Source: Saururus chinensis
Lineage: Eukaryota; Streptophyta; Magnoliopsida; Piperales; Saururaceae
Direction of reading: 5' to 3'
Length of the DNA stretch: 64,000 nucleotides
Assembly: GCA_035235625.1 (NCBI GenBank)
Contig: CP141141.1
Span: 17,667,968-17,731,967 of the forward strand
Position numbers and translations under genes: made by a program. Below, one piece after another: positions 1 to 64,000 of the stretch (the first letter of the stretch is position 1; each line of letters starts with the position of its first letter). The notes beneath the pieces are model-generated. The model had not been told where the DNA came from and did not search any database. It worked only from the letters and a program-made list of their open reading frames with translations.

Positions 1-3000
1 AATGGTGATTCTTATGGTTTTAATCAAAACCAACTTTACAATTATTGGTTTTATGTGTTTTTGGGTCAAATCTGAACTTTTAGGATTTTTTTTATTTTTC
101 ACTAATTTTCCGAAAATTAGGGTTTGGCTGGACCCCTGTGGGCCCCACCGGAAAAATTTAGATTTTTGGACCAAATCAACCCAGACATCAACACAATCTT
201 TTATAAAAAATTTCATAATTTTCCCAGGTTTATTTAGTCCTCAAATAGTCAAAATACTCATTTTTAGCCCATTTTTCTATTCATACCCCACTAATTACCT
301 ATGTACACCCTAAGCCCTACTATAAATAGAAAGACCTGAGCCATTTCCATTTTGGGAATAGGCTGGGAGAGGGAGATTAGGCCTAATTCCCCAATCAGGC
401 CCGGATTAGAAGGAGTTTAAGGTATATTTTCTTTAATTAAGCTTAAATCCTAGATTTTCTCCTAATCCATTCTAGATCCATCATTTCCCCTTTATTTTGA
501 TTCGTTTTCAAACATCAAAACCATTGATTTGCTTCTTTACTCCAAACCCTACATATAAAAATTCATTTTTTATGCTTAACAAACCTCATATCTAAGTTTT
601 TCATTAAGGTTTTCTATGTTAAATCGATTTTAATGGAGTTTAATTTAAACTCTATGTCTTTGGAAGGTTTTCAAGAAGGGTGACCATCAAATCCAAGCCT
701 AATCAAGTGATAAGGTAATGGGTCTTCGAAATTTCAGTCTTCCTATGGTAAAAATCTCGATTTTATGGTTTATTTGGAATTGATTTACTTGATTTAGTGC
801 TTTAATGGTGAGATTAGTAAATGGTAATCTCTTATCCCGATTTCTTAGGGTTTTGCCTTGTTATGATGTAGATTAGCTTTCTGGAAGTTATGGTGGAGTT
901 TTAATGGTGTTTGAGTTGTTAAATGAAGATTTTAAGTTGTATCAATGGAGTTTCGGTTTGAAATTTTGAAATGAAGAAGAAGGCCAAAACCGCTTTGTTG
1001 GCGTTCGGACGGCCCTACCAGGAGTTCAAATAGCAACACTACAATTTTGACATTTTTCCTGTTTAGCCGATCGAACTGCCCTGTAGGGCATTTGAACGGC
1101 TATACTGCAGAATTTGACCATTTTATGTATGTTGTTTATTTCGACATATCTACTTCAAAATATCATTTTTATGTTTATGTGGAGTGTTTTGATCTATAAT
1201 AAGCTACTTGAAGAGCATTCTATTGATGTTTAGAATTTGTGGTGTATATTTAAAGTTTATGTGAAATGGCTTGTAGTTGGATGTACATGTTAGAGTTTGC
1301 TATCTTGAAGATATAAGTGGATGATTTCCTATGGTTTAAGCATGTTTTCAGTAGAATTATAGCATGCTAGTAGACTGATATGTCATTATAGGATGTTGTT
1401 AAATGATGGGTGAATGTTAATGTTATGCCTAGACCCAAGTATGAGGTGATTAAGCTTACATATGTTTAACATGTGGCTATATTTTGACTTGAGTTATAAT
1501 TTTAACGGTTCTTCTCTTATGATATTTGCTGGAATTCATGATTAGATGTTAATGCACATGTGTAGTGTGATGGTGAGTTAATTACAAAGCATGTTGATAT
1601 ACATTGAGTGAGATGCTTTTACCATGGACACACACACATGTGGGTTTAATGATTATGATGAGGCTTGATATTATGATTATGAATGATGCATGAGGGGCTG
1701 ATGAGAGTAATCATGAATTAGGATTCATGCATGCTTTGCCCACATATGTACCATGTTGCATGCATCATGAAAATAGATTTCCAATTGAGGTTTTACCGAG
1801 ATTAACCGAGTTTGATCGATTGGATGCAATGTGGTGGAATTATGTGCCGGATTAATCGGTCGTTGGCTTAATCGAAACTTGATTGGTCCGAAGGGACATG
1901 TTTTGATTTGAGTTCCTTTGTGGAACATGTGCACTCTCCGGGTTGAGTCGAGTCAAATTGAGTTGTTCTAAATTGTTAATGCGGTTGAGATTTATTTATT
2001 GAGACAATCAAACCTGGACCCTAAGAATCCAGTGTGGTATGCTTTTGTGCACTGGCTACCACGTGTTCTAGGTTTCCCTAAGGAAATCGGACTCTTTTTG
2101 CTGCAAGGATGTCCAGAGTGAACATGCTGCTCTAGTTAATTCGGACATCCCTGGACTGGACTGTCCAGAGCGAGCAGACCTGCTCTAGTTTTCCTTATAG
2201 AATACGGATTTCCCGTGTGGATAGTCCAGAGCGAGTAGAGGGGCTGACTACCCCTACACCTTGCTTTTCCTTATGGAATTCGGACCGTGTCCAAAGCGAG
2301 TAATGCCCTAAGTTTCCAGATAGGAAATCGGACTACGTCCAGAACGGGTGATATGATATGATATGATATGATTGTATTCTTGATACTACCCCTACACCTT
2401 AGTTTTCCTTATGGAATTTGGACCGTGTCTAGAGCGGGCAATGCCCTAGGTTTCTGGTTAGGAAATTGGACTATGTCCAGAGCGGGTGATAGGAAATGAT
2501 ATGATTGCATTCCTCTCATGAATGGAGATATTTACCCTTTGATGATAATGCATGTATATGATGTATGCCGTGCATGATTGTGTACCATGGGATTTGACAT
2601 GTTTGTCGTGCAAAATGGATGAGATATGTTATGAATGCCTAATTTGAAGGTTGTGATTGAGACATTATATGCAGGGTTGCATAATCTGAAATGTATGTTA
2701 GAGATACATCTCATGCAGGTTTATATAATGTTGATGCATGATCTGAAATGTATGTTAGAGATACATCTCGTGCAGGTTTATATGATGCTGATGCATGATC
2801 TAAAATGTATGTTAGAGATACATCCTATGCAGGTTTATATGATGTTGAATGGCACTATGTGATTTATACACTATGATGCAGGTTTAGGTGATGTGTATGT
2901 GTGATCAGAAAATGATACATCTTGTCAATCATTGATCTGAATTGTTATATTACTATGTCATCATGTTTCTAATGATTATAGTTATATCAAAAACCATTGC

Positions 3001-3492
3001 TGAGTTTATTAAACACACCCCTCTTTCTTGTGCTTTTGCTTTGGGGCTGCGTGGCGTGACACGCAAATGGACAGGATCCTCTCTATGAGGAAAGGTTGGA
3101 GATGACTTGGGAGTAGACGTGGAGACTTCTTGTGACTTGTTTCCTTGTTTTCTTACTATTATGATAGAACCGATGTGTGTGGTTCTTATTTTGGTTTATG
3201 CTACATTATACATTTGTGTTGTTTAAGACCTATTTTGGAGCCTAGAGTGGGCTATGGTTTAACTTAGCATGTGGGTTTGAGATTTTAGTTCATCTTAGAG
3301 TTAAAGTAACTCTTTTAATTCTACTTATTTACTCTTGCTCAAAGTGGTGCGTATACTCCGTAGTTTTGTTAGATCGCCTGTGATTAGGGCATAAGTCTTC
3401 TGCTAAATCATTTTTCAATCTCCTTGTCGCCCCTGTGCGCTGGACCGGCCCCTGGACTGGGTTCGGCTCGGGTTGGGCAGTGCCGAGGCATG
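1..3492 (+). mobile_element. Ty3/gypsy-type LTR fossil, cut by the window edge
   Basis: This long LTR matches, in order, the solo LTR at 46,164-49,700. Shared blocks include the stretch around 130-150 rich in GGGCCCC, the paired TTCGAACGGC-like blocks near 1,000 and 1,080, the TTGGGGCTGC block near 3,045, and the 3' end GGCATGACA at 3,492. The window opens about 110 bases into the LTR. No primer-binding site follows position 3,492, so it is a solo or 3' LTR. A short (ATATG)4 microsatellite sits at 2,351-2,370. Divergence from the other copy is high, so it is old. There is no gene in it; short open frames here are chance. Confidence 0.75.
2684..2855. repeat. 57-bp tandem repeat inside the LTR, about three copies
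   Basis: Copies start at 2,684, 2,741 and 2,798, each opening with ATCTGAAATG or a one-base variant and running through GTTAGAGATACATC and GCAGGTTTATAT. The period of 57 is exact between the three starts. It is an array within a retrotransposon LTR and has no coding role. Confidence 0.85.
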
Positions 3493-4840
3493 ACAAATGG
3501 CCTATGGGTGGACATTGGTTTTTCCAAAGCATGCAATCTATGGGATTATCCAAGCCATGGTGTAAACATATTTCAAGTGTTGCAAGAACAGAGTTCACCC
3601 TTCGTCGCAATTTCGTGCCATGGTTGGAAGCTAAAACAAGACCCTTGGAGTTGTACCATTGACATGGGCATCGATGAGTCAAGTGGGGGAGAGTGTCATG
3701 GGGTAGCGAAGCGAACTATCTGTGGCATGTGCTGGGGCGTGCAGACGTGTAGAAGTGTTGTATACTAAGTGTAATGCATTGCAAGAACTGCCCATAATGT
3801 TGCACACCTTGTATGCAAGCATTGTGGGGAAGGCATGCAACGTTGCGCAACATGTGTGTGCAACATTGCGCACACATAGTTGGCTATGTTGGGACATATG
3901 GTTGGCTAGCACATCTTTGGAGTGTTAAGATGTCTCATCCCCCTAAATAGTGTTGGAGAGTCCCTTGGAGTGTTTTGGGGCCGTTTGGCAAACTTTGGAG
4001 GAACCATGGCCGTACAGCCACTTTGGCTGCCACTCCAGCAAAATGGGAAAAATCTCTTATGCTATATAGGGGGGGACATGGTGAGCTAAAATGATAAGTT
4101 GTTGGAATGATGCCTAGCCTTATAACCGGCTATCTCGGATGGCAGCGAAGGCTTGTTGTGTTTCTAGCTATCATGCTAGAAGACCCATCTGTTGGGAGAT
4201 GGGGTTCTCTGACCTACGGGGTGGTAGTCCGGCCTTATGGCCATGTTGGAAACAAAGACCCTTGCATGCACTTAGCTGAGATAGAATGTTTGGATGTCTG
4301 AGTTGGCTAAGTTGGATCCGTGCATCACAAGGAGGTGTCCCCCGCCAGCTAGCTCGCTTGGGAAATGTCCTGGCATGTTCACACATCCGCCTTGGGACAG
4401 GTTCGTTGCTTGGCTTTGCGGTCTAGATGCTTGGTCGAATGGCACGAGGCCATAACCTTGACGAGAAAGGGCTTATTTGCATGCCTATTTGGCCTTCCGA
4501 GTGCCGCACGATAGGTATTTCCCGAGCGCCTCCATGACAACACGACCCCGGTAAATCCTAAGAAAAAATTACCCCGAGTCCATGACTTCAAGTAATATCA
4601 TTGAGCCCAAGTTTGGACCCATTGAATGTCAATAAGGTTGTGAACAAAAATAATAGAAATACCCCAATGAGCGGACCGCCCACATTCACGTGGATGGAAG
4701 CATAAATTGATTTGAGAGTGAAGCCTTGGGAGAGGCCAATGACTTAAAATCAATAGAAGGGTAGTGAGATGACCAGAATTATCTAAGGGAGGGTACCATA
4801 CCCCCAAGTACTAGAATTACCCTAATGCCCTTAGGGGTAG
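3493..4840 (+). mobile_element. Fragment of another LTR retroelement, with a polypurine tract and LTR start
   Basis: A purine run, AGTGGGGGAGAG, ends just before TGTCATGGGG at about 3,692. That is the usual layout of a polypurine tract next to a 3' LTR. The DNA from about 3,692 to 4,600 is then LTR-like, and 3,493-3,691 would be the end of the internal region, cut on its left by the LTR ending at 3,492. No recognisable gag or pol remains. The right boundary is not resolved, and 4,600-4,840 shows nothing I can identify. Confidence 0.4.
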
Positions 4841-7435
4841 TATATTCCGTTTTCGTCGAAACGGATGACCTAACTAACTATAAGTTAGGGTATTCTATAA
4901 TGATGTTAAACAGCTTCAAATAGAAGGGGTGTGACTAGTAGGTGGCACGAAGACCTCTACAGTCACAATGTCATGGGAAACAAGGGGAAGAACCCTTGTA
5001 TGAACATGTATGATGATGCTATTTATGTTTCTTACTTTGATGCATGTTTTTATTATTGATGCATTAATTTATAATGTTAACTTAAGATTAATCAAGAGAT
5101 ATTGGTTGTTGTTAGATTGGGGAGAACATCTAATCAAGTAAGATAAAAACTAAAATACCCTCAATAGGGTTTGGGATCGGTTCATGGAGTGAACAGGTCC
5201 CTAACATAGAATTTTACCTTGGTTAATGAACTAAGGGTAGTTATGGGAGTTTACCCTAGTCTCATAGAGACTATTATGGTTTTGGATATTCTCTGAGTCA
5301 TAGCTCAGTGGATGGGATATTTATTGGGTCAATTCACAATGTAAAGAGGACCCAAATGGTTGGGCGAATACTTGACTGGATAAAAATAGTCTAGTCTAAG
5401 TTTTGAATGTTTAGGGGAGTCAATGGTCATAAAGACCTTAGGCTTCTATGGATTATATATTATTTATGTCTTTTCAAATATTTCTCTTAGAGTTGGGAAG
5501 GTGGAGATTATGATACTTGTATGCTTTCTTCACTTCCACAATGGTTTGGGTATTGGCTTGTGATGTCTTTACTGCAAGTTTTTTGGAGGTCTTCATAGGA
5601 CTATATAGTGCATACAAAAAGCGGAGTTACATGAGTATCATGGAAGGCTTGTGTTTCTCGTCAATCTATGTCTATGAGCACAGTTGGGATCCTCTTCTCC
5701 ATATTCGTAGCAGGCTAGTGAGAGCCCTGGGGATTTGGGTTAAGCTGCTATTAAGCAATCTACTCCAATGCTGGAGTCCTACATATGGGGATTTCTTTGA
5801 GAGTCAAGTTATCTATGAGTGAATGCATAATTATATTATGTTAAACTTAGAGTTGGGTTAAAATGATGAAGGGAATTAGTGTTATATGTCATTTTATTTG
5901 GCATATGACGTGTTTGTCTGTCCAAGAGATTGGGCAGGGGTATTAATTATTGAACAAGGATTTTGAGATAATTAATAATATTGTTTGATTTATCTTGTTT
6001 AATTAGCACAAGTGGAACAATTAAAGGACTTGCATAAAATGTAGGTTGATTGAAAATACTTAAGCATTGCATGTTGGATGCTATGCTTCTTAAGATATTG
6101 TAATGTCTAGGCAGAACTATGTCTGGATCCAATCTTGTTTGAAACATTAGAGATGTTGTCTGATGAGTACGTAGGCAACTAACGTCAAGTGATGTTGGCC
6201 TGATCCGAAAAATATTAATAAAACTTTTTGTTCTTTTAGAAACTCTTCTCCTGAGGGTGGAGATGTTCCATTGTTGTTGTTGTTTGGTTTGGTTGGTTAC
6301 AGGTTCTTCAAGCAAGAAAAAGTGAGGCCAAGACAGGCGAGCACAAGATGTAGTTCCTCATTTCTGCAATTCCGTTACGTAAGTATATCTTTGGCGTGAG
6401 AGTCAACTTAGTTATTTATTTTTAGACGGATGATGAACTTGTACTTAGATGGATAGGTTGTTCTTTATGAATTTTTGAGTTGTGTAATCATATCATATGA
6501 TTTGATATTCATGTTTGTGAAGCCCAATTATCATGACTTGGATATTTAATCGAATGGTTTATTTTGTACTTAAAAAAAATATCATTGCTTACTGTTCATG
6601 CTTTTTAAAAAGGTTTTAAAAATCTAGGTCATGACAATTAGTATCAAAGCCATTTATCTAATTGCAAGTCTTAAGCTATCTGAAAATTTATAATTTAGTT
6701 GAGGTGGATGGGTTTTGGGTAAGAAGCACCCCTAGGTGTCCATGGCAGAAGAGTTGTGGAACGGCCAAGGATAAACCATCAGACACTTGTGGTATGGGAC
6801 ACATAATGTCGATTGATAGCTCCAAGGTTCATTGTGCTAGTGCATAGTTAAATTTGCTTCTTGGCATTGCAAATTCTCATGGTATCGAACGAGAGTAATA
6901 GGGTCTACATAGAGGTATTTTTACGTGCACGCTCCAAGTTATGTTACCTAGAGGTGATTCTTTTAACTTGAGTGCGCAACGGAAGCTCACGCTCAAGTGG
7001 GACTAATGTAAAACCCTAGAGGGGGCAAGTGTGCCCTTCAAGGCCAAGCTTTTTTAGTATTTGCCTTGAAGAATTGTGGGGACACATTTCCTTTTATGGG
7101 GGGATGGATTTAATGTCTGGAAATTTTCTAAATTTCTGAAGTTGATCACGGCAAAAATAGGGTATTTGACCCCTCAGACTTCTTCTGAGAATAACTTTTC
7201 AGTAGTTAGAATTGGTATCTGAAACTTATATGTATAGAAGGTAGACATTAAGATCTTTGAAACGCCACCAAGAATGCACAAATCAGAGTTCGGATGAGGT
7301 AGATAAGACTATTCAAAGTTAAACATACCGCGTAGGGCCCATTTACCTGAATTGAACGCACGAATTGTCCGTTTAAGTCACTATACAGGCCCAATTAATT
7401 ATAGTGACAAAAATTAATAAAAAAAAAAGGGCCCA
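4840..7435 (+). mobile_element. LTR fossil (type A) and short internal remnant
   Basis: The DNA ending AATCTAGGTCATGACA at 6,636 is an LTR end. It is followed by ATTAGTATCAAAGCC, a decayed form of the tRNA-Met primer-binding site. The last 800 bases match 14,489-15,271, and the last 250 match 52,490-52,750. From 6,720 to 6,850 there is one copy of the GGTATGGGAC motif that is repeated inside the neighbouring element. The stretch 7,085-7,430 carries an ACCAAGAATGCACA block also seen near 44,090. The left end of the LTR is not resolved. No gene remains. Confidence 0.5.
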
Positions 7436-8651
7436 AGTAGTCTAGTTTCAAAGGGCTCTTTAATACGAGTCCATCGGTACCAAGGACACATGATTCCAAC
7501 TTTGGGATAAGTTATCGTATTTTGAAGTAGGAATTATATTTGAATGAAATAATAACAAAAATAATAGAGAAAGGAAAAAGGAAAGAGTCTCCAAGTATGG
7601 GAAGGGTGTGTCCGTCGCTGACAGACACATAGAGAGAAAAGTGTCTCCGGGCAGGGGAAGTTCTGTCTGCAGCCCATGGGCACAGGAAGTGCAAAGTGTC
7701 CCAGGTTAAGGGGAAGTTATGTTTGTCGCCTTCAAGTTGCAATGAGAGAAATGTCCTAGGTTAAAGAGAAGTGATGTCTGCCACCTTCTAGAGCTAGAGG
7801 AGATTCTACCTATCATCTCTGGACCTAAAAGGGAGGACGTCCTGAGGAAACGAGCAACACTGAATGTCGCAACTTCCGGAACTATAGGGGAGTAAGCAAT
7901 TTTGACTTCCCGATTTTATTAGATTTATATGCATATGTATCTTTATTAGTAATATTATTATATTAATTAAGATAAATGATTATGTGAATGCTTGTGTTAC
8001 TTATGACATATGCTATGCTCTAATCCGATGTGTTTTGATACGCTTTGATCTAATATGATATGATAAGCTCTGAACTGCTCTGTATAATCTCATATGTTCT
8101 GATCTGATATATTATGATATAATATAATATGATGGGATCTGATATGATCTAATCCACTTTCTTGTATGTTTTGCTCACTCCTGTGATATAGTGAGATGTG
8201 TGTTTCCACTTATTTATTGGCTTCCGTTCAACTCCAATGATTTATGAGATTTCCATCTGACTCTGAATGATTATTTGGATATAAAGATAATTGTATTTTG
8301 ACGTAAATAATTTTGTGATGTTTGATACATGAAATAGGTGTTAGGCAGAACTATGTTCAAATCTGATTCTATTTGAATAACATTGTAGATGTTATCCAAT
8401 ACATACGTAGGCAACCAACGACAAGGTAACGTTGGCTTGATCCAAATTACTTATAAAATTAGGTTTGTTTTGGTCTACGTGCAATGGAGCATAAAAGTTC
8501 CATAGTGTGTAGAATAATGTTACGACTCTCACACTCAGAGTCTGCCGCTCCTACTTAGAATGTTTTTTATTTTTTTGTAATTTAATTTACTCCAAATTTT
8601 GTTTCTGAACACCCCCAGTCCGGGTCGGTTACTTGGTCGGGGTGTGAAAAA

Positions 8652-8663
8652 TGGTATCAGAGC
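8652..8663 (+). other. Primer-binding site (initiator tRNA-Met type) of the type-B element
   Basis: TGGTATCAGAGC lies four bases after the GGGGTGTGA end of the 5' LTR. This is the usual plant retrotransposon primer site complementary to the 3' end of initiator methionine tRNA. Confidence 0.8.
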
Positions 8664-9544
8664 ATTTCTCTGTCTGCAAGAGGAAATTTATTTAAAAATA
8701 TATACTAATTAGATTTGAATCCCGATTTTCATCCGAATCAATCTCAAATCTTGTTATGATTGTGTTACATTGAATTTAAGATTTGTACATTCTATTTTCT
8801 GTGTTGCAATGGACTTGATACCAACATCAATTTTATGAACTTTGAGTTTTAATCTAAAATGATTCGGAAATTTTGCTATGAATAAGTCATATCAGGTTTT
8901 GATTTGTAATTTTGTTTAGCCAGTATGGCATCATAATTGCTCTTAGCTCTTAACTCTTATATTTATAAATTCTAATTTGTTTAATTAGAAGTAATTTGGA
9001 ATTTATGTCCTACTTGTGTTGTATAAGATTAATATAAACTCTGATTTTATGAATTTAGCTTTTGAAACAGTTACTATTTAAAATTTTAGTTTTGAATCTT
9101 GGTTTGATACAAATTCTGATCTTGAATGTGAATTAATTTAAAATTTTGTTTCGACTATGATATTGGATTTAATAAAATTTCATTAATTGAACTTTCTATT
9201 CTATCTATATGATATTGGATTTAGTACAAACTTTGATTTTTTGAATTCTAATTTTTTAATCAGAAGTGATTTGAAAATTTGTTCTGAATAAGTTGTATCA
9301 ATTGTGATTTAAAATTCTGTTTTGTATGTGTTACATCATATTCAAGACGAACTCCTATTTTGTGAATTTCGATTTTTAAAGGAGGGATGATTTGAAATTT
9401 TGTGTACCATCAAATTTGATCTGAACTTTGATTTTACAAATTTCAATTTTGAATCAATCGAAAATATCTATTCTGAATCCGTTACATGATGTTTCTAAAA
9501 TAATTTTAGTGACTGTGATTTTAAATAGTTTGTTAAATTTATTT

Positions 9545-10830
9545 AAATGATGGTAGAATTACCAAGGAGTAACCACTAAATGCCTGTGGTATGAGACACA
9601 AGGCACTACTGGAAGGCTCTACAGTTAATTCTATTTGGGTATTGAAAGAAAATTCGATTTGAAATTGTCTATTTCAGATAAATGTATTTGATTTAAAAAT
9701 GTATCTATTTTGATATACAGTAGAACACCTAAGAGTACTCACCAAACACCCACGGTATGGGACGTGAGTGTTAGTGGAAAACTCTAGAGTTAGTTCTTCC
9801 AGTATATTGCAATAAGAATCCAACTTCATTTTGAAACAATTCAAAAGATTTGTTTCGAAAGACGGTGGAACCACTAGGAGAAACCACGAAATACCCATGG
9901 TATGGGACATGAGGTGTTAGTCGCTATCTCTAGGGTTAGTTCTGCCAATATGTTTAAAATAAACTTCAAATTCAAATTGTTATTTCAAAAAAATTCATTT
10001 GCTTATAAAATGAATGGGTTTTGATAGGCGGCAAAGTTGCCAAGGAGAAACCACAAAATACCCACAGTATGGGACGTGAGGTGTTCATGGAAAACTCTAC
10101 CGTAACTTCTGCCGATATATTTACTTAAGATTCAATTTTGAAATGTCAGCATTTTGAAAGTTGATTTTAGAAAAATAGTGGAACTACCTAGGAGGAACCA
10201 CAAAACGCATGTGGTATGGGGCACACGGTATTAGTAGATCACTCTTGGGATTAGTTCTGCTAGTGTGTTGAAATTAAATTTGATTCTTTTCAAAGACAAT
10301 GGCATTCCCTAAGAGAAACCGCCAAATACCTGTGGTATGGGATGCAAGGTATTAGTGGACATCTCTAAGGTTGAGTCTGCTGGTGGATTTGACATGGAAA
10401 TTGAGTTCAAATCCTCTGTGTTTTAAAAAATAATTTGAAATTGTAAAGTTGTCTTGATGGATGGTAAAATTACTATGGAGAAACTATCAAACGCCCATGG
10501 TATGGGACATGGGGGTTAGTGGATAGCTCCAAGGCTAGTTTTGTTGGTGCATATATGAATTGTTTCTCCCTATGCACAAGCCCTTTTTATTTGTCTCGTG
10601 AAATTGAAAGGAAACTTGATTCATGATATGATTGATCGTCCTCCCACCTCCCAGTAGTTATTTATTTATTACAAATCGGTTTCATTTGAAATGTTTGTTC
10701 TAAGTGAGATTTGAAATTAGTAAAGTTGTCTTGATGGATAATAGAATTACTGCGGAGAAATCATCAAACACCATGGTATGGGACATGGGGGTTAGAGGAT
10801 AGCTTCAATGTTGATTCTGCTAGTGCATTG
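9545..10830 (+). repeat. Eight degenerate copies of a motif with core GGTATGGGAC
   Basis: Cores with flanking GGAGAAACCAC and GTTAGTTCTGC blocks start near 9,552, 9,722, 9,868, 10,033, 10,180, 10,300, 10,460 and 10,740. Spacing is uneven, from about 120 to 280 bases. Single relatives lie at 6,720-6,850 and 52,860-52,970 in other LTR fossils. No copy stays open as a long reading frame, so this looks like internal non-coding repeat structure of the element. Confidence 0.7.
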
Positions 10831-11269
10831 AGATGAATTTCAATTTCAACTCTAGTTTAAAATATTTGTTTTAAGTGTGATGTGAATCGGGAATATACTT
10901 TCTGACTTAAATGTGAAGAGTCTGTTTTATGTCACACACCTTAATTTTCGAATGCCTCTATGAAAAGAATATGATTGATTTCTAATCTATTTCTTGTCGG
11001 ATGATTTAACCTCCGAAAGACTATGTAGAAAGTTTGTTTTTGGTCCGATGATTTAATTTTTGAATGATTCTATGAAAAGATTATGATTGACACTTGTTGC
11101 TGATAAAGATATTGTGTTTGAAATCTTGATCATATTTTAAAATATAGTTATTTGGTATAAAGTCCAAGATTATCGAATTTTAAAAGATAATTATTTCGTA
11201 TAAAGTCCAAGACTATCGAATTTTCAAAGATAGTTGTTTGGTATAAAGTCCAAAAACTATCGAAGCATG

Positions 11270-11600
11270 ACTCCTTGATACCCACCAAGAAAAATAATCG
11301 GTATGGTGCACGCATGGGTGTGGAGCATCATGGAAAAACTCCTCACTTTTTGAGCCTCTCGCTACCCATGAGTGTTAGGTGGAATGCCGTTTGGTATCAC
11401 AACTTCTGGATTTTGAATGGTAGTTATTTAGTATAAAGTCCAAAAACTATTGAGCATGCACCTTGATACCTGCCGAGAAAAATAATCAGTATGGCGCAAG
11501 CATGGGTATGGAGCATCATGGGAAAGCTCCTCTCTTTTTGAGCCTCTTGATGCCCCATAAATATCGGGGGGAACGTCATCCGGTATCACGGATTTTGGAT
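11270..11600 (+). repeat. Two-copy direct repeat, unit about 190 bases
   Basis: Two blocks share TTGATACC, GAGAAAAATAATC, CATGGGT.TGGAGCATCATGG and CTTTTTGAGCCTCT, at about 11,275-11,400 and 11,462-11,590, and both are followed by GGTATCAC. They lie in the internal region of the type-B retroelement. No gene is evident. Confidence 0.6.
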
Positions 11601-14488
11601 TTATCGTCATCGGACAAATCGACGATTTATGATTCTAAAAATTTATCTGATTTTAAAATAATAATCAAATTCTGTTATCCGATCTTAAAATATCATATTT
11701 TGATTATGTGATCTATTGGTGATTTACTTCCGCAAATCTGTGGATCTATTTCTGGATTGTTCAGTCTACTTTGCTCTAATTTGATTCATTATGAATTGAT
11801 CCGCTCTCTTTTGATTCTGAAAAATGATTTATTCGATTTTAAAATTCATAATTGGATTCTATATGATATGATTTATCCGATTTTAAATTCATAATTGGAT
11901 ATTGTTTCAAGTGTTTTTCTAAGAATAAATTATCGAATTATAATTTTGCATGAGATATTAGATAATCAAACGTTTGAAGGGTTTTGGAATTGTCTGAATG
12001 GATTTCATTAACTATGCTTCACTATGTTATATTTTGACTCCGAATAATGACCTATCCAATTTTAAAAGTAATAATTAGATTAAGTTTAAAGTGTTATAAA
12101 CTATTGGATTACATTTATGGCGGTTCTATCCGATCTTAAATCTTCGGATCTTGCTTATGAATGTGACATTTGATTTTTTTATCTATCAAATTCAGTTTAC
12201 GAAGTGTTTAATCCGATTATAATTTATCAGATTTTGTTTTGTTTTATCCAAGTAAGTATTGAATTTTTCTTATTTTTTAACGTGTTAACCAATTATTAAT
12301 TATCAGTTTATGTTTTTGAAAGTATTATCCGATTTTAAACATCGGATACAAATTTCTGACTATTTTATTTGCGTAGTTATCGGATTATACTATCCAATTA
12401 TAACTCATCGGATTATGTTTCTTAATGTTGTGTTTGATTGTAAAGTAATCGGATTCATGTTAACAATCAGATTTTCTTCCGATTTTGTTGTGTTTTGAAT
12501 AATGTTTTTGAGAGAATTGCTAGGATGCAATTTGTTTAAAGGGGGAAGAATATAACACCCCGTTTTCTGATTACATTTAAACTAAAAGGTTAGGGGCAAT
12601 TATATAATTTTATGTTAAGTTTTAGGGGGTTTAAAGGAATAAACGCCCTATAGAGCTCGAAGTAACGAGCATAATGATTCAAAGAACAGGTGAAACAGAG
12701 GTCAGGAGTGAAAGTTACGACCTCAGGAAGCATACCACATGGGCGGGACCCATGTAAAAAGCACAGACTAATCTACTAATGTGGGTCCAGTTTTGAAGGG
12801 CTCATCAATACGAATCAATCGGTACCAAGAACACGCGATTCCAACTTTGGGATAAGAAGTTATCGCATTTTGAAGTTAGAATTGTATATGAGTAAAATAA
12901 TAATAAAATAATAGAGAAAAAACAAAATAGATAACGTCATTCATAGCCGAGCCAACGCGCTAGCCACGATGTATAACCCAGCCACGCAACGCATGGCAAG
13001 CGTGCATGAAATCAAGTGACAAGTCGACAACGATGCCACATCACGAACTCACGATACGTGGCCGCACGCATTTTCGTTCACTCACGACTCCTATAAATTC
13101 ATATTTCTATACAAACTTCCGGGAGAGTTTTTTGGTTTGTTCTGAGTCTGTTTTCGTCCATTAAAAATACGCTCTTAGCTAATTTGAGGGTGTTCAATGC
13201 AATGAAAGCATCCATTCCTTGAGTTAGCGACTTTATAAGGGGGAAACGCCTCAGGGAAAGAGGAGACTTTGCCCGTCGCTCTTGAGCCCCAAGAGAGAGA
13301 AGTGACCTGGAGCAAGAGGAGGCTTACTCCTTTGTCGTCGCGCAACAACGACGGAAGTAGCTTAGAGTAACAGAGACTTTGTCCTCCATTGAAGGGCCAC
13401 GGTGAGAGAAACATCCCCAGGTTAAGGGGAGGTTTATTTGTAGCCTATGAGCACGGAAAAAGGAAAGTCTCAGAGTAAGGGAAAGGTGTGTCCGCTGCTG
13501 ATGGACACGTAGAGAGAATAGTGTCTTCGGGTAGGGGAAGTTCTGTCAGCATCCTACAGGCAGGGGAAGTGTAAAGTGTCCTAGGTTAAGGGGAAGTTAT
13601 GTATATCGCCTTCGGGTTACAACAAGAGAAATGTCATGTCCACCACCTTCTAGAGCTAGAGGAAAGATTTTGCTCGCCATCTCTGGACCTAAAAGGGAAG
13701 ATGCCCTGAGGAAATGAGCAACACAAAACGTCGCTACTTCCGGAACTATAGGGGGTAAGTAATTCTAATTCCTGATTTTATTATATTTTTATGCATACGT
13801 ATCTTTATTAGAAATATTATTATATTAATTAAGATATATGATACATATGTTACTTAAGATATATGTTTTGCTTTGATCTAATGTATTTTGATACGCTTTG
13901 ATCTAATATGATATGATAAGCCCTGAAATGCTCTATATAATCTGATATGTTCCGATCTGGTTTGTTATGATATAATATAATATGATGGGATCTGATATAA
14001 TCTAATCCGCTTTTGTTGTGTGTTATGCTCACTCCTGTGATAGAGTGAGATGTGTATTTTCGCTGATTTATTGGCTTCCGTTCAACTCCAATGATTTATG
14101 AGACCTTCGTCTGACTCCGAATGATTATTTGGATATAAAGATATACATATTTTTAACGCATATGATTTTGTGATATTTGATGCATATAATAGCCGTTAGG
14201 CAGAACTACGTTCCGAGTCATATTGGAATAACGTTGTAGATGTTATCCAATATGTACATAGGCAACCAGTGGTAAGGCAATGTTGGCCTGATCGATATTA
14301 GTTATAAAATTAGGTCTGTTCTAGTCTGTGCGCAATGGAGCGTAAAAGCTCCATAGTGCGTAGAAAAACATTACGACTCTCACACTCAGAGTCCATCGCT
14401 CCTTGTTGGTATGTTTTTTATTTTTCTATAATTTAATTTACTCCAATTTTTGTTTCCGAACACCCCCGGTCCGGGTAGGGTTGTGACA

Positions 14489-15271
14489 CATATGATGTGT
14501 TTGTAAGATATTAGACATGGTTATTAATTATTGAACAAGGGTTATGAAATAATTAATGACAATGATTAATATTTATTGTTAATTAGGACAAGTGGAACAA
14601 TTAAAGGACTTGCATAAAATGTAGATTAATTGAAAATACTTAAGCATTGTATATTTGATGCTATATTTTTTGCATAAAATGTAAGTTGATTGAGAATACT
14701 TAAGCATTGTATGTTTGATGTTATGCATTTTGAGACACTGTAGTTTTTAGGCATAACTACGTCTAGATCTCATCTTGTTAAAACTAACATTAGAGATGTT
14801 GTCTAATGAGTACATAGGCAACTAACATCTTAGTGATGTTAGCTCGATCCAAAAAACATTAATAAATCTTTTTGTTCTTTTGGAAACTCTTCTTCTAAGG
14901 TTAGAGAGGTCCCGTTGTTGATTTAGTTAGTTGCATATTCTTCAAGCGAGGACTAGTTAGATTAGGACTAATGAGTGTAGAAGGTAGTTCCTCGTTACTG
15001 CAATTCTAGTAAGCAATTATATCTTTGGAGAGAGAGCTTAGTTATTTATTTTCAAATTGATACTTGTACTTAGATAGTTAGGCTATTCATTATAAATTTT
15101 TGAGACGTGTAATAATATCATATGATTTGATATTCATATTTATAGACCCTAATTATTATGACCTGGATATTTATTCAAACAGTTTATTTTGCATTAAGAC
15201 AGGAAAGGAATTTCCTCGTGACTTACTATTCGTATTATTTAAAAAGAGTTTCAAAAATTCGGATCATGACA
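14489..15271 (+). mobile_element. Type-A LTR fragment
   Basis: The fragment matches 5,898-6,636 in order, sharing CAAGTGGAACAATTAAAGG, the ACGTAGGCAACTAAC-like block and the end GATCATGACA at 15,271. It lies directly after the type-B 3' LTR, consistent with type B having inserted into a type-A LTR. It contains a 60-bp tandem duplication, with copies starting at 14,611 and 14,671, absent from the 6-kb copy. Confidence 0.6.
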
Positions 15272-15457
15272 ATTAATATGTGCTGGGAGCATATGCTCCC
15301 AATGCTACAGGGTTGCAGATTTTAATCCTATGGCACTACTATTAGTAGGGGTAGATCTAACCTACCCCCCTAGCCACAAGATTTAATCTCATGGGTACGA
15401 GATGCCCGAGGGCATCTCTCAACTTTTCGTATATAAAATTTATATTTTCAAATGATA
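15272..15457. other. Short spacer, nothing recognised
   Basis: Low-complexity to unique-looking DNA between the LTR fragment and the Stowaway arm. I see no gene, RNA or repeat signature. Confidence 0.4.
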
Positions 15458-15829
15458 CTCCCTTAGTCTAATATTAATAGTTATATTTAAAAAAAATATA
15501 CATTGAAACCTACATGTAAGAGAAGTGAAAAAAACTTAGGATATTTTTTTTAAATACCCAATTCTTAAATTGATCAAAATAGAGTTATTAATATGAAATA
15601 AATTTTTTTTTTCTAAATAGGGCTATTAATAGGGAATATTATTTAAAATTTTTAATTACTAAAATCGTAAAGAGAAAAAAATATTTTTTAAAATAATGTT
15701 TATTTTGACCACGTAGGGGTCAGCCACACCTATGTGGTGTTTTTCTTCTTCTTAATTTTATCCTTTTGAATGACAAAATCCTCTTGAGAGTGATTTCATC
15801 TTTCACAATGACTAAATACCCACACTTCG

Positions 15830-16490
15830 CGGTTTAAGTGGATTTGATAGGATGAATTATCCTAACGGTGAGTTAGATTAAATTCAAAAGGGAAAATGGT
15901 TAATTTAAAAGCAATTTTGGATGATAATTGCTTTATCCGAGCTTCCAAAGCAAAAGGTGTACATAAAGACGACCAAACCAAATGACTGAAGTCTCTTATC
16001 AATTATAACAAGTCAAAAAAAAATCTAGCAGTGTTGAATCACTCCATCAGTTATCAATAAAGGCAACACACAGCAGCGACTCTGCTCAAGTGAGAAAATA
16101 CAAAGAAAAGGAAAAACGCAGGACTTCAACTGGAGAGGCAAAAGACAGCTCAATTCATTATTTTCACCTTCCGAAATCCCCAAATTGAGGCCTTGCTTTC
16201 TACCCCTCCACCCATTGAGTTGAGACTCAGAGAAGTGTCTAGTCGTGTCCAAATATTGAAACTTCTGGCGAGAGGAAACATCTTCTACTGCCTGCCGTGC
16301 CGAGTTACAACATCAGACAGTAGTCCATCCGGAGATCTTAAACGCGAGAGAAGAATCCGCTGATCAGGTCCCGGTAGGAATGGCGACAGCGATAAAAGAA
16401 GAGGTTGGCAATTTGATGAGTAATAAAACCGCCAAAACCAGAATCGCCATCCTTCAAGTATCACATACATAAATTTGGGGGTTTTCTTTC
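15830..16490 (-). other. Gene-like segment of unknown origin, possible captured cargo
   Basis: This stretch is more GC-rich than the repeats around it and has short open frames on the minus strand: one beginning near 16,470 (61 residues) and one near 16,252 (75 residues). Another minus-strand frame starts with a hydrophobic run, MAILVLAVLLLIKLP, that looks like a signal peptide. I do not recognise a family, and no single frame runs through it. It sits between a MULE left arm and the PMD MULE, so a captured host gene fragment (Pack-MULE style) is possible. It could equally be ordinary DNA between two separate insertions. Confidence 0.3.
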
Positions 16491-16639
16491 GGGGTATTGA
16501 CTGTTTGCACTCCCGTCGAAATATTGTTTTTAAATAGTTAAAAAAATTATTATTTACTATTTTAAACTATTTTGGGAAATAATTCCCAAAATGGTGTTCG
16601 TTTTTGCCACGCAGGCGCCAGCCAGGGTTTTTTTTTTTT

Positions 16640-16865
16640 TTTTAACGATTTCGTCCTTTCGAAGGACGAATTCAAGTTTAAGCTGATTTCGTCCTTCTAA
16701 AGGACGAAACCGGGTCAAGTTTTAAAACACTTGACTCGAAGGACGAAATCAACTTAGGGTTCTAAAGGACGAAATCACCCCATTTCGCGCTTTCGAGTGT
16801 TAACACGGATTTCGTCCATTTAAAGGACGAAATCAGTTTTACACTGATAAGGACGAAATCAAGTT
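16640..16865. repeat. Cluster of GATTTCGTCC / GGACGAAATC palindromes, left arm
   Basis: At least three full palindromes and several half-sites lie here: around 16,646, 16,684 and 16,800-16,833, with half-sites near 16,740, 16,770 and 16,850. The half-site is AAGGACGAAATC. The right arm carries two (21,207-21,238 and 21,272-21,298). Spacing is irregular and the units are imperfect palindromes, which rules out a CRISPR array. Confidence 0.85.
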
Positions 16866-17056
16866 AATTTTTTTAAAATATCTATTTCAATCTAAATTTA
16901 ACACCTATCCCTGTTCATTCCACATATTCCATTCTCAATTCCATTCCATTTCACACATTCAATGCATATTAACATTATGAAATAAAAACAAACATTATTA
17001 TAAATATTTATCAAATATTATTACACATAAGGGGAGAACATAAAACAACGCAAATA

Positions 17057-19344
17057 TCACAATCTCCTACGGCTTCGACCTCGTCCTCGGCCTCGACGGT
17101 GTTGCACGATCTCCTCCTCATGATCTATCAATTCCGGCTCTGGCTGTGGCTCCAGCTGGGGATGTGGCTCTACCTCTGGCTCTGGCTCGGGATGTGGCTC
17201 TGGCTCCGGCTCCGCATAAGTAATAGATGGTTCAACACGAGCTGGCCGATGTCATCTATAATATAAAATCGGCTCTGCCTCAGCTATATGTGTAGTGACT
17301 CCAAATGATGAATAAGGAGGAGAGCTATGCGCTGCTGAAGACAATGGAATATCATAGAAGGAAGAGTGAACCGGCGGTGTCTGAGCGGCCTCGTGGACAG
17401 GATAATCTCTATAGACATCCGTAATCACCGACTGAAGAAGTGGCAAGCTACGAATGACATCATTATGCTTCCTAATCACCGACTGACATGCTGCTAATAA
17501 CTCCTCGCTCGAAGTGTAGGTGTTAATTGCGTCAGTCAAATGCGCATGAGTATGTCGAGCAAGACGAAGCTATAAAAAAAAAATTTAAAAGTTAGATAAA
17601 TAATTAATAAGATATAAAAAAATAATATGTGCATTAATTAACAAAGTTCTACTTACCAAAGCTGCCTCAGACGCTCCCCTAGGCTGATATGTCATCTCCT
17701 CGATATCGTCGCGGGGCAAAATATATCGTCGTGTAATCGGTAAATACCACTGTATATATGCGCTATGAACATCTCGCGATGTCGTAGCCATCTCCCCTCC
17801 TATAATAGTGGCTCTCCTATCCTCCCATCGAGCGATATATGACGCATGATGTAATGTCCAGTCGGTAATATGGCGGCCCTGTCGAGTAATGCAGTGGATA
17901 TACTCAACAGGAGACGGTGGGACCCCCTGCTCCAGGTTAAACTGGAGCATTAGCCGATCTGGTACATACATCTCTACTATCTCGTAACATATTAATGGAG
18001 TTCGAGATAGCCACACGTCTCGACCGTCAATACATAGAGGAGGTAAGGCAGCCAATACTTCCAGTGAGTACGGCTGCCAAATAACCTATACCATATATAA
18101 ATATAATTTAACTTAAAGAACAACAATATATTTTATAAACACTACAAAAATAGTTCAACACATAACTAAAATTACCTGATATAGCCGTTGGTGGTCTAAC
18201 TCCCCTCTGTACAATCGAAGGACTCCTTGTGGATATTCTGTTCTCTTTCTCCGAACATTCCACCTTAAGGAATTATATTTAAAAAATGAGTTCAACAAAT
18301 TTATATAAAACGATGCTAAAAGTTTCAAGTTTTAAACAAAAATAAAAGCTACCTTGCGCCTAATGGAGCACCCTCGCCTAAGCGACCCATCTCAGCACTT
18401 GGTCATTCGACGTGTAAATGCTCCCACGACCAAAGCTATGTTATAAAATATGAACATATTAAATAAAATTAAATAATTATATGTAAATAAAAATATTTAA
18501 AGTTAAAAATTCATTATACCTGAAGAAGGGTCAGACAGCCTGCAATCCCCGAAGTCATGGCCTGACATGCTTTCCCTAACTCTCGGTATAAAAATGCAAG
18601 AGTGGCACTGCCCCATGAATACTCACCCGCCTTGTCTAAATCCTCAAGGAGGGAGAGATAGGCGACATGTACATGGCTACTCGTCGTATCAGCAAATATC
18701 GTCGCTCCAAGTAGATGTAAAAGATAGGCTCGTGCATACTGCTCGATAACTATATCCGTAGCATCGGCTGGGAGCTCTCGAAACTCCTGTAACAGCCATC
18801 GAAGGCTCACTCGACTACCACGCATAAATGTAGCTGGAGGAGCTCTACCAAGGAGTCTAACTAAAACATCACCATGAGCTCCTCCTGTCGTGCCCGTCAC
18901 CGCATGACCATCACTGCGAAGTCCTAATAGAACTGCCACATCCATGAGAGTGATGGACATCTCTCCATAGGGCAAATGGAACGTCTGCATCTCCCTCCTC
19001 CATCTCTCAACAAGAGCCGTCAATAAAGGCCGATCGAGACGGACGTATCTAAGATGAATAAAATGCCCAAATCCCGCTCGCTCAATATAGGGCAATACAC
19101 GATCATCCACTGGCCAATGGCGGAGATACGTGAAGTGTTCGGTGCACTCAAGGCACCCAGGGTCCTATAATAAATTTATAATTTATAACCCATCATACTA
19201 TATCAGCTAAAAAAATATTTTTTTTAAAAAAAATAGTTATCATACCTCTCCTCTCCAAATAGCTGCTGACCTATGTGTCTCCTGCTGTGAAAGTATAGAA
19301 TCATCGATCGGGCCTGGCCCGTAAGATCGATCTACATGAGCCAT
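17057..19344 (-). pseudogene. Transposon-borne plant mobile domain (PMD) protein, six exons, two in-frame TGAs
   Basis: Exons on the minus strand are 19,344-19,246, 19,164-18,520, 18,435-18,353, 18,263-18,176, 18,085-17,657 and 17,569-17,057. All junctions are GT-AG and the frame is kept throughout, for 619 codons including the final stop. The N-terminal two-thirds is a plant mobile domain (PF10536 type): HRSAAIWRGE, then YIERAGFGHF, LVERWRREMQTFHLP, GEMSITLMDVAVLLGL and, later, LAALPPLCIDGRDVW and SYIARWEDRR. The tail is a run of Glu-Pro pairs ending in an RGRGRGRSRRR basic stretch. Two TGA codons interrupt it: codon 259 (18,403-18,405) and codon 554 (17,252-17,254). The rest is undamaged, so decay is recent or the stops are tolerated. 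Host PMD proteins such as Arabidopsis MAIN and MAIL1 act in gene and transposon silencing; the role of transposon-borne versions is unknown. The start is the first ATG of the conserved first exon. Confidence 0.82.
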
Positions 19345-19441
19345 ATGATCTGCAGACAAAGAATTAAGATCACATCATTATTCAATAAGAACATATGCTC
19401 ATACCTAAAATAAATAGTAATTAAATAGATTAATTATATCT

Positions 19442-19783
19442 TTACCAATCAACAGGAGGATTTTGACATGATTTACTATTATGCCCACTTTGTTTACACC
19501 TCCCGCATTTATATCCCCCTCTACCATCTCTCTCCATAGTTCTACGGTCCATTGTATTCCTAATGCGAACTGACCGTGGGCGACCGGGTTGCCTTGTTGC
19601 TATCGGAGGGTATAATACAAAAGGTATATCCCTCTCCCAATACTCCCAACCACGAGGAGAATAAAATTCTACGGAGTACACATTTTTATAGGTGGACGAT
19701 GTGTAAAACAATGTTGCCAGTATCGGCTCCCACCGCTTTACCCACACGGCAAATCTAGTTTCCACCCAATGAAGGATCATCAC
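19442..19783 (-). pseudogene. C-terminal tail of a MULE transposase with CCHC zinc knuckle
   Basis: The reading frame contains YSVEFYSPRGWEYWERDIPF, a PPIATRQPGRPRSVRIR linker and CGRCKQSGHNSKSC (C-X2-C-X4-H-X4-C). That order, a proline and Gly-Arg-Pro linker followed by a zinc knuckle, is the usual C-terminus of MURA-type transposases. The DDE catalytic and SWIM regions are absent upstream: 19,790-21,000 has no transposase match. A donor-like G|GTAAAG after the last residues could splice it onto the PMD gene about 100 bases downstream, which would make a fusion. It is more simply a deletion remnant. Confidence 0.7.
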
Positions 19784-19789
19784 TCAGAC

Positions 19790-21000
19790 AATCCATTTTT
19801 TAACTATTCTCACTAAATACTTTGGTTTTTTCTTATTTTAAACAAGAATATTGATCTACTTCAAATAAAGTTTTTTATTTGATTTTTTTTAATTAGGTTA
19901 AAAAAACGAGTCTCACATAGACAACAAGAAGAGATTATTATGTGTAATTAAAATATTAGTAGATAATAAATAAAAAAAGTCTTGTTTCGATGAGCTCGAG
20001 CTCATGTTCGTTGAAGGTAACATCATTTGCAAATAGATCAAAATCAGAGGATGAATATTACTCGGGAGCAAATTAATTTTTTTGCTTCTTCTAGATATCG
20101 GTTTCATAGTTTATGATGTTCAAACTTAGTTAACACGTGTGAGTTTAGACTTATATAATTTTTTTCAAAAAAAATTAAAAAAAAACTTTTTAAAATTCAA
20201 ACGCGGTTGGGAGGTTGTGTATAATGTATTCGTTGAAAGACTTTTGGTTTTGGAATGGGAGGTGAACTTAAAGTAAATCGGCTGGAGGTGGGGCCCGGGC
20301 AACGACTCTAAAATGACTTGTCTTAAAAACATAAATACCCTATTCCCAAAAAATTTCAAATGCTACCCTTCTAATTTTTTTAAGGAAAATCGAACCCCTC
20401 TACCACCCTCTGTTGTTTTAGTGCCGCCGACAACCGTAGTTATGAAACTAGACCTGGTTGCGTCCACTCAAAGGAATTGTTTTTTAATAATATCCTCTAT
20501 CTGTGCAACATTAATAGTTTCATTGATTTTTCAAAATATACTAATTTTTTAAAACCCTAATTTAAAGTTAGTTCGCTTTGAAAAACTAAATAGAACTAGT
20601 AACATAGAACGGAGGGAATAATCAATTTAGTAGGATATATGAAGCCTAGGGATTTTTTTTTTACTTGAAATCTTAAAAAGGTGAAAGGAAATTACATGAA
20701 ATTTTATGTTTCCTTACATGAAATTTTCAAATGTGTTAAAAGACATATCTTAAAGGAAATTACATTAAGATACTTTTGAGTAAACACAGGCCAACTAAGT
20801 TCCTTATATCAAACTTAATTAATTTAAACAACTTAAATCAAATCATTCTTGACCCTAGTCTATTTTGCATTCAAGCACTCAGTCTTATTCTACTCTTGAT
20901 CTTAAATGTGCAGACAACAAATTATAAGTTGAACATAATACTGACATTACAATATTTCCTAACTAAATTAAATAGAGAAAATTTTTATATTTAAATTAGG
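19790..21000. other. Non-coding interior of the PMD MULE, with one Stowaway MITE
   Basis: AT-rich DNA with only chance reading frames, apart from the Stowaway at 20,493-20,618. A short GGAAATTACAT repeat occurs at about 20,688 and 20,756. The missing transposase body would be expected here. Confidence 0.5.
20493..20618. mobile_element. Stowaway-type MITE
   Basis: The left end TCCTCTATCTGTGCAACATT and right end ATGTTA.TAGTTCTATTT (reverse strand) with CCCTCCGTTCTATG form inverted repeats about 40 bases long. TA flanks both sides (20,491-20,492 and 20,619-20,620). The CTCCGT-type terminus and TA duplication are typical of Stowaway (Tc1/mariner) MITEs. It is inserted inside the PMD MULE, so it is younger than that insertion. 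Confidence 0.7.
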
Positions 21001-21459
21001 GGAAAACAAGCATACCTAAATCGGCTTGGTAACGAGGCGACACTCAAAATAGAAGTCGGACTCAAAGAAAGCTGGGGCGGACTCAAGGAAAGCTGGGCGG
21101 ATTGACGGCGGGCAAGATCGTGGCGGAGCGAAAAAAATCGTCGCGGCGGAGCGAACTGGCGAGACGAAGAAAATGCGGAACGGAGCGCGGGCAGGTGCTC
21201 TAAATAGCGCGATTTCGTCCTTTAAATGGACGAAATCCGTGTTAACACCCGAAAGCGCGAAATGGGGTGATTTCGTCCTTCGAAAGGACGAAATCGCTAA
21301 AAAAAAAAAAAAAAGCCACGCAGGCTCTAGCCGCCTGGCTAGCGCCTGCGTGGCAAAAATGAACACCATTTTGGGAATTATTTCCCAAAATGGTTTAAAA
21401 TGGTAAATAATTATTTTTTTAATATTAATTATATAATTTTCCCTTTTAAATATTTATCT

Positions 21460-21541
21460 TTACCTTATTTAGTCCTCATATGGACAAAATCGAAAAACAA
21501 AAAGTGTTACACAAGCGCACGTAGCTAAAAATGGACACCAC
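21460..21541. mobile_element. MULE right-arm remnant
   Basis: TAGTCCTCATATGGACAAAATC is a decayed copy of the family palindrome. It is followed by AAGCGCACGTAGC and AAAAATGGACACCACTTT, matching the GCCTGCGTGGC-AAAAATGAACACCATTTT order of the PMD MULE right arm. The outer tip is missing or merged with the next copy. Confidence 0.55.
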
Positions 21542-22220
21542 TTTAAAAAATATTTTTTTCTCAAAAAATTTATTTAAATAATAATTTTTTAAAAAATATT
21601 TACCAAATTAGACCACTTTGAAAAAAAAATTTTAAAGTGGTGTTCCTTTTTACCACATAAGCGTCAGCCATGCAGCTAACGCCTATGTGGCTTTTTTTTA
21701 AAAAAATTTTAATTTTATCCTTTTAAATGACGAAATCAGTCATTGTATTGATTTCGTCCTTTAAAAGGATAAAATCAATATTATATTGATTTCGTCCTTC
21801 TAAATGACAAAATCAATATCATGTACTAATTTCATCCTTTAAAAGGATGAAATCAGTATTTCCCTCTCCCCTCCTCTCTCTCCTCTCTCTCTTCACTCTC
21901 TCTCTCTCTTCACTCTCTCCACTCTCTCTCTCTTCTCTCCTCTTTCTCTCTTTTCACTCTCTCCTCTCTTACTCCACTCTCTCTCTCTCTCTATTCATTC
22001 TCTTAAAGAGGAGAGAGAAACAAGAGAGAGAGAGAGAAAGAAGGAAAAGAGAAGAGAGAGTGAATAGAGAGAGAAAGAGGAGAGAAGAGAGAGAAAGTAG
22101 AGAGAGTAAAGAGAGAGTGAAGAGAGAGAGTGAGGAGAGAGAGTGAAGAGATAGAGTGAAGAGAGAGAGTGAAGAGAGAGAGGAGAGAGAGTGAAGAGAG
22201 AGAGGAGAGAGAGAGTGAAA

Positions 22221-22251
<31 letters not shown>

Positions 22252-22596
22252 TGAGAGAGGAGAGAGAGGAGGGAGGGGAGGGGAGGGGAAATTAGTACAC
22301 AGTATTAATTTCGTCCTTCTAAATGACAAAATAAGTACAATGACTGATTTCGTCTTTTAGAAGGACGAAATCAATACACAGTATTAATTTTGTCCTTTTA
22401 AAGGATGAAATAAAAAAAAATAAAAAAAAACCACTCAGGTGCCAGCGCCAGCCTGCACGGCAAAAATGAACACTACGTTAGGAAATATTTTCCAAAGTAG
22501 TCTAATTTGGTAAATATTTTTTAAAAAATTATTATTCAAATAAATTTCTACAATTTTGATAATTATTTTTTAAAATATTATTTAAATAATTTTCCC
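21541..22596. mobile_element. Non-autonomous MULE with a CT/GA giant hairpin
   Basis: The arms (21,541-21,720 and 22,420-22,596) are inverted copies sharing AATAATAATTTTTT, AAAAAATATTTACCAAATTA, a palindrome around ACCACTTTG-AAAGTGG and a GTGTTC-TTTTT-CC block. Inside are decayed ATTTCGTCCTTTTAAAGGA palindromes (21,720-21,850 and 22,305-22,410). They flank a CT-rich block (21,860-22,005) and a complementary GA-rich block (22,009-22,285). It encodes no protein; the Arg/Glu-rich and Ser/Leu-rich frames here are products of the microsatellite. Confidence 0.7.
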
Positions 22597-23184
22597 GTAT
22601 TAGTAGGGAACGGAGAGTAAAATAAGATACTAATATTCATACAACAAAAACTTGCACAAGAATTTTGATTGGACTTAATAAGTAAACCCTATACAAAGTT
22701 TATATAGGCTCACTCATGTGTAAACTTTTAATGTAAAAATATCATTTTCCTATAAAATTAGGTTTAGATTAATGAACAAAGCTAATCTTAGATGATAAGC
22801 TCAAGTATGAGTTTTTTTTTCATTGCAATTACACCTTACTGTTGGCAAAATTCCACTTAAACCTCCTACTATTTAAAAGAGGAAATACCCCATGATGTTA
22901 ACAAAACTCAATTGCTAAGAGAATCTTTGGAGACCACAACGATGTGGATTATGCCGAACGCACCACCTCTTCCACCCATTCTCTCCACCAAGCTCCCTAT
23001 TAGTCAAGGCCCCTTAATAATTAAATAAATAAAAATATTCTTATCATTTAAAAAATAACTAATAACAATTTTGTTAGCATAGAAAATGCACAGTTTTCAA
23101 AACATTAGGGGATATAAATATAATTTTGCCCAAAGTTAGAGGGTATACGAGCAATTTTGAAAAGTGATTTATTTTATTAACTCG
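22597..23184. other. Intergenic, AT-rich
   Basis: Apart from the Stowaway end at 22,606-22,619, I see no gene, RNA or repeat signature here. Confidence 0.4.
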
Positions 23185-23482
23185 GTATTATGTGCTATAC
23201 TGTTAATCAACATGGCCATGTCACCTATATAAACCAAATTAAGAGCTGAGCTCTGTTGTATACTTGTATTGGCGCTTCTCTAGTTGTGTTACACTTTAAT
23301 AGATGGCGGACGGTACGGTTCCTTCACCACAGTCTACACGTGTCTTCCCTCGTTCTAAGCATTTGTTTCCTCAGAGCAAAGTCTAACAGAGCTAGAGGAG
23401 CGCTAATACAACAAAGCTCAGCTCTTAACTTGGTTTACATAGGTAATATAGCCATGTTGAATAGCAGTATAGCACATAATAC
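23185..23482. mobile_element. MITE with about 95-bp terminal inverted repeats
   Basis: GTATTATGTGCTATACTG at 23,185 is repeated inverted at 23,465-23,482. The pairing continues through CAACATGGCCATGT, ACCTATATAAACCAA, TTAAGAGCTGAGCTCTGTTG and GCGCTTCTCTAG. The loop is about 110 bases. The target duplication is not clear, and a TA is possible. The 98-residue frame starting at 23,256 lies wholly inside and is not a gene. It sits about 575 bases downstream of the DNA glycosylase stop codon. Confidence 0.75.
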
Positions 23483-24056
23483 AGGAATGAAAGAAATTCA
23501 GGTACTTCTTTGTTGGGGTACAAGAATCCTTGAAGCAACTTTTTATCTTTGAAAGGCAGATATCTGAACGAAGACATTTTGATTCATGGCCGCCATATAA
23601 AATTCCACCTAAAGTACATTATGATAGTAAACGGATATGCCTAGCCATTACTGAACACTGAACGAAAAGTTAATACAACAATGCCCATACCGACAATAGT
23701 TGTAGCTTCATCTAACTCAAGAACAGATTGTATGCTGCCTTCGAATTTAAACTTAAACTACTAAGTCTCATAAATTAAGAAAAAAAAAAAAGAACATGGC
23801 TTCATGCTCGTAATTTTGCCTTTTGAAGGGTAGCTAAACTCTGAGCTTGGTATGAAACTACTTCTAAAAATGTGTCATGTATGACCGAACACTTATCCAC
23901 TTCTTCCTTGTGGCTCTTCCAAATTTTTGAGTTCTGCTAAGTGTTTATTTTGCTTGAGTTAGAGGTCTGCTATCAATTTATAGCAGTCGCTTTGGTCAGT
24001 GATCCCAATTAAAAATTAGATCAATCCTAGTAAAGGCGATCTATCTAGTGGTCACT
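23483..24056 (-). other. 3' flank of the DNA glycosylase gene
   Basis: Unique-looking DNA that should contain the 3' UTR and poly(A) site of the minus-strand gene. I cannot place the poly(A) signal confidently. Confidence 0.4.
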
Positions 24057-27000
24057 CTACTTGGCCTGCTCCTCTGAAGATTTCTTCATTTCTTTATTCC
24101 TCTTTGCTAACTTACTCGCTGCAAGGTGAAGCCTTGCCATCAAAGGCCGAGGTGCCCTTGTTTTGCGTTCAAATCCCCTCACGCAAACAAATCCTGCCAT
24201 ATGAGTTATTAAAGAAATAAAATAAGTACACACTGAAACTTAATCCACTCTCACATGCTGCAAAAAGTGAAAAAAACTGCATAATGTACCCACATTCTTA
24301 ATAGAAGGGCCTACATATAATGATTGCAAGTATTAATGCCAAATATAGTTACATAAATAACAGCCTCCAAATTATTTGAGGATGATATTATCAGTTTTAC
24401 TACTGTGAATTTGGTGAAGAGTTGTAGATTCATACCTCTCCAAAAGCAATGCTGGATTCCCACAGTTGTTAGACCTGAAATAAGGAATACAATTGTGAAT
24501 CTGGGAATAAATATGCTTTTTTCATCATTATCATATCACTAAACTTGTTTGTTTTTTTGTTTTGGATTATTTGTAAATTTTTCACAAAGCCAAACGTTTC
24601 CATCTATTGGACGTTTTCAAAGCAAAAACTTTGGAAATTATAGAAAGAAATACCTTTCTACAGTGGTGCTATCCTATGCCACAATAGAAAGCTCATAAAT
24701 TCTCAGTAAATAGAGAAACCTGCGTATTTATATAGTTGAATACTGCAAGTACTGCATACTGCTTCATAACCGGGGACAATAAAATGAGCAAATGGTTGGA
24801 ATAAAATAATCAAACAATCTGGTAGTCTTTGTTAGAATTCAGCAAAAAGTATATTTAAATGCAGATGGATAATCAATTCTAATAAAGTAAGACTACTCCT
24901 TCAGTCAATAATTTCTAGAAGTAAAAAACAATTGGTATATAAAAAGTAAAAGCAAAGGATAACTGAAGATGCCAATGGAACCATTACAGTAAGAGCTTCA
25001 ACTCTCAAGTGCCCAAAAACAGATTTTCAATTCTCAGAAGCAAACACCAATATTTTTGTAAAAAAAAACAGTAGCATAGCTAAAACAACCTCAAAGATAT
25101 TACTAAGTTTTTGCATTTAAAAATAAAAGACACAATTATGCTAAATAATACATAAAGTCATAAATATCTAAACTGAATAGCATCAAGACCAACTAATTGA
25201 TGTTCATTATTGAGAAGTTTGTTTTAAACTGTCATGTCATACTTATCTAGAATGACAAAAGCTAGTAATGCCCTAAAATCTACAAGAAACATTTTGTCAA
25301 GTAAAACATAGTATAATGAAGGGTGGATTGATAAAAACCACACCTCTAAATATAGTAGGTACCGAGGTGCCAAAATATACAGTACGCCTTGGTAGATTCC
25401 ATATCAGTCCCCTGGGAACATTAATAGGTTCAAGGCTGGAATCATGGTCTGCAAACACCTGCAAATAAATAAAACTCGTTTGTTACCTCTCAATCCTAGT
25501 GATAGTGTCTGTGTTGACTTATCAACTTTTCCTATACTGTACCTCATTAACTTGGAAATAAGTGCCATTAAGTGGAAAACTCCCTCTCATTGCAGTTCTG
25601 CATGGTATCTGTTCATGAAAATGTCATAACATAAATCGTCCAATTCTGTAAACAAGGTCAAATCTTTTTTTTTCGTCATTTTCTATTATTCTGCAATTTG
25701 AAAGAAATTTTTCTGATTTTAATAAGTTGCATCTCAGACTCACCAGTAGTGTTCCCCGAACTATTTGAGAATTTGCCTCCTTTATACTATTGCAAGCAAA
25801 GCAGGTCACCTTATCACATAGGTTACCAGATTCTTGAGACTTGCAGGACATTTCTGGTGGTTGAATTGAATTTGCAGTTTCTCCTTTTAAATAATATACA
25901 AAAGCAGCAGCATCAGTAAAAGCAAAAGCAAGCATAGCATAGCATATGGCAATGTATACTACAGGTCAGGTGCATCTGCTTTCTTACCTGGTGACCATAT
26001 CGCTAGAAGGTAAGGACATGGATCATCAGGCTCTCTTGGATCCAGCTGTTTCATTCTCCCAAAAAGTCAACAAAGTATATAATTTTTTTAAATTTAACAA
26101 GAAAACTTTGCTGAATATCCAAAGAAGCTTACCCCTGCCAACAATGTGTGGCCATCTGGAAGTTCATACCTGCAGTTAACAATAAAAAATCAGTGATACA
26201 TAAGCCACAATTTTCTTGCATAGATGATACATAGAGAACCAGCTAAGCATCATGTTCAGGATTTTATATGCCTGGTATATTAACACTATATTATAGGCAG
26301 TGATAACATAGAGGGTATGGATATACCATTCTATGCTTCAAAATACAACATCTTAACCTGATGATTCTCAATCATCACTTACACTCTCCAAATCAGTTCA
26401 CACACTCGTGATAATACTAAACATGAAAGTTAGTATTACTCACACGTGGTGCTCTGTCCGCAGTCGGCTGACATTTTTCAGCTTAGGCATAGGGATAGAA
26501 GCAGCTTCTGCAGTTAATGCTACTAGAGCTCTTGACATGTCCACATTTTGGAGCTCCATATTGTTTTCTTGCATATAAATCTTCACATTCTGTGAAAATT
26601 TTTCAAAATTAAGTTTAATGGTCGGTATTTCCTCAATATCATCTTGCCAGAAAGCTTCTTCTATTGCTTTTTCGGAGATATCCAGATTTTCTGGTTCTGG
26701 TGAAGTTGGTTCTTCAATGATTGGTTCAGATGTGTTGATTCTTGATTCTGGTGTAAAATGAGGACCCTTAAGTGATGGAAGTGGCATGAGATCCTTCATC
26801 ACGTCATTTTTTCCTGATGTGGTGAGGGGTACAGATGATGGCACCAAGCTCTTATTCTCCGGTCCAGGAAGAGCCAGCCTTGCACTGCAAGCAGCAGAGG
26901 TTTTCAGGAGTCTCATTTTTTTGAAGCACGCATCAAATGTTATTACATATTTTAAGAAGCATAATAACGCATAGAATTCTCAGAAGAATAATGCCTTTTT

Positions 27001-30000
27001 TGGCCATCTGCAGCACCATTCTGAATATACGAAAGTATTTCCTATGAGATTTATTCATGACCATGGTTGCAAATAAGTGCCTTGTAAAATATTCACGTAA
27101 TGCAATATTTGCATACACAACAATAAAATGTACACACCTTGCAAATGCACTAGCAAAATGTCTGCATTCGGCTCTCATTGGGCATGCATTGCAGTTAGGC
27201 TTGCTTTTTGTACAGAAAACCTGCAAGGAAGTCTTAAATTAGAAACATTCACTCACTTTACTTCATAATAATGACTGGCTAACAGCTAAGAGTATAAAGC
27301 ACAAACAATTATGCATTCTTCAAAATATTTGGATCTAGAACTGTTACTTCTTTCAGAAACCAAGATACTTCTCAATTTGAAAAGGTACTCTATAAGTTGA
27401 ATATAGGATGCATGAAGAATAGATAACAACCATTAAGTACCTTTCCAAATGTGATCAACTGATAATGAAGCTCGTACCTACAGACATATAAGACGTGAGA
27501 TTATCCTGATAGAAGCATTTTGAGAAAATGTCTGCTGCCATCTCAACATCTTTTAACGTTTTATACACTTGGGGCAATAACATATGAAAAAGTTGAAGCT
27601 TTATTAACAGCAAGTATAGAAATGTAAGGTTTCTAACTTAACAGTGTTTTCTGGTCCAATTTACACAGTCGTGGCCACAAATACTTCTGAACTGATTCAA
27701 GAATAGGATACCTTGAATAAAAAATCAACAAGTTAGACCACAGCACATTATCTTCTAATGGAAAATACTTTTTTGTGCAGACTACATCATGAATCTTAGT
27801 GCTTACAATTCCAGAAGGTGCAGTTGGAGAGACTCAGGCAACGGTTGAAGGGGAACCCATCCAAGTCGCACAGCTATCCGACCAACATTTGTGTCGACCT
27901 TAGAAAGACATAGTATGAGTTCCAACTCTTTAATTCTTTCATCTAATAAAGGAAATTCTCACGGGTGTTTACATCTATACTGTAAATCTTACTGGGAAAG
28001 CGAGATGATGAAGAGTCAAAAGACGCACACACTCCACACTTTTTAGCCCCAGCCCTCTTATACTAAGCAAGTATTCTCTGAAAAGGACATTGACACATCT
28101 TATGTTCTTGCAATGATATAATAATAGTCAACAGATATATCATCACCATGTTAATAAATCTTTTGCTTAGCCTAGGAAACCCATAATTGGTCTTACTTTG
28201 CTTTGTCTGGAGGAACATCTCTTAACCATTCCAAGTCTATGCTTCCATGTTCATGAACCAGTCGGTTGAGAAAGTCCTGCTCACAGTATTGCCATATCAA
28301 AATATCAGCATCTATTGCTTGTAGTGTAGTGTTGCTATGAAACTTCACCAGAAAGTACTGAGAAGTTTATCAAGTTCTTATTATTTGTTTAAAGGTAAGG
28401 TCTGCATTTCTTTCAGAATATAAAACTCTTCCAAGATAATCTTACTACTTTTAGGGCCAACGAAAAGTCTTCCTCAACTACATTCTAGTACCCATATTAA
28501 TAAGGCAACTAGAATTCTACAATTCCAGCATTATATTTCATTACCATCAGTTGTGAGCACTTTCTAGAAAAACTGAGAAGATTTAATCTCCTCTCACAAT
28601 GTCATATAAAAACAGAAAATGCCATTGTCTACCTTTATTCTTTCTGCAAGCATGTTGTTCATTCCTCGTTCCCTAATGGCATTAGCTATCTCCTTGACAT
28701 CAGCACATCTAAGCGCTTCATAGTCAAGAGAATCCATTGTCTCACAGCTTCTTGGCTTTTCTTGGCCCTGGCAACATACTCCTTTTCTTAGGCTGTCCCA
28801 GTCGATATCCTTCTTTCTCTCATCTCTTGTCTTCTTTATCCTGGATTTTCTTGTAATGGACTCACTCTCACAAGTTTGAAGTTCTTCTTTTGAATTTGAG
28901 ATAACTATTTTAGTCTCTGCAGCTTTTGAAATATTCACAGAGCTCGAGCATTCTACAAAATCACATATCTCTCCTATGTCTTGGTTGACTAATCCTGATT
29001 GTGGTTTCTGCCTTCTAGAATCATGCCTTTCTACTGATACTTGATCTAGGTTCCTTTGTTCTGACTCAGCCACATTCCTTTCTACACTGTTCTTATTATT
29101 TACATAACTGAAGCTCTCTTCAACTTCCAATGCCTTTTCTAAAAGATTTTTAATCAATTCTGGACGCACTTCCCCTCTCGTAGACTCTTGTCTCTGTTCT
29201 AAATCTGACAGGGTCCTCGGTTCTGACCCAAGTGAGAGTTGAACTACATGCCTGTCTGGTTGTGCACATGAGTCATCTATTGATGAAAATGGAGACACAG
29301 AAAATGGGAGAGCTGTAAAGTGAGAATTGGGATCATCAGACTGACATCTCTTTTTTAAACAATTATCGTTGGTATCTGCAATTTTGGAAGCAGTTGAAGG
29401 TAAGCATGATCTGCTTTCATCTACAGACACATCTATCCACCCAGTTTCAGAAGATCCCCAGTGTGGCCTTGTACCTTGTTCTATACTAGACAAGTATGGG
29501 TTGCCATAGTAGATAAAGGAATCTGATTCCTTCATCTCTTTGCAACAATTTATCCTCCTTTTCTCAAGTGTTGTCCTGTCTGTAACCTTGTTGGCTTGCA
29601 TTTGCAAAAGCTTGGTGAATGAAGTTTCTGGGATGCACCTAAATTTACTTACCACATTCTCTGTTTCGTGGGACTTCACAGCCGAGCTTGTACTATTTGC
29701 CGTCTGTATGCATGAATCAGTAGAACATATGGGTGATACTACAGAAATTTGTGAAGACATAACATCTTCGACTTGCGATGTATCTGTGAAATATTCTGGT
29801 ACTTCTTGACTTATTTGATGTTTGCTTTTATTAATGGATGTTAGCTTACACTTCAGATGGCCTGTCATACTTCCTCCAAAAAGGTCACCGCTATCCATCA
29901 AATTCTTGTACGATATAGGTTGAGCTTGATTCAGGGTTGTGGAAAACTGTACATGCACCCCCTGGTACAGCTCATTCTTATGCCATTCCTCATAGCTATT

Positions 30001-33000
30001 ACAGACTTCTTCATCTAGAGATTCTCTCATGCCATCTCCTTGCATTGGTAAATGCTCGGTGAATGAAGTATCTGCTGCATCAAAAACATCTGTGCATTTA
30101 GATCTCAGCACCAGATTCTCCACCTCTTCAACTTCTATGCCTGAACTAATCTGAGAAATTATTTGATTGCCCGACTCTGGGGAGGCCAGGGATGAAATCA
30201 CTGAGTTTTGAGAAAGGATTATTTCATCTACGACATTTGATGTGTTCTCAACAGAGGATTTGTGATCCATTTTCTGTTTTTCCTCACCTCTGGCTGATTG
30301 ATGACCTTGCGAGTTCTCGGCTGAACACCTTTCAATGCTGTTTCTTATTTCCTTTTCTTTGTTAACATGGGCTTCATGTAGTACTGCTGAATGTTCATCG
30401 GACATCCCTTGAGTTAATGCAGTTTCCTGCCATCTGGGGCTAGTGGATCCGCTAATCCCTTCTTCTTCATGAGGCATGTCATTGATGCTGCTTCTTGGCT
30501 GCAGTGGAAACCTTGCCGCAAGAGCCATGAAGGCAGAGCTGTGAAAGACGTTAAAAGCACGAAAAGTAAATGAGGCAAATCTGTATTTTGTCGTATATAT
30601 ACCTTTCATGTGTGTGCATGTGTGTTGTGGTAGTGGAGGTCGTGTGTGGGTGTGGGGCGCAGTGGTGCTGCTCAAATATACTGGGAAAGGAATATAGAAG
30701 AGAGCAGACTAACCTTGAAAGATGGTCAGATACATTTTGCGTGAGAAAAACACCAATTACTGAGTCCACAACGGATCCTTTCCACCGTGAGAAGCGTCTG
30801 TCACCTTTAAGAATATATTTTTCTTAATTCACTTACAAAATTAACAATCTAAACAATTTTTTAGTTAGTTACTGTAAGGCTCACATTGAAAATACAAAAA
30901 CAGAGATACAAGTGTGGCTCTGTAAATGTCTGCCTTCATTATAGCATGATGATAAGTCTTTACTGAAACTACACGTAACTACCAGCTGAAATAAAAAATG
31001 TGAACTCATAAAATATGATATTTCTTTATTTTTCCTTTCTTATTACTCAACGCAAGATACCAAGTAATATGTTTCCCACAGAGATGTTCACATTTTACTA
31101 GATGACTCCTAGAAATAATTAGGATGGTAGCTTCTGTAAATCAACTATCCATATTCTAGGACCAAGGGAAAACCTAAAAGCCTAGCAATCACGGAATAAA
31201 TCAACCATAACCCAGAAAAAAGTGGCTCCAGATATTAAATTGTAGGAAAGCAGACGAAATTTTCATTTTGTTAAGAGTACCTTGAACAAGATGCATTCGT
31301 GCTATGAATGAATCCACACGTCCCTTGAAAACTTGCCTTTCTTCTTCCCACCACTTCTCTTTGTTTGGATCCAGCGCTTCAGTTGTATCACTACCTTTCT
31401 TCCACATCAGCATATCCCAAACTCTGAGTGTCTCACTGTCTAAGATGACTTTGGCTCTCGGGCGCTGTTTTTTCCTAATAGGATCAAATGGCCCTTCATA
31501 AGTGACCATCTGTCTGTCCCCACCATATGGAACCAGGGCATTTTGTATTTCAGTGGATAGCATAGTTTCTCCATTAATGTTTAGAAATTTCAGTCTGTGA
31601 GCAAGTTCATCAACAGACCAAGATGGAAAAACTCTATTTGCTGCTTCTGAATGATGTACAGAATGTATGGGGCCCACTTTAAGCATTTTTGATTGACTAA
31701 ATTCAACTAATGATAAGGCTGAAACTGAAGACTTAGCTCCCCTTTCTTCTACACGTTGTTGGTACTGATCATATGTACCAGACTTGTTTCCTAATGGACT
31801 AGCTTGATTTATGGTAGAGCTGGAGGATTCAATGAGGCTAGTAGACTGCTTCTTAGTTCTTTCTTCTTGGTAATGTCCTCCTGTTCTATCCCTGTCAACT
31901 TCATGCCCGTGCCAATCTGGAAGCTCGCTGCCCTTTGTTAATGCAAACAGAAGGGGCAAATGACACACTTCAACAGATTTATCAGTTTTAGTAGTAGTTA
32001 ATGTTCCTTGGAGATTATACACTTTGTCAGGATAAGGTATTCCTTCAGGGCAATTCATGGATCGGGTATTGTCACGAGGCATTGATTTATTTCTGCCACT
32101 CAAAAAGTAGGATTGCCCATTGTACGAGAAGTCGCAGCTCTGGCCACTTGACTTATTTTTTGTTTCTGAGGTGTTGCACAGAGGATAGGAGCTGCAGTTA
32201 TCGTGTCCTGCTGCTGTCATGGAGGGAATGATATTTGCTATCATGTCCTTCTGCAAAACACCTGTTTTTGATTTTTTAATGATGATGTCATGGACGTTCA
32301 CAATGTTTGTTTGGTCAACTTCTGCATTAATAGTAGTTTCACAAAATCCCCTTTTCAGCCCTTTTTCTGAGTGCTTCATAACAGTTGACAAGATGCTATC
32401 GGAGTAGGTTCGCATTCCAAGCACATGATGAAATCCATTCTCTGACACAGATCGAGGGTTGTCTCCTATTTCCTTTTTAGAGACACGTTGAGGCATTTGT
32501 TCCATGCATTTTCTCCTTGCAAGCAACTTCATGTTTAATTTGGAAGGTTCTTTTCTTCCAATCATAGGTAAGGAAACAAGATTTTCTGGTTGTGGAATAC
32601 AGCTGTTGTTCATCGTTGTCAAGGAAAAATTGAGATCAATCCCAATTCCAGTATCTGAGTGGTCTTTTACTACTTCTAGGACTGGGTTGAACTGCACACC
32701 TGGTTGAAGTGAAGTGTCTCTCTTAGAATTTGTGCTTTCACATGTATTTGGCATTTGAGTCTCAGAATGACTATCAAAAGACCGGACACGTGATCCAGCA
32801 CCACCAGTGCTTCCTTCTCCCAGGTAATCTTCGAAATTAAAATTCAAAGCTCGCCTGCAAGAAGCTTTCGCACTTTCATTGTGTTCAGTTATCTCAGAAG
32901 CTTTTCCACCATCTGAAAGAGGTGTAGTATTCCCCTTGGTTGTAGACTTGCGTACATATTTCCTCTTCTCCCTTTTGGGTTCTTCAGGAGTAACTGGCTT

Positions 33001-34309
33001 GTGGGTTTTGTTAGGCTTTGCTTCTCTTGCAACTTTAGGCCTGTGCTTTTTCCTTTTCTGTTTTTGAGGTGGGTTGATGTCAATCCCTTGGTAGTCTTCC
33101 TTCCTTACATACTTAAAGGGCTCCTTCAATGGAGTGACAGGTTCAATGGAAGTAACCGATTCATTCATAAGGGGTTGGGCAAGAATACTAGATTTATTTG
33201 CCAGATGTGGACTACCCTGCTCACAAGATAGACCGGTAGATACATTTTCTTGTCTTATGCAACTACTAGGCTCATTTTCTTGGGTAAGAGGGTTGCATTG
33301 ATCCTGATAATTTGCAACCTGAGATCTAATGGAATACCAAGACTGGGCATCCTCATCTTTCTCCTTCAAATGCCATTCTCTGTGTGAATTAATGGGCTTA
33401 GCGGGGTCCATCTTTTGTGCTTCCTTGGCTCTTTGATCAGGTGTTGCTGGTGCCAACTGAGAGACTGCATGGCTGTTTGCAGGCACTTCTGCAGTTGAAT
33501 TTGCCCATGAATTTTGGTGACCCGATATTGCATGGAAAGGAATAGGATATCCCTCTGCAAAATTCAAGTTAAAGATCATATTTCATTAAATATTTTAAGG
33601 AGAGGAAGTGAAACTAAAATAATAAAAAAAAGAACAATATAGCATATATCTTTGAGGAGATACGACAGGCACAGAGCACTCTCAAATTGACACTCATGCC
33701 AAAAACTAGAATCAATTCAGAGAGACTGAAAAGAATAAGTTTTAGATTAAACGTACCAGTAGGCATAAGAGCAGAGAGGTGCAAAGTGTGGTTATAGGGA
33801 GGATTCATCCCAATCAAACCAGAGTTCACTGCCCCTAAGCTTTCCATGTACATCAGTTGATTGAAACCATCTATCTGAGGGCACAGAACTGGCAAGTAAG
33901 AGGACATTGAACTGGTTCCAGCTTGAGCTGCACTCAACTGCAAGAGCTGTAAACATGGCATTCCTCTCCCCATTCCAGCCATAGCATTGTGGACCTGAAT
34001 AAGAAAACCATTACAATTGAGAAACGAAAATTATTAGTAAAGGAAAAATACTGGTTGATGATCGTGGAAACTTCCCACCTGATTGCTGAAGCCCATTAGA
34101 CCAACATTCCTGCCCATGGCATCAAATACATTGCTGGCATCGGAAGTGTGAGTTATTCCTCCAGGAGCAGTCGTGGCAGATTGGACCCAGTTACTCTGCA
34201 CTGTCCTTGGCGGTTGCTCTGGCTTTGCTGGAGTGACTGGAACCCATGGATCCAAGATCTGACTGCTAGTTACTCCTGATTGCTGATTCCTCCCCTTCCC
34301 CAACTCCAT
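24057..34309 (-). CDS. DME-like: DEMETER/ROS1-family 5-methylcytosine DNA glycosylase, 19 coding exons, 2,072 aa
   Basis: A nuclear bifunctional glycosylase/lyase that excises 5-methylcytosine to start active DNA demethylation. Exons: 34,309-34,079; 33,994-33,757; 33,554-31,281; 30,804-30,714; 30,538-28,633; 28,276-28,197; 28,077-27,993; 27,898-27,807; 27,711-27,643; 27,477-27,441; 27,220-27,138; 26,884-26,444; 26,169-26,133; 26,045-25,988; 25,883-25,744; 25,608-25,543; 25,458-25,344; 24,474-24,436; 24,193-24,057. All junctions are GT-AG and in frame. Landmarks: WVPVTPAKP (22-30); basic KQKRKKHRPK region (about 320-360); domain A with KWWEEERQVFKGR and DSVIGVFLTQNVSDHLS (851-960); helix-hairpin-helix with catalytic Lys1619 (GLGLKS) and Asp1637 (VDTNVG); 4Fe-4S cysteines 1704, 1711, 1714 and 1720 (C-X6-C-X2-C-X5-C); C-terminal permuted RRM-like domain ending FVCVRGFERKTRAPRPLMARLH. 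RGMNNMLAERIK and LLSIRGLGLKS favour the DME over the ROS1 clade. The start is the first in-frame ATG after an upstream stop. The gene looks intact. Length resembles Arabidopsis DME (about 2,000), not ROS1 (about 1,400). Confidence 0.95.
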
Positions 34310-35400
34310 TTGTTCTTCTTCAGCCTTAACTTCCTCAAAAATCGAATCCCAAATTGTGCTGAATTCTTCACAAACCTCCAAATGCTTCAAAAATCCTTGC
34401 TTAAATCAAAGGGCATGTCTATTCATACCCTGATTTTCCCGTCCTCTGGCTGCTTTCCTTCCCTAATCTTTCGAGTAAATTGCCACAAAGGTAGAGAAGA
34501 GGAAACAAGCAAAATATCAATCACTGAAGACACCTATAGGTCAAATCAGATATGGTCTCTTACAAACATAAATCAAAAGAGATTTTCAGTCTCTTTCTTC
34601 TGTGACAATTTCTCCTCCAATCAGAGCCTCATTTGGAATCTGCTCCCGGTTCTGAACATGAACACATCATCCGCAACAAGTAGTTCTTCAACCCCTCCCC
34701 CACTGAGGAAAACCCATCTGAGAAAATTCCCAGAGGAAACACCAAGAGCTATTTCTTCCATCACAGACACAGAGAGAGGACTTTGCAACAGAAAAGACAG
34801 AGGATAAAGGTAAGAAATTGGCAGTGACACCCCACAAAAATCTCAGCTTTCCTGCTTTTAATGGTTTGACATTCATGGCATGAAATGTCACCCCCATTGA
34901 CTCGCAATCCCCATTAATGACCTACTGATTTGCCCCAACAATCGCCCAGCTGTTTCCAGACACCCAACAAACACAAATCAAATGCAGAATACAGAACAAA
35001 AAGCAACATTATCAACACATACAGTAAACCAAAAGCCATAAATTCTCAAAAAAACAAACAAAATTTTATCAGAATAGCATCTCGGTGCAATAAATTTCAC
35101 CTGACCCAGTGATCTCGGACTGCTGCAAGAAAATAGGTATCTGGGTCAATACCAGATCCAGATTTAACACAAGAAGGTCAGAGCAACAGTTGCCCACCCC
35201 TAGCACCACCACCCTGAACCTTGAGGCCAGAAAATTCGAGCTCTGGTGAACCGCCACCATCACCACAAGCCGCTCTCATCCCTCGTCCTTGCAGAAACCT
35301 TGGTAGTTCACTTTGAGGAATCCTGCATTGGATAATCTGGGTCATAGAGGTGTGGAAATTGGATTGACGAAGGGTTAGTGAGATGTGAAAATAAATTCAT
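34310..35400 (-). promoter_or_regulatory. Probable 5' leader and promoter region of the DNA glycosylase
   Basis: The reading frame stays open for 27 codons upstream of the chosen ATG but contains no ATG before an in-frame TGA, so this is leader. An upstream reading frame of 46 codons (34,761-34,621, starting MEEIALGVSSGNF) lies in it, and another stretch with frames occurs at 35,266-35,069. Family members often have long leaders with an intron; I cannot place one. No TATA box is called. Confidence 0.45.
34621..34761 (-). other. Candidate upstream ORF (46 aa) in the leader of the glycosylase
   Basis: ATG at 34,761 to a stop at 34,621, about 310 bases before the main ATG. It matches no known family. 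It matters only if the transcript starts upstream of it, in which case it could lower translation of the main frame. Confidence 0.3.
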
Positions 35401-35570
35401 AGTTTGAAGGTATTTCACACTCTAAAAAAGTATTTCCCATGGCTTTGGGGGTTTGCGGTAAGTTTTAAAATTCACGTACTTCTGAAATAAGTGGGAATTC
35501 TGTGTTTGAATTCATGGGTTAGTGACACAAGTGAGAATACATAACAAAAACATCCACAATGCAAACTCAT

Positions 35571-35737
35571 CACATTCCATTAATCAATACATCATCACAT
35601 ATATAAAACCAAAATGGCTAAATGCAAAACACCAACCAAAGCAAGCTCTAATACACACATTCTATCAATCAATACACCATTATATATAAAAAACCAAAAT
35701 GGCTAAAACCAAAACACTAATCAAAACAAGCTCTAGA
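35571..35737. repeat. 85-bp tandem duplication upstream of the DNA glycosylase
   Basis: Copies start at 35,571 and 35,656. Both run CACATTC.AT, ATCAATACA.CAT, ATATATA, ACCAAAATGGCTAAA, AAAACAC and CAAGCTCTA. The second copy differs at a handful of sites. It sits about 1.3 kb upstream of the start codon. Confidence 0.8.
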
Positions 35738-36700
35738 TGAAAACTAACAACAGAAAGGGCAGAAATTATTATACCAACTCTTGTTTTGAACTCACATCAT
35801 ATTGCCAAAAACAGGGATCCTAGAAAGCATCTGTTGCAAGAGAAATGAAGTAAAATGATCACATGTTACATTTTATTTCATTCAACGGTGGACAAGATAA
35901 TTTTTTTCACTTTTAGCGCTAGCACATATATTCTCCAAATTGGAGGAGCCAGAAGAAGTTCCAGCAGTTACATTAATCATATAAGTTGTATTTTCTGTCC
36001 CTTCTACCCTATTGAATACATGTTTTATATGGACAATATTCATCACAATTTGAAGTCTGACAAAAAGTCACAAAACAATTAGGCCAATCTGAGTTATGTT
36101 GCTTTTTATAATTTGATACAAATAATATGGGTTCTGGTACAAGATAATTAGGTGAATCTGACATGCATGGAAGTAATCTTAATGAAGATAGACTATAAAA
36201 CCATAGGAAATAGAGCAAACAAAACATTGGAGGATTTCTAGATAATTCCTAAAGTCATAATTATTGAATAAGTTTTTTTCTTTCTTTCTTTCTTTTTTTT
36301 TTTTTTTTGCTAAAACCATCAGCAAAACAGATATTGAAGCAAAACCAGAATTTGGCGTGTTGCATGCTGCCATTCTCAAGCACAGGAAGACCCAGGGTAC
36401 CTTCCTCCAAACACCCAACTTCAAAAAATGAAGTCGACTCCCACATTTGGAGATTTTGCTGATAAAACTATATATTTTCAATTGAGGTGTTGCACATCAC
36501 ATTATCACAAAAGGATGTGAAAATTATCGACAATTTGACATACCCTTGAAGCTGCACAGTGTGAGTTACTCGTACGAGGTTAGGATTTGAATCTGGCTGC
36601 GGATCAACTCAATCAATCTTCAACGCCAATGAAGATGCCCTTTTCCGGCAGTTTCATTCACTTACCTAAGAACCCATAAGCACAAAGCCGCAAGAAGAAG
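35738..36700. other. Intergenic with a T-rich microsatellite
   Basis: The only structure I see is the (TTTC)n/poly-T tract at 36,271-36,308. Open frames across it are lysine- or phenylalanine-rich artefacts. Confidence 0.5.
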
Positions 36701-37045
36701 AGCAGAGATGGGAATTTTGGTCCTCCCCCAAAAGCAACCCTCTTCAAGTTTGCTCCTATGCCTCCACCCCCATCTGGTCCCCTTGAATTCGATCACCGAC
36801 TGAGAACTCCGCCCTACAGTTCACTTGCTCCTCAACGGCTCCGGTCTACCTCGGCATTGCCTACTGCAGACAAATCCAGCAACCTCGCCCTGAAGAACAC
36901 GCCTTCCTCCTTTGTCTGGACCACCCAGATGGTTCTCCAATCTGGGCCCTATCCACGCTCTTCTCCTTGCTTCTTTGACATAGCTGCCAAGTTCCAAGGG
37001 ACCTTCACCCACTTGGCCATGGTCGGCGCATTAAAAAATTAATTT
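36701..37045 (+). other. Unrecognised GC-rich open stretch
   Basis: A 94-codon frame (36,758-37,042, starting MPPPPSGPLEFDH) lies in a block with more GC than its surroundings. The other two plus frames are also fairly open, which weakens a coding claim. There is no splice partner or homology that I recognise. It could be the first exon or a fragment of a host gene. Confidence 0.2.
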
Positions 37046-39737
37046 AGGTAACAGGAAAGTTCTATTGTTTTCCGTTTTGTTGGTTTGTTCCATCAAGACT
37101 GGCAATGTGGCGAGCAACCCAGCACGCCACAGTTCCACCACCGGAGGAGCTTTAACTAGATACTATGAAGGATAGGCACAAAAAAACATAAGAAAGGAAA
37201 GGTCTCGCCACGTTTTCCACACGCGTTTCTACGAGCGCGCAAAACGAGGCTACAAAACAACAAAAAATATCTTTTAAGCGCAGAACGAGGCTGACACACT
37301 TACTTATTTTTGTGGTCGATAAGTGATTAATGCTACACTGACGTCAAGATTCATACGTTATCAATTTCTTACATAGAGAGTCGTTAATAGAACGTAAAAT
37401 CTTTTAGATTTGCTTCATCGGTTTTTCTTTCCCCACTTTTTTATTGATGTGGCAGCTTTTTATTATTAAATGAGTTGTTATGTCTTATAATTTACTTAGT
37501 TTTGTAATTAGTGATTCAGAAGTATTTAGAGGACAATCACTAAAATGAATATAGTTAATAAGTAATCTAATGTGTTAGATTAGAAATTCAAATGAACGGG
37601 AGTAAAGTTTCGTAAAAAAATAATTCTAAATCTCATGAGACATTATATAATTTCTTTAACAAAAAAGTCTCATTTTATTATATGTAAATAAAGTAAAAAT
37701 AATATATTAAATAGAGAGAATTAAAACTTGTGAGACATAAAATCTATATATAATGTGTAATATATGCATATGTATATTAAAAATATAATGTACTTAATCT
37801 GAGTTTAAGTTTTTATCAAGCTTCAAACCAAGCCGAACACATGTATATTTGACTTTGGTTTGACCAACTTCGAGTTCGAGCTCGAATGCGAGTAGAGCTT
37901 TCCAGCTTACTTTAACACCCCTACTCACGTCCCTCAATTCTTTTTACGACCTAATAAAATTTTAAAAATTACTTATACTTACTCCTCCAAATCCTAATAA
38001 AATTTTATAATAAAAAATAATTCATACTTAGTTGTTGGTGACGATGGCAGCCCTACTCCCCTTTCCCCTCCTCTTTCTTTTCTATTTGTTTCTTTTGCCC
38101 ACATTGGCAAGTAGCCATGCCACAACTAGATCTGGTCGTGGCCAACAATTTAAAATTTCAAGAATAAAATCATAAACAGTTTAAATTTGTAGGAGTAGGT
38201 TCACCCTCCCAACTGTTTTATTCACGTTGTCATTCCCATTGTAAAAATGAGCCACATGAGGTGAAACATGATTTGGATTTGAACCTGGTGTGGCCATTCA
38301 AACAGCAGCCATATGTAGAATAGATGTCGAACAACTAATGTCCAATGATACCCTATAAAGCATGGTTTCCTCATTCAAAACAAGTTTTGATTCCTACTTG
38401 CAACATGTGAGTCATTGTCTTGAAGCCCAGAAAAAAAGGGTACATCAGAGAGGAACACAACTCCCAAATTTTCATTCACTGACATGAAAATTCACCTACA
38501 ACCATGTAATTGGAAGGGGGAGAGGGGATTATCCGGTGTTGGTAACTGGCGGCTAGTCACCAGTGCAAGAGAAGAAGAAGAAAATCTATGGGGTGTTGGG
38601 GTAGTTAGTAGTAAAATAGGGGGTGACTATAGGGGAGAGTGGCCAACCAATAAAATAAACACAATTTTTTTTAATATTGGGGGATATGAGTATGGGGGGA
38701 TGGACATGGTCACCAAGTCTTAGTAAGAAAAATTGGAGGCAAGTCCTTGTTAATTAGTAAGATTTACTTTTGAGCAATGCCTTATGAAGTAATTATAATA
38801 TTAAAATATTTTTAGGTTATATATTAGTAAAAATGTATGCATATTATGCTTGTAAATGTAATTTAGTTAAAAAATAAAATAAATTAGAAATAATATATAT
38901 TGAAGAAAGGTCTCCTTTGCTCGTAATAGTTGTAAGACACACTTTTAGGATCATAATGATAATATACTATATACATATAATTATAAAATTTATTAAATTT
39001 AATTGAATATGTGGCACCCCATATTGTTGAAGAAAAAATGTAATTTTTTCTTTCAAAAATAATTTCATTTCACTGGCAAGCCACTAAAAGGATAGTTCTC
39101 ACATCAGCAAGCAGTATTTTCAATTGCCGGTATGCATCAAGGGGTTGGTGGTGGCGTCAGTGAAACTTTAAGTTTCATATATTTCAAAAAGTCGTAATGG
39201 TTTTGTAATTTTCAACTCCTAGAATGGTTATGCACTATTTAAAGAGATGAAACCTCAAGGGACTTCGAGTTTGGGAGAAATTTATGGGGAATCCAAGCAA
39301 GAGTGGAGCGTCAAGAGTGAAGTTGCAAAAGAGTTGCACCAGGAAGAGAATCTCATGTGGATTTCAGGTCAGACAATATTATTCTTCCTTGTTTAATTGT
39401 TCGGTTTGGATGAGAATTGTTTTTCTTCAAGTTCTTGATGAATTTGAATGTGAGCATGGGAATTTCCTTGAATATTTTACTCAAGCAAAGTGCAATAATG
39501 TTGACTTCATATTATGAAGGTTTCATCGCCCATTTTTGTATATAAATTATACAAAACTTTGCATTTATGAAGGTTTTACCCTAATTTAATTAGAAAAAGT
39601 TTCAAAGAACCAATGGAACTTCTTTTTTCCTTCTTGGCCATGGGCATGACCATAGACAAGTTAGTGCTCATGTCAGTGAAAGGAGGAAGCTGAATAGTAC
39701 CTTTACTAATATGTTGAGTCAAGTTGGTATTCACTAG
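37046..39737. other. Intergenic, AT-rich; no gene recognised
   Basis: Long AT-rich stretches (37,600-38,000 and 38,760-39,060) and short chance frames. No RNA gene or repeat with clear ends was seen. Confidence 0.45.
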
Positions 39738-40374
39738 TGTAATAACCTGGATTTTTTCGTGGTTCTTTATATACCTCTTTTAGGGGAATTGATTGCTTTG
39801 TCAATCTTATTTATCATTCTTTTTCCCTGATAATTGTGTTGCTTGGTGGCATGCTTGGGCTTTGTCATTAGTGTAAGGGTTTTCATTTTTTGAAGGTAGC
39901 ATGTAATTTAAGGCTTAGACACTTTTAAGAGGGTTATTGGGTGAAAAAGGCAATTTCAGGGCAAGGTGAGGGCTTCAATGTACTTGTGGGGAGCTCTTGT
40001 ACAAGGGAGGGAGGTTTTAATGATTTATTTGTTACAGTGTGTAACGAGAGAGTTGATGAAATAAATAAAATAAAAATTTTAAGGTAGAACGGATCGCGCA
40101 AAATGTGATATGCATTCTACTTTTGCCTTCGAGGAAGGAGAACCCCCTTCTGTCTGTGGTCTCTCAGCTATGCAACACCACGGCTCCTCCACCAAGGACA
40201 TGTCATCCTATCGCCACGAGCAAGGTGGTACTACCCCAGGCTGCCACCAACCCCTTGCTTTCTCTCTTCCTGTCTTTCGGCTTTTCTCCCTCTTTTTTTC
40301 TCAGTTTCTTGTCAACCTTGCCTCTAGAACTGGGTTTGGCTGCCTTAGTAAGCCTTTTTTGGCTGGGCAAAGCT

Positions 40375-40390
40375 CCCCCCCCCCCCCCCC
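40375..40390. repeat. Homopolymer of 16 C
   Basis: Sixteen consecutive C residues in a C-rich region. The tract may be an assembly-uncertain length. Confidence 0.9.
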
Positions 40391-41524
40391 AGTTCAGATA
40401 TAGCTCCCCACGCCATCCTTTCCCCTCTCAGGAGTCGTTTCGCCCCTCCCCACCTCGTTCTCTATCAGAATCGGCTGGGACAACAAGTTTTTGTGCAGTT
40501 TGGCGTCCAGAGCCGATGACTACCCCTCTTGTCTCCCTCCTTCTCAAGGCCCTGCCCTCACCCACACCCCTAGCCCCGTTTTTAGGGTAGTTGGTCTCTA
40601 GTACCGTGATCAGTGACCTCAATATGTGGGGGTTTTGGTTTCCAGTAGTTGGTGGCAACCTTCTCGCTATCGGCTAACATGCCCCTATGTCGTCACAACC
40701 TTGACGTCCCTCTAACACCCTCTTTTGGGCATTTTTCCACCCTTGGTTGTCTCTGGTGTACGTTGTGGGAGGTGTTGGGGTCATTAGACACCTTTTTGGG
40801 ACCAATCGCAATTTGTGTTAACCCTCAAAAAGTCTCCCACCAACATTTTTCCTCCTCAAAGCACCCCGTGTTCAGCTTAGACGACACCTTGGGCTAATGC
40901 AATCATCACAACGCCACCACTATTGCACAACTCAACAGCAAACCCCCTCAGACACTAAGGTAAGAGACTTTGAACCCGATAATTCCACTTTAGAATTCTT
41001 AAATGTTAGAATGCATGCTAGGACCAAGGTAATCAAATGCATAATGCCATCTAATGGTAATCAAATACATTCATGCTAGATAGATAGACTCTTGATATAA
41101 TTGTGTGATAAATTAAGTGTATGCTGGAGATATGGTCAACAAAGCTTAAGGTGTGTTAGAGTGTTTATGCGTAGATTTTGGTATGGAATTGTGAATGGTT
41201 ATCCGTATGATGATGATGAGCATGTGTTTGACAGGTTACAATTAGTTTAGACCATATCAAACTTTAGAGCAATGAGTGAGTGACTTTAGAGTTATGTGGG
41301 TACAGACTTAGGGTTGGAGCTTAGCCGGAGGACTATAAACTAGCAAAGATTGCACACCATAATTGTGCTTGGATAACGTATGTAGAATAAATCTGAACAA
41401 ATTGAGTTTTGTGTTATGTTTTTGTCAGCTAAAGTATAGTTGGTGGTGCACTTGTGAGATTAATGTTTACCCGTCGGGGTGATGTCTTGTTGCTATGTTC
41501 AAGAACTGATGTTTGTCACTCTTT

Positions 41525-41645
41525 GGAGAGCACTGTAAGTTTTTGGCCCAAAAGTGGCACTATAAGTTTTTCACCTAAGAGTGGCACTGTAAGTTTTTTA
41601 CCCAATAGTGGCACTATTAGATATTTTCCTTTAGTTGGCTATGTA
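41525..41645. repeat. 27-bp tandem repeat, about four copies
   Basis: Units built on GTGGCACTRTAAGTTTTT followed by a CC-AA block recur at about 27-base spacing. One frame reads a nine-residue repeat (SGTISFSPK type), but the surrounding frame is short and not gene-like. Confidence 0.75.
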
Positions 41646-44600
41646 TGGCCCAAAAGAATGGGTTACACACTCAAGTAAGTAATATCATAGATCTATTCTT
41701 ACTTATTTGATCTTGTGCCCCATGAGCACCAATGTACCTTGCTTTTGAAAAAGGTTTGGCGTATAAGTTCTTCCCCAAAGGTTAAGGTGACGCCCTAATG
41801 GCATTCCTTCCATACAACAATAGAGTTGATTAATGCTTAATTGGCTCTAGTTGTCGACAGTAAGTGTAAGATTGTAAGTATAAGATTGTAAGTATAAGGT
41901 GGTAAATGTTTGATAGTAAGAGTATAATTGTATGTGGTTTGAGCATGATAGAATAAGGTTATAAGAAGATTCATAATACTATAAGGTTTAAGGGGGGAAA
42001 TGTAAAGTTTGTATTGAGGCTATGTTGTCAAATTCTTCTTGTTTTATTGTTTGCTAATATCCTATGAAGCAGCTATTGTGTGGACTTATAGGGTTCACTT
42101 ATTAGAATTCTCCTATTATATATGAAAATATTCATTTTCCCTTCCCCTGATCTCTAGATACTCTAGGGACTTCTGCGGGTCCTAGTTTGAGAGCTTCGTA
42201 AGCGAGATCTAGTCTTTCAAGGACGGACTTTTTGACTTCAAGTCAATTTTTACCTCTTGATTCTTTTGTTTATTTATGTCACGACCTGCTGTAATATTTT
42301 GATGAATGCAAGTATTGAGTGAGATTAGAACTTTTATATGTATTATTTTGGACTTGTATAGAGACTATTCTTATATGTTTGGACTATTATGGGACTTGTG
42401 CTCAACTACTTCTAGGGAATTTAAGTTTAAGTCAATGGCCATGGCAATTGTGTTTTATGTGTTTCTTTGATTCACACGTAGGAAACATTGGGTTTCAACT
42501 AATTTACAAATATTAAGGTTGTGTGGATTTGAAGTGAATGTGTGAGAATTATAAAAATGTTTTCACGGGTTTTGAATTTTTATCAATTTTCACCAATTTA
42601 TAGTCATATTGCAAAAAAAATTTGTGAAATATGATGGAAAATGGTTTGAAGGAGTGGCAACTGGTCACTAACAATGATATGATTTGTGAGTGCTCCATCG
42701 GTGAGGCATGCTTTCACAACCAACCCCCGTTGGTAGGGGTTTGACATATTGATAGTCATTGATGTCTTGGTTGCACGTCGGTGAGGTTACAAATGGTCCC
42801 TCGATACATGAGTTTTCAAGCAAGATTTATACCGATGTTTATGCCATTTAATAGTAATATAATAACAATGTTTTTCCTTGCATTTGGATGCATGATTGGA
42901 TATTAATAAGCACATACATGTAAGGGTAAGTAAACCCTAATGCATGTGTGAAGCCTTGTGATGTATAGTCACCCTTGACCGTTGCATTTAAACACTCAAC
43001 AATGGAACCTAGTGTCCAACCAAAAGTGAGTCATTTTAGCCATGTAGACGGAAAGGTAAGGTATGAAATAAGATCATGGTCTTCTGATTCTCCAAAAGTG
43101 GGAGTTGTATGTAAAGTTTCTCCCCTAGCATGGGAGTTAGGTTCGAACAGATTAGAGCATATAAGATATCTGGTCTGGTATAGCGCAATACAAGAGGTTT
43201 CATGATTATGAAAGTCAGGATCTCGATCACTAGGGTCCATGAGCCCTAGTGGGCTTTTCCTTCATAACATGCATGGAGCATAGTAGGCTTCAGGGAAATT
43301 CTGAAGTTGAGTTTGTGATAGTCCAATATTTAGTGTGAGTTATTGAACTCCTAGATGAGGTTATTGTGTCTAGATAACTTTTTGAGGTTTGCTTCTTATT
43401 CTTGTAATTATGGTTGTGACATTGAAAGGCATGTCTATTTTAATTTAATTTTTGATTGATTTAATTTCTTGATCAATTCCTTATCAAAGTACTCTGTCGG
43501 AGTCATTGTTTTTGTTTTGCAATCTCATTGAGTATATCCATAGGTCGTAGACGTAGTGGAGAGTTTCACCTTTCAGCTATTGATCTATTTTTTTTCATCG
43601 ATTTATTTTTAGGCACGTAAGAGTGTCATTTATTGTTCATATGAATTAGAGTATTATGTTGCAGACAAGTGCCTAACTTTAGATATTGTAGCTATTTTAA
43701 AGTTACATAGTTATTTTAGATATATTATGATATTATCATAAATGTTGATTGTTGAAAGTGTTAATATCATGTCCTAAACATAGTTTTGAATTACTTCTAC
43801 AACTCTTGAGAAAATGATTGACCTGTAGCATCTTAATCAAAGTTTAATTGTATATTCTTCTAAAAAGAACCATTTAGAAAATGCACATATAAAATTGGGA
43901 GTGTGGAAAAATATACTCTTAGTAGGGAATTATGAGTCCTAAACTCACAACATTTTATATTGGGTTGTAGGTTGGGGAGAACAATAGCGTTGAAGGACTT
44001 TGTGATGTAAAGTGCACCCTTCATATTTATTAGAGTAGTTTGATGGAGAGTCACATTTGATAAAATTCGTTAAGAATTTTTCATCGATACCAAGAATGCA
44101 CAAATTTGAATGTGCAATATAAGTAAAAATATAAAAAACTGTTATGGAGAAGCATGTTGTATGTGTGGAACAAAAAAGAGTTTATAAGAAAACATACTCA
44201 TGTGGGGTCTCATTTAACAGAGCTTGTTGAGAGCTTTTTTACAACACAAAAAATACGTGAATCCGAGTTCGGAAGTGCAAGTTGTAACCTTGCAAAGTTA
44301 ACAACAATATAATTTAAAAAGTAGGGCTCATGTGGTGTCAGCAAACGTTAGCATGTGTTGCTAACACATGACAACCATCTAAAAAAATCTCATAGTAACT
44401 ATGTTTGAATTCTACAAAAAGTGTTTTACTAAAATATAATTAAACCACATACTAATTCAAACATATATTTAAGGATATTATAGGAAATGTGAGGGCAATA
44501 TAAGAAGTGTGGCAAAGATCTATCGTCACTCTTGGCGCTTTACATAGTAATATGATATATTTATGGGCAAATTTCTTTTTAGTAAGGGAGAGGGGAAATT

Positions 44601-45234
44601 TGCCAAAATAGGCCATCATGAGTGAAGTAATCCAAAAGTATGCCATGGGTGCCGTTGGGAAAAATAATTTTGGTATAACACCCATTCACTTCATACCACA
44701 CATGGGAAAGTGGAGGTGGTCTTCCAATTTCACCTCGCAGAGTGGATTTGGCAACAAAGAAGCTGTTTTGTCCCATTGCAAGAGGAAGACGACCATTGCA
44801 GTCTCAAAAAGCTCCTTCGCCCCCAATCGGAAGAGGAAGAGACACACCCCCTCAAACAAAAGTGAAGATATGCAAGAGTTGAAATTCCACACCCAGAAGA
44901 AACACAACAATTGAAATTCCATACCTAGAAGAGATGAAATTGTTGCAACACTATTCTTCCAAAGGGACGCACCGTCGCTAGGCAGGAAGTCCTTCAATAG
45001 TTGAAGAGACTCACCCAAAAGAGACCCAATCCACTCTATTTCTTCTTCAATCTCTCTATAAGTAGGCAATCTAAAAAATGCCTAGCCCTTTCTGATTCCG
45101 CCTAGACTTGAGGCCACCATATCGGCCAACACATTTGTGTGAGGGCAGGGGAGACATTTAGAATTGCAGCAGGGGAAGCCTCCTCTCACGTAAGAAAAAT
45201 GTCAGGAGTGAGTAAAGTAAGTCCAATAAACCAT

Positions 45235-45408
45235 TTCCAAGATTTTTAAGTATGTTATGAATGAAGTGTATAAAGTGTTTGTGATGATTAGTGTGTAGTT
45301 GCGATGGGATTGTGATGTATGAATAGGCAAGCATCACAATGTCATCGAACCAATAGTGCTAGCATTGAACTGTGCATCACAATTTCATTGCAGAGACCAT
45401 CACAATTG
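45235..45408. mobile_element. Left end of a MULE split by retrotransposons
   Basis: The order GTAGTTGCGATGG-ATTGTGATG, GCATCACAATGTCATCG, AATAGTG-TAGCATTG and CATCACAA matches, inverted, the repeat-rich end at 56,000-56,130. I read it as the other terminal arm of the MULE whose transposase lies at 55,130-55,870. It is cut at 45,408 by an LTR. Confidence 0.45.
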
Positions 45409-46163
45409 TAAGATCCCTAACCCTAACCCGGTCTATTTTTAATTTAATTATATTGTTATTGTGTGGTTTTGTGTTAATTGGCCAGTTTGTCTTGTTTTGA
45501 GGTTAAAAGGGGATTATGATGGTTTTATTGAGGTTTTCATTTGATTTTATAAGTTTTCATACTAAACATAATTTCTGTGATTTTTAGGGAATTTTTGGGA
45601 TTTTATGGGATTTTTTCGTAAAATTAGAGAGCAGGCCCCACATTCGTGTTTTCTAATGAAAGGTCCCATGAGACCCAAAACCCGACTTATTCCATTGTTA
45701 AAGAGTTCCAAAAATTTTAAACTTCATTTTAGACCTAAAATTAGTGAAACATAAGGACCACAAGTAGAGTAACGAGTCTAAGACAAATGAAAGAAAGAGG
45801 AAATATATGTTCCCTAACTAGAACAGTAATCAAAAGGTTCAAAAACTTTTTAGATCATAGGCACAAGTTCAAGGGAAGAAATCAAAATAGTGTTTCAAGT
45901 GCAACCGCTTTCATCCACCTAGAGTCTATTATTACTCTTGAGGGTTATTACTCTGAGGGACAATGCTTTTCTTGCGGTGAACTAGGACACAAGTTTAAGG
46001 AACGCCTCAAGAAGAAGAGCCAAGAAGGGATCAAGACAGAGAAGAAGCCCGAGACTCAAGGGAAAGTCTATGCTTAAAGATTAAACTTCAATAAGTGTTA
46101 TACAAAGTATGCTTCTAATCTTGGACAAGATTGTTAAAGTTTTAGTAGACCCATGATTTACGT

Positions 46164-49100
46164 TGTAAGATCCCTAACTCAAACCGGTTCATTTTATTTG
46201 ATTTAGTAATTATTATGTGGTTTAATGTTAACTTTGATCGGTTTTAACTTATTTTTGAATTTAAAGTGGTTAACAATGGTTTTTAATCAAATTTTCTTCA
46301 CTTTGATGTTTTCTATGTTAATATAAGGCAATACAATTTTTTGGAATTTTTGACTTTTTTTCCCGAAAAGTTAGGGGGTGGGACCTGCCATGGGCCCCAC
46401 ATACAAAATTAGGATGATAAGGCCCAAATGACCCTAACAACATCTTAAGACAGTAATTGAATGTTTCAAAATTTTCAGACATCAATTTCAGTTTAAAATA
46501 AAATAAGTTTTCCATTTTTAGTATTAAATTTTATTTATACTCCACCTATTTGTTAGGTTTACCCCAAAACCTACTATAAATAGAAAGACACAGCCACTTT
46601 CCCAATTGGGAAGGGCTAGAATCTAGAGTTTAGGAGCCCTATTCCCCATTTTCAAAGAAGGAAAGGCAATTAAGGTAAAGATTAGCTTAATCTTTCCCTA
46701 ATTTCTTAGGGTTTCTCCTAAACATTCCAAATCTCTTCTTTTGCCAAGGTTTAATCTTAATTTCTATCCAAAAAGCTGCCGATTTGAACCTCTATTTCAA
46801 ACCATTATGAAAGAAATTTCGTTTTTGAACTCAATAAACCCTAGATCTACAAGTTTTCAAGAGATTTAGGTATTTTTAAGCGGATTTATGCAAGTATTAA
46901 CAAAAACCCTATGGTGGGTAGGATTTTAAGGTGTTGAAGCATCGATTTGAAGTCAAGAAGCTCACTGAAGGTAAGGGATTTCATTCTAAATAGGTCTGTG
47001 ATTTCAGATTTGATGTTTGATGGAGTTTGATATGGGTTTCCATGGAGTTGAGCTTTAATGGCGGATTGAGAAAAGCTTAATCTTTCTTATGATTTCTTGG
47101 TGTTTTTGGTTGTAAATGGCTAGATTTACTAGTTCCTAAGCATGGATTTCATTATTATGATGCTTGGGAGTGAGATTTGAAGGTTTATGATGTTTATGTA
47201 CATTTTCAATTTTAAATTCGAAAGGAAGACGTCAACCCAAAATTATGTTCTGGTGATCGAACGGCCATGCAGGCCTATCGAACGGCCAAGCATTCAGGCA
47301 TTCGAACGCCAACATAGCATATTTGTAATTTTTTATTATTTTGCTCATTTTCATGTTTTTACTCTTAAATATCATTTCCTATGTTTATGGTGAGTAAATT
47401 ATGCTAGGATGAGCTACTGGAAGGGTATAAATTTGATGTTGGAGACTATGATAAATGTTTAAGTGTTAAGTGGATTTTCTATTATTCGGTTAAGCATGTT
47501 ATAAATTCTTGTTTTGAATCTATGTTGAATGATTCATCATATTTTAAGCATGATTCCAGAAAGGTTATAGCATGAGAATGGAATTATATGCATTCACATA
47601 TTATGATTAAATTATGGGTGAATGATGGTACCATGTCTAGCTTCAAGTGTGGTGTGAATATGCTTACCTAAGTTTAGCTTGAGGTTGCACTTGACTCAAA
47701 TTGTATTGTTCAATGGTTTTCACACATGATTTCAGTAAGGAGTCATGATTAAATGTTAAAGAGCATGTGTGTGGTATGATGATGGGTTATTTATAATGCA
47801 TGTCCATATGCTTAGAATTGATTATTTCTACCACGTACACACACATGTGGGGGATAATTATGGTGATGGTTGATGTTATGATTAGAAATGATGCATGTAG
47901 GATGGGAGCACGTTTCATGAATTAAGATTCATGTATGTATTGCCCATGTATGTACCATATTGCATGCATCATGAAATGGATCTACGAATGGAACTTTATC
48001 GAGAGTAGTCGTGGTTGATCGATTGGATGTAATGGTGTGAGATTGTGTGCCGGATTAATCGATTATTTGCTTATCAGAAATTGGTTTGTTCGAAAGGACA
48101 TAATTTCGATTTGAGTTCCTGATTGGAACATGGATCCTCCCCGGGTTGAGTTGAGTCGAGTCGAGTTGGATGCGGTTGAGGTTTATTTATTGAGTCATTT
48201 GGACCATGAAAATCCAGAATGGTATGCCTTTGTGCACCGGCTACCACATGTTCTAGGTTTCCCTTATGGAATTTGGACTCTTGCACGGCAAAGATGTCCA
48301 GGGCGAACACGCTGCTCTCAGTTTCCCTTGTAAAATTCGAACATTCCCTACCAGGACTGTCCAGAGCAAGTAGATTGCTCTAGGTTTTTGTAAGGAATTC
48401 AGACCTTCCTTTTGGATTGTCTAGAGCGAGCAGAGGGGCTGACTACCCCAAACACCCTAGGTTTCCGTAAGGAATTCGAACTGTGTCCAGAGCAGGCAAT
48501 GCCCTAGGTTTCAAGTTAGGAAATCGGACTACGTCCAAAGCGGGTGGTATGATTATATTTCTCTCCATGATGGAGACATTCACCATTGTTGATGATTCAT
48601 GTGTATAAGATAATGTTATACCTAGTTTACATAGGTTGTGTAGGGATAATTGAGATTATGTGACACATGTAAATTTGTTGATGATGTATATGTATGAGAT
48701 AATATTATACCCAGTTTACACAGGTTGTGTAGGGATAGTTAAGATTATGTGACACATGTGAATTTGTTGATGATGCATATGTATGAGATAATATTATGCC
48801 CAGGTTGCAGAGGTTTTGTAGGGATAATTGAGATTATGTGATACATGTGGACATGGTTTGATATGCTTAATTATGGATTAGTGTGTTGAGACACTTTTAT
48901 GCAGGGTGTGTATGTGATGAGGATGGATCATGAATGAGATGATATTGTGATATACTATATGAAATGATATGCAGGATGAATGAATGCACTGGAAATGAAT
49001 CATGAATGAGATGATATTATGATATGCCATGTAGAATGGTCTGCAGGAGATATGTTGATGATATCATGAGTATACGTGTGATGAGTAGTATTGCACAAGT

Positions 49101-49700
49101 TATGCAAATGTCTCATGATGAATGAATGTGTTTTATGTGATGAATTCTAAGTGAAATATCTGCCATGATTTTGGATTTACTCTCTTGACATATAAAACCT
49201 TATTGAGTTTATGCTCACCCCTCTTTCTGTGTTTTGTTTTGGGGCTGCATGGTGTGACATGCAGTTAACCAGGATCCTCTATATGAGGAACGGTCGGAGA
49301 GAGCTTAGGTGTAGGTGTGGATGCCTCTCGACTTGGCTGTGTTTTCTGATTTACTCTGTTATGATAATAGAACATCATGTATGGTTGATCTTGTTTCAGA
49401 CTTATGTAACCCTTATGATTTTAGATCTGTTTAAGACTTTCTGATTCCAGCCATGTGTGTCGGCTCAGTATTTAAGTATGTGGGTATAAGATTCGTGGAC
49501 TAAGTCAGTGTTAAAGTCCTCTTTTGTTCTACTTATTTTTCTTGCACAAAGGTTTAAAGGTGTGCACTCCGTATGTGAAAATTATTCGCTAAAGGGATTA
49601 AAATCTTCCGCAACGTTAAACCAACTATGTCGCCCCCGTGCGCTTCTACTATCCCTTGGACCATGTTCGGCTTGGGTCGGGCGGGTGTCAGGGCATGACA
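46164..49700 (+). mobile_element. Solo LTR (3,537 bp) inserted in the gypsy protease region
   Basis: It starts TGTAAGATCCCTAACTC at 46,164 and ends GGTGTCAGGGCATGACA at 49,700, with protease-region sequence on its left and pol sequence on its right. It is the same family as 1-3,492 and as the fragment at 45,409. Five-base flanks (TACGT and GATGC) do not match cleanly, so the target duplication has decayed or the ends were altered. Confidence 0.75.
48586..48852. repeat. 89-bp tandem repeat inside the solo LTR, three copies
   Basis: Copies start at 48,586, 48,675 and 48,764. Each runs TTGTTGATGAT, GAGATAATATTAT, a TTACA.AGGTT block, GTAGGGATA and GATTATGTGACACATGT. The period is exact. Confidence 0.85.
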
Positions 49701-50344
49701 GATGCGTTCTTATATATATCCTATGATTTGCTTTAAGTACTAGTTATAAGATTAGGGAACTAGGATATATAATAGAAGTGCCGACTCCTAGATGAAAACT
49801 TTTTTAACTCAAAAGTTTCTGCAATATGTGTCTATGTCAATAGAAAATCAAACGTGGGTGGCTAACCTTATACTCTTAAATATGACATACTTCGATTTCA
49901 TATTAAGAATGGATTGGTTAGTGGATAATGAAGTCTTGGTAGACTAAAAAGAGTTATGTTCCATAAACAAGGAAAGAAAACTTTACCTTTTGTGGAAATA
50001 AAGAACATACAGTGACATGTATCATGTTTGCTATTAAAGCTCAACGATTGATAACAAAGGGATGTTACACATATCTTACTAGTTTCTTATTTGAAGAGAC
50101 TTTATCTTCTAAATTAGAAAATATTTGTGTGATAAGTGTTTTTTTCCGATGTGTTCCCTGATGATCTTCCTAGGGTATCACCATGAAGAGAAATTGACTT
50201 ACTACTAAGATTATGTCCTATTTCTAAGGCACCCTACTGAATAACTTTTGCAGAATGAAAGAAGTAAAGTGTTAATTGCAGAAGTTGTTGGATAATGGAT
50301 TTTTTGTCGACCCAGTGTTTTTCCAAAGGAGCTCAAGTCCTGTT

Positions 50345-50985
50345 AGAAACAGAAGTGGAATTTTTCGAAATTAATTCCAAAAATTCATCATTGAATGTGA
50401 ATTACGGTTGGAAACGAAATTGTTTAGAATAAATTCAGATATACGTCAAACCCAATTTCTAAGCTTTAAACTAATATAACTCTCTCTCCCGAACTGGGAT
50501 ATGCACATTCTTGGTACTATTACGCTCCTAAATTCGAGCTCTATCAAACAAGATCCCACAAGAGTAGGCAATTTTGAACTTTTAAAGTGGGCCCCACCTA
50601 TATGACATGTTTTTTTAGATTCAAATCGATATGAGAGGTAACTGTTGAAAAATAACGAACTCTATAATTTTTGGAACGGGGGCTAGGAGCCAAAATCGAC
50701 GAAATCACCTCATGAGGTGATTCAGTGATTTCGGCCGATTCTGGCTCAAAACGGCTTGGAATCAACTTCCAGGTGAAATTTTTAATTTCGTCCACCTTCT
50801 ACACACAAACGTGATTATGATAATTCGAGTCAGAATTAGGGTAGAATCAACATAATCTTACTAAAATTCAATACACAAATAGCCCCTAAGATTCTATGTA
50901 AATTATCAAATGCTTAATTCTATTACCTTAAAGAATAAGCATTACTTACCTTGATCGATGATTGATTGGATTAGTTACAAGAGGC
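50345..50985 (-). mobile_element. Reversed LTR-like insertion in the pol fossil
   Basis: The pol match stops near 50,345 and resumes near 51,000. The DNA between, read on the minus strand, has the ACCAAGAATGTGCATATCCC and GTTCGGGAGAG blocks typical of LTRs seen elsewhere in the window (7,266, 44,090 and 53,820). The ends are not resolved. Confidence 0.4.
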
Positions 50986-52489
50986 CAAGGTATTTTCTAC
51001 AATAGATTTAAAGTTTGAAAACCATCAAGCAAGAGTATAGGACAAAGATATTTTAAAGACAATTTTTTGTACCCAATATGGCCACTATAGATTTATATAG
51101 TTATGTCATTGGATTGACAATTGCTCTTGTAACTTTATAGACCTCTAAAACAAGATTTTCAAACTCAATTGTGATTAGTTTTGGTTGATGCTATTTTAGT
51201 CTATTTTACAAGTCTAGAAGAGTATAAAAAACACTTACTTATAGTTCTACAAACTCTGAGAGACCATTAGTTATATGCTAAGGAGAGTAAGTGTGAATTT
51301 TGGCTAAAATAGATTATTTTTTGGAGTCACATTATTTAAAAGATGGAGTATTAGTAGAACCAACAAGGATCAAAACAATGAGAATGTGGGATAAGGAATG
51401 TGAGAATGGTTTTCAAGAGTTAAAAAGGAAGCTAATCATAGTACTAGTCTTAGCTTTGCCACCTCACAGTAGAGGATTCGTTGTATATGGTAATGATTCT
51501 AGAACATGCCTCAGATGTGTGCTGATGCAAAATGACAAAGTGATCTTAACAGGAAACAAAGACTAAAGATTAAATACTGCAAGGACTATGATTTTTTATT
51601 CAATACCACTCATGAAAAGAAATGGTGTTGGCCAATACATTGAGTCGCAAAACTGAAGGAAGAATTGCTCAAATACTAGTGAAGAAGCAGAAATTGATGG
51701 AAGAAGTGATAATCTTTTAACTTAGGTTGTAGTCAGAAAACAAGAGTTTTTTTTGTGGCCAACCTGGGAGTGAAATTAGAATTAGATAAGCATATTCTGG
51801 AGGTTTGGAAAGAAGATGAAGATGTGCAGGCTTGCTAGGTAGGCCTGACTTCAATAAAGACGGTAATGGAAGAGGAGTAAGATTGGTTTAGGCAGTACTC
51901 AAGTTAAGACAAGATCTATAGTGTGATGCACATAGATCTTGGTACCCTATCCATCTAGAAGGATTAAGGATGTGTCAAGACCTAAAAAGGAATTTTTAGT
52001 GGAATGGGTCAAAAAGGGACATAGGAGAGTATGTCTCTAAATGTTTAACTTGCCAATAGATTAAAGCCAAACATTGAAAACCCTCTCGTACCTTGCAATC
52101 GATTGAAATCCCTAAGCGGAAATGGAATCACATTTCAATGGATTTTGTTTCAGGCTTGCCTAGAACATCGTAGGGTAATGAAGCTATTTGGATAATAGTG
52201 GATCGACTCACCAAAAGTGTACATTTCCTACCTCCAAGTAAGACACAATCATTAACTATTTTAGCAATGATATAAGTAAAAGAAACTGTGCGTCAACACA
52301 TTGTCGTTGTCAATTTTATAAGATCGTGACAATCAATCCACTTGTCAAGTATATCAAGGACTTTAGGAGGACTAAGGTACTAACCTAAATTTCAGTACAA
52401 CCTTCCACTCGTAAACAAATGAGCAGAAAGAGAGGACCATTCAGACATTGGAAGATAGATTAAGGGTTTGTGCCGTGGATGGGAGATGT

Positions 52490-55129
52490 AACTAGTGAAT
52501 GGATTTTGGACATAAGGGCAAACTTAGTTTTTATTGATAACAGACTTGTGCTTAGATAAATTGCTTGTTGTTTATGGATTTTGGAGTCTCATAATATTAG
52601 AATATGATTTGATATTCATAGTTGTGAACCCCACTTATTATGATCTGGATATTTAACCAAATGGTTTGTTTTGGATTAAAACAAAAATGATTTCTTTGGG
52701 ATTTACCATTCGTGCTATTTAAAAAAGTTTTAAAAATCTAGGTCATGACAGCTAGTATTGAAGACATTTTTCTAACTACAAGCCTGAAATCATATGAAAA
52801 GTTCTAATTTAGTGGAGGATGATCAGTTTTGGGATTAGAAACACTCTTAGGTAAGCATGTAGCAGGGTTGTAGAACGGCCGAGGAGAAACCATTCGACAT
52901 TTGTGGTGTGGGGCGCACTACATCAATGGATAGCTCCAAGGCTTGTTGTGCTAGTGTATAGTAAAAGTTATTTCTATAGTGTCATGAAATACTCATGGTA
53001 TGAGACCTGAGTACCAGTGTCGACATAGAAGTATTTCTGCATGTGCACCTAGAAATATATTACCTAGTAGCGATTCTGTAAAGTCAGAGTTATGCAGATA
53101 AAGTTGGTGCAAGAGTGAGTTTAAGGTGAAAAACAAAAGATGAGGAGTTCAATTTCACCTTGAGAGTTAAGTTTATTTTGAAACTGGTCTTGCCCCACAG
53201 CTAGTGGTGTTCTTGATATGGTTCATAGGTTCAGGTTTCAAAAGTTTGTAAGAAAATTTTCAAACGTTTTGGATTAAGTTGTGGTTGTTTCAGAATCAGG
53301 TTCTTCATTTGAAAAGTAAATGATCAAAATCTTGAATCATAAGGAGCATAATAGGAACAAATTCTTCGGACAAACAAAAATTCCATTGGTGAAAGTGTTT
53401 GGCAGCACCACTACTCTAAGGAAGCGACGTGGAAATTAGAAAGTGAAATAGTGAAAAGTATCTGAGAAGAATCTTTCAGTAAATAAAGGGTTAAATTTTG
53501 AGGACGAAATTTCTTTAAGGGGGTTAGATTGTAATGACCCTGATTTTTGGATATGATTTTCTATCTCTAATAATCCTGATACTTGAGTTTTTATTAAGTT
53601 TTAATTTGTTAAAGATGTTTACTTTATGATTTTTCATAATGATGTGATAGAGCGCTGAAAGACGAGTGTGATGAGCCTTGAACTGCTAGAATCGAACATC
53701 AAAGCCGAAAGTTACAGCCTCGAAAAGCATTCCTTAAGGGCGGGACCCACTTAAAAAGTATAGGATAATCTACCCATATAGGGTCTAGTTTTGTAGGAAT
53801 TGTCAATACAATACTAAGAATTGTTAAGTCGGAGTTCGGGAGAGAAAGTTAAGCATGCTTAAAGTTTTTGGAATTTTTTAAAATAACAAAGAAATAGAAA
53901 TAAATTTTTGAATAGCTGAGCGCGCCGCGTGACAGTTTTCACATGACACGCTATGCGTGTGACACGTGACTTTTCTGAAACCACCTCAATGCACTATGAA
54001 TAGCGTGTGAGGATTCTATTTTTCCAGTTTTTCTTCTCTCATGCTCCTCAAACTTCTTTTCCTTCGTTTTAAGCCATTTAAGTCTGATTCAAGCCGTTCA
54101 AGAGGTGTTCATTCCTAAATCGTGTGTGCCGAATGTCGTGATGGAATTATTTTTCCAGCTCGAGATTTCTAAGGCCTAGAAATGTGACAACCAAGTTCTT
54201 GGAGTCTAGTGTGTTGTCTTCGTTCTTGCGCGGGAGGCGAGGTACGGGGTTTTAAAGTCTAAAACACATGCTTTGATTATCAAAGTTAACTTGTTTGAAT
54301 GATTTTGTTTGGGTATGTTTATGAGCTTATTTTAAGGAAAGATGTATGTCTATGAACTGATTTTGCATGTGTTACTTTATGTTTTGGTTACACACACTCT
54401 ATGGGTGGTTCCTTAGTATGAAAACTGGGAATTATCTTAGCGATTTGATGCCCGTCGAAACAAAATAATCTGCAAGTAGCACGCACAGGGTGGAGTATCC
54501 TGGGAAAACCCCCCATGAGCGTAGGGGGTAAGCCATTGGTTATCATGGCTTGTAGAGATTCGGAATTGAGCTTTTGGATTTGATGTGTTTTGAACTAATC
54601 AATTTTCTGGGCGATTTACCATGGATAAAAGATTATGTGAGAGGATTATAAGGGTTTTTGAAGGTTTGTTGCATAGCGTCACTTTATATCTTAACTCAAC
54701 TTACTGAATATAAATATACTCACCCACCCCCAAATCCTACAGGTATTTCTACAAGGACAGAGGGAAGCAGAAGGGATTTCCAAATAATTTATATGGTTGG
54801 TGTATTAGATTTTTATGTAATTATTTATGTGATTGGTGTTTAATGGCACAATGTGCCTAGAGATCTATAAACTCTGAATAACTATCAACTCTACGCATAG
54901 TAGTCCTTGGCATGTGATAATAATATTCCATTATGTTGACTATGTCAGTCAGTATTTTTGGTTGTTCAATAGCTCCGTTATATTTTTATGATAATGATTA
55001 GAATGAGAAATGATAAATCCATGATTGTTTTGCACCAAGGGTTGTTATGTTTGGTCACGTGCATGGTAATTACACATGCCAGATGAGGATATTATAATTA
55101 TTTTATTATAGAAAATGGTGGTTGTCACA
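52490..55129 (+). mobile_element. Type-A LTR end, short internal region and 1.6-kb LTR
   Basis: The type-A LTR end is at 52,750 (GGTCATGACA). One GGTATGGGAC-type motif lies at 52,860-52,970. A TTTGAGGACGAAATTTC block and purine tract follow near 53,500-53,526, and then an LTR runs from 53,530 (TGTAATGACCC) to 55,129 (GGTTGTCACA). The GGACGAAAT before the polypurine tract is the usual end of chromovirus pol. No coding region survives whole. Confidence 0.6.
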
Positions 55130-55870
55130 GTTTCCACACCGCATGTCCTTCACCATATGAGCGAATATGTAGGTTTCTCTTGCATAGTCTCCACTACCAA
55201 CTCATACAAGAGGCCTTGTGATGTATGAGAATGATACTTTCTCCCTACTCCCTCTGCACAACTATGAGGATGAACATGTTGCTTCACTTGAAATTAACTT
55301 GTCTTTTGGTCAAAAATGACATGTAGTTTCCGACTACAACCGGGGTTCCAGCAAATGACTATCACTCTTTGTTTTCCATTCCTTTACAATGTATACTTGA
55401 AGTTGTCAACAATAGAATATTGTTTTAATTCTTTCCTTACTTAATATTGATCTTTAAACTGTTGTCCAACTCCAATGAAAATTTTCTCCCAAATACTTGA
55501 TCGCAGTACCATCCCTTGACTGCTTTCACCTTTGGAATTTTCCTTCATCTCTAAGGCATTGTCATACACAATAGCTTGTGTTGGCAATGTCCTCTGTCAT
55601 GGCTCCTTTGTCACCAATATCTTGCAACATTCTCCACTGCGGCTAAACACATCCAACATCTCCATTAATCTCATGTCATTAGCCATAACAACCTCTTCAT
55701 TCAAGAAAGGGTGTGTGTATTTCAAATTGACATCCTCATGGAATATTTTGAAAGATTTCTTTATTTGTTGCCCAAATGAACTGTTACTATCCTCCTTTCG
55801 ACATAGTGTAAATGATTGACACCTGCTACTATCTTCAATTTACAATTTGGGTTGGGTTCAATAGTTCCAC
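55130..55870 (-). pseudogene. MULE transposase, N-terminal region, broken
   Basis: On the minus strand, partial frames read SSIWEKIFIGVGQQFKD, then KELKQYSIVDNFKYTL, RVIVICWNPGCSRKLHVIF and HPHSCAE. This is the order of the MuDR-type N-terminal region: an F-D-LKQYSI-DN-Y helix, a C-X4-C, then H-X-H-X-C, a putative DNA-binding zinc site. The frame is interrupted by stops after FKDQY (near 55,443) and after FKYTL (near 55,385), plus a shift upstream of SSIWEK. The region is cut at 55,129 by an LTR, so the catalytic part is missing here. Confidence 0.6.
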
Positions 55871-55984
55871 CGTAGCATGACGGTGGACTCTGCACATGGA
55901 TACAACAATGTTACTTACTCCTGTAACACAAATTTTTTTTCTGATTTAACTATCAAACTAACTTGCACCCCTACATCCCCTATA

Positions 55985-56350
55985 CTACTAAGGGAATTTT
56001 TTATGCACCACATTATGTTGTGAAGGGCTTGCGATGCAAAACACTATTTTGCGATGGCATTTACTGGCCATCCCAATTGTTATGATCTTGCATCGCAATG
56101 CCATCGCAATTACGTCACAACTCACTTCATCCCAACATCCCCTATACGGTGAAATAAATTGTTATGTGATGGTTTTGTGATGTAATTGCGATAGGTATGT
56201 GATGTAGTTTTGATGCTAGAGACTATTATTGTGATGATATTTACTTACCATCCCAATTAGGATGATCTTCCATTGCAACTACATCGCAATCATCTAGGAA
56301 CAACATCACAACCATGTCGCAACTACTTTCTATCCCAACATTTTGTAATC
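55985..56350. repeat. Complex inverted/direct repeat, terminal arm of the split MULE
   Basis: A 90-110-base unit occurs directly twice (56,063-56,150 and 56,239-56,345), sharing ATTTACT..CCATCCCAATT, GATGATCTT and TATCCCAACATT-type blocks. Between them, GTGATGGTTTTGTGATGTAATTGCG is the inverse of CGCAATTACGTCACAA at 56,098-56,115. The array lies upstream of the minus-strand MULE transposase fragment and resembles 45,235-45,408 inverted. Confidence 0.6.
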
Positions 56351-57537
56351 TGATCCTATCATGCTACTGCTAGGGGATTATCTTTGAATTCTATTGCGCA
56401 ATTCCACTATATGTACTTGCATTGTTTGATGGTCTAATTTCAATCTTCTGGGCAAACTTCAACTTCTTTTCCGCTACGAGCCGAGCTTATGGCGAGCTTC
56501 TAGTAGAGAATATGGCCAAGCTTCAGCCATGACAAGGAGAAGGTGGATAGAAGGAAGACAATAGGAAGCAGGGAGCTGCGACAAATTGTGTACGACCTTT
56601 CAGTGATGCTTCTAGGCGATCTTCTATTAGCACGAAGTTGAAGTTGCAACACATGAATGTGAAGATGTGAAGGAGAAGTTGCAACCGACCTCCACCAGTG
56701 ATCGGAGATAAGGAAGATGAGAAAATACAAAGCAGATGCAGCCAACTTACCGACGGAGATGAGGAAGACGAGAAGATACAATCAAAGCTCTGACCGGAGA
56801 TGAGGAAGATGAGCGCGCTTGAGGCTGAGGACGGGAAAGGAGAGCCAATGCCCATCATACCAGCGTCATAAAGATGTCTTCTTTCCAAGAGCACCCTCAT
56901 CTGGAGAGCCATCACAAGGCCTGCTGCTTCCTGGCGGAGCAAAAGATTACTTGTGGGTTATTGCTAGCAACCAAACAGTACTTTGGCAACTGCATTCATG
57001 CACTCAGGGTGAACCATTGCCTGCAAGCTCCTGTCGCAGGACCTAGAGTAGTGAAGTTTTTTTTTCTTTTGATAAATGAGAATATGGATTAAATAAAAAG
57101 AAGGAAAATATAGAAAAGAAATACAAAGCATGGTAGACCAGAATGACATCTTTGCATCACCTGACCATGTTTGATCCTCGCGGCATCAAGATGGGGAGTT
57201 CACTAGGTTCGATATGTACTGGTCTTAGTTCGGGTGGGGGAAGGCGGTGGTGGCAAGAAGTGGGTACGCAAATAAGTATCGGGGAAAGTGTTGGCATATT
57301 CTGGGTAGGAAGGAGTGTGGACTTGGAGATTTGCATTTTGGCTAATACGATGGGATTAGTTGAGGTGGATGAGGAGTTCAAGGGTAATACGAGAATAAGG
57401 ATAAAAATTTAATGGTAAAAATAGTCAGAAATAGATAGTTCTATTTTCTTACCTTCCTACTTTTTAATATAGTATGATATAATATCCATATTCATCTACA
57501 TTCGCCTCTATCTATAAAAAAAATAGAATTAGTCAAA
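56351..57537. other. Intergenic; short GAGATGAGGAAGA repeats
   Basis: Three copies of CGGAGATRAGGAAGA lie at about 56,701-56,800, roughly 53-55 bases apart. Frames of 93-139 codons on the minus strand run across them and are low-complexity Ser/Leu. No family is recognised. Confidence 0.4.
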
Positions 57538-58400
57538 ATGAAAATTATATAAATAATATTAAAAAAATATTTATCAAAATAATAGAACAAAATATTTATC
57601 AAAATAATGCTTGTTTTGGCTACGTAGGCGTTGGCCAAGTTCTAGAGCCTGTATGGTTCTTTTAGGAAAAAAATTTATGATTTCATCATTTTCAAAGATA
57701 AAATCAGTACTATGTATTACACTCTCTCTCTTATCCACTTTCCCTCTCTTCTCTGTTCACTCTCTCTCTATATTCACTCTCTCTCTCTTGTCTATCTCTT
57801 CACACACTATCTCCACTTTTCTCTATTCACTCTCTTTTCTTTCTTCTTTCTTCTTTCTCTTTCTCTTTCTTTCTCCCTGTTTCTCTCTCATACGCGTGAG
57901 CATGAGCTCCAGCTCTAAAGTCTAGTCTCTTCTCTCTCTCTCCTGTCTCTCTCTTCATATATTATCTCCACTTTTTTCTATTCACTCTCTCTTCTCTTTT
58001 CTTTCTCTTTCTCTCTCCCTATTTCTCTCTCATGCGTGTGAGCATGAGCTCTAGCTCTAAAGAGGAGAAAAGAAACAGTAAAAAATTTTAATTAAATATT
58101 TTTCTTACATATTTATTATATATTAAAATAATAAATTTTAAATAAAATATAATATATTTATAAATGATAAAATTACTATAATTTTTTAAAAAATTTATAA
58201 TTTTATCCTTTAGAAGAGATGAAAGAAAAAAAAATAAAAAAAAAAGACTAGAGAAAAAATAAGAGATATAGCTTAAAGAGAGAGGAGAGAGAGTAAATAG
58301 AGAGTAAGAAAAAGAGAAAGAAATAGAAGATAAGACAAATTACTCATTGTAGTGATTTCATCCTTGTTGTCCTTTGACAAGGACAAAATGCAGACGACGA
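57538..58400. mobile_element. Truncated MULE derivative with CT/GA hairpin
   Basis: The left arm (57,538-57,660) has AAAATTATATAAATAATATT, AAAAAAATATTTATC and GGCTACGTAGGCGTTGGCC, matching the PMD MULE arm order. It is followed by a decayed ATTTCATCATTTTCAAAGATAAAATC palindrome, CT-rich tracts (57,719-58,062) and GA-rich DNA (58,255-58,340), then GTGATTTCATCCTTG. The CT block contains a direct duplication ending GCATGAGCTC.AGCTCTAAAG (ends near 57,920 and 58,062). The right arm is not found. Confidence 0.6.
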
Positions 58401-58870
58401 AACCAGTATAGATACAACAAGAACTAATGCATTTAGTGGACGAACATACTCAATCATTTATTCGGGTCCAACACCCTTTGTTAGCATAGTCTTCCACAAC
58501 ACTATCATAAAATGGACCAAATTTTTATTCATTTCATGCACACGTCGTCCTCGAACACACCAAAAAAAAATTATTTTTTCTATCTAAATGAGAGCTGTCA
58601 CCTCAACCAAAAGTCTTTCGACGTGGAACTGCTAACACATGCGTTTTAGAAGCTTCAGTAAAAGTCGAGGCATCCATCTGAATAGGAAATAATTATATAA
58701 AATAACAGGGAAGAGTAATATGTTAGCAAGAAAAAGAACCCCGTCCATGTAAAGGATTTATGGAAGACCCAAGACAACTGCGCGAAAGACAAAAGATATA
58801 ATTTAAGAGGAGTCCAGCAATATAATATGTTTTTGATGGAACCCATGATCTTCAGACACAAAAGTGGTTC
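58401..58870. other. Spacer, nothing recognised
   Basis: A 68-codon minus-strand frame (58,861-58,655) is hydrophobic and without recognisable homology. I do not call it a gene. Confidence 0.4.
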
Positions 58871-58998
58871 GTTTGCGGCATGTTTTAAAACCCGGCTCGG
58901 GACACCAACTCCGAAGAGTGTTTAAGCCGGTTTAACCGGGTTTAACCTGCGGTCAACTCGGGTTAACCTGTTCATATATAACTTCCCTGCCCTCCGCC

Positions 58999-60145
58999 TA
59001 GGGTTGGTAATTGGGTCAGTTCGGGTCAAATAAGGTAGGATTGACCTTGACCCTCACTGAAATCGGGTCGGGTCATGACCTGACCTTATTTTTAAATCGA
59101 GTCGAAAATCCAAACACTAATCCTACTTGAGTCGGGTCGGGTCGGGTATGTGGGTAACCCTACTTTTTTTCACAATTTTTTTTTAGACTCGTAATATATA
59201 CTTTCTCTCTTTGCAAAGGGCAAACACAAATGAAATTAGATACATTACAACATTAATTTGAAATGTATGGTTCTTTGGCTAATTTGCGAATATGTTTTTT
59301 TGTAGTAATTATCAACGAAGACCTTAGAGGTATAATGTTACATTTCCTCCATTCTAAGAGAATGATAATAAAATAGACCTTCAACGTTTATTTCCTCATG
59401 ATCAGCCTACTTGGCTTTCGTTAACTCACATACCAATGCAAAACAGAATAAACATTATTTCTTTGATGGCCAGAGAGGATCATGCGTTTTAGCATGTCTT
59501 AATTTTAAAATTCCAGTAATATGTGACACGTGATTATAATTTTTCTCCTCTGAAAAATGTCTCTCATCGAGCTCTATTATCCGCTTATCTGGATACATGT
59601 TCTTAACCTGCTCCCTTATTATGAATGTCAGACCTTCAACAGAGAGCTAAATCTAGAGTGTGATGTGTCATTCTGAAGGAGAGATGATGAGTAATAAATA
59701 CAACAAAATATGACATATTTTCATTTCATTCACCATACCTAAAAGAATAACAGAAAAAAAATTAAACTATATATAAATATACAACACTTTGAAGATACAA
59801 TCCTCTGTTATCACAAAATAGATGTCTACAACAAAACAAAATATATGTGATCACACCTATGCTCCAAACATCTTATTCATGCCCAAATTTATGTTTAAGC
59901 ACTTCTAGTTCAACATAGTATACACTAAACAAACACTATAATAATAGTATAAATAAGTTCAATAGACCAACACTATAATGACAAGGTTATTTATTATTTG
60001 TAGTCGGGTTGGTTGGGTTGTACGGGTCGGGTCATACTCGACCCTAAATTCAAAACGGGTCAAGAGCCTAAACCTTGACCCTACCTATAGTCGGGTCGGG
60101 TCGGGTGCAGGGTTAAGCGGGTCGGGTTAGATTTTCCCAGCCCTA
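58999..60145. mobile_element. Non-autonomous hAT (Ac/Ds-like) element, 1,147 bp
   Basis: The ends are TAGGGTTGG and, inverted, TAGGGCTGG, followed on both sides by GGGTCGGGTC-rich subterminal repeats. A perfect 8-bp target duplication CCTCCGCC lies at 58,991-58,998 and 60,146-60,153. Both features are typical of the hAT superfamily. It contains no transposase. Confidence 0.88.
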
Positions 60146-60660
60146 CCTCCGCCACTCCCTCCAGATGCCTCCCTACCCTCCCTCGCCACGCAAAGGTTGG
60201 ATCTTCAATGCCCTCGCCCTCTGTCACTCCCTCTAGACACTTCCCCGCCCTCCCTCGCCACGCAAGAGGCTGGATCTCCGACACCCTCACCCTCCGCCAC
60301 TCTCACCAGATGCCTCCCCACCCTCCCTCACCGCACAAATTTTCGATATCCTCTAGCCCAAAGCTCTGACACCTCCCCGCCCTCCCTCACCGGGCAAATT
60401 TTCGATGCCCTCCAACGGCTGGATCTCCAACGCCCTCGCCCTCACCCTTTGCCACTCCCTCCATACCCCCCCTCTCCCCCTGTCCTCCCTCGCCGCGTAG
60501 AGGTTGGATCTCCGACGCCCTCACGCTCTGCCACTCCCTCTAGATGCCTCCCCGCCCTCCCTCGCAGTGCAGATTTTCGACACCCTCTAGCCCAGATCTC
60601 CGACGCCTCCCCGCCCTCCATCGCCATCCAAATCTCCGACACCTTCCAATCACCTTGTCC
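60146..60660. repeat. GC-rich minisatellite, units about 90-120 bp
   Basis: Repeated blocks GGTTGGATCTCCGACGCCCT, CCACTCCCTC.AGATGCCTC, CCCGCCCTCCCTCGC and GCAAATTTTCGA alternate in irregular order. Reading frames through it (up to 197 codons, starting at 60,197) are Pro/Ser/Leu repeats and not a gene. Confidence 0.75.
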
Positions 60661-60959
60661 GAACTCCCAATGTTGTGGACTCGATTTGTCACTTTTTTTA
60701 AAGAACCCAAACTGGACCGGAACACCGGGTAACCGGTTCAACCGCCTGGGTCACGCTGACCCGGCCGGGTTAAATCAACTTAGAAATTAAACTGAATCAG
60801 CCCAATTTTATAACAGGTCCGGTTTGAACCCGATTGAACCGTCCGGTCCGGTCCAATCCGGTTTTCAAAACACTAGTTTACGGCCATGAAGTTGGTCAAA
60901 TTTGACAAAACTATGGTCAATGCCATTTTCGTGAAAGTGCCCAACCCTTTTTTAACAAA

Positions 60960-61070
60960 TACATATTTTGTTTTTTTTATTTTTAAAATTATTAAAAATA
61001 CCTATCACTTTTGAAAAAACAAAAAGTGTTTTGTCATTGCCACGTGTTGATGCCAGCCTCCGATTTTCGT
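60960..61070 (+). mobile_element. Left arm of a MULE related to the PMD element
   Basis: A CACTTTTGAAAAAACAAAAAGTG palindrome is followed by TTTTGTCATTGCCACGTG, GATGCCAGCC and GATTTTCGTATTTTGG. The order matches the arms at 16,560-16,660 and 21,610-21,720. The outer tip is not resolved. Confidence 0.5.
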
Positions 61071-61960
61071 ATTTTGGTGGCGTTAGTCTTTATCAAATGA
61101 GACTAGTTATAGGTTATTCTCTTATGCTTTCAAGAGTAGATCCACTTATATATTGCACTTTTTGTGGACATGACCTTCATTCCGGATGTCCATTTCTAGT
61201 AATCGTGAGCCTGTTGCAATTGTTTATTGGTCGTGAGGGTTCGACTATATATCACTTGTTTAATTCCATTTATTTCAAATAAAGGAATCCAAGTCATTGT
61301 TCCTTTTTTGAATTGTACGCAAGAGCACATCTACAATGGGTTTCAACTTCGTGCAACTCCAAACTACCTCAAAGCCAATGTTAGTTATCCCCTCACCCAC
61401 ACCGGACCCATCATGTATATAACAATTTGATAATCATGTGGCTCGATCGTTATCCTTTTGTGGGTGTTAGGTGAATTTCAATCGGAATTTTGGGTAGCTA
61501 TTGTAAAGTCAAAAGTATATAATTGATAAATTCTATGATAAAAGCACTATGAACATATTCATTTGATGTAATAGATCCAAATATCATAGACGTTGATAAC
61601 CTCACACCTCCAAGATTGAAATACTATATATTCCCTAGTTTTTAACACTAAATCTCATATGACAAGCTTTAGGATAAAATTGCCCTTAAGTCATAAAAAA
61701 CCCATTCTGATGGAGAGGGTTGATCGACAGTGAGAGGTGCAGTTTGCCGGTGGTAGATGATTGGCATAGTAAAAATACTCTTTTCTTCATTATTTCTCAC
61801 TACGGAAGCTTTCTCGGTTGAAAAAACCTTCATTTCACCCACGCCGATGACCCATTAACCTTCATAATGGATAGAATTATTATTTGTGTACAATACAATA
61901 AAAAGATAGCAAATTATGGCAAGTATGTTAGTGAAAGGTGCAGCTAATGAACGTTGATTC
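61071..61960. other. Stretch between MULE arm and transposase
   Basis: Short frames only, no recognised family. It may be the leader or promoter of the MULE transposase downstream. Confidence 0.35.
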
Positions 61961-61989
61961 CCAGGTGAGGTTTGGTGAGTTACTAGTAC

Positions 61990-64000
61990 AAACAAAAGAA
62001 AGACTTGTCATCCTCAATGGTATGTAACTTTGAAGTATTTGATTTTATCTTCGAAATTGTCCATATTGTATAAAATAGAAGATGATGAAGACATAGAATC
62101 AGTGTTTGTCATTCATAAGAAGGCAAATAAAGGAGTGTTATTATTATATGCGAAGATGAACGAGGCTACAAATAGAGACAAATCACTATCGCTGGAAAAG
62201 AACCAGACTGTGTATAGTGATAAATCATCATGGTTGGAGAAGATGTTATTAACTTACCTCAACATGGACGGCAGATTCATGCAGGAGTTAATGATATACC
62301 ATTCACATGTGAAACAATCAAGTAATATTTGATTTGAGATTACATGATATTATACTCTTATTGTATTCACAACACTCTAATTTAAATAATAATGTTTATG
62401 GAAACACGATATTTATAATGTTGCATTACTATTGATACAGAATGCCAATGCGATATCTCACATATTCATGTTAGCGTAGAGACGAGAACATGACTTATAT
62501 GAATAGCATCCTATTGATGTCATGATGAAATTGAGAAGCATATAGTTGAATACACACTGTTGAGTGAAATCTCAGATTAGTTAACATGATAATATCCATT
62601 GTAGGTTGGGAGAACTGGTGAGTTCATCTTAACAAATCTTTATTAGACATCATTCATTATTCCAATGTCTACACAGTCTAATATAGAAGGCATTCACACT
62701 AGATTTACACAAATGTTGCCAAAAATGGGTGCATTAAGGACTTTATTCTAGAGTGATAGTTATGATCCCCCATATGGCTATGGAAATGTTGTCATGCAAG
62801 TATTTGAGTAACCGTGGAGTGCTAAAAAATGGAACAAGAACGATAATATTGAGATGGAAAGTATGTCTAGCCATACAGAATTCAGACACAATGAGTTACC
62901 CACTAATATTGACTTTGAGCCTGAGGCAGAGTGGGCCACAGTCGATGATCTTAATGTGTTGGAACCAAATATTGGTGAGGGTGAGATGATGACCGGTAGT
63001 TTGCAAGCAAGGATTACCAAAATCTACTCCAATTGGGTACATGGTTCCAAAGCATGGTACATTTCAAGAGGGTATTGATAAACCTAGCAATAAAGGCGAA
63101 TTTTACATATTGGGTTGTAGATGAGAACAAGAATGCACGTGCGGCGAAGTGCTCCAATCAATCTTACAAGTTGTACATTATGGCATATCACATAGGAGAT
63201 GATGTGATTGTGACAAGGTTAGTGCCTGACTACATGTGTGACATGAAAAGGAAGTCAATTGACCACCCTTTAACATCTCACTTTTAGATTGCCAAAAAAT
63301 GCTATGGCCTCTATAAGATTCCACAAACATTACACCTAAAAACCTAGCGACATATATTTCTAAGTACTAGTGTACAATTGTAAACTACAAGAAATGTTGA
63401 CATGCAAGTAAGGCAGATTGTCTTAAATTATTCTTACACGAGATTTACCATATCGGGGATATGTTTAAACGATTTTTAGAAAGTCGAGTTTAAGAAAACA
63501 TGACTTGTTAATCTGTCCTATAATCAGAAACATGAGAGGGGCACATTTATTCCATTGTTTGAGGGTGTCATTGTTAACTACAACAAATCTTGTCATGCAG
63601 GTAAAGCAAAGTGTTATTTAATCGATGGGGATCCAGACGAATCTTATCACATACTACTTGCATATGATGTTCAAATAGAAAGGATTAATCCTAGCAGTAT
63701 AGTAGTTCTCGTCAAATCATGTGATATTCTAAAACCTAAAGGGGTTTTGGATGTTTGGGCCGATGACAAGAGCTTTTAGAAGAACACTGAATTCATTGTT
63801 AACCATATATGCTACTTTTTTGAAGCAAAAGTATCCCAGTCATCTATTGATAGAAATTGTACTAGACGGGAACAATAATATGTTTTGGGTCGCATTTGCA
63901 GTAGTTGAAAATGAGTGCATGAAAAATGCTACTCCATTGATATATATAAAATGACATATGAAGAAGCTTTATTCCTAACAATGGACATGCACCAGCGGGC
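61990..64000 (+). pseudogene. MULE (MuDR-type) transposase, N-terminal half, broken and cut by the window end
   Basis: Partial plus-strand frames follow the MuDR order: an acidic IEDDEDIESVFV segment (about 62,085-62,125); FKRVLINLAIKANFTYWVVD with RAAKCSNQSYKLYIMAYH (63,063-63,190); DHPLTSHF (63,259-63,285); IVNYNKSCHAGKAKC-DGDPDESYHILLAY (63,567-63,670); and TRAFRRTLN with LDGNNNMFWVAFAVVENEC (63,765-63,925), the start of the DDE catalytic core. Stops and frame changes separate these blocks, for example after 63,287 and at about 63,777. A related shorter motif, IVNYKKC, occurs at 63,370, suggesting a local duplication. The gene continues past 64,000. Confidence 0.7.

Follow-up and report, generated by a model that had tools for sequence, protein, structure and literature searches.

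MULEs that carry a PMD gene raise the question of what that gene does for the element. A locus at 16537–21443 of a 64,000-nucleotide stretch of the Saururus chinensis genome (hereafter "the window", in whose positions all coordinates are given) poses it plainly, with a nearly whole PMD gene beside the tail of a transposase. A sequence-only reading had taken the PMD to be the main surviving cargo, in a copy that was mobilized by a relative's transposase and whose PMD frame was kept open longer than its transposase. The explanation that we favor as a whole, and consider probable, is a different one: a deleted copy of a two-gene MULE, with both genes constrained between lineages, a deletion that came later than the insertion, and, far more tentatively, a PMD that might act on the arms.

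An Internally Deleted Copy of a Two-Gene MULE Family

Inverted matches, GT/AG borders and Pfam PMD matches confirm what the sequence-only reading had described: the element has long arms in inverted orientation, TTTTAAATA (9 bp) on either flank, and a PMD gene of six exons in which two TGAs interrupt the frame. Specifically, inverted matches of 89 nt (94%), 70 nt (99%) and 58 nt (90%) pair 16538–16834 with 21211–21422, within a left arm on the PMD side (16537–16835, plus strand) and a right arm on the transposase side (21204–21443, minus strand). The right terminus is complete and carries the family terminus (GGGAAAATT...); comparison of termini shows that the left end is ~20 outermost bases short, bases that nearly all other listed family arms retain. 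The two copies of TTTTAAATA (16528–16536 and 21444–21452) abut both present ends, the shortened left one included, and despite this shortening they likely represent a real target-site duplication, because full copies have perfect, mostly AT-rich 9-bp duplications directly at their termini (L069, with one terminal base changed, L070 and L071, and also L086). The family terminal sequence is itself AT-rich, which leaves room for a chance flank in the window; at the termini of L087, no 9-bp duplication was seen.

The six PMD exons lie on the minus strand and join to 1857 nt (i.e., 618 codons and a stop), interrupted by exactly two internal TGAs. Exon A (19246–19344) has its own ATG; exons B (18520–19164) and E (17657–18085) hold the N- and C-terminal parts of the Pfam PMD domain (PF10536; E=3e-48 and 1.6e-19, respectively); exon C (18353–18435) contains one TGA and is followed by exon D (18176–18263); and exon F (17057–17569), with the other TGA, encodes a linker, tandem Pro/Glu repeats and an RGR-rich C-terminus. 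A PDB sequence search gave no convincing relative (3 matches, best E=0.33), and an AlphaFold2 model of exon B alone had no usable fold (mean pLDDT 41.5).

The same genome contains full-length relatives of ~7.8 kb, in which these arms and this PMD accompany a complete MULE/MuDR transposase (PF10551, E=8e-19; PF03108, E=1.8e-12; SWIM, E=2.9e-5), and it is this transposase, together with the long terminal inverted arms and the 9-bp target-site duplication, that identifies the family as MULEs. The window copy is collinear with these relatives except for a single 2.8-kb deletion that removed most of the transposase. What is left, at 19445–19750 (minus strand), amounts to the ~100 C-terminal codons, beyond the SWIM finger; the zinc-knuckle match within it is weak (E=0.025, below the Pfam cut-off), and the remnant is recognized as a transposase tail—as had been claimed—because alignment to the full-length relatives shows it to be one. 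The junction (19747–19750) has a 4-bp overlap, CGGC, at which ~2.8 kb of transposase is missing relative to L069, L070, and L071. Beyond it, the 5′ leader of the transposase side (19751–21203, minus strand) is collinear with the full relatives, and from 19747 to the right end the window is 88–91% identical to them. The window feature belongs to an abundant MULE family with two genes (in the order arm–transposase–PMD–arm), of which it is one copy with an internal deletion. Its transposase was cut out, not decayed, and its PMD survives because of the deletion's position.

Searches with the arms and with the PMD both show this abundance. An arm search gave 128 matching pieces among the best 40 of 2261 candidates scored, which is not chance, and a PMD search found, among the best 150 of 2272 candidates, at least 149 places besides the window at ≥86% amino-acid identity; family copies in the genome number well over a hundred and fall into at least two deep lineages. 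PMD and arms occur together in these relatives, as the sequence-only reading had supposed, and PMD gene and transposase lie together inside the arms: at least 59 transposase/PMD pairs were found among the 148 and 149 matches listed (the latter being 150 PMD matches minus the window), all on the same strand and offset by 1295–1422 bp. The PMD is thus no special cargo but occurs regularly as the second gene of this family, and MULEs of this type have already been tabulated (Dupeyron et al., 2019, PMC6446971); the window copy is a familiar sort of element in the usual course of decay.

The PMD-carrying plant MULEs in the tables of Dupeyron et al. (2019) comprise MULE-Monocots, MDR, MUDRAVI2, MuDR-9_OS, and part of VANDAL. 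They share with the window family the arms, a 9-bp duplication where given, and a SWIM or CCHC transposase with a PMD, a likeness of gene content; the window family differs from them in that its PMD, a frame with its own ATG, is found downstream and shares the strand of the transposase. The MULE transposase–PMD-C elements of grasses and Amborella that Ikeda et al. (2017, PMC5418596) describe, suggesting an anti-silencing use, also combine the two genes, but they encode fusion proteins, whereas in the present copies the transposase frame closes (..PPVDW) before PMD exon A. A fusion was considered and is unsupported in the present copies: the transposase frame stops after ..PPVDW in L069, L070, and L071, the window reads TGG TAA, and, judged from the window sequence, splicing at the obvious sites would put exon A out of frame with the transposase and give a frame with a stop. 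A Pack-MULE carries a captured host gene fragment and no transposase; this candidate was rejected as well, as the PMD sits at a fixed place in transposase-bearing full-length relatives.

Deletion, Decay, and Selection in the Two Genes

Among 30 PMD-anchored copies, 24 retain at least 394 of the 397 reachable transposase codons and six are deleted in the transposase (L039, L042, L044, L053, L060, and L063), of which L042, L053, and L060 each keep the PMD beside a different large transposase deletion. All eight transposase-anchored copies—the top eight of 89 matches without a listed PMD—retain PMD sequence, two of them with deletions into exon B. Preferential retention of the PMD was rejected, since deletions affect both genes (6/30 for transposase, 2/8 for PMD). 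Stops are likewise similar in density, with a median of 3 in 554 PMD codons (30 copies) vs. 2 in the 397 codons compared across 24 copies of the transposase, and the two stops of the window PMD are unremarkable against 1–13 in the other 29 copies.

Within groups of copies, PMD dN/dS was 0.59 (group C, 12 copies), 0.41 (X, 8), and 0.66 (G, 3), and between C or X and G it was 0.26, so that the expectation of a PMD evolving under constraint holds between lineages. L087 was used beside the copies of these three groups, and pN/pS along the PMD was computed from eight copies of C and three of G (L042, L044, L048, L053, L057, L060, L063, and the window were left out of both); codons 1–360 were the most constrained part (pN/pS 0.10–0.43). 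Relative to an intron-based neutral value, which is rough because its spectrum comes from 75 singletons in introns, where G/C sites were few, N/S was 0.29 (PMD) and 0.14 (transposase) for variants in at least four copies, and 0.63 and 0.80, respectively, for private variants (L057, which is partly misaligned in the PMD, L065, and L068 were excluded from this comparison and some related rows; on the transposase side L039, L042, L053, L060, and L063, which their deletions misalign, were left out too). Both genes are under purifying selection between lineages, while in individual copies both decay under weak or no constraint. Some defective PMD copies seem to have spread or to have been struck alike, because PMD stop variants common to two or three copies (23) exceed the neutral ratio (1.57). 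The idea that the PMD frame stays open longer than the transposase retains some footing in the private changes and loses it in the stop densities and in deletions that strike both genes. Shared variants point in the opposite direction from private ones (PMD 0.29 vs. transposase 0.14).

The deletion junction is private: a single one of the 40 scored matches—the window itself—spans it, and the other 39 end there. Movement with a relative's transposase is not supported, because this junction is private and deletion after insertion is the simpler course; there is also no sign of amplification in trans. We infer that the window deletion probably occurred after insertion, and regard as very unlikely the account in which a non-autonomous PMD element was mobilized in trans while selection kept its PMD frame. 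That account would fit a duplication that abuts the present ends, the several deletion derivatives that retain a PMD, and the slightly greater constraint on private PMD changes, yet it sits poorly with the private junction, the incomplete left terminus, the unremarkable stop count, and the deletions that affect the PMD too. Present mobility of the window copy is doubtful because the left terminus is missing. A single, unamplified move of an already deleted copy also fits the window data.

Arm Palindromes and the Two Lineages

A palindrome of 27 bp (GATTTCGTCCTT-N3-AAGGACGAAATC) is arrayed in each arm of the window copy, with three C-type copies in the left arm (16647–16673, 16685–16711, and 16808–16834) and two in the right (21211–21237 and 21269–21295). 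One to six palindromes occur in each of 34/34 distinct arms (L001–L038). Of two other patterns tried, one with an 8-base center was wrong and one with a 4-base center matched only 5 places. The palindrome places fall into two symmetric classes, 448 and 264 of them perfect, vs. 117 mixed, and the symmetry is therefore not absolute. The tables of Dupeyron et al. (2019) contain neither palindrome arrays nor a lineage switch that we could see.

In a second lineage (G), the palindromes of both arms show GTCC changed symmetrically to GTCG, alongside a strongly diverged PMD and nearly the same transposase gene; on contig C1 this lineage was marked by a 241-aa open frame, with DNA-level checks of L065, L068, and L086. 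Across palindrome classes the transposase gene is 90–94% identical, and palindrome class tracks PMD lineage, not transposase, over one deep lineage split. Between lineages the palindromes match at a mean of 23.8/27 positions vs. 18.8/27 for other arm 27-mers, 30/138 of which also reach 22 matches. Linkage or common ancestry alone could produce an association of palindrome and PMD that rests on one deep split. The arms are also the expected location of transposase binding sites.

A Possible Role for the PMD at the Element's Ends

The palindromes could be transposase binding sites unrelated to the PMD, the two classes marking old element lineages and the transposase tolerating both, which we take as a real possibility, if short of probable. 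Mutator transposases bind terminal arms, where the palindromes sit; a coding-free relative (~21560–22597 of the window) still has them, as sites of a trans-acting protein should; and closely similar transposases serve both classes, the G-type L086 having been mobilized, as its perfect duplication attests. However, C and X transposases differ by a dS of 0.24 and yet L058, the sole checkable X element, has C-type palindromes on both sides, while C and G transposases differ by no more (dS 0.20) and yet their palindromes differ. One to six sites per arm would also exceed the need of a simple end-binding site.

Because palindrome class tracks the PMD and not the transposase, a VANC-like reader of the element's ends is suggested. 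The PMD protein might recognize the arrayed arm palindromes of the element that encodes it, act on these non-coding ends much as VANC proteins counter silencing for VANDAL MULEs, and in this way help the family to escape host silencing, a function that we put forward tentatively. A fuller version, in which the PMD, by itself or within a complex, would read a specific DNA sequence and would have co-evolved symmetrically with the palindromes while the transposase was exchanged as a separate module, we hold with a shade more doubt. More generally, there is a hint of joint evolution between the PMD and DNA signals at the ends of the element.

For VANDAL21, motif binding and demethylation by VANC21 have been demonstrated (Hosaka et al., 2017, PMC5735166; Sasaki 2023, PMC10398659). 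As described there, VANDAL21 resembles the window family in having a second gene next to a more conserved transposase and a short motif that recurs outside the coding parts, with types that differ between related copies—i.e., motif arrays that change between lineages—and VANC21 resembles the window PMD in a variable protein part with tandem peptide repeats. The motifs differ: that of VANDAL21, YAGTATTAY, is non-palindromic and has one orientation, whereas the motif of the window family, as read from its letters, is palindromic. VANC proteins are marked with DUF1985 (Hosaka et al., 2017) and have DUF287 also; in the window family the PMD has a weak DUF1985 similarity, with matches in 11/11 PMD exon-B sequences (all close relatives) at E up to 1 and all below the Pfam cut-off (best 0.0065, window PMD 0.014).

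A reading that we think rather unlikely leaves the palindromes untouched by the PMD, which would either be a passenger or imitate the silencing factors of the host (MAIN/MAIL1-like proteins that work with PP7L-type phosphatases). Ikeda et al. (2017) do propose MULE capture of a host PMD-C with a possible anti-silencing use, host PMDs are reported to act with PP7L (Nicolau 2020), and constraint is strongest over PMD codons 1–360. A pure passenger is nevertheless unlikely because of the dN/dS between lineages and the pN/pS over these codons, and neither passenger nor mimic explains why palindrome class and PMD diverged jointly without transposase divergence.

Two lineages with close transposases but different PMDs and palindromes constitute a natural swap, which makes the PMD's use to the transposon directly testable. 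If true, a DNA-reading PMD would provide the PMDs of transposons with a role and hint at the route by which MAIN/MAIL1 entered silencing. MAIN/MAIL1 and the window PMD share PF10536, the former as host genes and the latter as a multicopy element gene.

A PMD Gene as the Second Gene of a MULE Family

The element at window 16537–21443 had been described from sequence alone as a MULE carrying inverted arms, 9-base flanks, a six-exon PMD gene with two TGAs and a transposase tail, and this structure was borne out. TTTTAAATA flanks the element on the left and right; the six exons have GT/AG borders and join into a 1857-nt sequence interrupted by two TGAs and closed by a third, and Pfam PMD matches fall on the two large exons (E = 3e-48 and 1.6e-19). 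The family terminus (GGGAAAATTATATAA..) is present at the right end, whereas the left end is short of its ~20 outermost bases. The element belongs to an already known kind, PMD-bearing MULEs, as tabulated in the accessible part of Dupeyron (2019).

We searched the genome (516 Mb, 11 contigs) with the arms (best 40 of 2261 candidates scored) and with the PMD (best 150 of 2272, window included), and each of these best 150 PMD matches had at least 86% amino acid identity. Three relatives (L069, L070, and L071) are full-length, at ~7.7–7.9 kb with arms on both ends and a perfect 9-bp duplication (one terminal base is changed in L069). Their transposases retain recognizable domains (MULE, E = 8e-19, and MuDR DNA-binding, E = 1.8e-12, in L069; SWIM finger, E = 2.9e-5, in L070), stops or shifts are present in each relative, and the PMD lies downstream on the same strand. 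Among the matches listed, 59 of 148 transposase matches have a PMD downstream, on the same strand and within 6 kb, always at a distance of 1295–1422 bp, and no other arrangement occurs among the listed pairs. Given this fixed order and spacing, the PMD is the regular second gene of the family.

A Deletion Found Only in the Window Copy

The window copy is collinear with the three full-length relatives on either side of a single junction at 19747–19750 (a 4-bp overlap, CGGC), where it lacks ~2.8 kb of transposase. Among the best 40 of 786 candidates scored, a 201-bp query spanning the junction returned one full match, the window itself, and 39 matches ending within ~3 bp of that point; any other copy with this breakpoint would be expected to outscore these 39, and therefore no second such copy is evident in the assembly. 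Deletion after insertion is the simplest reading, and the sequence-only proposal that the element moved with a relative's transposase is not supported; a deleted copy that moved once, unamplified, may also stand behind the solitary junction. Present mobility is doubtful because the left terminus has been lost.

Other PMD-retaining copies carry separate deletions, large in L042, L053, and L060 and smaller in L063 and L044. The PMD-only copy L060 (PMD exon B at C6:8164715) has an independent ~4.7 kb deletion that puts the PMD almost against the opposite arm.

Selection on the Two Genes

Across 30 PMD-anchored copies, stops in the 554 PMD codons counted number 1–13 per copy (median 3; window 2), and in the 24 of these copies whose transposase part is full-length (397 codons), that part carries 0–5 stops (median 2). 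The window PMD has a dN/dS of 0.54–0.90 against eight copies at dS <0.06 and of 0.24–0.27 against the two most distant copies, L065 and L068; the partly misaligned L057 departs from this trend (0.70 at dS 0.26). Scaled to a rough neutral model derived from introns, N/S is 0.63 of neutral for singleton variants and 0.29 for variants in at least four copies in the PMD (27 copies), and 0.80 and 0.14, respectively, in the transposase (22 copies). Under the same rough model, private PMD stops number 23 against 26 expected, and the 23 stops common to two or three copies exceed the neutral ratio (1.57). Both genes are weakly constrained in single copies and clearly constrained in widely spread variants. 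As private N/S leans slightly to a better-kept PMD and shared N/S to the transposase, neither shows the longer keeping of the PMD frame that had been suggested.

Two Classes of Arm Palindrome

At up to one mismatch, the window contains 30 occurrences of GATTTCGTCC, where 2.6 would be expected, and 21 of these fall in the two arms of the window copy and the adjoining relative. The motif forms a 27-bp palindrome, GATTTCGTCCTT-N3-AAGGACGAAATC (C-type), which has 448 perfect places genome-wide, compared with five for a version with a 4-base centre and none for a reversed-letter control; with mismatches allowed, all 34 distinct arms from L001–L038 hold one to six. A second PMD lineage, with a 241-aa open frame (L065, L068, and L086), has its own G-type palindrome, GATTTCGTCGTT-N3-AACGACGAAATC, at 264 perfect places. 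Mixed C/G palindromes number 117 genome-wide against ~394 expected at random half-site pairing, as computed from class counts, and the 136 distinct palindromes in fetched loci outside L039–L068 comprise 94 C/C, 15 G/G, no C/G, and 27 with A or T. Between lineages, the nine L086 palindromes match C-type arms at 22–25 of 27 bases (mean 23.8); the remaining 27-mers of its arms average 18.8, with 30 of 138 still reaching 22.

Mixed palindromes lie, for example, at C1:390551 and C1:7162012; most of the 25 inspected have a CTA or CTG centre, and the mixed class may mark a third lineage. The relative directly adjoining the element (window ~21560–22597) is coding-free, with two arms bearing similar palindromes, a long CT/GA-rich core and the end ..AATTTTCCC. 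Half-sites that match GATTTCGTCC with one mismatch form a small cluster at 50697–50793, perhaps a relative's decayed arm.

Separate Histories of Transposase and PMD

Between L086 (G-type) and L071 (C-type), identity is 90–94% across the transposase gene, including the bin over its intron, 78–86% across the PMD with introns, and ~51–73% in arms and leader; the drop sits in the 100-bp bin with the transposase stop, likewise in L065 and L068. Mean synonymous divergence between the C and G groups is 0.204 for the transposase and 0.448 for the PMD, whose introns differ by 0.255 (p-distance). For a third group, X, with a C-lineage PMD, the order against C is reversed (transposase dS 0.239, PMD dS 0.113). 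By these divergences the two genes have separate histories, and because introns follow suit we infer exchange rather than constraint.

On contig C1, completely covered for both perfect-palindrome types, 14 of 19 listed PMD matches have the 241-aa frame; a perfect palindrome lies in range of seven of these, G-type in all seven. Two of the five listed without the frame have C-type only and one (L087) both types; perfect palindromes are absent from the range of nine of the 19. The 19 listed transposase matches divide into 13 with G-type, one with C-type and five without a palindrome, and L058, the sole X element testable on C1, is flanked by C-type palindromes on each side. A perfect 9-bp duplication borders L086, which therefore moved as a G-type element. 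Palindrome class tracks PMD lineage (in both arms of L086) rather than transposase similarity, an association based on one deep split. L087 (C1:51975300–51983200) is a hybrid: its palindromes are G-type beside the transposase, whereas the opposite side has C-type palindromes and a C-lineage PMD; no 9-bp duplication was seen there.

A Candidate Role for the PMD

In the accessible part of Hosaka (2017), VANDAL21 combines a conserved transposase with a second protein that has DUF1985 and variable tandem-peptide regions, and arrays of that protein's binding motif lie in non-coding DNA, their types differing between related copies. The PMD family resembles this described layout in its conserved transposase, second gene, and non-coding motif arrays of differing types. 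All 11 PMD exon B sequences searched match DUF1985 below the threshold. The part of the PMD after codon 360 changes more quickly (pN/pS 0.47–0.66, against 0.10–0.43 in the preceding part) and contains Pro/Glu repeats of variable length and an RGR terminus. By analogy, the PMD might have a role like that of VANC, the VANDAL anti-silencing protein, a tentative reading that we adopt with low confidence; its main rival is that the palindromes are transposase binding sites. Available portions of earlier work propose PMD-C capture by MULEs with anti-silencing use (Ikeda 2017) and that transposons may produce PMD proteins against silencing (review, PMC8616336). Among the papers found that treat both VANC and the plant mobile domain, the accessible parts held no link of PMD to motif arrays, and among those found that combine most of the topics MULE, terminal inverted repeats, palindromes, tandem repeats and transposase binding, no title named PMD.

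Elsewhere in the window, 63745–63927 holds a distant MULE transposase fragment (36% identical to the family's transposase across 61 aa), and the nuclear genome contains plastid rbcL copies at C3:25640723, C6:1018067, and C3:23872385.
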